Shown: one piece after another, positions 1-37,540 of the stretch
Position numbering within the stretch: position 1 is the first letter of the stretch
Layout of the letters: the number at the start of each line of letters is the position of its first letter
DNA from: a virus
Virus record (IMG/VR): IMGVR_UViG_3300025030_000269
Span: 1-37,540 of that record
Strand: one strand, 5' to 3'
DNA: 37,540 bases
Position numbers and translations under genes: made by a program
Notes under the pieces: generated by a model
Told to the model about the DNA's origin: nothing
Databases searched by the model: none
The model's input: only the letters and a program-made list of their open reading frames with translations

Positions 1-7
1 TCCCAAA

Positions 8-57
8 TGTTGCGGCGCGCCCTATTTGGCAGTGATTCGCGTTCTATTTGGCAGTGA
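8..57. repeat. Right end of the prophage (attR) with two transposase-site repeats
   Basis: The 14-mer CTATTTGGCAGTGA occurs twice, at 22-35 and 44-57, spaced exactly 22 bp apart. The spacing matches that of adjacent MuA binding sites R1 and R2. The same core, reversed, appears three times at the far end of the window. A TG dinucleotide at 8-9 starts TGTTGCGGCGCGCC, which resembles the right terminus of Mu as I remember it, so I place the end at about 8 and take bases 1-7 as host flank. A weaker third match (TTTGGCA) is at 162-168. The exact terminus is inferred. Confidence 0.7.
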
Positions 58-64
58 CCTTGGT

Positions 65-113
65 TTAAAAAACAGGCGGATCCTCTGGGGTTAAAGCCCC
101 GTTGAATCCGCCT
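65..113 (-). terminator. Intrinsic terminator after the methylase gene
   Basis: Arms AGGCGGAT (74-81) and ATCCGCCT (106-113) enclose an inner GGGG/CCCC stem (87-90 with 97-100). On the minus strand the hairpin is followed by a run of six T, read from the A-run at 66-71. It lies downstream of the last gene of the late operon and would stop transcription before the phage end. Confidence 0.8.
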
Positions 114-253
114 TAAATTTACCTATATGCTGCAAATGACAATCATTATTAAACGTCTTTCTTTGGCACCTCTTTTTGGACTTCTCGCTTAGACGCTCTG
201 GCTTGACATGCAGCTGGACTTTTAACCTCCGAGCGGAAACCCCCACGCCATTA

Positions 254-1015
254 CTACCATGTCTTTATGACCATCTCACGGCTCTTGTTACTCTTGCCGC
301 CTCCACCGACCGTGTAGTTGATCTCGACCTCTTTGGTGCTGAAACCGGCGAAGACCGCTTTCATGTCCGGATGGTCGTTGATGGTCAGGATCGCCTTGCC
401 TTTCATGGTCCGCATCAGTTCGGCCATGCGCTGGTATTGCTCTATACCGAAGGGCACTCCGTACCCTTCTACTTTCCAGTACGGCGGGTCCAGGAAGAAG
501 AAGGTCTTGGCCCGGTCGTACTTCTTTATGCACTTCTCCCAGTCGAGGTTCTCGATGTAGACCTGGGACAACCGGAGATGCGCTTGGCTTAGGTCCTCTT
601 CTATCCTGGTCAGGTTTAGACGTGGCGGACTTGTGGTGGCCGTGCCGAAGGTCCTGCGGTTTACTTTGCCGCCAAAGGCCATCTTCTGCAGGTAAAAAAA
701 CCGCGCCGCTCGCTGAATGTCGGTCAGGGTTTCAGGCGGAGTATCCTTCAGCCATTCGAACATCTGACGGGAAACCAGCGCCCATTTGTATTGCCGGATA
801 AACTCTTCCAGGTGGTGCTGCAGTACCCTGTAAAGTGCCACAAGTTCGCTGCTGAAGTCGTTGAGTACCTCGACCTTGGATCGATCCTTCATGAAGAATA
901 ACGCTGCCCCTCCACAGAAGGGTTCACAGTAGCAGGTATGTGCTGGAAACATCGGGATAATTTCTTTTGCCAGTCTTCGTTTTCCACCTATCCAAGGGAT
1001 TACAGGTTTAAACAT
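254..1015 (-). CDS. DNA adenine methyltransferase, D12 (Dam) class
   Basis: Class D12 N6-adenine methylase that would transfer a methyl group from S-adenosylmethionine to DNA. The N-terminal PWIGGKRRL stretch and the CEPFCGG motif form the SAM-binding part, and DPPY about two thirds along is the catalytic motif IV. I start at the ATG at 1015 because AGAGG sits just upstream; an in-frame GTG at 1045 has no such site. The product is about 253 residues, normal for the family. It is the last gene before the right end, where Mu carries the DNA-modification gene mom, so it probably protects phage DNA from restriction. Target sequence unknown. A short copy of its 3' end lies upstream at 1183-1230. 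Confidence 0.9.
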   Translation of the reverse strand: MFKPVIPWIGGKRRLAKEIIPMFPAHTCYCEPFCGGAALFFMKDRSKVEVLNDFSSELVALYRVLQHHLEEFIRQYKWALVSRQMFEWLKDTPPETLTDIQRAARFFYLQKMAFGGKVNRRTFGTATTSPPRLNLTRIEEDLSQAHLRLSQVYIENLDWEKCIKKYDRAKTFFFLDPPYWKVEGYGVPFGIEQYQRMAELMRTMKGKAILTINDHPDMKAVFAGFSTKEVEINYTVGGGGKSNKSREMVIKTW

Positions 1016-1068
1016 TTTGTGAGCCTCTGTTGTTCCTTTTAGCACCAGGTTATGGTAGTCTCCTCGGG

Positions 1069-1080
1069 CTCTGATCAGAG
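1069..1080. promoter_or_regulatory. 12-bp palindrome with a central GATC upstream of the methylase
   Basis: CTCTGATCAGAG is a perfect palindrome 54 bp upstream of the methylase start codon. It could be an operator, and its centre is a Dam site. No clear -35/-10 pair was found around it, so its function is an inference only. Confidence 0.3.
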
Positions 1081-1127
1081 TGAGAAGCCTTGGTCTGGCT
1101 CACAGCTAGCTTGTGGGTTGGATGGCT

Positions 1128-1149
1128 GGGCCATGTTGACGCATGGCCC
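1128..1149. repeat. Inverted repeat in the methylase leader
   Basis: Arms GGGCCATG (1128-1135) and CATGGCCC (1142-1149) surround a 6-nt loop. No T-run follows closely on either strand, so this is not a clear terminator; it is simply a strong stem in the transcribed spacer between the spike gene and the methylase gene. Confidence 0.4.
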
Positions 1150-1182
1150 GGTCGCTTCTCTTTTTGTCTCTTCTCCCCGCTA

Positions 1183-1230
1183 CTAATTCTTTGCCTTCAT
1201 GACCATCTCACGGTTCTTGTTGCTCTGGTA
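1183..1230 (-). pseudogene. Remnant of a second methylase 3' end
   Basis: Read on the minus strand this stretch gives YQSNKNREMVMKAKN followed by a stop, close to the last residues of the neighbouring methylase (SNKSREMVIKTW). By my alignment 30 of 36 bases match between 257-292 and 1189-1224. An in-frame stop lies shortly upstream, so no functional gene remains. It looks like the scar left when one right-end methylase gene replaced another, or a decayed tandem copy. Confidence 0.55.
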
Positions 1231-1292
1231 CGGGGCGGCGCTTTCCTAGCCACCACCCGGTTACTGTTGCTGATTCGTTAAGCATGAGTTCC

Positions 1293-3122
1293 TTATTGCG
1301 CACCCATCACGAACACGGTGACATCTCGCGTGGAGCCGTAGTTGTTATGTACTCGAAAGACGGTTGCGGAGGGCGCACTTACACCAAACTTACCGGCAGC
1401 AGGCGCCGCCGAAGCTACGATGTCAGCCAAGGCACTAACAGCAACAACAGACGTACCTCGTTTCCAGAACGTCCCTGCGGTAGCTCCCGGTGTGTCAGCC
1501 ATCACTACAAGCATGGCGGGGCCATTCGGAAGCGTGGTGTTCTCTACGTCAAAGTCTGCGTAAGCACCAGTAGCGATGCTAATAGGTAGACCCCGCGACT
1601 TAGACCCATATACTCCGGTAATCTCTAACGGGGGATTGGGCCAACTCGTAGCACTATAGCTGCTGGCATTGTCGAAGTATGTTGCCAGCTTATTGCCAGC
1701 AATAGCCACCTGCTTGAACCTCGCGGTTGCTGCACCAATAACACTGGAATTGCTTGAAAGTTTAACCCTGTTGCTGTCATTCAATTGAACGCTTTTAAAT
1801 TCAACCCCCGCCCCCGTAGAGTCAACCGAGGTTGTAGTATCAATCAGTCCCGCTATCGTCTCTCCGTTAGATGTATCCGTAAAATACACATTGTTAAATG
1901 AAACTATTGCGCCAGTACCAGCAACCTTTATCAGCTTTGATGCGGTGCTAAGTGCGGTCGTGATTATGCTGCCACCGTAGAAATTGACCCCATAAACGCC
2001 GGACATATATATAAGGGGCACCCTGCCACTTGCCGCATCTGAGCCGTTTTGCATGATGTTGCATCCGGTAAAGGTCACGAACCTGGTCCCTTCTAAATGG
2101 ACCGCTGACGTTGATCGGTTCACTGTTTCGAGGTGACAGTCATTGAATGCAATGTACTGGTTGGGACTTATCCCACCTACGGAGTGGAACAGCTTTCCGC
2201 CCGAGATATTCTCAAGGTGACAGTTGTAAAAGGCTATATTGTTTGTGTTATCCGAGGTTACGGCTGTTAGCTCAACATGCGTACCACCGGACTTGCCGTT
2301 AAAGCACCCGACTCTGGTAAAGCTAGAATCCCATGCAAATTCTATTTGCACGGCTTTATAAAAATACAAGAACTTGACATCATAAATAGAACTTTGCGCA
2401 ACCGGCGTATTGCCCGCGTTATCCCCCAGCCTAAGCCCGACCGGGTTAACGGCACTGTCGGCAGCTCTGAATGTAACTCCTGAGATATCGTACTGGCCCG
2501 ATTTAATCCAGAGCGCCGGTGCGTTACTCACTGAGGAAATTATGCTAGTGTGATTGAGTCCTGACCCCGTAATCTTAAGGGTGCCGTAGGTGTAGAGAGA
2601 CCCGCTCATGTTTGGCGACACGGCAATTGTTGATGTGATAAGGTAGTCACCAGCTAAGACAACCTCCCCTTTCGATATTAAAGCGCAGGTGAAGGCTGAG
2701 GACAGTGCTGAGGTCATGTCTGTGGTCCCAGGGGTTGTGTTTATCGTCCACATTTCAGGGCGTGGCAACTTTACCCCTATTACCGTCTGGCTCGCTCCGA
2801 AGCACCCGTCCGCCCCGGCAAACGCCCCATTGATAGTCACCGTACCGCTACTGTTGAGCTTGCCGCCCGGGAGGATACGGACTGAGGCATTGAGCGTAGC
2901 CGGCACCGTATTCCACTGGCTGCTAATGACCAGCAGCTTGCCGGCCGCCACGGCAGCAGCATCGGCAGCGGTTAACGTTTTATAGGCCCTGGCATCGAGC
3001 CAAGGCCCCTTGGTTATAAGGTCGCTTAAAACCGTCACCGGTGGAGCAGCCGCAAACACGGGTTGAACCAACGCCAGTAACAACAGCGGTAACAAAAACA
3101 GTCTTTTCATGTTCATTTTCAT
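1293..3122 (-). CDS. Tail spike-like beta-helix protein with signal peptide
   Basis: About 609 residues. The N terminus has two or three Lys, a run of about 15 Leu/Val/Ala residues and a VFA-AAP cleavage site, a textbook Sec signal peptide. The rest is rich in Gly, Ser, Thr and Asn with repeating short beta strands, as in the pectate-lyase-like right-handed beta helix of phage tail spikes. The fold is inferred from composition and pattern. I start at the ATG at 3122, five bases after AAGGGG; GTG at 3128 lies inside that site. It follows the two fibre genes, so host-surface binding or polysaccharide cleavage is likely. A signal peptide is odd for a virion protein. The 3' half is visibly richer in A+T than its neighbours. 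Confidence 0.7.
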   Translation of the reverse strand: MKMNMKRLFLLPLLLLALVQPVFAAAPPVTVLSDLITKGPWLDARAYKTLTAADAAAVAAGKLLVISSQWNTVPATLNASVRILPGGKLNSSGTVTINGAFAGADGCFGASQTVIGVKLPRPEMWTINTTPGTTDMTSALSSAFTCALISKGEVVLAGDYLITSTIAVSPNMSGSLYTYGTLKITGSGLNHTSIISSVSNAPALWIKSGQYDISGVTFRAADSAVNPVGLRLGDNAGNTPVAQSSIYDVKFLYFYKAVQIEFAWDSSFTRVGCFNGKSGGTHVELTAVTSDNTNNIAFYNCHLENISGGKLFHSVGGISPNQYIAFNDCHLETVNRSTSAVHLEGTRFVTFTGCNIMQNGSDAASGRVPLIYMSGVYGVNFYGGSIITTALSTASKLIKVAGTGAIVSFNNVYFTDTSNGETIAGLIDTTTSVDSTGAGVEFKSVQLNDSNRVKLSSNSSVIGAATARFKQVAIAGNKLATYFDNASSYSATSWPNPPLEITGVYGSKSRGLPISIATGAYADFDVENTTLPNGPAMLVVMADTPGATAGTFWKRGTSVVAVSALADIVASAAPAAGKFGVSAPSATVFRVHNNYGSTRDVTVFVMGAQ

Positions 3123-3131
3123 ACTCACCCC

Positions 3132-3863
3132 TTAACCTTTAATGATGCGCCAGTTTGCGCCGTCGCTGTAGATTGTCCGCCCCATGCCGTCGTCGAGATC
3201 GAGCCCGGCGGCGCCCTCAACTGTTTCCGCTCCCAGCCCGTTCACTATCAGCAGATTGCCGCCCGTGCCGATGTTCTCTAGGTAGATCTGCCGCCCCTTT
3301 CCCCCTACCGCTGTCGGAGCAGTCCAGACCAGTGCTCCGGCGTTGGTGTCGCCCAGATGTATCACGTCGTAGCTGCTCAGCGCCATCGAAGCATCAATCG
3401 TCAGTACATCCGCCCATACCGCGGAAAGCGGCCCACCCGCTGCCCCCTGTATACCCTGCGGACCGCGCATCGCTTGACCGGCCCCCCAGGCTCCGCCCGC
3501 CTTCGGGCCGTAGATGGTGAGGGTCACTGAATTGATCCACCACTCCTCATTTTCCCCATCTTCCGGCAGGGGATCACGAGCGCCGTGAAGCACGGAGAAG
3601 CCTCGGGCGCCAGGGATCCCCTGCACCCAGGCTGCCCCCCACTCGCCGCTCGTCTTCGGCCCGTAGATGTTGCGGGTCGGCGTGCAGATGTAGAAGTCGC
3701 CGTCGTCACCGAGGCCGGGGACCGGGGGCTCTGTCGCGCCTCGGAAGAAGGTGGCGATCCCCAGGAGGGCGTTGAGCCAGTCTTTGGTGACCGGCGTCCC
3801 CTTTTCCCCTGTCAGGGGGTTCCCTTCATGGAACAGGCCGTCAGGCGTATCTGGTCTTTGCAT
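3132..3863 (-). CDS. Tail fibre protein with duplicated segment and collagen-like stretch
   Basis: 243 residues. Two copies of a repeat of about 38 residues, each starting RGA-x-(D/E)P or similar and ending IYGPK-x-G-x-WGA, lie at about 42-79 and 93-129. A short collagen-like GPQGIQGAAGG stretch follows, then a C-terminal beta-rich domain that resembles the end domain of other phage fibres. The first 35 residues (EGNPLTGEKGTPV...WLN) resemble the start of the next gene upstream, suggesting a shared baseplate-attachment piece. Likely part of the host-recognition fibre. It sits between the collar-domain fibre and the spike gene, with only 9 bases before the spike start. Confidence 0.7.
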   Translation of the reverse strand: MQRPDTPDGLFHEGNPLTGEKGTPVTKDWLNALLGIATFFRGATEPPVPGLGDDGDFYICTPTRNIYGPKTSGEWGAAWVQGIPGARGFSVLHGARDPLPEDGENEEWWINSVTLTIYGPKAGGAWGAGQAMRGPQGIQGAAGGPLSAVWADVLTIDASMALSSYDVIHLGDTNAGALVWTAPTAVGGKGRQIYLENIGTGGNLLIVNGLGAETVEGAAGLDLDDGMGRTIYSDGANWRIIKG

Positions 3864-3875
3864 TGTGCCCCCTTC

Positions 3876-4772
3876 CTAGATCTTGATGCAGTACAGCACT
3901 GCAATGTTGCGCGGCCGGGTTTCGGCGCCACCGGCGGCTACCATAGCCCCGGCGTCACCTCCACCTACTGGCTGTTCACCGCCCGAGCCAGTGTAATCGG
4001 TGCCAGTCAAGCTACCGGCATACGGGTCTTTTAAGAGGTTCGTGTAATCACCGGCTGTATGGTTATGGCTCGCGAACTGGTCTGCCTGGAATGAAGCCAT
4101 CTCTCGCCCGACATCAACGCCCCGGCCATTGTCCCATCCCCTCAGAAATTCTCCGCGCAGATCGGGCAGATTGAAGGTCGAGACGTTGTCCCCTGCCCCC
4201 CAGGTCGTGCCGATCGCCGAGTAAAGTGCCGGGTAGGTCGCGCGTAGCACCGCCCGCCCGTCGCACAAAAGCCAGCCACCCGGTACAGTTGACATGCCAA
4301 ACGGCATCAAGGCCCCTGGCGGCGCCAGCTGCACTGCAGTCTGCCCGTTAAGGGTCTCCGCGTCCGTTACCGGAGGGCTCTGATAGTTGGTGAGCTGATA
4401 GGCGACACCGGTCCAGATCACGCCTATCACCTCACCAGTCTTTATGTCGCCCGGGGCAAGATCATCTATCTGGTTGCGGATCACCGGGGCAGCAGCGAGC
4501 CCGTCCACGGTCAACCAGACGTCGGCAGTATTGGTGGCCGCCACCCTGACCCAGATCGGAAGCCCCACCACGGGCGCCGCCAACGGCGGGTTGAGCGCGA
4601 TCACCATGTTGTTCGCGGTGCCGGTGTCCAGGGCATAGTCCAGCGGGGCCGAGCCATCCTGGTTGAGACCATCGTGGCGGTGGTTAAAGATCAGGTTCAG
4701 GAATGCGGCCATGACCCTCGTGCCTAGTGTCTTTGTGACGGGGTTGCCGTCGATGAAAGCGGTTTTTGCCAT
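3876..4772 (-). CDS. Tail fibre protein with tail collar domain
   Basis: 298 residues. The C-terminal half carries a phage tail collar domain: LMPFGMSTVPGGWLLCDGR, then NLPDLRGEFLRGWDNGRG, then the HNH-containing ASHNHTAGDYT stretch, all typical of this fibre family. The N-terminal region with DGNPVTKTLGTRV probably attaches to the baseplate. It occupies the position of Mu gene S, directly after the gp48 homologue. Function: distal tail fibre for receptor binding. No invertible (Gin-type) cassette or second copy of the fibre is visible nearby, unlike Mu, so host range switching by DNA inversion is not supported here. Confidence 0.85.
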   Translation of the reverse strand: MAKTAFIDGNPVTKTLGTRVMAAFLNLIFNHRHDGLNQDGSAPLDYALDTGTANNMVIALNPPLAAPVVGLPIWVRVAATNTADVWLTVDGLAAAPVIRNQIDDLAPGDIKTGEVIGVIWTGVAYQLTNYQSPPVTDAETLNGQTAVQLAPPGALMPFGMSTVPGGWLLCDGRAVLRATYPALYSAIGTTWGAGDNVSTFNLPDLRGEFLRGWDNGRGVDVGREMASFQADQFASHNHTAGDYTNLLKDPYAGSLTGTDYTGSGGEQPVGGGDAGAMVAAGGAETRPRNIAVLYCIKI

Positions 4773-4780
4773 GGTTACCT

Positions 4781-5347
4781 CTACAGATAGGTGAAGTTGA
4801 GACTGATATCGGCAGGTTTCAGATCCTGCAGCACCTGCTCCAGGTTGGGTACCGGAAGGACGCCCGGCACTGTCACTATGACCACCTCCCAGATCCAGTT
4901 GAGCCAGTAATCGTAAAAGGCCAGCGTGTCACCTGCGGAGCCGTAACCTGCGGTAAAGGCAATCATCGGCTCGTCGACAATAAACTCGTCACCGGCGCAG
5001 AGCCAATCGGACATGGCCGTGGTGTAGTCCCGGATATAGATCGTGTAGCCGAGGCTCTCGGCCAGAGCTATCAGTGCCGGCTTCTTGATGTCGCCCAATG
5101 TCGAGAGCTTTCCTGCCACTACCGCACGCCTGGCAGCGAGGCTGGCACCTGCAGCTGGATTGATCTGGTAGAGCGCTTCCCAACTGGTGAGAAGCTCCTC
5201 GGCGCTGTCTGGGAAAGCTTCCCCCTGCAGCACATTGATGCGGGCAGCCGCCACGTCGAGCTGCGCCCCTTCTATGGTTAAATCCTCGTCAAAGACCCCG
5301 CCCAATTCAACGGGGATGAGCAGCTTGAGGACGTCTTTATGCAACAC
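4781..5347 (-). CDS. Mu gp48-like tail/baseplate protein (DUF2313, YmfQ family)
   Basis: 188 residues, the normal length for the DUF2313/YmfQ family. The pattern of SAEELLTSWE, an Ala-rich helix with RRAVVAGKL, and a C-terminal QVLQDLKPA motif is characteristic. These proteins sit at the edge of the baseplate and probably connect it to the fibres. The gene overlaps the 3' end of the baseplate J gene by 11 bases, consistent with coupled translation, and lies just before the fibre genes, as in Mu. Confidence 0.8.
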   Translation of the reverse strand: MLHKDVLKLLIPVELGGVFDEDLTIEGAQLDVAAARINVLQGEAFPDSAEELLTSWEALYQINPAAGASLAARRAVVAGKLSTLGDIKKPALIALAESLGYTIYIRDYTTAMSDWLCAGDEFIVDEPMIAFTAGYGSAGDTLAFYDYWLNWIWEVVIVTVPGVLPVPNLEQVLQDLKPADISLNFTYL

Positions 5348-6110
5348 TGATTACCCCCGCGCGGATCATCTGATAAGCGGTAGGGACCACGTTCGCGGCC
5401 GGGATGGAGCAGGTGGCGTCCCCCCCTTCCCCGCCGAGCGCAAGGCTGGTCAACTGGCCGAGGTACAGCGCTTGCCCCGGCAGCATCGATTGGAGATAGA
5501 CGGTTATGTCGGCCGCAGCTGCTGCAGCCTGATATTCGGCGCCTATCCGGGCGATGGTGACGTCCTGGAGCAGGACCTCCGGCGCGAGTGCCCGGAGAAA
5601 CTTGACGTTCTCGGGGCAGATGTCCACCAGGTGCGCCCGAACGTCGGCCAAAAGCTCGGCCGTCGGGATCTCGCTACCGGTCAGGGCAGGGTCGGAAAGT
5701 ACCATGATATCGACAGTCCCAGGGCCCTGGCCGCCAGAGATGCACCAGGCAGATGCCACCCCGGCAATCTCCTTAGCCCAGCGCACGTAATCGTACTTGT
5801 TTCCACCAGCCGGCGGCCGGCGGATGTAATCGAGTATCCTGGCCAGCAGGGCTACGTCAGTCTCGCTGGGGATAAGCGGCAGGCCGCGCACCGTCGCGTG
5901 GTGCTCCAGGTTTTCCCGGTCGGAGGTGTCAGGGAAGATCTGCCGGGCCTGGTATTCGAGCTGTTTGTAAAGGCCCCAAAGAGCGGAGGCCTGAGCCGCG
6001 CTCTTGATGAAGATCAGGCTACCCTTGGAGATGTCCGCTTCCGGATCCTGGTTGGCGTGATCGGCCAGCAGGCCGTTTAATATGTCGTCGAAGCTCTTTT
6101 GAAAGGCCAT
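5337..6110 (-). CDS. Baseplate J-like protein (Mu gp47)
   Basis: 257 residues. The N terminus (FQKSFDDILNGLLADHANQDPEADISKGSL) and the middle segment with GTVDIMVLSD are typical of the baseplate J/gp47 family, which forms the wedge of contractile-tail baseplates. Mu gp47 is longer, and this protein is at the short end of the family. The start codon shares its first base with the stop of gp46, so the genes are translationally coupled. The order gp46-gp47-gp48 is the same as in Mu. Confidence 0.85.
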   Translation of the reverse strand: MAFQKSFDDILNGLLADHANQDPEADISKGSLIFIKSAAQASALWGLYKQLEYQARQIFPDTSDRENLEHHATVRGLPLIPSETDVALLARILDYIRRPPAGGNKYDYVRWAKEIAGVASAWCISGGQGPGTVDIMVLSDPALTGSEIPTAELLADVRAHLVDICPENVKFLRALAPEVLLQDVTIARIGAEYQAAAAAADITVYLQSMLPGQALYLGQLTSLALGGEGGDATCSIPAANVVPTAYQMIRAGVISVA

Positions 6111-6469
6111 TAAACCACCTCTATAAATTTGTCGAATGTGACCCGCCTGCCGTCGGCCTGCACCGCCTCGACACTGGCCTTGACACGGTTCAGGTTCTCG
6201 GTTGTGTCACGCAGTACGGTTACCTCCAGCGACTTGGCCCGGCCGCTGTCCAGAATCCATTGCAGCGCTTCCAGGCAGTCGCCCCGCAAAAGCCGGACGG
6301 TCTGGGAGGTGATCTTCATGCGGCCGCGATCGCGCAGGCCGAACAGGGGATCCGCCCACCAGGTCCCCTGCCGGATAGTCAGGGAAAGAAAGATGTTGTT
6401 CCGGATGTCGGCGCTCTTTGCAAAGCTCATGTCGGCGCTGATGCCGGTTGTGGCTAGGGTGTAGTCCAT
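6110..6469 (-). CDS. Baseplate wedge protein, Mu gp46 / GpW-gp25 type
   Basis: 119 residues. The segment DIRNNIFLSLTIRQGTWWADPLFG followed by a C-terminal half with LEALQWILDSGRAKSLEV is typical of the Mu gp46 family (related to T4 gp25), a sheath-initiating baseplate wedge component. It begins one base after the stop of gp45 and shares a base with gp47, so this is a tightly coupled block. Cytoplasmic assembly into the contractile tail is expected. Confidence 0.85.
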   Translation of the reverse strand: MDYTLATTGISADMSFAKSADIRNNIFLSLTIRQGTWWADPLFGLRDRGRMKITSQTVRLLRGDCLEALQWILDSGRAKSLEVTVLRDTTENLNRVKASVEAVQADGRRVTFDKFIEVV

Positions 6470-6976
6470 TTACATCACCTGCGGAGTTGGGGCAGTGCTG
6501 CTGCCCTGTACGGGGTGGACGTGTAGGTTATGAATATCGCGCATGGCCTGCATGGTCCCTTCCTTATCGCTTACCTCGCCGCCGCTTCGGATGTCTCCGG
6601 ACACCTCCAAGAGCGGGGTATCCATCACCACCTTCACCTCGGCACTGATCTCCACTGTCGGCGCGGTGGCGCTGATCTTCTTCGGGCTGGTCACCACGAC
6701 CCCTTCCCGGGTCAAATGCACCGTCTGTCCAAGATCGTCATAAATGGCCACCTCCCCTTCCGCAAGGCTGATCCGGTAGCGGCGGTCGTCGGAGCCGATG
6801 GCGATGAACTGGCCGCCCTGCCGGATGAAGATCACCTCCGCGCCTGCCTTCGGGCGGCTGGTGTAGCCGTAATCCTGGATCAGCTCGCGATTGTCAATGG
6901 AGCCATCCCCCCAGACTGCCGCCGAAACCCGCTGTATCACTCCCTGGACCACGCTTTTCACGGTTCCGCGTATCAT
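6470..6976 (-). CDS. Baseplate spike protein, Mu gp45 (gpV type)
   Basis: 168 residues, close to the size of Mu gp45. The QDYGYTSRPKAGAEVIFI stretch is the OB-fold of the spike family and the C-terminal part (VEISAEVKVVMDTP, then a run of short polar strands) fits the triple beta-helix of the membrane-piercing tip. The last residues HNLHVHPVQG-x-STAPTPQ carry the HxH pattern that binds iron at the tip of P2 gpV and Mu gp45. It would sit at the centre of the baseplate and puncture the outer membrane. Its start overlaps the stop of gene P. Confidence 0.88.
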   Translation of the reverse strand: MIRGTVKSVVQGVIQRVSAAVWGDGSIDNRELIQDYGYTSRPKAGAEVIFIRQGGQFIAIGSDDRRYRISLAEGEVAIYDDLGQTVHLTREGVVVTSPKKISATAPTVEISAEVKVVMDTPLLEVSGDIRSGGEVSDKEGTMQAMRDIHNLHVHPVQGSSTAPTPQVM

Positions 6977-8043
6977 GCGGCCACCAGTCCCGGAGGGCCG
7001 AGCCGCAGCTCGGTAGTGCTGCCGGCCTGTTTGCTGCGCTTGAACTTGCGGTTGTAGATCAGATAAATGCCGTCTCTTTCCAGCATCTCGTCTTTAACCT
7101 GGCAGAGTTCGTTGATCTTGAAGTTTTTGCCTCCCTGGCTATGCCCGGCGGCGGTGTAGGTGAGCTGCAAACCGTCATGGCGTTGCTTCTCAAGGAGCAT
7201 GCGGGCATAGAGCTTCGGGGTCTGGCTGTCGTTGTTCAGCGTTGCAACATAGGGCTTGTAGAAGGGGAAGCTGGCATCCGTGGCGCTGTAGCGGGCATTG
7301 ATCTTGCCGGCGTCCTGGCCGTCCTCTTCGTGCCCCTGCCCCTGGCTTATCACGGTAATTTTGCTATAGCGCCGGGAGATGTCGTCCACCTCGTCGCCGC
7401 TTGTGACGTTGTTCCCCGCGCCGTTCATGGTGTTGACGATGCTATAGAGAGGCTGTCCCGCCGCCTTGGGCCTACCGAAAACAAGCGTGCCGTCGGGCAG
7501 GCCAAAGAACAGCATTCCCCGGCTGGCTGCATAGATGGAAAGCACCTCACCCACGGTCATGCCGGGCTCGATCTGGGAGAGCTTCTGTGGCGTATCCATA
7601 AAGCCGGTCAGAGGGTTGTCGACGGTGCGCTTTTTACCCTTCAGCTTGCCGACCACGTTTTCCTGGTAAATGATCTGCTTGCGGTTGATGAAGGGGACGT
7701 TCTTCAGGAGCAACTCGGCCAGCTGCTTAACCGTCTTGCCCTGGACAGTTATAAACTGCTCGGCATAGCTGTCGACCACCACGCCCAGGAGGTCCCGGCC
7801 ATCCACCACCAGGGTGCGCCCCTGCTTGCTCCATCCCTTACGAGGTGCGTCGATGATGCCGGTCAACTCCAGCTGATCGTTGACGTAGAGCTCGCAGCGC
7901 ATGCCCGGCAGGATTGCGCTGCCCGGGTTGGCCAGCTCCAGAGAGAAGCGGTCGGCGGCCTGGTACAGGTCGGCCTCCACCTCGTAGGAGATGAAGTTCT
8001 CCACGCGCTTGCCGGCTATCTGCAGGTAGACTTTATCGTCCAT
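6973..8043 (-). CDS. Baseplate hub protein, Mu gp44 (P) family
   Basis: 356 residues, about the size of Mu P (379). The N-terminal segment VEADLYQAADRFSLELANP is the conserved first beta-barrel of the gp27-like hub, followed by LLGVVVDSYAEQF and a C-terminal region with RRYSKITVISQGQG. The protein forms the trimeric hub that joins the tail tube to the spike gp45. The gene overlaps both neighbours (N and gp45) by a few bases, as in Mu. Confidence 0.87.
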   Translation of the reverse strand: MDDKVYLQIAGKRVENFISYEVEADLYQAADRFSLELANPGSAILPGMRCELYVNDQLELTGIIDAPRKGWSKQGRTLVVDGRDLLGVVVDSYAEQFITVQGKTVKQLAELLLKNVPFINRKQIIYQENVVGKLKGKKRTVDNPLTGFMDTPQKLSQIEPGMTVGEVLSIYAASRGMLFFGLPDGTLVFGRPKAAGQPLYSIVNTMNGAGNNVTSGDEVDDISRRYSKITVISQGQGHEEDGQDAGKINARYSATDASFPFYKPYVATLNNDSQTPKLYARMLLEKQRHDGLQLTYTAAGHSQGGKNFKINELCQVKDEMLERDGIYLIYNRKFKRSKQAGSTTELRLGPPGLVAA

Positions 8044-9313
8044 AGATCTGCACCTCTCCGGCAGTGAAGCTGGGGTTCCGGATGCTGTTGATGCTGGCGA
8101 GCCGGTCGGCCATGTTGTAGGGAAGCCCGTATTTGAGGCAGACCAGGTGCAGCGGCAGGGAGTTGTCCAGCTCCACGGTGATGATGCGATCGCGCTCCAG
8201 CTTTACCGTGTTCACGTGCTCCAGAAGGCTTCTCGCCATCACCTTCAGGCTCTCTAGGGAGCGATCCGCGTTGATGCCGTCCTGCAGCATGCCGCGCATC
8301 TTGGACAGGGATGCCTCCAGCTCGTTGACAGTCAGGATCGGCTGGGTTTCGCCGGATGACTGGTATCTACCCTGCGCGTCAAAGCTCGCGCTCTGCTCAA
8401 CGCGGCGTACCTGCCGCCGGGTCGACTCGTCGCTTTTGTAAATCCCCGCGATGGCATGGGCGCCCTGGCTGGCAAAGCCGATCCGGAGCTGAGCGCCGAA
8501 GCCGACGGTCGCCTCCAGCTGCAGCATCGCCTGATCGATACTGTCCAGGAAGCGGCCGGGGGCGGACTTGATGGTGTCGTAAAGGACCATGTAACGCTCG
8601 ATGCAGCGCGACAGCGACCCGATCACTCGGCCCGGCAGGTTGGTGCCGTAGTTGATGGTTGAGATCAGGCTGTTGGCCGGGTTGGCCACGTTTACCAGCG
8701 TCGCCTCCAGCGTGCTGACCAGTAATTCCACTTTCTTCAAAAAGCCGCGGGCTCCGCGACTGTAGCCGGCGAACTGCTCCAGGATCCCCTTTGTAGGGTC
8801 CAGCGTTTTCTCCAGGATGCCGGCGGCTTCCGCGCCAAGCTCTAACCGCACTTCCTCGGCGAAGGAATCCATCTGCTCTTGCTGGCTGTTCAAGACAGCC
8901 TCTTCGACTGCCGCTTCAACGTCCTCGTATTCGATGTCGGCGGTGCTGCCGCGCATGTCTTCGACGAAGGTGATGTCGACCTCGGCGGTCATGTCGCGGT
9001 CGTCGTGACGGACGTTGAACGACTCGATCATCCCCTTGATTGTGCCGTACTGCGGATGAACAAGCTCGGAAAGCTCGGTGCTCTGCAGGTGGTTGATGAA
9101 GTCCACATGATCGGCATAGGTCAGGTGGTCGCCATGGTCCCAGAAATAGCAACGGATGCTTACGCTCCGCGCCTTCTGCCCCATGTTTTCCAGCAAGGCC
9201 CCTGCCCTCTTCGGGAACTCATGCCGCACGATCGCGTTTTCGAAGCGGTCGTCCAGGGTCTCGATCTCCAGATCGTAGCCGTCCAGCTGCGCCGGGTAGA
9301 TGTCCTCTGCCAT
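8033..9313 (-). CDS. DNA circularisation/tail protein N (Mu gp43)
   Basis: 426 residues. The first 110 residues (LDGYDLEIETLDDRFENAIVRHEFP then VSIRCYFWDHGDHLTYADHVDF) match the N-terminal domain named DNA circularisation protein N in Mu-like phages; it is structurally a tail-tip/baseplate component. A central coiled-coil region and a C-terminal LysM-like segment (LVCLKYGLPYNMADRLASIN) follow. The gene lies between the tape measure and hub genes with 1-11 base overlaps, its normal place in Mu. Confidence 0.82.
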   Translation of the reverse strand: MAEDIYPAQLDGYDLEIETLDDRFENAIVRHEFPKRAGALLENMGQKARSVSIRCYFWDHGDHLTYADHVDFINHLQSTELSELVHPQYGTIKGMIESFNVRHDDRDMTAEVDITFVEDMRGSTADIEYEDVEAAVEEAVLNSQQEQMDSFAEEVRLELGAEAAGILEKTLDPTKGILEQFAGYSRGARGFLKKVELLVSTLEATLVNVANPANSLISTINYGTNLPGRVIGSLSRCIERYMVLYDTIKSAPGRFLDSIDQAMLQLEATVGFGAQLRIGFASQGAHAIAGIYKSDESTRRQVRRVEQSASFDAQGRYQSSGETQPILTVNELEASLSKMRGMLQDGINADRSLESLKVMARSLLEHVNTVKLERDRIITVELDNSLPLHLVCLKYGLPYNMADRLASINSIRNPSFTAGEVQIYGR

Positions 9314-11085
9314 TACATCCCCCTGGTGCTGGTCAGGGCATCGAAGAAATTACCCCGGTTGCCGCCGGTGGTAACGGCGGTGTTCATGCTGTTGGTTTTG
9401 GTGTAGGCGCGCCCCAGCTCGTCGAAGTGGACGTCGATCTTGATGTCGTTCTTTGTGCCGGCAGAACCGCGGCGGCCGCCGCCGATCCCCATCACCTCGT
9501 AGTCGCGGGCCACCTCAGCCGACGTCTGGCTACCCCATCCGTTCTCCCTGGCCCGGCTCCCGATGTATGCTGAGGCAAAAGGTGCGGTAACTACTGCACC
9601 CGGCAAAGAGAACCTTGTTGCTGCTGCGATAAAAGGAAGAGCTTTCCCAAACGCTTTACTCATTGCCCCCTGGGCGTAAAGATCTGGTTTTAAAGGCAGG
9701 TCTCCTCCCGGCATTCCACCCGCCTGCCAGTTGGTAACAAAGACCGGGGTGACCCCAGTTGCCGCTTGCAAGAGCTTGCCCTCGGCTACGCCGACAGCTG
9801 TCGACCCGCTCAGGCTCCCTATCTTCTTCTTGGTCCAATTTCCCAGCAAAGCATTGCCAACCTTGGACAATGCATAGGTGCCGCCAAGGATTCCCGCCGC
9901 ACCCCCCGCTATCTGCTGGCCGCTCAGCTCAAGGCCGCCCTTTTCCTTTTTGTCCATCATGAAAGACATCCAGTCGGACAGCGTCTGGTTGATCGGCTTG
10001 ACAAAGTCGTCCGCCGCCGCTCGCATGGTGTTTTTCAAGCGCCCGGTCTGGTCGATCAGATTTCTGGTGGCCTCGCTGAAATCCCTTTTCAGGGAGCCAC
10101 CGGCGTCCTTGATCATGCCGGACATCCTGCCAACCTCGGCGAGACTGTTGGACTGCAGCAAGGTCCGAATGCCCTTGATGGTATCCAGATCAGACTTGCC
10201 GAAGGCGGCCTGGACAAAGCTGTCCCGCGCGAAGTCGGTCTTGAGGGTGTCGTACTTCGACTTGATGTTCTTGAGCACTTCCAGTGGATCGCGCCGCTTT
10301 CCGGTATCGGAATAGAACTTGATGCCGGTGCCCTTCTGGGCTGAGGCCATGTAGTTCATGTTGGTGAAGACGCGCAGGGTGGAGTCGGCAAGGGTGGCCA
10401 GGCGCTCGGGGTTACGCTCCACTTTGGAGAGCGATTCCAGGAAACCCAGCGTTTTATCGAAGTCCAGCCCCGCCGCCTTCGCGTTGATGCCGACCCGGGC
10501 AAAGATCTGCGACAGTCCCTCCAGCTCGGCATTGCCGAGGCGCCCCGCCACGGTCATCTTATCCAGCAGTTCAAGAGCCTGACCAGGCTTGGCCAGGTCG
10601 AACTGAAAAGCCTGGGCGGCTACCGTGAGCCCGGCTGAAAGGGTTTCAGCTTTAGCGCCGGTGACCGCCATTGCGATGTTGACGCCGTCCAGGGTGCTCT
10701 TTGCCTCGCCCATGTTCAGGCCGGATTGGACCAGCGCGTTGAATCCGTTCTTAAGGCTGTCGATGTCCTGACCGCTCTCCTTCCCCATCCGAAAGAGATC
10801 CGATCGCAACTGCGCGACCTGCCCCGCCCCCTCCCCTGCCGTCTGTCCGATCTGGGTAAGATCTTTGTCGAGCTGGGCCGACATGCGGAACTGCTGCAGA
10901 GCGGCAATCGATACACCGATTCCCGCCAGCTTTCCCTGCAGGGATCCCATGGCGCCCTTGAGCGAGGAGAACTCGCGCTTGGCGCCCTGGGTGAAACGAT
11001 TGACGGCGCTACCTGATTCGCCCATCTCTCGTTTCAGCCCGCTGGCATTTGCCAGTATTTGCAGAAAAAGCTTCATGTCAGCCAT
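9313..11085 (-). CDS. Tail tape measure protein (Mu gp42, TP901 type)
   Basis: 590 residues. After a coiled-coil start comes the conserved TP901 core: DLTQIGQTAGEGAGQVAQL, then GLTVAAQAFQFD and FARVGINAKAAGLDFDKTLGFLESL. The segment around 380-500 holds Gly/Ala-rich hydrophobic helices that may insert in the inner membrane during DNA ejection. Its length sets a short contractile tail, comparable with the about 660 residues in Mu. It directly follows the frameshifted chaperone pair and overlaps its second frame by 8 bases, the arrangement seen in most tailed phages. Confidence 0.88.
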   Translation of the reverse strand: MADMKLFLQILANASGLKREMGESGSAVNRFTQGAKREFSSLKGAMGSLQGKLAGIGVSIAALQQFRMSAQLDKDLTQIGQTAGEGAGQVAQLRSDLFRMGKESGQDIDSLKNGFNALVQSGLNMGEAKSTLDGVNIAMAVTGAKAETLSAGLTVAAQAFQFDLAKPGQALELLDKMTVAGRLGNAELEGLSQIFARVGINAKAAGLDFDKTLGFLESLSKVERNPERLATLADSTLRVFTNMNYMASAQKGTGIKFYSDTGKRRDPLEVLKNIKSKYDTLKTDFARDSFVQAAFGKSDLDTIKGIRTLLQSNSLAEVGRMSGMIKDAGGSLKRDFSEATRNLIDQTGRLKNTMRAAADDFVKPINQTLSDWMSFMMDKKEKGGLELSGQQIAGGAAGILGGTYALSKVGNALLGNWTKKKIGSLSGSTAVGVAEGKLLQAATGVTPVFVTNWQAGGMPGGDLPLKPDLYAQGAMSKAFGKALPFIAAATRFSLPGAVVTAPFASAYIGSRARENGWGSQTSAEVARDYEVMGIGGGRRGSAGTKNDIKIDVHFDELGRAYTKTNSMNTAVTTGGNRGNFFDALTSTRGM

Positions 11086-11254
11086 TGGTCTTCTTCCTCA
11101 CCTTCTGTTTCTGCGGCTGCGGGTCAACGATCTGTTGATAGTTCAGGAGCAGGCTGTCTCCCTCTGCCAGGGGCATGTCAAGTGCCTCAGTCCAGGGGAC
11201 TCCCAGCTTCAGGAGGGCTATCAGGTGCTTTCTGTGCGGCTTGTTGCGCGCTTC
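11078..11254 (-). CDS. Tail assembly chaperone, second frame reached by frameshift
   Basis: This frame is offset +1 (equal to -2) relative to the first chaperone frame. It is open from about 11370 down to 11078 and contains the conserved-looking helix RKHLIALLKLGVPWTEALDM and a Lys-rich tail. It has no convincing ribosome binding site of its own, so I treat it as the C-terminal extension of a gp41 fusion of about 157 residues. I set the start just after the candidate shift site UUU-CGA (11258-11253): slipping of tRNA-Phe from UUU to UUC at the rare CGA codon would join the frames. The shift position is inferred; the overlapping-frame layout is seen directly. Confidence 0.65.
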   Translation of the reverse strand, partial: EARNKPHRKHLIALLKLGVPWTEALDMPLAEGDSLLLNYQQIVDPQPQKQKVRKKTNG

Positions 11255-11552
11255 GAAAATCGGACCTCCGCTTGTCCAGATCCATAATTGCATTGGCAAG
11301 GGTGTCGCCATCGCCGCCACCCAGATCCAGAACCATTTCCGGCGACAGGTATTCGATGCCGGTAACTTTCAGGCGCTTGGAGATGATGCAAGCGTCGTAG
11401 TAGACGTAATCTCCCAGCAGGTCCTTATTGATGGCCGGGTCATTGGCCAGTTCCAGGGTGTGCCTGAAGGTGCGTTCCTGCAGGATGAAATCCCTACAGA
11501 TCTCGCCCTTGGTATTGGTGATCCCATCCGGGAAGGTTCCGGTAAAATCCAT
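11187..11552 (-). CDS. Tail assembly chaperone, first frame (Mu gp41)
   Basis: 121 residues. The central DAFI-like segment with LQERTFRHTLELAN and the position between tube protein and tape measure identify it as the gpG-like short tail assembly chaperone (Mu gp41), which coats the tape measure during tail polymerisation. Its last third becomes Ala/Gln/Pro-rich and low complexity (SAQQAAQKAPDSPPEAG), as expected for sequence after a shift site. A second open frame overlaps it by 134 bases, with a candidate shift at 11253-11258. Confidence 0.8.
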   Translation of the reverse strand: MDFTGTFPDGITNTKGEICRDFILQERTFRHTLELANDPAINKDLLGDYVYYDACIISKRLKVTGIEYLSPEMVLDLGGGDGDTLANAIMDLDKRRSDFRSAQQAAQKAPDSPPEAGSPLD

Positions 11553-11555
11553 GAC

Positions 11556-11915
11556 CTACTCCTCTACCCGGCCGGTTGCGACAAACTCGATGGTGCGAGT
11601 CGCTTCCTTGTCGCCATCGTATTTGGTGGCGCCGATGTCCAAGGTTGCGACCCCGGTATAGGTGACGCGGCTACCGTTTTCCTTGTCAATAGTCAGGGTG
11701 CCGTCCTCGATACCGGCAAAGTCGAACTCCGGCTTGTCCTTGGGAACCACATAATCGACGCTCACTCCGTAGCGCTGGGTGACACCGAGGATACCGGTCT
11801 TCTTCATCAGGTTGACCTGCTTGCGCAGGGTACGTGCCTTTTCCTCGACTGCGCTGAAGTCTGTGATCTCCTCGCCATTGATCAGCAAGCTGACGGTTGA
11901 AACGTATGAATCCAT
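11556..11915 (-). CDS. Tail tube protein (Mu gpM, gp40)
   Basis: 119 residues, the expected length for Mu gpM. The N terminus (VSLLINGEEITDFSAVEEKARTL) and the FDFAGIEDGTLTIDKENG segment match the tail tube family, which stacks as hexameric rings inside the sheath. It follows the sheath gene by 25 bases, with a GGAGGT ribosome binding site, and is 3 bases before the chaperone gene. Expected to be highly expressed late. Confidence 0.87.
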   Translation of the reverse strand: MDSYVSTVSLLINGEEITDFSAVEEKARTLRKQVNLMKKTGILGVTQRYGVSVDYVVPKDKPEFDFAGIEDGTLTIDKENGSRVTYTGVATLDIGATKYDGDKEATRTIEFVATGRVEE

Positions 11916-11940
11916 GGTTTAAACCTCCGTTAAATGTTGA

Positions 11941-13362
11941 TTAAAGCAGCAGATCGATGCGGCCGGCGAAGACGTGCAGGCCGTTGACCACGTCGGCCGG
12001 TATCTTGGCGTTGAGGCGGTTCGGGTCCTGCAGGTCGCGCTCGACGATCAGCCCGGGAAGGTTGGCGCTCACCTCTTCCACGATCTCCAGATCCTCCAGC
12101 TTCTTCAGCACGTCGATCAGTTCGCTCCTGACCTTGGGGGCGGTCTTACTGGAGAGTTTCTCCCTAGGGAAGCGCAGGGCGATCCGCTCGCGGCAAGCCT
12201 TCCGGACGTAGTCCAGGATGCGGATGGTGGTCAGGTCCAGGAGGCTGATGTCGTCGATGTTATTGGCGTCCTTGACGTAGGTGGTGATGGCGCGGACGAT
12301 CTGGACTACTTCGCCTGGGCCTACCTCGAATGGGGTGACACCATTTGCGAGGCAGCTTTCCTGCTCGGTGCGGGAGAGGCGCTGGGTAATGTCGGGGGCT
12401 GCTATGCCGGGGAGTGCGAGGGTGTTGAGCGGCCTGGCGGGATCTTCCTCGAAGGCGATCACGGCGGCGTAGGCGGCTGCCATTTCGTAGCTGGGGCTTT
12501 TGGTGCCGCGCAGGAAGCCGTTGGTGATGCGGCCACCGTTGATGGTCGGAGCAAGCGTCGTGGCGGTCGCCAGCGCGGAGTCGAGGCAGTAGACACCGAC
12601 GCCGGGGCGCTGCTCCAGAGGGCCGGAGACGCTGTCCATGTGCGTCTTCAGCGCGCCGATCGCGGTGGCATCGACGTATGGGATCGCGATAATGTCAAAT
12701 TTCTCTGCAAACACCTTGGCGTAGGCGGTGGCCGTGTCCGGGTCGGTCGCGCCGGCGGCCATGGCGACCACTGCTGAGGCGACACCGGCGGCGGTGACTT
12801 CGGTGGTCAGATCGACTAGGTTGCCGATGGTCCCCTTGTGTTTGGCGGTCAGGGTGACGACCCCGAGGGCCACGGCGGCGGTCACCGGCAGGTCGGCATA
12901 CTTGCCGAGCTCGGTATTGAGGGCGGCGGCGATGTCACCGTGCACGGCGCCGGTGGCGACGGCGATCTCGATGCGGCGGCTGCCGATGAAGAGCCGCAGG
13001 ACGCCGGGGCCGGTGGCCGGGCCGGTGATGGTGAGGGTGCCGGTGGCGGCGGTACCGGCGGCGTTGTCGTCCAGGGCGCAGACGGTCAACTGCAGGTAGG
13101 GGTTCGCCTTGATGGCGGCCCGGCACATCTGGTGAGCGTTGGAGCCGTTGCCGAAGTAACCTGCCGCCTCGGCATCGCTGAAGACGTTGGTGGGCACCAG
13201 GGCGGCTACGCTGCCGGCTGCCATGCGCTGGGCGATGATCAGCATCTTCTGCGCGTTGGCGGGGAGGGTCCGGACGGCGAGTTTCGTGTTGAACTCGAAG
13301 TACTTACCCGGCTTCCGGATGGAGCTTGGAATGGCGTCGAAGCTGATGTGTTTAGATGCCAT
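11941..13362 (-). CDS. Contractile tail sheath protein (Mu gpL, gp39)
   Basis: 473 residues, close to Mu L (495). The N terminus ISFDAIPSSIRKPGKYFEF is the standard sheath start, a central variable Ala/Thr-rich domain spans about 110-210, and the C-terminal half carries RPLNTLALPGI, NGVTPFEV and the AITTYVKD core that forms the sheath polymer. It polymerises around the gpM tube and contracts during infection. The start overlaps the gp38 gene by 11 bases and has GGAGGT upstream. Confidence 0.92.
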   Translation of the reverse strand: MASKHISFDAIPSSIRKPGKYFEFNTKLAVRTLPANAQKMLIIAQRMAAGSVAALVPTNVFSDAEAAGYFGNGSNAHQMCRAAIKANPYLQLTVCALDDNAAGTAATGTLTITGPATGPGVLRLFIGSRRIEIAVATGAVHGDIAAALNTELGKYADLPVTAAVALGVVTLTAKHKGTIGNLVDLTTEVTAAGVASAVVAMAAGATDPDTATAYAKVFAEKFDIIAIPYVDATAIGALKTHMDSVSGPLEQRPGVGVYCLDSALATATTLAPTINGGRITNGFLRGTKSPSYEMAAAYAAVIAFEEDPARPLNTLALPGIAAPDITQRLSRTEQESCLANGVTPFEVGPGEVVQIVRAITTYVKDANNIDDISLLDLTTIRILDYVRKACRERIALRFPREKLSSKTAPKVRSELIDVLKKLEDLEIVEEVSANLPGLIVERDLQDPNRLNAKIPADVVNGLHVFAGRIDLLL

Positions 13363-13537
13363 TGCTGGTCACCTCCTTTTTCTGTTTGCCGAGCTTGGCG
13401 AGCACCAGGGAGCCGTCGTCCAGCAGGCGCCGGTAGTAGGTCGTGTCCGGGACATCGAGCGGGTCGGTATCGGTGATGTACTCCCGGGGGTTTCGTTCCA
13501 TTGGGGTTTGGGTGCCTGGGGCGGATTGGACTAGCAT
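13352..13537 (-). CDS. DUF2635 small protein (Mu gp38)
   Basis: 61 residues with the family pattern PRE-x-x-x-x-TDTDPLDVPDTTYYRRLLDDGSL. Function unknown; it always precedes the sheath gene in Mu-like phages. It is the first gene of the tail block. An AAGGAGG ribosome binding site lies 6 bases before the ATG, but that site is inside a long hairpin (13538-13575), so its translation may be limited by RNA structure. Confidence 0.85.
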   Translation of the reverse strand: MLVQSAPGTQTPMERNPREYITDTDPLDVPDTTYYRRLLDDGSLVLAKLGKQKKEVTSNGI

Positions 13538-13575
13538 TTAAAGCCTCCTTGCAGTTCGAGCAAGCGAGGCTTTAA
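13538..13575 (-). promoter_or_regulatory. Long hairpin burying the gp38 ribosome binding site
   Basis: Outer arms TTAAAGCCTC (13538-13547) and GAGGCTTTAA (13566-13575) pair perfectly over 10 bp; inner arms CTTGC (13548-13552) and GCAAG (13560-13564) add 5 bp, with one bulged base at 13565. The minus-strand AAGGAGG of gp38 lies in the 3' arm, adjacent to the ATG. There is no following T-run, so it is not a standard terminator. Role as a translation control element is inferred. Confidence 0.55.
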
Positions 13576-13576
13576 G

Positions 13577-13601
13577 TGCCTCGTCGCGATGCGATGAGGC
13601 A
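13577..13601. repeat. Second stem-loop in the gp38 leader
   Basis: TGCCTC (13577-13582) and GAGGCA (13596-13601), with an inner TCGC/GCGA pairing and one mismatch, form a 10-11 bp stem just upstream of the first hairpin. Neither strand shows a T-run. A weak -10-like TATGAT is on the minus strand just upstream, at 13602-13607, but no good -35. Confidence 0.4.
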
Positions 13602-13685
13602 TCATACAACAGGGCCGATGTTATGTATTTTGAAGGGTTTCAGTAATTACAGGGGGGAGAGGAAAGGGAATGCGGCAGGTTATCT

Positions 13686-13994
13686 CTACTCAACTATCAC
13701 CCTTGGGCTTTTAGGTTGAGGCGCAGCGGGTGGGCACGCGATGCCATCATCTAAATTGTCTGTGAAGACTATCCACCTCCGCTCCCAACGAGCATCTTTG
13801 AGGGTCATTCCGCAAGAGTTTGTTGCTACCCATGCAGCATCAAGCCTTTCAATAGCATAGGTATCGTCGGTACATTGCACTATTCTGGACCGCTGTTCAG
13901 CCGGAGGATATGGCAACGGACACTCTCCGAAAGCCGGAGATAACCATAAAATGCAGCACACCGCTGTCAATATCGCTGTTGTAGTTTTTCCCAT
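13686..13994 (-). CDS. Small exported Cys-containing protein of unknown function
   Basis: 102 residues from the ATG at 13994, chosen because GGAGG lies 7-8 bases upstream; an earlier in-frame ATG overlaps that site. The start MGKTTTAIL followed by a hydrophobic stretch and AFG-ECP is a clear Sec signal peptide with cleavage near residue 22. The mature part has four Cys (CPLP, VQCTD, NSCGM, IACPP), suggesting two disulfides in the periplasm. I do not recognise a family. It is inserted between the gp37 and gp38 genes with spacers on both sides and lower GC, as expected for a cargo (moron) gene. Confidence 0.65.
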   Translation of the reverse strand: MGKTTTAILTAVCCILWLSPAFGECPLPYPPAEQRSRIVQCTDDTYAIERLDAAWVATNSCGMTLKDARWERRWIVFTDNLDDGIACPPAAPQPKSPRVIVE

Positions 13995-14083
13995 AAATAT
14001 AACCTCCATGATCTCGCACCTAGATAATGCGGGTGCTGATTTAAAAGCCGTTAAGCGGTGGCCGGTGCTGGGGGTAGGAGGCC

Positions 14084-14635
14084 CTACCCCTTGGGCAGCT
14101 CCGGCAGGTCGATGGTTTCGGTGGCGTCGACTACGGCGTCCCCTGGGGTGAGCAGGTAGGACAGTCCGACGGTCAAAAGATCGGTGGTAACTTCGGGATC
14201 GTCTCCCTGGAGGAAGAAGGCTGTGGTGAATTCCAGCAGGTAGACAACCTTATTGTCCTTGAAATCCTGCTCTTCGGTGACCTCACGGAAACCTGTAGGC
14301 CGCAGCTCGGTAATGTCCAGGCCGAACTTCTGCCGGGTCAATACCCGGATTATGGCCATGACAAGCGGGTTGACTCCTTCGCGCCGATCTTCTTCGCTCT
14401 TGGCGTGATAGAAGGCGACCATGACGTCGACCGTAGCATCAAACCGGAAGGCCCTGCGGCCTACCGGGGTAGCAGTCGCTTTCAGGATGGCCACGGTAAT
14501 GGCCGGGTTGTTATAGACGAAGCGCATGTTGCGCTGGACAGCCGTCTTTCTTATCTCGGCAATGCGCCCGACCAGGTCGGCTTCGATTGCTTTCTCAATG
14601 TCTGTCGGGCTTGTGACCGCTTTAAGAACGCTCAT
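14084..14635 (-). CDS. Mu gp37-like tail protein (DUF1834)
   Basis: 183 residues. The pattern with IEKAIEADL, a hydrophobic beta strand MVAFYHAKSEEDRREG and PTGFREVTEEQD near the C terminus is typical of the DUF1834/gp37 family, found only in Mu-like phages next to gp36. Likely a head-tail connection or tail completion protein, though the exact role is unproven. It overlaps gp36 by one base (coupled). Confidence 0.8.
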   Translation of the reverse strand: MSVLKAVTSPTDIEKAIEADLVGRIAEIRKTAVQRNMRFVYNNPAITVAILKATATPVGRRAFRFDATVDVMVAFYHAKSEEDRREGVNPLVMAIIRVLTRQKFGLDITELRPTGFREVTEEQDFKDNKVVYLLEFTTAFFLQGDDPEVTTDLLTVGLSYLLTPGDAVVDATETIDLPELPKG

Positions 14636-15135
14636 CAGTAATTGTCCAGGGTGTCTCGGCCGAACAGCTTGGGCCGGGTGACTGATTTGATGACGCCGGA
14701 TGATTCGACGACGGGCTTGTCTACTTCGCCGATGGTCAGCTTGCCGTCGGCCAGGCGATCCAGTAGCCTGACTGCGTCTTTGTAGCGCTTCTCGCGGATC
14801 TCCGGGACGTTTTCCCGGCGGCTATATAGGTTGTAAATGGCGATGTCGATGGAGATAACATGGATCAGCCGAGGTACCGGGTTGAATGGAGTCAGATAGC
14901 GGCTGGCGGCGTAGCCGTCGATCATGCTGTCGGCGTTGTCGATAGCCTCGACGATATTGGCCATGACAACCGCAACAGCAGCCTGCTCGGCTTCCGTGTA
15001 GCCGGTGAGATCCCCGCCTGCAACTGCCACATCCAGCATCTCGGCGCTGACAATGGCCGAATCCGTGTCGTCCGAGAGCTGAAGCAGCACAGCGTTGATG
15101 ATTTTCTTTATATCGTCGATGGCACAGTAGACCAT
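14635..15135 (-). CDS. Mu gp36-like protein (DUF1320), head-tail connector
   Basis: 166 residues. The start (MVYCAIDDIKKIIN), the Ala-rich helices and the RYLTPFNPVPRLIHVISIDIAIYNLYSRR segment are the DUF1320 signature. In Mu this is gp36, considered a neck/adaptor protein with an all-helical fold. It lies between the head proteins and gp37 as expected, and a spacer of 44 bases separates it from the exported protein gene upstream. Confidence 0.83.
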   Translation of the reverse strand: MVYCAIDDIKKIINAVLLQLSDDTDSAIVSAEMLDVAVAGGDLTGYTEAEQAAVAVVMANIVEAIDNADSMIDGYAASRYLTPFNPVPRLIHVISIDIAIYNLYSRRENVPEIREKRYKDAVRLLDRLADGKLTIGEVDKPVVESSGVIKSVTRPKLFGRDTLDNY

Positions 15136-15179
15136 GGGTTACCTCTTAGGCGGGGGGCTTGCACCCCCCCGCCCTGTAC

Positions 15180-15575
15180 TTATTGCAGGTCGTAGCAGAC
15201 TTCTGCTTTGGTCGCTGTGGCGGTGGAGTACTTGCTGAAGCTGACCCCGGTGATAGCGGTATTAAAGACTACTGTGTCGCCTGCGCCTGGCATGAAGGCG
15301 GTGTTGGAGTTCAGGTGGCGCTTCACCGAAAGTGCCGCCGCTGTCCCGTCTGTGGCACTGTACTGGATCGCGGTATAGCCTGCCGGGTTGACGGTGGCGA
15401 TGGTCCCCTTGGTGGCGGTGATGCTGGTGCAGGTGGCTTTGGCAGGGACGGGAGACAGCCCCTTCAGGTTCTGGATCAGGGCGCCCTGCCTGGTGCCCGG
15501 CATGGCTGCAAAAACGAATGTGGCTGTGAGGACGGTCACCAGGAGGATTCCGATCAGAATTGAGAATCGCTTCAT
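15180..15575 (-). CDS. Unknown exported beta-rich protein in the head gene block
   Basis: 131 residues. It starts MKRFSILIGILLVTVLTATFVFA-AMPG, a clear Sec signal peptide of about 23 residues. The mature domain of about 108 residues is Thr/Ala/Gly-rich with alternating hydrophobic residues, suggesting a beta sandwich, and has two Cys (ATCTS and EVCYD) that could pair. I recognise no family. The gene has a GGGGAT ribosome site and is only 2 bases from the decoration protein gene upstream, so it is co-expressed with virion genes. It may decorate the capsid, or be a lysogen- or lysis-linked periplasmic protein. Confidence 0.65.
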   Translation of the reverse strand: MKRFSILIGILLVTVLTATFVFAAMPGTRQGALIQNLKGLSPVPAKATCTSITATKGTIATVNPAGYTAIQYSATDGTAAALSVKRHLNSNTAFMPGAGDTVVFNTAITGVSFSKYSTATATKAEVCYDLQ

Positions 15576-15577
15576 GG

Positions 15578-15913
15578 TCAGATCCCCCTTACGATGCGGA
15601 TGGTGTCGCCGTCGGCCAGCGCCTCGTCGAGGGCATAGCCGTTGCTGATTCCCGCAGCCTTGGTGACAGCCTTGCCGTCCGCCCCGACTTCAACCTCGGC
15701 CTTGGCTGCGATGGCGGCCCCTGCCGTGACCAGCAGGATGCCATGGGTGGAGACGGAGGTCTGCTCACCCAGGGCGGCATCAACCTCGGCGACGCCGAGG
15801 GCCTTGGCTCCGGCAGCGGCGACGTCGCCGTCGAGACCGACAAAGCGCAGCCGGGGCAGCGCGGCCAGGGCCGCGATGGACGTGATCAGTATGGGTTGTG
15901 CGGTTTTTGCCAT
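15578..15913 (-). CDS. Capsid decoration/cement protein (DUF2190)
   Basis: 111 residues. The Ala/Gly/Val-rich small beta barrel with LVTAGAAIAAKAEVEVGADG and a Leu-Ala-Asp-Gly-Asp-Thr-Ile-Arg-Ile C terminus is characteristic of the DUF2190 family, head-surface cement proteins that replace gpD of lambda. This gene is not part of classical Mu and fits the non-gpT capsid found upstream. The spacing to both neighbours is 2-3 bases. Confidence 0.75.
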   Translation of the reverse strand: MAKTAQPILITSIAALAALPRLRFVGLDGDVAAAGAKALGVAEVDAALGEQTSVSTHGILLVTAGAAIAAKAEVEVGADGKAVTKAAGISNGYALDEALADGDTIRIVRGI

Positions 15914-15916
15914 TGG

Positions 15917-16330
15917 TTATTTACCCCCTTCTTTTTTGGCGGCCTTTTTCAGCTCACCCAGTTCCTTGCCCAGGTTGGCAAGTTTCTCTTTGGCCGTCGC
16001 CAGCTCTCCGGCGGTCTTGGTGTTGGCGGTGTGGAGGTCGGAGAGATCCTTTTCCTTCTGTGTAAGCTGTTCGCGGGCCTCGCCTTTGGCTGTCGCCTCA
16101 AGGGCGAGCTGGTCTTTGTATTGCTGCAGCTGCGCTCTCAGGCCGACAAGCTCGGACTGATCGGAGTGCTCGGAAACTCCGGACTTGGCGGGCAGATCGG
16201 GCGCGTCCTGGATGAAAGCCGCCAGCTCTGCTGCGACTACGGCCGACAACACGATGAGCGCGCCGGGCAGATAGGACTGTCCGCCATACCGGATCGACTC
16301 TTTTACGATGAATTCCTTCTGTTCAGCCAT
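15917..16330 (-). CDS. Mu gp35-like head-associated protein with coiled coil
   Basis: 137 residues. A small N-terminal domain (EFIVKESIRYGGQSYLPGA) resembles the HI1506/gp35 family of Mu-like phages, in which YGGxxYxPG is common. From about residue 55 to the end it is a continuous Lys/Glu/Ala/Leu helix, predicted coiled coil. It follows the major capsid gene by 11 bases. Function unknown; the coiled coil may anchor to the capsid or connect to the neck. Confidence 0.65.
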   Translation of the reverse strand: MAEQKEFIVKESIRYGGQSYLPGALIVLSAVVAAELAAFIQDAPDLPAKSGVSEHSDQSELVGLRAQLQQYKDQLALEATAKGEAREQLTQKEKDLSDLHTANTKTAGELATAKEKLANLGKELGELKKAAKKEGGK

Positions 16331-16341
16331 GATCCGCTCCT

Positions 16342-17277
16342 TTAAATGACGTCGTAGATGAGGTAGCCGCCCTCTGCGCCGACGATGTAGGGCTTGAAGA
16401 TATCGGTGTTACGGATGAGCTGAACTTTGCCGCCTTCGACGTAGGTGTCGACCGTCGGCTGGTTCTTCTTGCCGAAGGTGTAGCCGTAGCTCGGCTCATA
16501 CTCGGTCCGCTCTGCATCGCCGCTCTTCTCGGGGACGTAGGCCATGGTGATGGTGTTGCCCCATACGTCGGTGAGGCCTGCGCCGGCGACTTCGGAGTCG
16601 TACGAGGAGCGGCCGATGATGATGTTTTTCATCTCCACGGCTTCCTTGAAGATGTCGACGGAAACCACGCCTTTCTGGGAAAACTTGATCAGATCGACGA
16701 TCTGCGGATGGCGCTTCAGCTTTTTCCAGACCTGGTACCCGATGACCATGGTATTGGGTTCGGCGCCGATCTTCTGCCGGATGGCGTCCTTGCCGTCGTC
16801 GATGACGCCCAAGGGATCGGAATTGACCTTGTCAGAGAACTTGTCGCCACCGGCCAGGGCGATCTTGTTGCCGGCGGCGTAGTTGGCCGGGTTCTGGGCG
16901 AGGTCGGCGCACTGCTTCTCGCAGCGGATCCGCAGCGCTTTGGTGACAACGTTGGTGGCCCAGCGCTCCAGCGGCAAGACGTTCTCGGCTTCATCGCGCT
17001 CGCGGTAGTCGATGGGGTACTCCAGGTCATGCTCGGTGAGCACGACGTCGATGTCACCGTAGTCCTCGGGGTTGATGCGGTTGGACTTGGCGCGCAGTGC
17101 CCGCTCGGTGGAGTAGATGCGGAACGCTTCCTTGCCGAACTGGGGCAGCTTGCCCGCTTCCTTTTCGACGCGGACCATGGGAAACAGCGCTTCACAGGCG
17201 AGTTCGGGGAAGATGTATCCCCTGGCGAGGGTGGAGAGGATAGGATCTACTATCCTCAGATTGGCTAAACGACTCAT
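16342..17277 (-). CDS. Major capsid protein (probable HK97 fold, not the Mu gpT family)
   Basis: 311 residues. Position after the protease/scaffold gene, a strong AAGGAGG ribosome site and segments such as PNTMVIGYQVWKKLKRHP, KNIIIGRSSYD and the C-terminal DIFKPYIVGAEGGYLI mark it as the major head subunit. These segments are those of a capsid family found in many non-Mu phages; I see no similarity to the Mu gpT start that I remember. The head module therefore seems partly swapped relative to Mu, in line with the DUF2190 gene. HK97 fold is inferred from size and motif order. Confidence 0.78.
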   Translation of the reverse strand: MSRLANLRIVDPILSTLARGYIFPELACEALFPMVRVEKEAGKLPQFGKEAFRIYSTERALRAKSNRINPEDYGDIDVVLTEHDLEYPIDYRERDEAENVLPLERWATNVVTKALRIRCEKQCADLAQNPANYAAGNKIALAGGDKFSDKVNSDPLGVIDDGKDAIRQKIGAEPNTMVIGYQVWKKLKRHPQIVDLIKFSQKGVVSVDIFKEAVEMKNIIIGRSSYDSEVAGAGLTDVWGNTITMAYVPEKSGDAERTEYEPSYGYTFGKKNQPTVDTYVEGGKVQLIRNTDIFKPYIVGAEGGYLIYDVI

Positions 17278-17301
17278 GGTGATGCCTCCTTGGATGCCGG
17301 T

Positions 17302-17982
17302 TTAATCCTGCTTTTGGACGATGACGAGGGCTTGCTCGTAGGTTTTACCCGGGTTTGCTTCCTGGTACTCCAGGACTTTGTTGTGCAGGCTGAGACGGTC
17401 TTCGTCTGCGTGCTCACCGAAGTCGGCGCTTTGCTGCTTTGTCTTGGGCGCGGCCTTCTCCTTGGTTGCGACCTCGCTGAACTGGACCACGTCGGGGCTT
17501 GCCTTCAGTTCTTCCTGGTAGATATCCAGGGGGCTCTTCATGACCTTGCCGTCGCCTTCGCCGAACTCGACCGGCTCGGCACCGTCCAGCTTCATCATCA
17601 GGGCTACCACGGTGGGCTTCATGGCCGGGGAGATTTTGCAGCGCATCGCCTCCGACTCGCAGAAGGCGTCGAAACCCGCCCGGCGCTGGTCGCTCTGGAT
17701 CTCGGTCAGGGTCTTGACGGCGGTGTTCCGCTCGCCGGTAAGGGTGGCGATCTGTGCGAGTTGACCCTTGACCTGCTCGCCGTAGTTGGCGACCTGCATG
17801 CCGTAGACGGGGTCGCACATCATGCGGCAGGCATCGATGCACTTGTAGCAGACGGTGCATTTGGCCGCGTCGATGACGGCGCCCTTCTCCGGGGTCATGG
17901 TGATCGCGTCGACCGGGCAGCAGGGAATGCAGACGTTCTCGCCGCAGTCGCCGCAAAATGAAGCTCTGTCTTTCACAGCCAT
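17302..17982 (-). CDS. Nested scaffold protein (Mu gpZ type) from internal start, beginning with the ferredoxin-like domain
   Basis: Same frame as the protease gene. The ATG at 17982 has AGGAGG at 17991-17996, 8 bases upstream, a better site than that of the full-length gene. Mu makes its scaffold Z from an internal start in gene I, so a separate product of 226 residues is expected. Here it would begin MAVKDRASF and run straight into the cysteine-rich segment (DNA 17815-17955), followed by the helical, charged scaffold region with QLAQIATLTGERN. The protein would fill the procapsid and be removed by the protease. Whether it binds iron-sulfur clusters is unknown. Confidence 0.7.
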   Translation of the reverse strand: MAVKDRASFCGDCGENVCIPCCPVDAITMTPEKGAVIDAAKCTVCYKCIDACRMMCDPVYGMQVANYGEQVKGQLAQIATLTGERNTAVKTLTEIQSDQRRAGFDAFCESEAMRCKISPAMKPTVVALMMKLDGAEPVEFGEGDGKVMKSPLDIYQEELKASPDVVQFSEVATKEKAAPKTKQQSADFGEHADEDRLSLHNKVLEYQEANPGKTYEQALVIVQKQD

Positions 17983-18447
17983 TGTTTTGGCCTCCTGTTT
18001 TGTTTGTTGGACTTCCATTTCGGCAAAGACGAGGAGGCCGTCCTCCTCGGCAAAGTTGACGTCTTTGAGCCCCTTTACCGCCGGCGGCTGGGCACCCAGA
18101 AAACCGATGTGGCGCAGGTAGTAAACGCCGGGGACCGGGTTCGCGGTATGGCCGGGTGGATAGAATGAGGCGCTGCGCTTCTTGTACTTGCCGTCGTTGA
18201 CCGCTTCGGCAAAGGCGACGTCGATCTGATCGGCATCGGCCATCAGACAGGAGTCGGCAAAGGCAAGGGCCTTGGTCCAGCCCCAGGCGGGGGCGTTGTC
18301 GCTGGGGTGACCGATGACCAGGGGAGCCTCGTGCAGCTGGGGGTCATAGGCTGCAGCGCTGGCGATGAGGTCGGCCTCGGTGAAGCTGATCTCGGCGCCA
18401 CTCATGGCTGTGTGTGTGCCGGGCTTGAATATCTCGAATCTCGTCAT
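17302..18447 (-). CDS. Head maturation protease with scaffold and embedded ferredoxin-like segment (Mu gpI)
   Basis: 381 residues from the ATG at 18447, preceded by GGAGAG; an in-frame ATG 36 bases further upstream lies inside an inverted repeat and is less likely. Residues 1-150 match the Mu I protease family: GHPSDNAPAWGW and a later KRSASFYPP...YLRHIGFLGAQPPAVKGL, which includes the probable catalytic Ser and His. Residues about 165-211 hold ten Cys: C-x2-C-x4-C-x2-CCP-VDAI, then C-x2-C-x2-C-x3-C plus one more. This resembles a 2[4Fe-4S] ferredoxin and is not part of known gpI proteins. Residues 220-381 are helical scaffold. An internal start (17982) with AGGAGG precedes the Cys-rich part. 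Confidence 0.85.
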   Translation of the reverse strand: MTRFEIFKPGTHTAMSGAEISFTEADLIASAAAYDPQLHEAPLVIGHPSDNAPAWGWTKALAFADSCLMADADQIDVAFAEAVNDGKYKKRSASFYPPGHTANPVPGVYYLRHIGFLGAQPPAVKGLKDVNFAEEDGLLVFAEMEVQQTKQEAKTMAVKDRASFCGDCGENVCIPCCPVDAITMTPEKGAVIDAAKCTVCYKCIDACRMMCDPVYGMQVANYGEQVKGQLAQIATLTGERNTAVKTLTEIQSDQRRAGFDAFCESEAMRCKISPAMKPTVVALMMKLDGAEPVEFGEGDGKVMKSPLDIYQEELKASPDVVQFSEVATKEKAAPKTKQQSADFGEHADEDRLSLHNKVLEYQEANPGKTYEQALVIVQKQD

Positions 18448-18462
18448 GCGCTCTCCGTTTCC

Positions 18463-18484
18463 TATGGTGCGTACTCGCACCATA
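18463..18484. promoter_or_regulatory. Perfect 9-bp inverted repeat before the protease/scaffold gene
   Basis: TATGGTGCG (18463-18471) and CGCACCATA (18476-18484) are separated by four bases. It lies 16 bases upstream of the protease start, in the 196-bp spacer where Mu has its late promoter PI. It may be an operator or a transcript stem; no clear promoter elements were recognised. Confidence 0.4.
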
Positions 18485-18577
18485 CTCCAGTTGACCTGCT
18501 ATGCCTTTTGAAGCGGTTCCATATTTTCCAGCGCCTGTTTTCGAAACCGCATTAAAACCCCGTTTAAAACCTTCTGT

Positions 18578-18626
18578 AGCGGGTCCGCACCCGCTTGTGC
18601 GCAGCCTGGCATGGCAAACAGGCTGC
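18578..18626. repeat. Two stem-loops between genes G and I
   Basis: First stem AGCGGGT/ACCCGCT (18578-18584 with 18589-18595, loop 4). Second stem GCAGCCTG/CAGGCTGC (18601-18608 with 18619-18626, loop 10). On the minus strand the first is followed after a few bases by TTTT, so it could be a weak terminator or processing site separating the head-filling genes from the capsid block. Nothing else is visible in this spacer. Confidence 0.4.
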
Positions 18627-18643
18627 AGGGCAAATTTGGGCGC

Positions 18644-19204
18644 TTAGCTGGCAACATATTCTTCTGCCATCCGGCGCATCTTTTTCAGGTCGCCATTGCC
18701 AAAACTGAGGAACGGCCGGGCCGGTATCTTGATGCTGCCTGCCTTGCCCATGGTGCGCCTGCCGTAGGTCGCCTTGCCTGCCTTGGCGAAGCGGTCGCCG
18801 CCGCCGATCTTGCCGCTTTTGGCCTGGGTGAAGTGCATGATGCGCATACGGGCCGACTGCTTGATGGTGCCGCCGAACTGCTGAATGGCGGCATAGACCA
18901 GGTTGGTGCCGATTTTGGCCGAGTCCCTAGTGTGGTCCGTGACGATGGAGGCTGCGAGCCGACCGCGCAACTGGAGGATCCTCCCCGGCCAGTGTCCTTG
19001 CCGCGTGCGGCTTTTGATGGTCCTGGGGCTAAGCGCTGCCCACTGCGGGCGCCCCTCCTGCTCGAAGTTCTCCTCGACGGCGTCGGCCATCACCCCGGAG
19101 AGGCGGCGCATGAGCGGGGTAAGGTCGTCGCACTCCTTGAGCTTGCGCTTGATCGCCCTCTGCAGTTCGCGGTCGTCTATCTTGACGCTGATCAGGTCTG
19201 CCAT
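18644..19204 (-). CDS. Virion morphogenesis protein (Mu gpG, tail completion type)
   Basis: 186 residues. The pattern of DDLTPLMRRLSGVMADAVEENFEQEGRPQW, then SPRTIKSRTRQGHWPGRILQLRGRLAASI, then a GTNLVYAAIQQFGGTIK segment is the phage virion morphogenesis family (Pfam Phage_tail_S), which includes Mu G and P2 S. It takes part in joining head and tail. It overlaps gene F by 13 bases. In the C-terminal part PARPFLSFG is the conserved end motif. Confidence 0.88.
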   Translation of the reverse strand: MADLISVKIDDRELQRAIKRKLKECDDLTPLMRRLSGVMADAVEENFEQEGRPQWAALSPRTIKSRTRQGHWPGRILQLRGRLAASIVTDHTRDSAKIGTNLVYAAIQQFGGTIKQSARMRIMHFTQAKSGKIGGGDRFAKAGKATYGRRTMGKAGSIKIPARPFLSFGNGDLKKMRRMAEEYVAS

Positions 19205-20016
19205 AGCTTGGCGATCTCCGCGCTGTACTTGCCCAGGCTCGGTTTAAAGTCGGACGCCCCGGGGTTGTAGCTCCAGCCGACATCCGGGGCGATGCTGACC
19301 GTTTTGCCGGTGACCGGGTCCTTGCCGGTGAAGACGGTGACCGGGGCCATCTCGCCTGTCTTCTTGGAGATGAGCTCGTCCCTGGTGGTCAGCTTGCCGG
19401 CGCTGGTCTCCTCCTGCAGCCCTCGCTCGGACATGTTGTCAGCATCGAGCGCACGTACCCGACAGCGGCAGCGCCAGCCGTTGGGCGGGTAGAAGCTGGA
19501 CCAGAAAGCATCGTCGTGACGAAAAACCCGGCCGTTCAGGGCGGCGTGGGCCGGGCGGGAGCGCTTGTCCAGGACGGCCACATACTGGAGAAACGGGCGG
19601 TCCTGGACGTTATCCATCTGGGTGCGATAGCGGCCGACGTTGTAGGCCACCTGCAGGTTCTGGTCGAAGATGGTGCGCAGCCGGTAAGGGCTTCCCAGCT
19701 GGACGGTGGTTATCTCGCCGGTGGTCTCGTTTACCTGCTCCTCTTTCCCCCACCACCCTTTGGCCTTCAGCTTGGGGGTTAGCACCTTGGCGAATTCCTG
19801 GTAGGTGATCCCCTGGTCGAGCGCTGCGTCGAGGCCGTCGCGGATGTCCTGGAGGATGTCCATCTTCGTGACCTTGGCGACGGTGAAGGCGCGGGCGTGC
19901 GCTTGCTGCCAGACGTCCTCCCAATTCCAGCTGAAGGCGAAGCCCTTGGACTGAAAGTACTCGATGGCCTTTTCCGGCTTCAAGCCGATAGCGTAGGTGA
20001 GGTCTATGTTAGGCAT
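19192..20016 (-). CDS. Minor head protein F (SPP1 gp7 / Mu gp30 family)
   Basis: About 274 residues from the ATG at 20016, which overlaps the stop of the small gene upstream (ATGCCTAA). A further ATG at 20031 would overlap more and lacks a clear binding site. The core RTIFDQNLQVAYNVGRY, then YVAVLDKRSRPAHAALNGRVFRHDDAFW and PPNGWRCRCRV is the SPP1 gp7 head morphogenesis domain with its conserved Cys pair. The protein is a minor head component near the portal. Mu F is longer (426), so this version lacks the C-terminal extension. Confidence 0.88.
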   Translation of the reverse strand: MPNIDLTYAIGLKPEKAIEYFQSKGFAFSWNWEDVWQQAHARAFTVAKVTKMDILQDIRDGLDAALDQGITYQEFAKVLTPKLKAKGWWGKEEQVNETTGEITTVQLGSPYRLRTIFDQNLQVAYNVGRYRTQMDNVQDRPFLQYVAVLDKRSRPAHAALNGRVFRHDDAFWSSFYPPNGWRCRCRVRALDADNMSERGLQEETSAGKLTTRDELISKKTGEMAPVTVFTGKDPVTGKTVSIAPDVGWSYNPGASDFKPSLGKYSAEIAKLWQT

Positions 20017-20167
20017 TGGACACCATGACAACTGTTAAAATGCCGGACAGCTTGATGCGGACGACGGTTCCCTGGGGGAAAGTCTGCCTGCAGATAAAAA
20101 ACTTCCACCAGTTCCCGGCCACTCTCGATCGAACCCGGAACAACCGGCCTTTAAGGATGAACGTCAT
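20009..20167 (-). CDS. Small basic protein between portal and F genes
   Basis: 52 residues starting at the ATG at 20167, which overlaps the portal stop as ATGA, and ending 4 bases into gene F. GGGGGAAG upstream can serve as binding site. The sequence is basic and beta-rich (LKGRLFRVRSRVAGNWWKFF, then VVRIKLSGILTVVMV). I recognise no family. The coupled stop/start at both ends is the main argument that it is translated; Mu has no gene here. Confidence 0.5.
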   Translation of the reverse strand: MTFILKGRLFRVRSRVAGNWWKFFICRQTFPQGTVVRIKLSGILTVVMVSNA

Positions 20168-21702
20168 TCTTCCCCCTGCAGTCGGCCCCATACTTCAGAG
20201 ACGAAGATGATCCTGGCGAGCAGATCCTGGAGCTGGTCCGTGTCCATCTTCGGATAGATCCTGATCAGCTCGCCCATGGTCTCGGTCAGATCGCCGGATT
20301 CCTGGAACAGCTTGAAGACCGGTTTTAAGATGCCTTCAACGATGGTTTGCAGCTCTTCGTCGGAGACGGCACCTTCCAGATCAGCGAGCTCTGCTTCGCC
20401 GGGAGACGGGTCGGCCTCGGCAAATTCGACCGGCTCGGGCGGCTCTTTGGCTTCCGGCTCTTCCGGTGCCTCGGGTCCGGCTTCCTCTTTGGCCTCGATG
20501 TCGCTTTCATCCAAGTTGTAGGTGCGCTGGTAATAGCTGGAGGTAAGCTTCAGGCCGCTTCTCTCCATGGAGCTGGAGAGCTTCTCGTCGCGCTCGGCCT
20601 GCTCCTTGTCGACATCCTCCTCTTCCCAGAGGCTGAAGGTAGGAGCGGCGGCAGTGCCCCAGTTCAACTCGGATACCCAGCGGATCACCTGGTTCATGGT
20701 TTGGCAGACCAGCTTCTTATCGCCGTCGCGCAGGTCGCCTCGGACGTCCTGGGCCAGTTGCTCGCCGCCGAGTTTACCGGAGGTGCTCTGACCGCCGCCG
20801 GCGTGCCCCATGATTACGGTTGAGATAGCGGTGTTAGCCTCCGTGATCAGCGCCTGGTACAGATCGGAGGAGGCGCTTTTGGAGGTATCTGAGACGATCT
20901 CGACGCTGCCGTCGTCGGCGATGACGGCAATGGCGTCCTGGACCATCTGCTCAAGCTGATCAGCGATGGCATTGACCTCGGCGGCCTGTGCGCCGCGCGG
21001 GTGCTTACCGACCAGGTAAGGGGTGCCGTACTTCTCGGCGAAGGTGACCCAGAACTTCCAGCCCCCCTTTTTGAAGGTGACCGGCCAGAAGCAGCTGGCG
21101 AGGAGGCCAAGACCGTACGGGTAATAGTAGGAGCCGTCGGAGGTCGGCGTAACGAACTTCCGCGGCGGCAACTCTTCGCCGTACAGGGCATTGGTCCGGG
21201 AACGGAAGCGCAGCTCGTTGTCGATGTTGTAGATGAACCACTCGGGCGGCTTTCCCACGATGTCACGGGGGAGGAGCAGGCCGTTCTTCTGCTCCCACAT
21301 CAGCTCCAGCGGGTTGTAACCGTACATGCGTGCGTCGAGGATCTCGGACATGATGCGGTCCATGTCCAGTGTCTTCAGCCAGCCTTCTATAGTTTTTGCC
21401 TGGCGGCTTTTGACCTTGCCCTTTTCGCCACGGTCGATCTGCCATTCCAGCGCCAGTGTCGCCGCCTTGCGGTTGCCCCAGTTGCCGCGCACCCGGTCGT
21501 CGATCATGAGGTCGCGGTAAACGGAGACGTCGTGCCCCTGTTTTTTAAGGACCGGGTCCGGATTGGGCAGATAGATGTTGGCCAGGCTGTAGAAATTTAA
21601 GGAGCGGTTGCGGGTGGCCAGCTCTCCACTCAGTGATGATGCCTTCGATTCGGCAAAGCTGACGAACTCGGTTGGGCTTACATAGATGCCTTGTTTCTTC
21701 AC
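20164..21702 (-). CDS. Portal protein (Mu gp29, DUF935)
   Basis: 512 residues, equal to Mu gp29. Key segments are DPVLKKQGHDVSVYRDLMIDDRV, the KAATLALEW stretch, MYGYNPLEL, and VSELNWGTAAAPTF, all typical of DUF935. Twelve copies form the ring through which DNA is packed and the tail is attached. Starts with GTG overlapping the terminase stop by one base. The C-terminal third holds an acidic low-complexity run (EEAGPEAPEEPEAKEP). Confidence 0.92.
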   Translation of the reverse strand: MKKQGIYVSPTEFVSFAESKASSLSGELATRNRSLNFYSLANIYLPNPDPVLKKQGHDVSVYRDLMIDDRVRGNWGNRKAATLALEWQIDRGEKGKVKSRQAKTIEGWLKTLDMDRIMSEILDARMYGYNPLELMWEQKNGLLLPRDIVGKPPEWFIYNIDNELRFRSRTNALYGEELPPRKFVTPTSDGSYYYPYGLGLLASCFWPVTFKKGGWKFWVTFAEKYGTPYLVGKHPRGAQAAEVNAIADQLEQMVQDAIAVIADDGSVEIVSDTSKSASSDLYQALITEANTAISTVIMGHAGGGQSTSGKLGGEQLAQDVRGDLRDGDKKLVCQTMNQVIRWVSELNWGTAAAPTFSLWEEEDVDKEQAERDEKLSSSMERSGLKLTSSYYQRTYNLDESDIEAKEEAGPEAPEEPEAKEPPEPVEFAEADPSPGEAELADLEGAVSDEELQTIVEGILKPVFKLFQESGDLTETMGELIRIYPKMDTDQLQDLLARIIFVSEVWGRLQGEE

Positions 21703-23105
21703 TAGTACCCCTCCAGGAGTTTGTTTGCCTGCCTGCGGCTGCGGCTGGTGATGGGTACAGGCCCGGCGTTTGTGCCTGCCGCGTGGATCGCTAGCCCCAA
21801 CGCCCAGAAGCGGTCGGAGTGGCCGTTTTCGCTGCGCTCGGCGGTGAAGCGTATGTTGCCGGCGGCGGTGGTCTCCTTGGTGACAGCGCGGAGATCGGCG
21901 CGCACCTCGGGCTTATAGGGGATGCGGAGCTTCCGGTCCTCCATCTTACCGCGCACCGGATAGGCCAGCTCCTCCTTCACCTTGGGGGTGAAGGTGATGC
22001 ACTCCACCCGGTACTTGCCGAACTGCCTTTGCGCATCATCACCCCAGCCGATCCCGAGACCGGTGTAATCAAGACAACAGCGGTCGAGCTTGGCGAGGAC
22101 AGGCCAAAGGATCTTCTCCTGGTCAGGCTTGGACATGTTCCTAAGCTCGATGATCTGCCGGGTATAAAGCACATCCCCCAGGAGCTCCAGCACCCAAAGG
22201 ACGGTGAGGTCTTTTTTACGGCCGATGTCGAGTCCGGCGAAAAGCCGCCCTTCCGGTTTGGTGACGCTGCAGTCGATCTCCCATTTCTCGGCCTGTCCGT
22301 ACTCGCAGGAAGCTATCAGGTCGTATTCCAGGAAGGCCGCGGCGTCGTCGGCCGGCACGCACATGTACTCCTGTTGGAACGACTCCTCGTCGGCACAACC
22401 GCCCTTGATGAAGTCGAAATAGGCAGGCTCATCAAGCTCCTGGACTTCGTGATCGGCGGGCAGCGACTGCTGCAGCTTCCAGAGGAAGCCTTGATCGATC
22501 GCATCCTGCAAGGTCACCCGGTGCAGGCTGATCTTCTTGGGATTGTTATGTTCGCGGACTTCGCGGATCAGCTGGTTAAAGAAGTTGGCACTCCCCCGGT
22601 GGGTCGAGATGACCTCCATATTGCCGCCCCAGGTGATGCCGGGGTAGGCAATGGACCAAAGTTTGCGGGGGTCCGGGTGCAGCGCGAATTCATCCAGGAT
22701 ACGCCCGCCACGCTTGCCGGCCTGTGCGTCAGGGTTTGAGCTCATGGAATGGATGCGGCGGCCATTGGAGAACTGCAGAACGTAGGCGGATATCGATCGC
22801 TTCTGATCTATCACGCACTCGCCCAGGTCCTCGGCGGCTAGTTGCAGGATCTTAGCGAACATCTTGCAGTCTTCGATCACCAGTCGCGCCTGGAGGTCGT
22901 CGCGGCTTGAAATCCACTGGTCCCACTTAACGCCCGCCTCTGCGGTGCGCTCGTCGGCTGCGTAGGCGGTGCTCCAGGAGAGGCCGATCTGTCGCGCCTT
23001 CTCCATCAGCTTCAAGCGGCTGCGATCGAGTATCCACTTTTCCTGATAGGGGAGAAAGAGCCCGCCCGGGTTGGCCGGTATGTGCTTTGCCTTGACTGTT
23101 TTCAT
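21702..23105 (-). CDS. Terminase large subunit (Mu gp28)
   Basis: 467 residues. ATPase half: a Walker A-like KARQIGLSW at about 36-44 and Walker B RILDEF at about 135-140. Nuclease half: AGLDIGRKKDLTVLWVLE with the first metal-binding Asp at about 280, then DRCCLDYTGLGIGWGDD. It packages DNA into the prohead by headful cutting, presumably including host sequence beyond the right end as in Mu. The start shares one base with the stop of the small subunit gene. Confidence 0.93.
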   Translation of the reverse strand: MKTVKAKHIPANPGGLFLPYQEKWILDRSRLKLMEKARQIGLSWSTAYAADERTAEAGVKWDQWISSRDDLQARLVIEDCKMFAKILQLAAEDLGECVIDQKRSISAYVLQFSNGRRIHSMSSNPDAQAGKRGGRILDEFALHPDPRKLWSIAYPGITWGGNMEVISTHRGSANFFNQLIREVREHNNPKKISLHRVTLQDAIDQGFLWKLQQSLPADHEVQELDEPAYFDFIKGGCADEESFQQEYMCVPADDAAAFLEYDLIASCEYGQAEKWEIDCSVTKPEGRLFAGLDIGRKKDLTVLWVLELLGDVLYTRQIIELRNMSKPDQEKILWPVLAKLDRCCLDYTGLGIGWGDDAQRQFGKYRVECITFTPKVKEELAYPVRGKMEDRKLRIPYKPEVRADLRAVTKETTAAGNIRFTAERSENGHSDRFWALGLAIHAAGTNAGPVPITSRSRRQANKLLEGY

Positions 23106-23662
23106 TACCCCGCCATCATCAGGACGTCACGCCGGATCTTCAGGATGGTCTCTGCGGATACGCCGTCCTGTTGCGCTGTTTTTGCGACCGTATTGACAGC
23201 GTCTTCAAGGGCAGTTTTCCGTATCTCGGCGGTCCTCTTCTCGTTCTCGCTGCTGGCCCTCTCCAGCCGTTCAATGGCTATGGAAAGGTCCTTTAACATC
23301 TTGGGCTCGACCGGCGCATCGCCTTCGGAGAGCTGCATGGCGGCATCAAAAGCCAGGGTGCGCACCATCTCGTTCAACAGGTGGCCGACTTGTCCCGCGG
23401 GCTGGGAGCCGAGCTTGCCGACCCACATGTCGGCGATCTCCCGGGACTGCCTAAGCTTGGAGCCGACCGCCTCCATCCGGACGGCGAAGCGGTTGACGCT
23501 CGACTTGGTGACCCGCTCTTCGTGCCCTTCCTGCTCAAGGATGGTGTTGATCTTGGCGGTCGCGGCGAGCTGCGTCACGCGCGGATCCCGGAGCAGCTCC
23601 TGGAGCTGGCTCTTGATGTCGGACGGCAGCATGTCGATGGTGGAAGGCTGTCGTTTGGCCAT
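23105..23662 (-). CDS. Terminase small subunit (Mu gp27, DUF3486)
   Basis: 185 residues from the ATG at 23662, which lies two bases after the gp26 stop and has GAGAG upstream; a longer reading frame upstream overlaps gp26 and is rejected. The sequence PSTIDMLPSDIKSQLQELLRDPR, then KSSVNRFAVRMEAVG and SREIADMWVGKLG fits DUF3486, which contains a DNA-binding HTH followed by a long helix. Its role is recognition of the phage end for packaging. Confidence 0.88.
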   Translation of the reverse strand: MAKRQPSTIDMLPSDIKSQLQELLRDPRVTQLAATAKINTILEQEGHEERVTKSSVNRFAVRMEAVGSKLRQSREIADMWVGKLGSQPAGQVGHLLNEMVRTLAFDAAMQLSEGDAPVEPKMLKDLSIAIERLERASSENEKRTAEIRKTALEDAVNTVAKTAQQDGVSAETILKIRRDVLMMAG

Positions 23663-23664
23663 GG

Positions 23665-23964
23665 TCAGGCTCTCGGCCGGGGGCGCTTGACCCCGGGGAC
23701 GGTGACCAGGCCGGCGGCTACATCGAGGCCGCGCGAGGTCAGGGTAGCGATCTGGCAACCGGCGGTATCTTTCAGGGTCACCAGGCCCTGCTCCTGGAGC
23801 CAGCTGAACTGGGTCCGGACTTTGTCCCGGCTGACATGGTGCGCAAACTCCACCAGGATGGAATGGATGATGGACTCGTTTGCGCTGTAGCCGCCGGTGT
23901 CTTCTGCCAGGGCTCGCAGGATTACGATCCGCTCGTCTTCATTCATAAGGTCGGCGAAAGACAT
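23665..23964 (-). CDS. Mu gp26-like winged-helix protein
   Basis: 99 residues. DERIVILRALAEDTGGYSANESIIHSIL, then SRDKVRTQFSWLQEQGLVTL and ATLTSRGLDVAAG form a compact winged-helix fold, found at this place in most Mu-like phages (the VpaChn25_0724-type family). It may assist the terminase or late regulation; its function is unproven. It begins within the stop codon of gp25 (TAATG) and ends two bases before the small terminase. Confidence 0.78.
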   Translation of the reverse strand: MSFADLMNEDERIVILRALAEDTGGYSANESIIHSILVEFAHHVSRDKVRTQFSWLQEQGLVTLKDTAGCQIATLTSRGLDVAAGLVTVPGVKRPRPRA

Positions 23965-24425
23965 TACTTATTCCCTCCGGATATTAGGTGCTGTTGGATC
24001 ATGTCCAGGGCGCTGCCGATGCCTTCCATGCGGCCTTCGATGACACCTTCCACTTTCTTGATGCTGCCGTTCATATTGTCCAGGCGGTTCTCCAGCACAT
24101 GATGGTGCTTGCAGTCGGCGTGGCGCGCGACCTCCGTCGCTATTTCGTCCAGGCGCTTCACCAGGGAAAGGTGCCGCTCCTCGCGCAGCCTTGTTTCGGC
24201 ATCGGTCTCTGCTTTGCGAAGCTTGATGGCGGACGCGGTTGCGGTTTTACCGACCTCGATCTCGGTCTCGATCTCGGTGATGCGGCGGCCCTGCTCCTCG
24301 AATCGGGTGTTGGTGACCTTCTCCTTGTCGCTTCGCCGAACGGTATAACTGATCCAGGATGACCAGAGAAACTGGATGATGCTGAAGCCGAAGATCCAGG
24401 GCGTGTAGTTGATGGGCGGGGTCAC
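23964..24425 (-). CDS. Mu gp25-like membrane-anchored coiled-coil protein (DUF2730)
   Basis: 153 residues. The N terminus (WIFGFSIIQFLWSSWISYTV) is a single membrane helix, followed by a long charged helix with heptad pattern. This layout is DUF2730, conserved next to gp26 in Mu-like phages. It may be part of the lysis set (spanin or holin accessory) or a packaging anchor; unproven. Start GTG overlaps the upstream TGA (ATGTGA). Confidence 0.75.
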   Translation of the reverse strand: MTPPINYTPWIFGFSIIQFLWSSWISYTVRRSDKEKVTNTRFEEQGRRITEIETEIEVGKTATASAIKLRKAETDAETRLREERHLSLVKRLDEIATEVARHADCKHHHVLENRLDNMNGSIKKVEGVIEGRMEGIGSALDMIQQHLISGGNK

Positions 24426-24634
24426 ATCGGCCTCCAGTTTTCATGTAGTGTTTGGCATGCTATGCAGCGCTGGCACCCTTTCGCGGCTTTGCGCCGGGCC
24501 TCCGGTATCGGCTCCTCGCAGTCGATGCAGTCGCGGCGGCTCTCGCTGGCGGGCCGATGGTTCAGCCGTTCGGCTAACATGGAGTTCAGCTCCCGCTCGT
24601 AGGTCTCCTGGATCTGATCTATCTCGTCGGGCAC
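24422..24634 (-). CDS. TraR/DksA-type C4 zinc finger protein
   Basis: 70 residues from the GTG at 24634, which has GGGGAGG upstream; a longer reading to 24727 lacks a start site. After an N-terminal helix (IDQIQETYERELNSML) the segment CIDCEEPIPEARRKA...CQRCIACQ gives the C-x2-C-x17-C-x2-C zinc finger of the TraR/DksA family. Such phage proteins bind RNA polymerase in the secondary channel and mimic DksA plus ppGpp. It overlaps the phospholipase-like gene by 16 bases. Confidence 0.85.
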   Translation of the reverse strand: MPDEIDQIQETYERELNSMLAERLNHRPASESRRDCIDCEEPIPEARRKAAKGCQRCIACQTLHENWRPM

Positions 24635-25065
24635 GCTACCTCCCCGCCGGCTGTCGCGCCGGCTACGGCTGCCGGGATCAGGTTGCTCTGGTCGTTCTTG
24701 CCGTCCCAGAAGGCCGGCCCGCCGCATAGATGAACTGCCTCGTAATAGACCCGGGCGCGGTTTCGGCGCAGGCGCTTCATCAGCCAGAGCTGGTTATGCC
24801 AGCCGGGGGCGGACTCGATCAGCCGGTGCAGGTTGTTCAGGAAGACGCGGTCGGCTTCCTCTTTGTCGGCCAGGGTCTGCCCGACGGTGTACATCCAGTC
24901 GTGGATGTCGCAGGCAGCGGAGACATCGAGCCCCCACATGCGGTCGGGGACCAGGGCGGCCTTCCAGCCGCCCGGGCCGCAGCCGTTCACCACCTGCAGG
25001 CGTGTCTCGGGAGGGGCGGCGACGTAGCTGGCCGGGGCGTAGAGCTGCATCTCGATTACCTTCAC
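24619..25065 (-). CDS. Phospholipase A2-like protein
   Basis: 148 residues. NGCGPGGW (about 27-34) resembles the calcium loop of secreted or parvoviral phospholipase A2, and CDIHDWMYTVG (about 52-62) matches its active-site helix C-x2-HD-x2-Y, with His55 and Asp56 as candidate catalytic pair. ADRVFLNNLHRLIE provides a later Asp helix. No signal peptide. It lies next to the endolysin, so it may help break membranes during lysis; a virion entry enzyme is an alternative. The family is inferred from motifs only. Confidence 0.6.
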   Translation of the reverse strand: MKVIEMQLYAPASYVAAPPETRLQVVNGCGPGGWKAALVPDRMWGLDVSAACDIHDWMYTVGQTLADKEEADRVFLNNLHRLIESAPGWHNQLWLMKRLRRNRARVYYEAVHLCGGPAFWDGKNDQSNLIPAAVAGATAGGEVACPTR

Positions 25066-25652
25066 GCGGCCTCCATGATCTTGACCAGGTTGGCATAGCG
25101 GCGGCGGCAGTCGCCGGGATGCTTGCGGCCGTACTTGGTGCCGACCAGCTTGAACTGCAGCACATCGGCGGCGGTGAAGGCGTGATCCAGCCGTGCTAGG
25201 TAGTGAACCAGGTAGCCGGGTTTGTTGATGTCGGAGAGGTGGTACTGGTTGGCGTAGTCGGCCACGGACAAAAGCGCCGCGTCGTTGGCCGGGGTGATGG
25301 AGCGCTTGGAGAGGATGCGCTGGGCGCGGGCGATACAGCTGCTTAACTGCAGGCTGTCGTAGCTCTCGATAGTGACGGCAGCGGCTTTCAGCTTCGGCTC
25401 CAGGGCGCGGGCGTCTATGGTCTGGGCTATCAGGCCGGCGATCTCGGCCTCGCTGAATTTGCAGGCGCGCAGGCAGGCGGCGGCCAGCGGGTTATTCTGC
25501 AGGTCGAACTGGCTGATGCCGAAGGACCAGCCGCTTTTACCGGAGCGGACGCCGTCCGGATCGCTGAATTTGTGAACATGGCGCAGGGAGTTGTCTAGCT
25601 CGTTGGCTATGATGATCTTGCGGAAGGTGGCGGTGAGTGCTTCTTGGTTCAT
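25062..25652 (-). CDS. Endolysin-like peptidoglycan hydrolase
   Basis: 196 residues from the ATG at 25652 (AGGGGA upstream). The segment SGKSGWSFGISQFDLQNN resembles the lysozyme-like fold of phage transglycosylases, where GxSFGxxQ-type motifs are part of the catalytic site, followed by helical domain segments such as ALLSVADYANQYHLS. It opens the late operon, the position of lys (gp22) in Mu. No N-terminal membrane or SAR helix is visible, so release through a holin is likely, though no certain holin was identified. Confidence 0.65.
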   Translation of the reverse strand: MNQEALTATFRKIIIANELDNSLRHVHKFSDPDGVRSGKSGWSFGISQFDLQNNPLAAACLRACKFSEAEIAGLIAQTIDARALEPKLKAAAVTIESYDSLQLSSCIARAQRILSKRSITPANDAALLSVADYANQYHLSDINKPGYLVHYLARLDHAFTAADVLQFKLVGTKYGRKHPGDCRRRYANLVKIMEAA

Positions 25653-25671
25653 GGGTTCCCCTTGCATGCAG

Positions 25672-25689
25672 CTCTCCCCCCAGGGAGAG
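25672..25689. repeat. Inverted repeat in the endolysin leader
   Basis: CTCTCCC (25672-25678) and GGGAGAG (25683-25689) form a 7-bp stem with a 4-base loop in the 196-bp spacer before the endolysin gene. The late promoter driven by the Mor/C activator should lie in this spacer (25653-25774), but I could not point to its elements. Confidence 0.35.
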
Positions 25690-25774
25690 TCGGCAAGGGA
25701 AGAGAGACGCTGGTGGTGCTTGCAAGGTGGACAGTACAGGGATTCAGGGGGGGAGTCTTTTGAGGCAATTCAAG

Positions 25775-25808
25775 AAAAAAGCCCCTCTCCGGGAATAGAG
25801 AAGGGCTT
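25775..25808 (-). terminator. Intrinsic terminator ending the early/middle operon
   Basis: On the minus strand, AAGCCCTTCTC pairs with GAGAGGGGCTT around an 8-base loop and is followed by six T. It lies 41 bases after the stop of the Mor/C activator gene. It separates the early/middle genes from the late operon, which then needs its own activated promoter. Confidence 0.9.
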
Positions 25809-25848
25809 GATCTGGCACTGTTTATCCTATTTTGCAAGGTACGTCAAT

Positions 25849-26193
25849 CTATTCCGTGAAGAGCCCCGGCTGGCGGCGGTTGAACTCTGACACGCTCACC
25901 AGGCCAAGCCGCTCGTAAACCTGCCGGACGGTGATGCCGAAGCGCTTGGAAAGCTCGGAATGGTTGGAGCCGTTGAACGCCTCATACATCTCCAAGTCGC
26001 GCTTGTTGATGTCGTGGGCCAGCCCCTTGGGCAGATAAAGGTTGTCTCCGGACCAGTCGCGGCGGATGATCTCACAGACCAGGAATACGGCCTCGCGGGC
26101 GCTGCCGATCGGAATCTGCAGCTTTTCGGCTATGGGTTCGTCGGCCTTGTCGATCAGGTCGCGCAGGATCTCGGGATAGCGTGACAGGTCCAT
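25849..26193 (-). CDS. Mor/C-family late transcription activator
   Basis: 114 residues. The pattern of an N-terminal dimerisation helix (RYPEILRDLIDKAD), then GLAHDINKRDLEMYEAFNGSNHSELSKRFGITVRQVYERL, is the Mor/C activator family; the last part is the HTH. In Mu, Mor and C bind inverted repeats next to weak promoters and recruit RNA polymerase. Only one such gene is present here, so it may serve as both middle and late activator. It is the last gene before the terminator. Confidence 0.9.
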   Translation of the reverse strand: MDLSRYPEILRDLIDKADEPIAEKLQIPIGSAREAVFLVCEIIRRDWSGDNLYLPKGLAHDINKRDLEMYEAFNGSNHSELSKRFGITVRQVYERLGLVSVSEFNRRQPGLFTE

Positions 26194-26969
26194 TATTTAT
26201 CTCCTCCTACTAGGGCGGTCAGGGCGCGGGCGGCTTCCCGGCCTTTGGCTCTGACTTCCTCGGTCTCTACATGATCAAGGGCTTGGCGCTGCGGCCGTTT
26301 CGGCAGCAGGTCTTTCAGGGTTTTCGGTTCGGGCCAGCGGCCGCCGGTCTTACTGAGCAACGCCGAAAATGCCGCCGCCACCCTGGGGGAGTCGATTTCC
26401 TCTATGTCCAGCGGGTTGTGCTTGGTCAGCACGTGGTACCAGATGTCGGCGGTGCGGCAGATGGTGTCGGCGGCCGGCGTGTTCTCCAGGGAGAGCGCCA
26501 CCAGGGCCTGCAGCCCGGCGGAGATGGCCTCGCGCAGCCATTCCCCATCGGCCCAGAGGGCAAGGGCGGTGAGGCTCTGGGCGCGCTTGCTGGGGTCTGT
26601 CGGTTTCTGCCTGGTGGCGGGGGCCGTGCTGCCGCTCTCGGGGGTGTTCTCCAGGACGCGCAGCAGGTAGTTGTGGTTCTTGAGCGGCTTGGCCAGGCCC
26701 TGCTCCCTCTTGGCCCGCATGGACTCCACCGTCTCGGCCATGGCGGCGTCCAGCTGGGCCGCGTTGGTGGTGAGCTGCAGGGCTTCCTTGGCCAGCTTGA
26801 GGGCGCGGTCGAAAGAGAGGGCGCGCTTCTCCGATCGGAACAGGGTCAGGTAGGAAAGCAGGCTCGGCGGCATGGTGCCGCGCATGCCGAGCAGCTCGCG
26901 GGCTGCGTCGTCCTGGGTGAGTAGCTCGATGCTGAATTGGGCGTGGCAGCTGGGGCAGTGAAGGATCAT
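26193..26969 (-). CDS. Middle-region protein with N-terminal zinc finger motif
   Basis: 258 residues. It opens MILHCPSCHAQFS, one CxxC zinc knuckle half, followed by helical segments rich in Ala and Leu, and a Pro/Lys linker around residue 120. No further Cys pair is nearby, so the metal site may be completed by other residues or by dimerisation. I do not recognise the family; similar proteins sit before Mor in other Mu-like phages. Its start overlaps the stop of the small gene upstream (ATGA). Confidence 0.6.
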   Translation of the reverse strand: MILHCPSCHAQFSIELLTQDDAARELLGMRGTMPPSLLSYLTLFRSEKRALSFDRALKLAKEALQLTTNAAQLDAAMAETVESMRAKREQGLAKPLKNHNYLLRVLENTPESGSTAPATRQKPTDPSKRAQSLTALALWADGEWLREAISAGLQALVALSLENTPAADTICRTADIWYHVLTKHNPLDIEEIDSPRVAAAFSALLSKTGGRWPEPKTLKDLLPKRPQRQALDHVETEEVRAKGREAARALTALVGGDK

Positions 26970-27121
26970 AGAGTGTCCCCTATTTTCAGATAGGTCGACA
27001 CCATGTATGAGGTAAAGTATCCACCGAGGAACTGATCGTTTACGCTCCAGTTGTGCTGCACCAGGTACTGGCCTAATACACTCAGAGCAAGGGCGGCGGC
27101 TGTGGTCAAAATGAATTTCAT
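26966..27121 (-). CDS. Small membrane or exported protein, 51 residues
   Basis: The ATG at 27121 is preceded by GGAGAG and the stop overlaps the start of the next gene as ATGA. Residues 1-22 (MKFILTTAAALALSVLGQYLV) are a hydrophobic helix with one Lys in front, either a signal anchor or a cleaved signal. The rest (about 30 residues) is polar and aromatic. It might be a small holin-like or inner-membrane protein. No family recognised. Confidence 0.6.
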   Translation of the reverse strand: MKFILTTAAALALSVLGQYLVQHNWSVNDQFLGGYFTSYMVSTYLKIGDTL

Positions 27122-27122
27122 G

Positions 27123-27551
27123 CTATCTCTCCAACCAGTCTTTAAGTGCCTTTTTAACTACGGTTACATCACGATCGGTGAGCCATTCCAGGGCGTCCTT
27201 GCGGGTCATGCGCTTGACGAATTTGCAGAGGGCAGACTCGGCGGGTTCGGTGACTTTCCCGGCCTGGTGCAGCTGGATCCAGTAGGCGCGGAGCATCTTG
27301 CTTTGCGGATCGTCGGCCATGCGGCGGGTGGCGGCGGCTTTCCGCGCTGGCTTGCGCTTCTCCCAGACCCCGGCGGCTACCGCCTTCTCTACCAGGTCCT
27401 GGATCAGCTCGTCGGCCAGGGTGATGGTGAAGGCGCGGGCGGTGGAGCTCTTCACGCCGAAGCCGGCCAGGGTGGCCCGGTAGGTGTCATCGTCGATCTT
27501 GAGGGCGCTCTTCAGGATGTGGATCTTCTTTATCTGGGCTGGGGTTGCCAT
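27123..27551 (-). CDS. gemA: GemA-like regulator (Mu gp16, DUF1018)
   Basis: 142 residues. The start (QIKKIHILKSALKIDDDTYRATLAG...GVKSS) and the middle RMADDPQSKMLRAYWIQLHQAGKV, with the C-terminal KFVKRMTRKDALEWLTDRDV, are the clear DUF1018/GemA signature. In Mu, GemA alters host gene expression and DNA supercoiling. A GAGGTTTAACC site precedes the ATG, and the upstream gene stops three bases before it. Confidence 0.9.
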   Translation of the reverse strand: MATPAQIKKIHILKSALKIDDDTYRATLAGFGVKSSTARAFTITLADELIQDLVEKAVAAGVWEKRKPARKAAATRRMADDPQSKMLRAYWIQLHQAGKVTEPAESALCKFVKRMTRKDALEWLTDRDVTVVKKALKDWLER

Positions 27552-27553
27552 GG

Positions 27554-27904
27554 TTAAACCTCGTAAGTCCCGGCATGATCTAGCTCCGACTCGTAACGCA
27601 CTAGAATGTGACCGCCGATAAACTCTGCCGTCTTATCGTCTGTCCTGAATGCATTGGGCTGATCCTTCACAGTAAGGAACCGTCCAAAACCTTCCACAAA
27701 CCTGCTCCAACATTTAGCATCAGCATCCCACTTGTCCGTCTCATGGTGAAATCCGTTGGAGAGCGCCTCAGCAACAGCTTCCAGATCGGCTACTTCATGG
27801 AAGTGGTTCTTCCAATCCCCGGAAACGAAGTAAGCCTCTGATGCCTCTGGCTTTTCAAATTGAACGTCTATTTCCATTTCAAAGGTGCATCTCATTGTTT
27901 TCAT
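27554..27904 (-). CDS. Unknown 116-residue protein
   Basis: Starts after an AGGAGA site. The sequence is acidic with mixed strands and helices (FEMEIDVQFEKPEASEAYFVSG, then AVAEALSNGFHHETDKWDADAKCWSRF). No membrane segment or Cys cluster. GC content is clearly lower than in neighbours GemA and DUF3164, as for the next gene, so both may have come together by transfer. No family recognised. Confidence 0.6.
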   Translation of the reverse strand: MKTMRCTFEMEIDVQFEKPEASEAYFVSGDWKNHFHEVADLEAVAEALSNGFHHETDKWDADAKCWSRFVEGFGRFLTVKDQPNAFRTDDKTAEFIGGHILVRYESELDHAGTYEV

Positions 27905-27934
27905 TGTCTCTCCTCTTAAGAGTTAAAGCCCTTG

Positions 27935-28528
27935 TTATGCGCGCATGGGCATCAGCAGCCCATCGCCTCCGTCCCACTTGAAATATTGCGGCCCCAGTTC
28001 CGATGTCGCCGATACCTTGATACCCTGAAGTTCTCTCAGCATAGTCAGGTAATGGCTAGAGAAGAAAGTCATGCCAACCTGTACCTTTGCGAAGGTCTTC
28101 TTATTTCCAGTGCCATTGCACTCAGAGCAGATTGCATCGTTGCCGAATACCTTACCTTCACCAAAACAGGTGAGGCACTCGCACTCATAGTCATGGAAGT
28201 CATTCCCGACAGTCACCTCGCCTTCACCGTCGCACTCAGGGCAGTTTGATATCTTCCCCCGCCCCTTGCAGATGATGCAGACTTCCGGATCTGGTTGCTT
28301 GAAGTCGGGAATTTCTACCAGAGCAGCATTTGCAGCCGGGAAATCAACGGCATCAAATATCACGACCACCTTTTCATTCAGCGCTTCCCACTCCGGCACA
28401 TCGGTAAGGCGAGGCACCCTGACCAGGATGTGCCCGTTCGTAGCATAGGAATAGTCACCCCAGGAAAAGGGACCGCAGATTTTAGGGTTGTCCGGGTCAG
28501 AAAAGACGCTAAGTTTTTCTTGATTCAT
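27935..28528 (-). CDS. Clamp-like protein with embedded DnaJ-type zinc finger
   Basis: 197 residues. Four C-x2-C-x-G-x-G repeats begin at Cys84, Cys96, Cys118 and Cys134, the DnaJ cysteine-rich pattern. They sit inside a second domain: ATNGHILVRVP at about 29-39 and LLMPMRA at the very C terminus resemble the sliding-clamp (DnaN) strand VATDGHRLA and its end MPMRL. So a clamp-type domain appears to be interrupted by a zinc finger, perhaps acting at phage replication or transposition complexes. No J domain is present. Lower GC than neighbours. The start overlaps the HTH gene's stop (ATGA) and AGGAGG precedes it. Confidence 0.65.
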   Translation of the reverse strand: MNQEKLSVFSDPDNPKICGPFSWGDYSYATNGHILVRVPRLTDVPEWEALNEKVVVIFDAVDFPAANAALVEIPDFKQPDPEVCIICKGRGKISNCPECDGEGEVTVGNDFHDYECECLTCFGEGKVFGNDAICSECNGTGNKKTFAKVQVGMTFFSSHYLTMLRELQGIKVSATSELGPQYFKWDGGDGLLMPMRA

Positions 28529-28746
28529 GCTGTATTCCTCCTCGTGATCTTCTCTGCTATCGCCTGCATGACCAGCCGGTCGTGCTTCAGCAGCAGCTCC
28601 ATGGCGGTCTCAAGCAGGCCGGGGATCGCACGCTCTCCGCGCTCCCATTTAACATAGCCGGAACGGGACGTCCGCAGCCGCTTGGCTAGGTCGGACTGAT
28701 TCAGGCCTAGTTCTCTCCTTGCTGCTTTCAATTCGCTTGGTGTCAT
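28525..28746 (-). CDS. Xre-type helix-turn-helix protein
   Basis: 73 residues from the ATG at 28746, after GAAGAGAG. LKAARRELGLNQSDLAKRLRTSRSGYVKWERGERAIP is a standard Xre/Cro HTH, followed by a helix. A TTG at 28779 would add 11 residues but seems less likely. It overlaps the 3' part of the gene upstream by 98 bases in another frame. It may tune expression of the middle genes or control lysogeny. Confidence 0.78.
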   Translation of the reverse strand: MTPSELKAARRELGLNQSDLAKRLRTSRSGYVKWERGERAIPGLLETAMELLLKHDRLVMQAIAEKITRRNTA

Positions 28747-28993
28747 TTTTTGCGCTCTCTTCGTTGTTTTTGTACCCAATGGGTAAACAAACCGCTATCA
28801 CTGCCACTAATTGCCGCATCACTACCGGCAGCGGCCAGGGAGGCTCTACGCCGGGCATCACCTTGGTTTCGAAGTCCAGGAAGCCGGCGCACTTGCCGCC
28901 GGGCTTGAGGGGCTCCAGGTGATCCGGGTGGCGGCACCACTCTTCCAGGAGCAGCCAGCCGTGGTACTTACAGGGACCGGTCCGACAAAGCAT
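28649..28993 (-). CDS. Cys-rich small protein with hydrophobic segment
   Basis: 114 residues. The first 40 residues hold four Cys (CRTGPCKYHG, WCRHPDH, GGKCAGF) with His, suggesting a zinc-binding fold, and PVVMRQLVAVIAVCLPIGY could be one membrane helix. The last third is polar and overlaps the HTH gene. The start follows a short overlap with the upstream gene. Conservation of the long overlap would decide whether the full length is real; the N-terminal half is convincing. Confidence 0.5.
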   Translation of the reverse strand: MLCRTGPCKYHGWLLLEEWCRHPDHLEPLKPGGKCAGFLDFETKVMPGVEPPWPLPVVMRQLVAVIAVCLPIGYKNNEESAKNDTKRIESSKERTRPESVRPSQAAADVPFRLC

Positions 28994-29159
28994 GGTCTAT
29001 CCTCCGCTGCTTTTCACGCCGGATCTTCTCCAGGACAGCTTCCCTGAAAAACTCCCCCCGCTTGCCTCTGGGTATGTTGGACTCGATTTCCATGGCTTCG
29101 GTATCGCTGGCCCGGAAGGGGTACACGTTATAGCGTGGATGTTCTTTTTGCTTTCCCAT
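28968..29159 (-). CDS. Small ribbon-helix-helix-like protein
   Basis: 63 residues from the ATG at 29159 (GAGG upstream). The sequence NVYPFRASDTEAMEIESNIPRGKRGEFFREAVLEKI fits a beta strand followed by two helices, as in Arc/MetJ-type DNA-binding proteins, then a basic tail. This assignment is by pattern only. It overlaps the Cys-rich gene downstream by 26 bases and lies two bases after the next upstream gene. Confidence 0.55.
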   Translation of the reverse strand: MGKQKEHPRYNVYPFRASDTEAMEIESNIPRGKRGEFFREAVLEKIRREKQRRIDHALSDRSL

Positions 29160-29161
29160 GG

Positions 29162-29371
29162 CTAGGCCTCTATCAGCTGAGTGCTGGTTACCCTGGCGTG
29201 ATAGGTGCAATGCGGGCAAACGATCGACATGGGCGTAGGCTGTTGAATGGCGCCACATTCTGTCTGCTGCCCGGTTTTAGGGTGCGGCTTTCGCTCCACC
29301 ACGACCGTGCCGTGCTGGTGGCAGGTCGCGACGACGCGATAAAATGGCGGCTTGAGCTGTCTTTTCTTCAT
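29162..29371 (-). CDS. Zinc-ribbon-like small protein
   Basis: 69 residues from the ATG at 29371, preceded by AAGGGGG. Cys and His occur as TCHQHG, ECGA and CPHCTYH, compatible with a small zinc ribbon. The 3' end is two bases before the next gene. Function unknown; small zinc proteins of this type are common in the middle region of transposable phages. Confidence 0.55.
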   Translation of the reverse strand: MKKRQLKPPFYRVVATCHQHGTVVVERKPHPKTGQQTECGAIQQPTPMSIVCPHCTYHARVTSTQLIEA

Positions 29372-29423
29372 ACCGATATCCCCCTTGGCTGCATCATCAG
29401 ACCCGGAGAGCCACCTCCGGATG

Positions 29424-29451
29424 ACCATTCTGAGGAGAACCTCAGAATGGT
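29424..29451. repeat. Perfect 12-bp stem hairpin in the spacer
   Basis: ACCATTCTGAGG (29424-29435) and CCTCAGAATGGT (29440-29451) pair perfectly around the 4-base loop AGAA. It lies in the 87-bp gap between the DUF551 gene and the next gene. There is no T-run on either side, so an RNA processing or stability element is more likely than a terminator. Confidence 0.55.
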
Positions 29452-29458
29452 TTCGCAT

Positions 29459-29649
29459 CTATACTGCTGGAGGCTCAGGAAAGGGCATCCAGTGGGTTAC
29501 GCCGGGAGCCGGCATGTCACACCGATGCTCCACCACAAAGCTCCATCGTGGTATCCCGGCCAGACCGGCTCTTCGCTGCCCGGGTCAAAGGTCATCACGG
29601 TCTGGTCGGAGTCGGGCAGACCGTCCGCGCATGCTGTCCAGCCGGTCAT
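29459..29649 (-). pseudogene. DUF551 gene with a one-base frameshift near the 3' end
   Basis: From the ATG at 29649 (ATGA overlap with the preceding gene) the first 50 residues match DUF551: GWTACADGLPDSDQTV then FDPGSEEPVWPGYHDGALWW. The frame then stops early after RLPA. The other frame continues VTHWMPFPEPPAV and stops at 29459-29461, the usual DUF551 ending. A single missing G in the run around 29502-29506 would restore it. This is either a real mutation or a sequencing error; the truncated version (stop near 29497) may still fold. Confidence 0.7.
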
Positions 29650-29834
29650 GCCAGCACCTGCAGGCCATCGAGCAGATGGCCCATGAAGCAGCCCCCCATC
29701 CGGCCCTGTTTCACGTTCCAGCCGCAGGCGCACTTGTCGCCCCCGGGCGCTGCGTTGCCGCCCTTCTTGCACTCGGCGCAGTCTACGAACAATTTGCCCC
29801 TGCGGTCGTTGAAGCTATACTTGGCCTTTTTCAC
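29646..29834 (-). CDS. Small Cys-rich protein, 62 residues
   Basis: Starts with GTG at 29834, preceded by GGGGGGAAGC. Cys pattern CAEC...KCAC...GC suggests one zinc site. The N terminus (KKAKYSFNDRRGKLFVD) is basic. The stop overlaps the ATG of the DUF551 gene. Small zinc-binding protein, unknown role. Confidence 0.6.
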   Translation of the reverse strand: MKKAKYSFNDRRGKLFVDCAECKKGGNAAPGGDKCACGWNVKQGRMGGCFMGHLLDGLQVLA

Positions 29835-29843
29835 GCTTCCCCC

Positions 29844-30464
29844 CTACAGCGACGCGAGGTCGAGGTTGATCAGCTGATAGCCGCCGGCGTCGTCCCGCTC
29901 GTAGATCCGGATGTAGGCCCGCGACCCGGCCACTTGTACGCTCTCGCTGATCGCGTCCATGGCCCGCTTCCAGGTCGGGTCGTCGATGTTCAGCTTGCGC
30001 AGGCCAAGGATGCGCTTGGTGTTCACGCGCCCCTGTTTGTCCACCTGGAAGCTGTCCAGGATCAGCGTGCGGATCTTGGCGTCCGAGCCCTCGCTCCAGC
30101 TGTTGATGCACTCGTCGATCAGGGCTTTCGCGACCTGGAGGCGCTCGTCGAATACCAGGTTCTCGGCGATGTCCTTGCAGACCTTATAGCGGCCGTCGTG
30201 GCTCCGTAGGGTGATGTTCCCCTTGACGCCACCCAGGGTGGTTTCGTACTCCTCGGCGGAGAGCGCGGTGAAGGTGCGGATGTCCGACTCGGCCATATCC
30301 TTGAACTTCTTGACGGCGGTGGCGGCCAAGAGGCCAACGGTAACGATCCGCCGCACCGTCTGGTCGCGCAGCTTGTCGATCTCCTTGACCATCGACTCGG
30401 GGACTAGCCGTCCCTGGGCGTCCTGCATGTATCCTGCTGGTACTTCTGTTGCTGTTTTTAGCAT
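29844..30464 (-). CDS. DUF3164 family protein
   Basis: 206 residues. AGYMQDAQGRLVPESMVKEIDKLRDQTVRRIV, then the KALIDECINSWSEGSDAKIRTLILDSFQVDKQGRVNTKRIL and DPTWKRAMDAISESVQVAGSRAYIRIYER segments are the strong signature of DUF3164, found in the early region of most Mu-like phages. Exact function unknown; it may be an accessory to transposition or replication. GGAGC precedes the start. Confidence 0.87.
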   Translation of the reverse strand: MLKTATEVPAGYMQDAQGRLVPESMVKEIDKLRDQTVRRIVTVGLLAATAVKKFKDMAESDIRTFTALSAEEYETTLGGVKGNITLRSHDGRYKVCKDIAENLVFDERLQVAKALIDECINSWSEGSDAKIRTLILDSFQVDKQGRVNTKRILGLRKLNIDDPTWKRAMDAISESVQVAGSRAYIRIYERDDAGGYQLINLDLASL

Positions 30465-30640
30465 GGTGATGCTCCTTTTAAGTTGCTGGTGCGGCTGTAG
30501 CTGGATATGGCCCGGTAAGGGGTGAGAGAGCCGGAGATGGTCAGCTTGACCGCCAGATTGACGGCCCGGTAGTCGCTGAGGTTCCGGGATCTACGGAATT
30601 TACGGCAGCAAGAAACCCACTTGAAGATGCGTTTAAACAT
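30458..30640 (-). CDS. Small basic protein, 60 residues
   Basis: ATG at 30640 with a very good AAGGGAGGA site. Very basic N-terminal half (FKRIFKWVSCCRKFRRSRN) and a Ser/Thr-rich rest. Possibly nucleic acid binding or membrane associated. It overlaps the DUF3164 start by 7 bases. No family recognised. Confidence 0.5.
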   Translation of the reverse strand: MFKRIFKWVSCCRKFRRSRNLSDYRAVNLAVKLTISGSLTPYRAISSYSRTSNLKGASPC

Positions 30641-30654
30641 GTTTGAATCCTCCC

Positions 30655-30771
30655 TTAAAAGTGTGCGATTTCGCCCAGTCGCTTGAAGCGCCGGCAGTAG
30701 ATAGTGATGAAAATGCCGCCGAACATGCCGGCGTAAAAAGCCGGGAACAACCACCAGATGGAGACGCTCAT
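30655..30771 (-). CDS. Tiny membrane protein, 38 residues
   Basis: ATG at 30771, overlapping the upstream stop as ATGA, and ending before the AAGGGAGG site of the next gene. One membrane helix (SIWWLFPAFYAGMFGGIFI) is followed by a basic end RRFKRLGEIAHF, so the C terminus should be cytoplasmic. Too short for family assignment. Confidence 0.55.
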   Translation of the reverse strand: MSVSIWWLFPAFYAGMFGGIFITIYCRRFKRLGEIAHF

Positions 30772-31079
30772 GGTTTACCTCCGCATGTCTGGCAGGCGCG
30801 GTAGAGCTGCACGCGCAGCGGGTTGGTTGCCGCGAAGGGACGCCGCCGATGTTCGGCGCATTTGCCCAGGGTGATCTCCCCCGCCACCGGGCATTCAATG
30901 GTCGTCTGGCCGTAAGCTTCCTCTATCAGAATCAGCACGTTGGTGCTGTCCCCGGCATACGTCCCCTTGAGGATCTGATTTATGGTGCTCGCCGACTTAC
31001 CAATTTTCCGGGCCACAGCAGCTTGGCTGGTCTCGTCACATTTTTTCTTGAGCAGTTCCATGCGGTCAGGCTGCGTCAT
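30768..31079 (-). CDS. HTH protein with C-terminal Cys motif
   Basis: 103 residues. LKKKCDETSQAAVARKIGKSASTINQILKGTYAGD is a Cro-type HTH. The C-terminal part IECPVAGEITLGKCAEHRRRPFAATNPLRVQLYRACQTC has four Cys and is a conserved block in early genes of transposable phages such as the B3/D3112 group. Probably an early regulator. It overlaps the next gene upstream by 14 bases. Confidence 0.75.
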   Translation of the reverse strand: MTQPDRMELLKKKCDETSQAAVARKIGKSASTINQILKGTYAGDSTNVLILIEEAYGQTTIECPVAGEITLGKCAEHRRRPFAATNPLRVQLYRACQTCGGKP

Positions 31080-31602
31080 GATGAATTTCTCCTCTTCTTC
31101 GCCGTTCGGCCTGCTCCAGGCGCTGTTTCAGATCTGCCGGTACTTTGTGCCTGGGTTCAGCCGGCGCCTCCGGTAAAGGGAGGCCGTAATGCCTTTGTAC
31201 CGTTCCCACCATCTCCGCTACCCTCGCCTTCCCATCGACGACCCTGGGCTCGCCTCTTTCTTTTTCTCTTTCTTTCTTTTTCCCGGGCTTAAAAAAAAAG
31301 CACTTCCGATACAGCATGTTGCCGCAAATGGTGCAAATCATTGGGTATATGACGGTTTCACGTTTTGAGACCATCCGGTACCTCTGATGCTGACCTTCGG
31401 CGGGGATGCCGCCCACCTTCGTGATGATCCCGTGACGCTCCAGATCCCCCACCCAGCGAGCTGCACCGGGAAACGTTGCTCCCGGTGTGCTCTGCAAAAG
31501 TAGCGGTACGGTGAAATTCCCCTTGAAGATTCTCATGCTCTGCCACAACATTTTCTTTGTCCGGTCCAGCTTTACGGGCTTCGTTTGTTTCTTTTTGGCC
31601 AC
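31066..31602 (-). CDS. Early protein, possible winged-helix with Cys pair
   Basis: 178 residues. The segment RWVGDLERHGIITKVGGIPAEGQHQRYRMV is like a winged helix, followed by MICTICGNMLYRKC with CxxC and a later Cys. Then comes a Lys/Glu-rich linker and a Pro/Arg-rich tail. It follows the MuB gene by 48 bases. I do not recognise the family; DNA binding is an inference. Confidence 0.55.
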   Translation of the reverse strand: MAKKKQTKPVKLDRTKKMLWQSMRIFKGNFTVPLLLQSTPGATFPGAARWVGDLERHGIITKVGGIPAEGQHQRYRMVSKRETVIYPMICTICGNMLYRKCFFFKPGKKKEREKERGEPRVVDGKARVAEMVGTVQRHYGLPLPEAPAEPRHKVPADLKQRLEQAERRRRGEIHHDAA

Positions 31603-31650
31603 AACTCCTCCGATATTTCATGCTACGGGCTGCAATTGCCGCTGATACCT

Positions 31651-32403
31651 TTACCGACGCCGGGGAGCCGTGTTCTTCCCCTTTCCGAAGGTGGGCTGAT
31701 CGAAGTAGAGGAGCCTCTCGCCCCAGGCTGCAGCAGTGACGGGCCCGTCAAAGTCGTGAGCCTTCGCGAAGGTCTCGATCTTCTCCAGGGCGATGATGAC
31801 CCGGCCTATGTTGCCGAGGGTCTGGCAGTGCACATGCTCGATCAGGCAGGGGGAGAGCGGCACTTCGCAGGTCTCCTCGGCCACCTTGGTCGTGTCCTCC
31901 AGGTCAAGCCCCTTGAACTCGACCCACTGGGTGATGCGGCGGGCAATCTGCTCATGACCGCGGATGTCCCGGGCGATGTTCTCCATGCCGATCAGGATCA
32001 CCGGAACCTTGGAAATGTCGTGTACGTCGCGCAGCGACTCGATCATGTCGAAGTGGCGAAAAAGGTAGTCCGCCTCGTCAACGAAGATGGGGCGCGGCGG
32101 CCGGTTGTCGCGCATCAGCTCCTCGGCGATGAACTCGATCATGTCGGTGCGGCGCAGCTTCCTTTTGCCGCCCAGCTCGCGGCAGAGGTCGCCGAGAATG
32201 CTGGTCACCGTCGAGCAGCCGAGCGCGCGGATGTAGATGCCGTCGTAGGTGTTGACCATGTGGGCGAGTGCGGTAGTTTTGCCGGTGCCGGCGTGCCCCC
32301 AAAGCACTTCCATCCCCTCGGTGCCGTTGGGCCTGTTCAGGATGTCGTCAATGCTTTGCGTGAACTTTCTGACGTCTTTTGTCTTTACCGTTGTGAATTT
32401 CAT
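31651..32403 (-). CDS. MuB-like transposition ATPase
   Basis: 250 residues. Walker A GHAGTGKTT at about 36-44 and Walker B IFVDEAD at about 106-112 give an AAA+ ATPase; ARDIRGHEQIARRITQWVEF is the sensor/arginine-finger region. Such ATPases bind target DNA, activate the transposase and give target immunity. The protein lacks the N-terminal HTH extension of Mu B (312 residues). AGGAGG lies 10 bases upstream of the ATG. Directly follows the transposase. Confidence 0.92.
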   Translation of the reverse strand: MKFTTVKTKDVRKFTQSIDDILNRPNGTEGMEVLWGHAGTGKTTALAHMVNTYDGIYIRALGCSTVTSILGDLCRELGGKRKLRRTDMIEFIAEELMRDNRPPRPIFVDEADYLFRHFDMIESLRDVHDISKVPVILIGMENIARDIRGHEQIARRITQWVEFKGLDLEDTTKVAEETCEVPLSPCLIEHVHCQTLGNIGRVIIALEKIETFAKAHDFDGPVTAAAWGERLLYFDQPTFGKGKNTAPRRR

Positions 32404-32452
32404 CTGGTATATTCCTCCTGTCGTTTGATTCCCCTTAAAGGGGTATTGAAAG

Positions 32453-32483
32453 CCGCCGGCGCCTCATACGCCGGCGGTTTTTT
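32453..32483 (+). terminator. Intrinsic terminator on the plus strand between transposase and MuB genes
   Basis: CCGCCGGCG (32453-32461) and CGCCGGCGG (32469-32477) form a 9-bp GC stem with 7-base loop, followed by TTTTTT on the plus strand. It points against the early operon, whose transcripts have only CTTTC after the hairpin. It could stop antisense transcripts from the plus strand, or serve as a partial brake in both directions. Confidence 0.7.
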
Positions 32484-34777
32484 CATGGGCAGCCTTCCTT
32501 CTTGTCGTCTTTCTTGTCGTCCGGATCGCGCAGGCAGTAGGGGTCTGTCTTCAGAAGCCCCACCTTCTTGGTGGTCTCCTCCCAGTACTCAAAATCCTTC
32601 TTCCACTGCCGCTGATACGCCGAAGCTGTTCCCGTCTGGATCGCCGCCAGCACCAGGTAATAGACGTCCGTGGAGTTCGTCACGTCGCGCAGCTTGCGGG
32701 ACTCCGCGAGGCTGATCACCTTCTGCTCGCGCCGCTCCTCGCCCGCCAGCACCTCGGCCGGCAGATCAAAGGGCGCGGGTGGCGCGGTGTTCGCCTTGGT
32801 GGAGCGCTCCATGACGGCCTTGGCCGCCTCCTCCAGCGCCGGTGTGATATAGGGGATGGTCTGCTTCGGGAACTCTGCGATGGTCGCTATGCGGTCCTCG
32901 CGGTAGCGCAGGATATCCTCCGGGACCGTCTCCGCTTTGGCCTTCTTGGCCAACTCCTTGAACTCGCGTCTCTGCTCCAGCATGATCGCCTTTTGCCTGG
33001 CCTTGGCGTGCGAGGCGAGATCCTCGCCTGAGACCCCTTCCCATTCGCGGCATTCGGCCACACAGATGAATTCCCCTGTTTCGCTGTAGACATAGGCGTG
33101 CCCCAGATCCGTGTCATCCACCTGAACCCTCACCCTGGTACCCACAAGGGCCGCAAACTCCAGCGACTGATAAGGTGGGCGGCCATCGACCTCGATCCCT
33201 TTCTTGCCGATAATCCGGAACCCGCCGCTTTTCGGCGCGGGGTGCAGCAGCACGTCAAGCGCCCGCACATCGGTCACCACGCGAATCGGCGAGGTCCAGG
33301 AGCGCACCATCTCGGCGGGGGTTTTCCCTTTCAAACCTTCGTGAGGGTTGTGCATGTAGATCGCATCGACCCATCGGTCACAGATCTTTTGAAACTCCAG
33401 GCTGTTGAGCTTTATCTCTACCGGCTCCCCGCCCCTTTTCATAAGCCGGTCGGCAAAGGACTTACGCGCCTCGATCGCCTTGCGGTCGGCCACGGAGTGA
33501 CCGACATAACCGGGCAGCAGCTCCACGATGCCGTGGGAGAAGGTGCCGAGAAAGCGCTCGATGTGCGGCTTGCACTCCGGAGTGAAGGGAGGACAGAGCA
33601 CATGTTCCACCTCCAAGGCCTCGACGATCCGCTCGATGTGGGCGGCCACGTAATCCTTGCCGTTGTCGGTCTTGAGTGTCTCCAGCACGCCCCACTCTAT
33701 GATGCAGCGCCGCAGCAGCGCCGAGACGGCCGTCGCTTTCGAGGTGGGGGAAACCAGCAGCCGGGGCCGCCGGGAATAGACGTCGATGGAGCCGACGACA
33801 GCATAGCGGCCATCCTCCAGTAGAAGATCGGCGGGTGTGGAGTCCATCTCCCAGACCTGGTTCAGCCGCACCACCCTCTCTGAGGAGCTGCCGAAGGCGA
33901 GCATGTGCTTGTTGCGCCATTCGTCCGGGTTGGTGAGGAAGAGAAAGAGGCTGGCGTTCATCTTGAGCCAGTGCTTGAGGAACCGCGAAACCGAATCAAA
34001 GCCCGCTGCCATACCGCGCGCTTCCAAAGCGTCGTGCACCTTCTTGATCGAGCAGCCGGGAAACTGTACCTGCATCGCTACCGCCAGATCCTGCTGATCC
34101 TTGCTCAGAAAGGTAGCGCCTTTTTTGGAAACATAGCCATCGGCGAGGGCGTACATGCCGCCCGTCTTGTACTTATTTTCCCAGCGGTACACCGTGCGGC
34201 CGCTCACCCGGGGAATCTCCTCCCGCACCCATTCAGGCACTTCGATGAAACCGGCGTTGTACTCTTTGGCGAATATCTTCAGCCACTTCTCGTTGCCGGG
34301 GTTTTGCCGCGCGGCGGCCAGAAAGGTGGCGCTGGCCTTCATAACCTTGCGCCGGGCCTTGCCGGAGCGCTGTTTCTCCTCGGGGAGCTGGTTGAAGCGG
34401 GCCAGGGAAAGTTCCTTCATGCGGAGGCGATCCTCGGTCTCAAGATCCAGCCTCTCGCGGGTCGCTTTCCCTGCCTTCAACGCCGCCTTCACGGTCTCGC
34501 TCTCCGGGTTCACACCCAGAGTGCGCAGGACCGCCCCCTCGTCTTCGGCGCCGAGGTTGGCCGCCTCACGTCCCAGGAGCGCATTTAGGTGCGTCTGAGT
34601 CTCCTCTGGCAGGCATTCCAGCGCATATTCTTTGCCGCCCCCGCGTCCAGAGCGCTGGCGGGACGGCCAGTTTTCACGCTTAGCACGAGCTTTGATATTC
34701 TGCTCGGTACCAGCTAGTCCTGGAAGGCCAGCCAGCTCTTTGGCACTGTAATGAGTCTTCTTTTCTCCGTGCTGCAT
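32483..34777 (-). CDS. MuA-like DDE transposase
   Basis: 764 residues from the ATG at 34777 (AGGGGGG upstream). The N-terminal 70 residues (HYSAKELAGLPGLAGTEQNIKARAK) form the Mu-type DNA-binding domain. The rve-type catalytic core has VWEMDSTPADLL (Asp312), LKTDNGKDYV (Asp371) and HIERFLGTF (Glu407), a D,D-35-E spacing. A C-terminal Mu-type domain (about 480-560) and an ATPase-interacting tail follow. It cuts the phage ends and joins them to target DNA for integration and replicative transposition. Its likely sites are the repeats at both ends of this window. Confidence 0.95.
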   Translation of the reverse strand: MQHGEKKTHYSAKELAGLPGLAGTEQNIKARAKRENWPSRQRSGRGGGKEYALECLPEETQTHLNALLGREAANLGAEDEGAVLRTLGVNPESETVKAALKAGKATRERLDLETEDRLRMKELSLARFNQLPEEKQRSGKARRKVMKASATFLAAARQNPGNEKWLKIFAKEYNAGFIEVPEWVREEIPRVSGRTVYRWENKYKTGGMYALADGYVSKKGATFLSKDQQDLAVAMQVQFPGCSIKKVHDALEARGMAAGFDSVSRFLKHWLKMNASLFLFLTNPDEWRNKHMLAFGSSSERVVRLNQVWEMDSTPADLLLEDGRYAVVGSIDVYSRRPRLLVSPTSKATAVSALLRRCIIEWGVLETLKTDNGKDYVAAHIERIVEALEVEHVLCPPFTPECKPHIERFLGTFSHGIVELLPGYVGHSVADRKAIEARKSFADRLMKRGGEPVEIKLNSLEFQKICDRWVDAIYMHNPHEGLKGKTPAEMVRSWTSPIRVVTDVRALDVLLHPAPKSGGFRIIGKKGIEVDGRPPYQSLEFAALVGTRVRVQVDDTDLGHAYVYSETGEFICVAECREWEGVSGEDLASHAKARQKAIMLEQRREFKELAKKAKAETVPEDILRYREDRIATIAEFPKQTIPYITPALEEAAKAVMERSTKANTAPPAPFDLPAEVLAGEERREQKVISLAESRKLRDVTNSTDVYYLVLAAIQTGTASAYQRQWKKDFEYWEETTKKVGLLKTDPYCLRDPDDKKDDKKEGCP

Positions 34778-34807
34778 GGAGCGCCCCCCTGAACTGAATA
34801 AAATCAC

Positions 34808-34819
34808 AAAACATGTTTT
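34808..34819. promoter_or_regulatory. 12-bp palindrome upstream of the transposase
   Basis: AAAACATGTTTT lies in the 87-bp gap between the Ner-like gene and the transposase. A second short inverted repeat, GTTG/CAAC, is at 34829-34840. They may be Ner operators or part of a transposase promoter; no definite promoter seen. Confidence 0.35.
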
Positions 34820-34864
34820 AAGCTTTTCGTTGCGTACAACCTTGAAATCATCTATAGTTCCGGC

Positions 34865-35056
34865 CTAGTCGGCCTTGTCCCAGAGCTTCTCACAGGGCTT
34901 ACCTACCCGCTTGTTGATGTACTCTCTGATCCGTGCGGAAGAGTGGTGCCCGTTGAGCACACCGGATACCGTGGACAACAGCACCCCCAGCTCCTCCGCG
35001 ATGTCTTTCTGTTTGATGCCCCTCTCCACCAGGAGAGCTTTTACTTTGCGGTTCAT
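34865..35056 (-). CDS. Ner/Cro-like transcription regulator
   Basis: 63 residues from the ATG at 35056 with GAGGA upstream. VKALLVERGIKQKDIAEELGVLLSTVSGVLNGHHSS is an HTH, followed by REYINKRVGKP. Size and position just before the transposase match Ner of Mu, which lowers early transcription. It is separated from the repressor by two further genes, unlike in Mu. Confidence 0.8.
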   Translation of the reverse strand: MNRKVKALLVERGIKQKDIAEELGVLLSTVSGVLNGHHSSARIREYINKRVGKPCEKLWDKAD

Positions 35057-35098
35057 AGTTATCCTCGTTGCAGTTATGTCTTTCGTTTGGGGGGCCGG

Positions 35099-35575
35099 GT
35101 GCCAATAGTCTCTGATCCAATTCTCGCAGCGCACGGCATTACTGAAAAACAGGCATTTAACGTGGTTGCTGTCTTCTTCACTGAGACCTGGCCGCGCATC
35201 CTAATGGCGAGACGGTTGCATAAGATCGATAAGCTAAAGACCATAGTCTCGCACATCAGGTGCATCCCTTGGCCGCACGTTGATGCCTACAATCAACTAC
35301 TGGAAAAGATCGCCAAGGCCCGCACCTCTTCAGAACTACGCGTCCCCCTGATGGAGGCAAAAGAGCCGATTATCCGCAGGCTCAATCACAACCGCTACAT
35401 ATTCAACAGACTTGATGTTGATCATGATAGATTTGCTACGGCCAAGCTTTCGGCGGCTGAAAAAACCTGGGCTCGCCAAATAATTTTTGAAGTCATGCAA
35501 GTAGGGCCTGACGGTGAGCCGAAAGCGGGCCGTGCAGTGCCATGGTTCGGAGAATGGGAACCGGAATCTTGGTAA
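35099..35575 (+). CDS. Plus-strand protein of unknown function in the early region
   Basis: About 158 residues from the GTG at 35099, preceded by TTGGGGGG. A second possible start is the ATG at 35204. The open frame extends upstream to 34943 but there it lies opposite the Ner gene, so I reject the longer version. The sequence reads like a real helical protein (ARRLHKIDKLKTIVSHIRCIPWPHVDAYNQLLEKIAKA), ending with GEWEPESW. It runs against the early transcripts and overlaps the 3' end of the minus-strand gene by 83 bases. No family recognised. May be a lysogeny-expressed cargo gene. Confidence 0.55.
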   Translation: MPIVSDPILAAHGITEKQAFNVVAVFFTETWPRILMARRLHKIDKLKTIVSHIRCIPWPHVDAYNQLLEKIAKARTSSELRVPLMEAKEPIIRRLNHNRYIFNRLDVDHDRFATAKLSAAEKTWARQIIFEVMQVGPDGEPKAGRAVPWFGEWEPESW

Positions 35576-35732
35576 ACACCAGGACTGTCTTGTATGACGG
35601 GGCCTTACACTCCCACCGCAAGGCCTCTTCCTGGCATATACGCCACACAAGGCGCGCGGGAGGCTTTTGCGGGCTCAAACGGTATACCATCGTAACCGCG
35701 AGCAATTCTGAGTCTGATAGTTTGGCTTTCAT
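35493..35732 (-). CDS. First early minus-strand gene, unknown 79-residue protein
   Basis: ATG at 35732 with AAAGGAG six bases before. The first 55 residues (KLSDSELLAVTMVYRLSPQKPPARLVWRICQEEAL) look like a real helical protein; the last 25 residues overlap the plus-strand gene and are less convincing. It is the first gene downstream of the proposed early promoter. Function unknown. Confidence 0.55.
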   Translation of the reverse strand: MKAKLSDSELLAVTMVYRLSPQKPPARLVWRICQEEALRWECKAPSYKTVLVFTKIPVPILRTMALHGPLSAHRQALLA

Positions 35733-35776
35733 GACTGGCTCCTTTTCATTTCATCCACAGGCAAAAGATATTTTGT

Positions 35777-35805
35777 ACATTAGTTCAAAATTTTATCATC
35801 GTCAA
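35777..35805 (-). promoter_or_regulatory. Candidate early promoter
   Basis: On the minus strand TTGACG (35805-35800) is followed after 17 bases by TAATGT (35782-35777). The -35 fits well, the -10 only moderately. A TTCAAGTT copy lies 15 bases upstream at 35820-35827. It would drive the early operon and be shut by the repressor. Confidence 0.45.
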
Positions 35806-35819
35806 CTCAATTTTTTGCA

Positions 35820-35947
35820 TTCAAGTTGATTTTTTTGAACTCTCGTGTACCTACCCTATTTTTACTTTTAAAATAGGGCACTTACCGAACTTGAACACGC
35901 TGGCATCAACATTCAAGTTAGCATTCAAGTTTTGCATCCAACTTGAA
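35820..35947. promoter_or_regulatory. Repressor operator region with five TTCAAGTT copies
   Basis: TTCAAGTT or its complement AACTTGAA occurs at 35820-35827, 35888-35895, 35912-35919, 35924-35931 and 35940-35947. Two are extended as AACTTGAACAC and two as GCATTCAAGTT. They fill the spacer between the early gene and the repressor gene, so they are very probably the sites of the CI-like repressor. A possible plus-strand promoter TTGAAC-16-TATTTT lies at 35835-35862. Confidence 0.7.
35854..35878. repeat. AT-rich inverted repeat in the operator region
   Basis: CCCTATTTT (35854-35862) and AAAATAGGG (35870-35878) with a 7-base centre. It includes a possible -10 for the repressor promoter. It may be a protein-binding site or, once transcribed, a stem in the leader. 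Confidence 0.45.
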
Positions 35948-35962
35948 CACTGGAACTATTAA

Positions 35963-36610
35963 ATGAATTTGTCTGACAGACTGAAACTTGCACGTGAATC
36001 CCTTGGCATGAATCAAAAGGAAATTTCCAAAGCCATTGGGGTCGCCTATACCTCTTGGCTTGGTTATGAGGATGGCGCGAATGTCCCTGGGGGGAAGGTT
36101 CTTGAATCTCTTGCACGTCACGGGATTGATTTAAACTGGCTGCTTTTGGGAGAGGGCTCTATGAAGCGCGGCGATGTGCAGGAATCGCCACCTGAGGGTT
36201 ACGTCTCCGTCCCGCGCTACGAGATCCAGGCCAGCGCGGGAGCCGGGACCATGGTTCACAGCGAGCAGATCGTCGACGTGATGTCCTTCAAGTCGGACTG
36301 GCTCAAGGTCTCCCTGGGCCTGACGCCGTCCTGTGCCGCCGTGATCAGCGTCTACGGTGACAGCATGGAGCCCTACCTGACCGACGGTGACCTGATCCTG
36401 ATAGACACCGGGGTGAACCGGGTGAGCAACAATGCCGTCTACGTGATCCAGTACGGCGACTCGCTCCTGGTCAAGCGGATACAGCTCAAGGGAGACGACA
36501 CCGTGATCGTCAAGAGCGACAACCCGCACTACGAGCCCGAGACCTTCAGAGGCGAAGCTGCAGAGCGTTTACGCGTGGTGGGACGGATGGTTAGACGTTT
36601 GGTGAGGTAA
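35963..36610 (+). CDS. CI/LexA-type prophage repressor
   Basis: 215 residues. N-terminal HTH (LKLARESLGMNQKEISKAIGV) at about 6-60, hinge with an Ala-Gly cleavage-type site (ASAGAG, about 90-95), and an S24 peptidase domain with Ser134 in YGDSMEP and Lys171 in LLVKRIQ. RecA-stimulated self-cleavage and induction by DNA damage are therefore expected, unlike Mu's own c repressor. It faces the five operator copies. The first third is AT-rich and the S24 part GC-rich, with the change near 36180, suggesting the two domains have different origins. Confidence 0.93.
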   Translation: MNLSDRLKLARESLGMNQKEISKAIGVAYTSWLGYEDGANVPGGKVLESLARHGIDLNWLLLGEGSMKRGDVQESPPEGYVSVPRYEIQASAGAGTMVHSEQIVDVMSFKSDWLKVSLGLTPSCAAVISVYGDSMEPYLTDGDLILIDTGVNRVSNNAVYVIQYGDSLLVKRIQLKGDDTVIVKSDNPHYEPETFRGEAAERLRVVGRMVRRLVR

Positions 36611-36624
36611 AGGAGGGACGTTGC

Positions 36625-37302
36625 ATGGGGAGGAAACAATCTGATCCTGTTCTAGCCTACGTGGTTGCCGGAGCAATCATTATTTCGCCTTTTGTTTTCC
36701 TCTATAATCTGCTCGGAACACTGGGATTGTCCTTGCTGGCACTGGCAGCTTTGATATGCGTCGTATATTTCGTAAAACGTAATAACCACAAAGAAAATCT
36801 TTCCTTCCAGAGATTAGCCTTAGCAACTATCTCTACGCGTATGCATCCAGATGAGTGCAAGTCTATAAACCTGCGTCTCATGCGAAGAGATCATAAACAA
36901 GCATATCTTATTCGGAACCTGCAAATCATTAGAGATTCAATTGATATCGCGTTGAAGAGTAAAAAACGTGACGTCGCTGAATCAAGAATTAAGTCGGTAT
37001 CCGATTTGTGGGATGAAGTAGAAAAAGACAGGATTCTGCTTTCTGACGAAGTATTCGAAGCCTCAAAAGTAATCGTCAAAAACGCTATTACGGAGTTTGG
37101 CACCATCTTTTACATCAATCTGGCGCAGGGCTATTTGGAAAAAGCGGCACCGCTAAAAACCGAAAGAGGCAAGGCCAAATATCACATGCTCGCACGAGAC
37201 ATGATTTTTGAGGGCTTAGCTAACCCAGCCAGCGACAAGGAAACGCTTAAAAATCTACTGGCACAGATACCAGATGGTAGCCAACTGGCTGAATGTGGCT
37301 AA
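36625..37302 (+). CDS. Two-helix membrane protein downstream of the repressor
   Basis: 225 residues. AGGAGG lies 8 bases before the ATG and 14 bases after the repressor stop, so the two genes are likely one lysogenic operon. Residues about 10-50 form two membrane helices (LAYVVAGAIIISPFVFLYNLL and LGLSLLALAALICVVYFV); the rest is a cytoplasmic helical domain rich in Lys, Glu and Arg. GC content is low. No family recognised. Expression with the repressor at the phage end suggests superinfection exclusion or defence against other phages, which is an inference. Confidence 0.7.
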   Translation: MGRKQSDPVLAYVVAGAIIISPFVFLYNLLGTLGLSLLALAALICVVYFVKRNNHKENLSFQRLALATISTRMHPDECKSINLRLMRRDHKQAYLIRNLQIIRDSIDIALKSKKRDVAESRIKSVSDLWDEVEKDRILLSDEVFEASKVIVKNAITEFGTIFYINLAQGYLEKAAPLKTERGKAKYHMLARDMIFEGLANPASDKETLKNLLAQIPDGSQLAECG

Positions 37303-37342
37303 AGTATCAGAAACAAACAGCTTTGCTTTACGCTAAAACAAA

Positions 37343-37450
37343 CACTGCCAAACCACACGCTTTATTACCTGCTGATATCTTGGTTGTGAAGCGTACTGAC
37401 AAACCACGCGCATAATTTACAGTTATCCACAGTTTACTGACAAACCACTC
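37343..37450. repeat. Left end of the prophage (attL) with three transposase-site repeats
   Basis: ACTGCCAAACCACACGC (37344-37360), ACTGACAAACCACGCGC (37395-37411) and ACTGACAAACCACTC (37436-37450) share one consensus, the reverse complement of the core TTTGGCAGTGA found at the other end. Three spaced sites here against two adjacent ones on the right recall the L1-L3 and R1-R2 layout of Mu. The exact left terminus lies between about 37450 and the window end; I could not find a 5-bp target duplication. Confidence 0.7.
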
Positions 37451-37540
37451 ATTTTCTTGAATACTCTTTCAATGCCTCGTTAACATCCCGTTTAATAAAA
37501 CGATCCCATCCTTATTCAATGATTCCCGTTCTATCCCGCC
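37451..37540. other. Unassigned flank at the left end
   Basis: No gene is assigned in these 90 bases. On the minus strand one frame gives about 20 residues (WDRFIKRDVNEALKEYSRK) before a stop at the first transposase site, which could be the end of a host gene, but an upstream stop and the window edge prevent a decision. The sequence does not match the flank at positions 1-7. Confidence 0.3.

Follow-up and report, generated by a model that had tools for sequence, protein, structure and literature searches.

Background

Why should a virus carry a stretch resembling a bacterial ferredoxin within the very protein that scaffolds its head? The question arises from a single gene in a virus record of 37,540 bases (IMG/VR record IMGVR_UViG_3300025030_000269), which was analysed over its entire length and is hereafter called the window. 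A preliminary description of this DNA had noticed ten cysteines within 47 residues of a Mu gpI homologue, had compared them with the 2[4Fe-4S] ferredoxins of bacteria, and had proposed that they might serve as a redox or oxygen sensor for assembly, or be part of a protein inside the virion that passes into the host.

Among phage structural proteins, iron-sulfur clusters are documented in tail tips, as in gpL of Lambda and its homologues, where the function of the cluster is uncharacterised (PMC10721106; the cluster itself is credited in that paper to Tam et al. 2013). The gpL protein shares with the present case an Fe-S cluster in a structural protein of a phage; it differs in being a tail tip protein and not a scaffold, with one cluster held by four scattered cysteines that are universal in its homologues, and with a motif that is not ferredoxin-like. 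For head scaffolds no report of an iron-sulfur or ferredoxin domain was found in the part of the literature that was covered. Here we examine the gene, its segment rich in cysteines, its predicted internal start and its relatives, and weigh the roles that such a domain could have.

Results and discussion

The gene and its surroundings

The window harbours a Mu-like gene set, which includes a MuA-type transposase, a MuB-like ATPase, GemA, Mor, terminase and the Mu portal, as well as Mu F-like and G-like proteins, contractile tail genes and a baseplate. At its extreme left end (22-57) there are two direct copies of CTATTTGGCAGTGA, 22 bases apart, which may be transposase end sites or mark a junction with host DNA, and near its right end (37340-37450) repeated GACAAACCAC / CCAAACCACACG-like motifs are perhaps operator or transposase sites. 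An early-region protein (27935-28528, minus strand) contains a zinc-finger stretch of the DnaJ type, CxxCxGxG (E 5.6e-7, sub-threshold), and the one phage protein weakly related to it comes from a Microcystis phage.

The frame of interest matches the profile PHROG 976 'head maturation protease' as a whole protein (residues 11-392, E 5.9e-93), is 35-45% identical to many phage proteases, and stands in a gene order of the Mu type, i.e. Phage_Mu_F, Phage_tail_S, I/Z and Phage_cap_E (Table 1). As judged from this profile match its homology to Mu gpI is solid, and the segment indeed lies in frame within a gpI homologue, as had been claimed. Met13, which is preceded by GGAGAG, appears a likelier start of the protease than the first ATG.

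Table 1. Position of the I/Z gene, its parts and its neighbours in the window
Feature	Position	Strand	Remarks
Major capsid protein, presumed scaffold partner	16342..17277	-	PF03864 E 7.1e-13; phrog_1005 E 4.6e-102; downstream
Mu gpI/Z-type head maturation protease and scaffold	17302..18483	-	PHROG 976; 393 aa from first ATG
Predicted scaffold Z, 226 aa, residues 168-393, starts MAVKDRASFCGDC	17302..17982	-	internal ATG, strong Shine-Dalgarno
Long scaffold helix or coiled coil, residues 225-276	17656..17811	-	AlphaFold; pLDDT about 86-97 from residue 231
Dicluster ferredoxin-like domain, residues 177-223	17815..17955	-	ten Cys; dN 0 vs L001
Internal Shine-Dalgarno AGGAGG of the in-frame Z start	17991..17996	-	8 nt spacing; same in L001
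Protease core, residues 13-135	18079..18447	-	H59, S104, H125; pLDDT about 85-98 over most
Mu gpG-like virion morphogenesis protein	18644..19204	-	PF05069 E 3.7e-26; upstream

The protease residues are intact: His59, Ser104 and His125 are invariant in 74 of 74 aligned sequences, and Foldseek relates the core weakly to proteases of herpesviruses (E 2.5e-3). Together these suggest that Mu-type protease and herpesvirus assemblin share a Ser-His-His fold, and the three residues would form an assemblin-type triad, with a catalytic role that is suggested by the assemblin-like fold of the model. In the herpesvirus assemblin/scaffold system (UL26/UL26.5 type) protease and scaffold are likewise in frame and the scaffold is made from an internal start, so that the in-frame logic is the same, in addition to the weak match of the protease-core fold; the herpesvirus proteins are without a metal domain.

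The cysteine-rich segment

The cysteines of the segment occupy positions 177, 180, 185, 188, 189, 209, 212, 215, 219 and 223, and others are found at 79, 275 and 282. Codons 177 to 223, read from 17955 down to 17815, spell the arrangement correctly given in the preliminary description, namely C-x2-C-x4-C-x3-CP-VDAI and then C-x2-C-x2-C-x3-C, a motif that did not arise once when the protein was shuffled 200,000 times. Eight of the cysteines fall into two motifs of four with an 18-residue loop between them and are the predicted ligands (C177, C180, C185 and C189; C209, C212, C215 and C219), while C188 and C223 are extra. The comparison with ferredoxins is thereby upheld for a segment of the dicluster type, but not for the classical clostridial pattern, in which C-x2-C-x2-C-x3-C-P occurs twice: the first motif has x4 in place of x2 (C-x2-C-x4-C), and the second ends in CR, with no proline after its last cysteine. 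The first motif matches that of PsrB/NrfC, and the second, with its CR, that of NuoF-like C-terminal domains.

Similarity to cellular proteins was detected by several routes. The segment matches Fer4_7 (E 0.0024, with 18.8 bits against a curated Pfam cut-off of 27, hence sub-threshold), phrog_16249 'ferredoxin' (E 4e-4) and, in the PDB, RnfB (E 3.5e-4) and the PsrB/NrfC protein 2vpw_B (E 0.005). The last alignment is gapless and pairs all eight ligand positions, so that an Fe-S protein of solved structure offers a precedent for the x4 spacing; PsrB/NrfC subunits likewise share the whole first motif, C-x2-C-x4-C-x3-CP, and differ in being multi-repeat electron-transfer subunits of low overall identity to the phage segment. 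A two-sequence profile matched HydB (E 0.0024), and hhalign aligned NuoF-like C-terminal domains with 98.5% probability and 53% identity over 45 positions. A search of 277 Desulfuromonadia genomes likewise led to NuoF-like proteins, ~550-600 aa in length, whose C-termini are the nearest domains there. The score against one such domain lies 8.2 SD above shuffles in which every cysteine and proline was kept fixed, and the likeness thus exceeds what cysteine spacing gives. The NuoF-like/HydB domains of Desulfuromonadia have the same 18-residue loop and CR after the last cysteine; they differ in their first motif, which is C-x2-C-x2-C, and belong to enzyme subunits, whereas the domain described here is part of a scaffold. 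As far as sequence comparison can tell, the segment and the dicluster 2[4Fe-4S] ferredoxin domains of cells are homologous. NuoF-like proteins as the sole donor are not fixed by the scores, a glycyl-radical activase being nearly equal (121 for NuoF-like domains vs 120).

That the closest domains found belong to NuoF-like and HydB-like subunits could indicate that the domain docks to a redox complex of the host, or competes with host ferredoxin domains, and in this way places the heads or alters the electron flow of the host late in infection. We regard this as decidedly unlikely: a ferredoxin in free form is not among the predicted products, the domain being joined to an assembly protein with which the procapsid is filled, and the ancestry is not fixed, glycyl-radical activases scoring about as well.

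AlphaFold modelled the domain with a pLDDT of 55 on its own and of about 45-63 within the whole protein, and the domain-only model was set aside because this confidence is too low. Strands are predicted, at this low confidence, at 194-197 and 201-204 and a helix at 213-222, in the order of a ferredoxin repeat, and the first eight Foldseek matches of the domain model are Fe-S proteins or their complexes, none of them significant. From the sequence we consider it quite probable that the domain binds two [4Fe-4S] clusters. Alternatively, the cysteines could bind zinc, or one cluster only, as a small structural knuckle whose ferredoxin likeness is ancestral only. The non-classical C-x2-C-x4-C, the missing proline, the two extra cysteines and the sub-threshold Pfam score fit such a knuckle, as does the existence of another cysteine-rich patch ahead of the Z start in a gpI protein from Desulfuromonadia (L179, see below). 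This alternative is nonetheless unlikely, as the x4 spacing (in PsrB) and the lack of proline (in the CR of NuoF-like proteins) each have a precedent in true Fe-S domains, all eight ligand positions are kept, and the similarity extends well past the cysteines (z 8.2).

The internal start and the scaffold

An in-frame ATG at 17982, encoding M168, is preceded by a Shine-Dalgarno sequence and lies nine residues ahead of C177; this sequence signal predicts a scaffold Z that begins there. Because the domain follows the internal start, it would be as much a part of scaffold Z as of the protease. The annotations of phages B3 and RcWaterboi likewise contain a nested scaffold start, and KS10 possesses a nested I/Z gene with an annotated internal scaffold start (PMC2628397).

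Predicted Z is 226 aa long here against a median of 162 in homologues, whose lengths stem from automatic start choice and are in some cases wrong. The long scaffold helix follows directly after the ferredoxin-like domain. Across homologues, the stretch from protease to Z start varies from 20 to 139 residues, and in most of them this gap is filled by a helical segment of ~45 aa, RxLRxFLIEKFGxExADxxxPxW, which is missing here. Its absence is not special to this phage, because two homologues without the Fe-S domain (L187 and L188) lack it as well. Conserved DNA around the internal start was rejected as evidence, the identical run of 47 bases being no longer than in shuffles (1843/5000). In L179 (gpI in the Desulfuromonadia genome G250) a different cysteine-rich patch, CSACGMSCSECTC, is situated just before the internal scaffold start, possibly as an independent metal-binding addition at the same spot.

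Compared with the Mu-like I/Z proteins of PHROG 976 (e.g. B3 ORF36/36Z, BcepMu gp32/33 and KS10 gp28/29), the protein thus shows the same full-length homology, gene order and triad, and shares with them the internal in-frame scaffold start, the coiled coil and the C-terminal region. It differs in the ferredoxin-like domain after the Z start, in its longer Z, and in lacking the RxLRxFLIEKFGxExADxxxPxW segment of most others.

Distribution, conservation and likely host

One other carrier was found, IMGVR_UViG_3300025030_000270 (hereafter L001), with 89% amino-acid identity over the protein and a domain that is identical in amino acids, in the same place and with the same junctions. L001 is an independent contig with ~14% DNA divergence, and the shared junctions rule out an assembly chimera. 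The segment had been described as absent from known gpI proteins, and in fact none of the roughly 167 other distinct gpI frames taken from IMG/VR, from phage records and from genomes of bacteria contains it. GenBank phage records held no close match to the domain, and motif scans of IMG/VR (for the exact loop spacing, and for the protease motif with a variable gap) revealed no carrier besides L001, their other matches being unrelated frames or an ordinary ferredoxin-type membrane protein. In the likely host phylum, 728 genome look-ups (277 at class level, 395 at phylum level and 56 of another class, in overlapping sets and with no positive control) yielded no carrier and only ordinary ferredoxin domains. 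A Mu-type I/Z protein with what appears to be a captured ferredoxin-like domain is therefore a combination found here only in two related phages.

Comparison with L001 reveals 9 synonymous and 0 nonsynonymous differences in the 62 codons of residues 168-229, as against 37 synonymous and 42 nonsynonymous ones in residues 230-393 (Fisher p 0.003). The protease part has 37 synonymous and 13 nonsynonymous differences; here the contrast with the domain is not significant (p 0.18), and a low dN is also seen outside the domain, the value for the protease core being 0.041. L001 keeps 10 of 10 domain cysteines but only 1 of the 3 others, C79 and C282 being lost; conservation of the cysteines in a homologue with the insert, which the preliminary description had put forward as a check, is thus complete in the sole such homologue. 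This substitution pattern indicates that the domain is under purifying selection, and we interpret the whole as a rare, selected domain capture and not as an artefact.

It could be argued that the domain is a passenger, inserted by illegitimate recombination and tolerated without any role because scaffold N-termini are variable; only two phages carry it, and the stretch between protease and Z start ranges so widely in homologues. Such a passenger has little probability and is already disfavoured: it would hardly show 0 amino-acid changes next to 9 synonymous ones in 62 codons beside a fast-changing scaffold, nor a loss of cysteines elsewhere in the protein with none in the domain.

The closest relatives of both gpI (45%) and capsid (55%) occur in a Desulfuromonadales genome (L090/G003), and for this reason an anaerobic Desulfuromonadales-like bacterium is the likely host. 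Anoxia is usual for bacteria of the Desulfuromonadales type. A redox or oxygen checkpoint has been proposed in this respect, in which the state of the bound clusters alters scaffold conformation or protease activation, so that heads are assembled or mature only under suitable (anoxic, reduced) conditions. The dicluster ferredoxin homology, the fusion of the domain to protease and scaffold alike, and the Desulfuromonadales-type genomes of the nearest gpI and capsid relatives would all agree with such a sensor. We nevertheless think it unlikely: no regulatory partner or precedent was found, most domains of the ferredoxin type carry electrons or have a structural role, and the other Desulfuromonadia prophages that were searched do without the domain. 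The sensor originally suggested finds no direct support among the evidence gathered here. Likewise improbable is that, in a scaffold with two [4Fe-4S] clusters per subunit and hundreds of them in each immature head, assembly or the activation of the protease depends on the loading of the clusters or on redox state.

A possible role in head assembly

The reading that we favour, with about an even chance of being correct, is that a captured dicluster domain serves as a structural module of the nested protease/scaffold and is lost on maturation. A Mu-like phage ancestor would have captured a cellular 2[4Fe-4S] ferredoxin domain just behind the internal Z start. The domain would then be present in both products: in protease I, the scarcer one, it would lie in the middle, and in the abundant Z at the N-terminus, where it adjoins the long coiled coil. 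Two clusters would be loaded in the cytoplasm of the host, probably an anaerobic Desulfuromonadales-like one, and the clustered domain could form a rigid N-terminal knob that associates with itself or binds a partner. Such a knob might take over the role that the sequence between protease and coiled coil has elsewhere, namely to organise the oligomers of the scaffold or to link I with Z. The protease would then cut the domain, which would depart together with the scaffold as the head matures. From the location of the domain, a role in the structure or assembly of the scaffold is our best guess; the analysis brought no partner or structural contact to light.

As to its fate, the scaffold of the related phage JBD30 is cleaved and thought to exit through pores in the capsomers (PMC11445458). 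This precedent speaks against the suggestion that the segment belongs to an internal virion protein, i.e. that it is kept in the capsid and ejected with the DNA, or that the scaffold ferries iron to the host. The location of gpI/Z inside the procapsid is established for Mu-like phages and would be in keeping with retention; nothing in this analysis points to it, and we consider the suggestion, which likewise gained no support from the evidence found, very improbable.

Conclusions

The gene illustrates that a cellular domain can enter exactly behind an internal scaffold start and leave the nested protease/scaffold gene unbroken. If confirmed, it would offer an accessible system in which to study why a virus puts a metal cofactor into a protein that is made to be destroyed, and in which it could be asked whether head assembly is coupled to the redox or iron state of the host.
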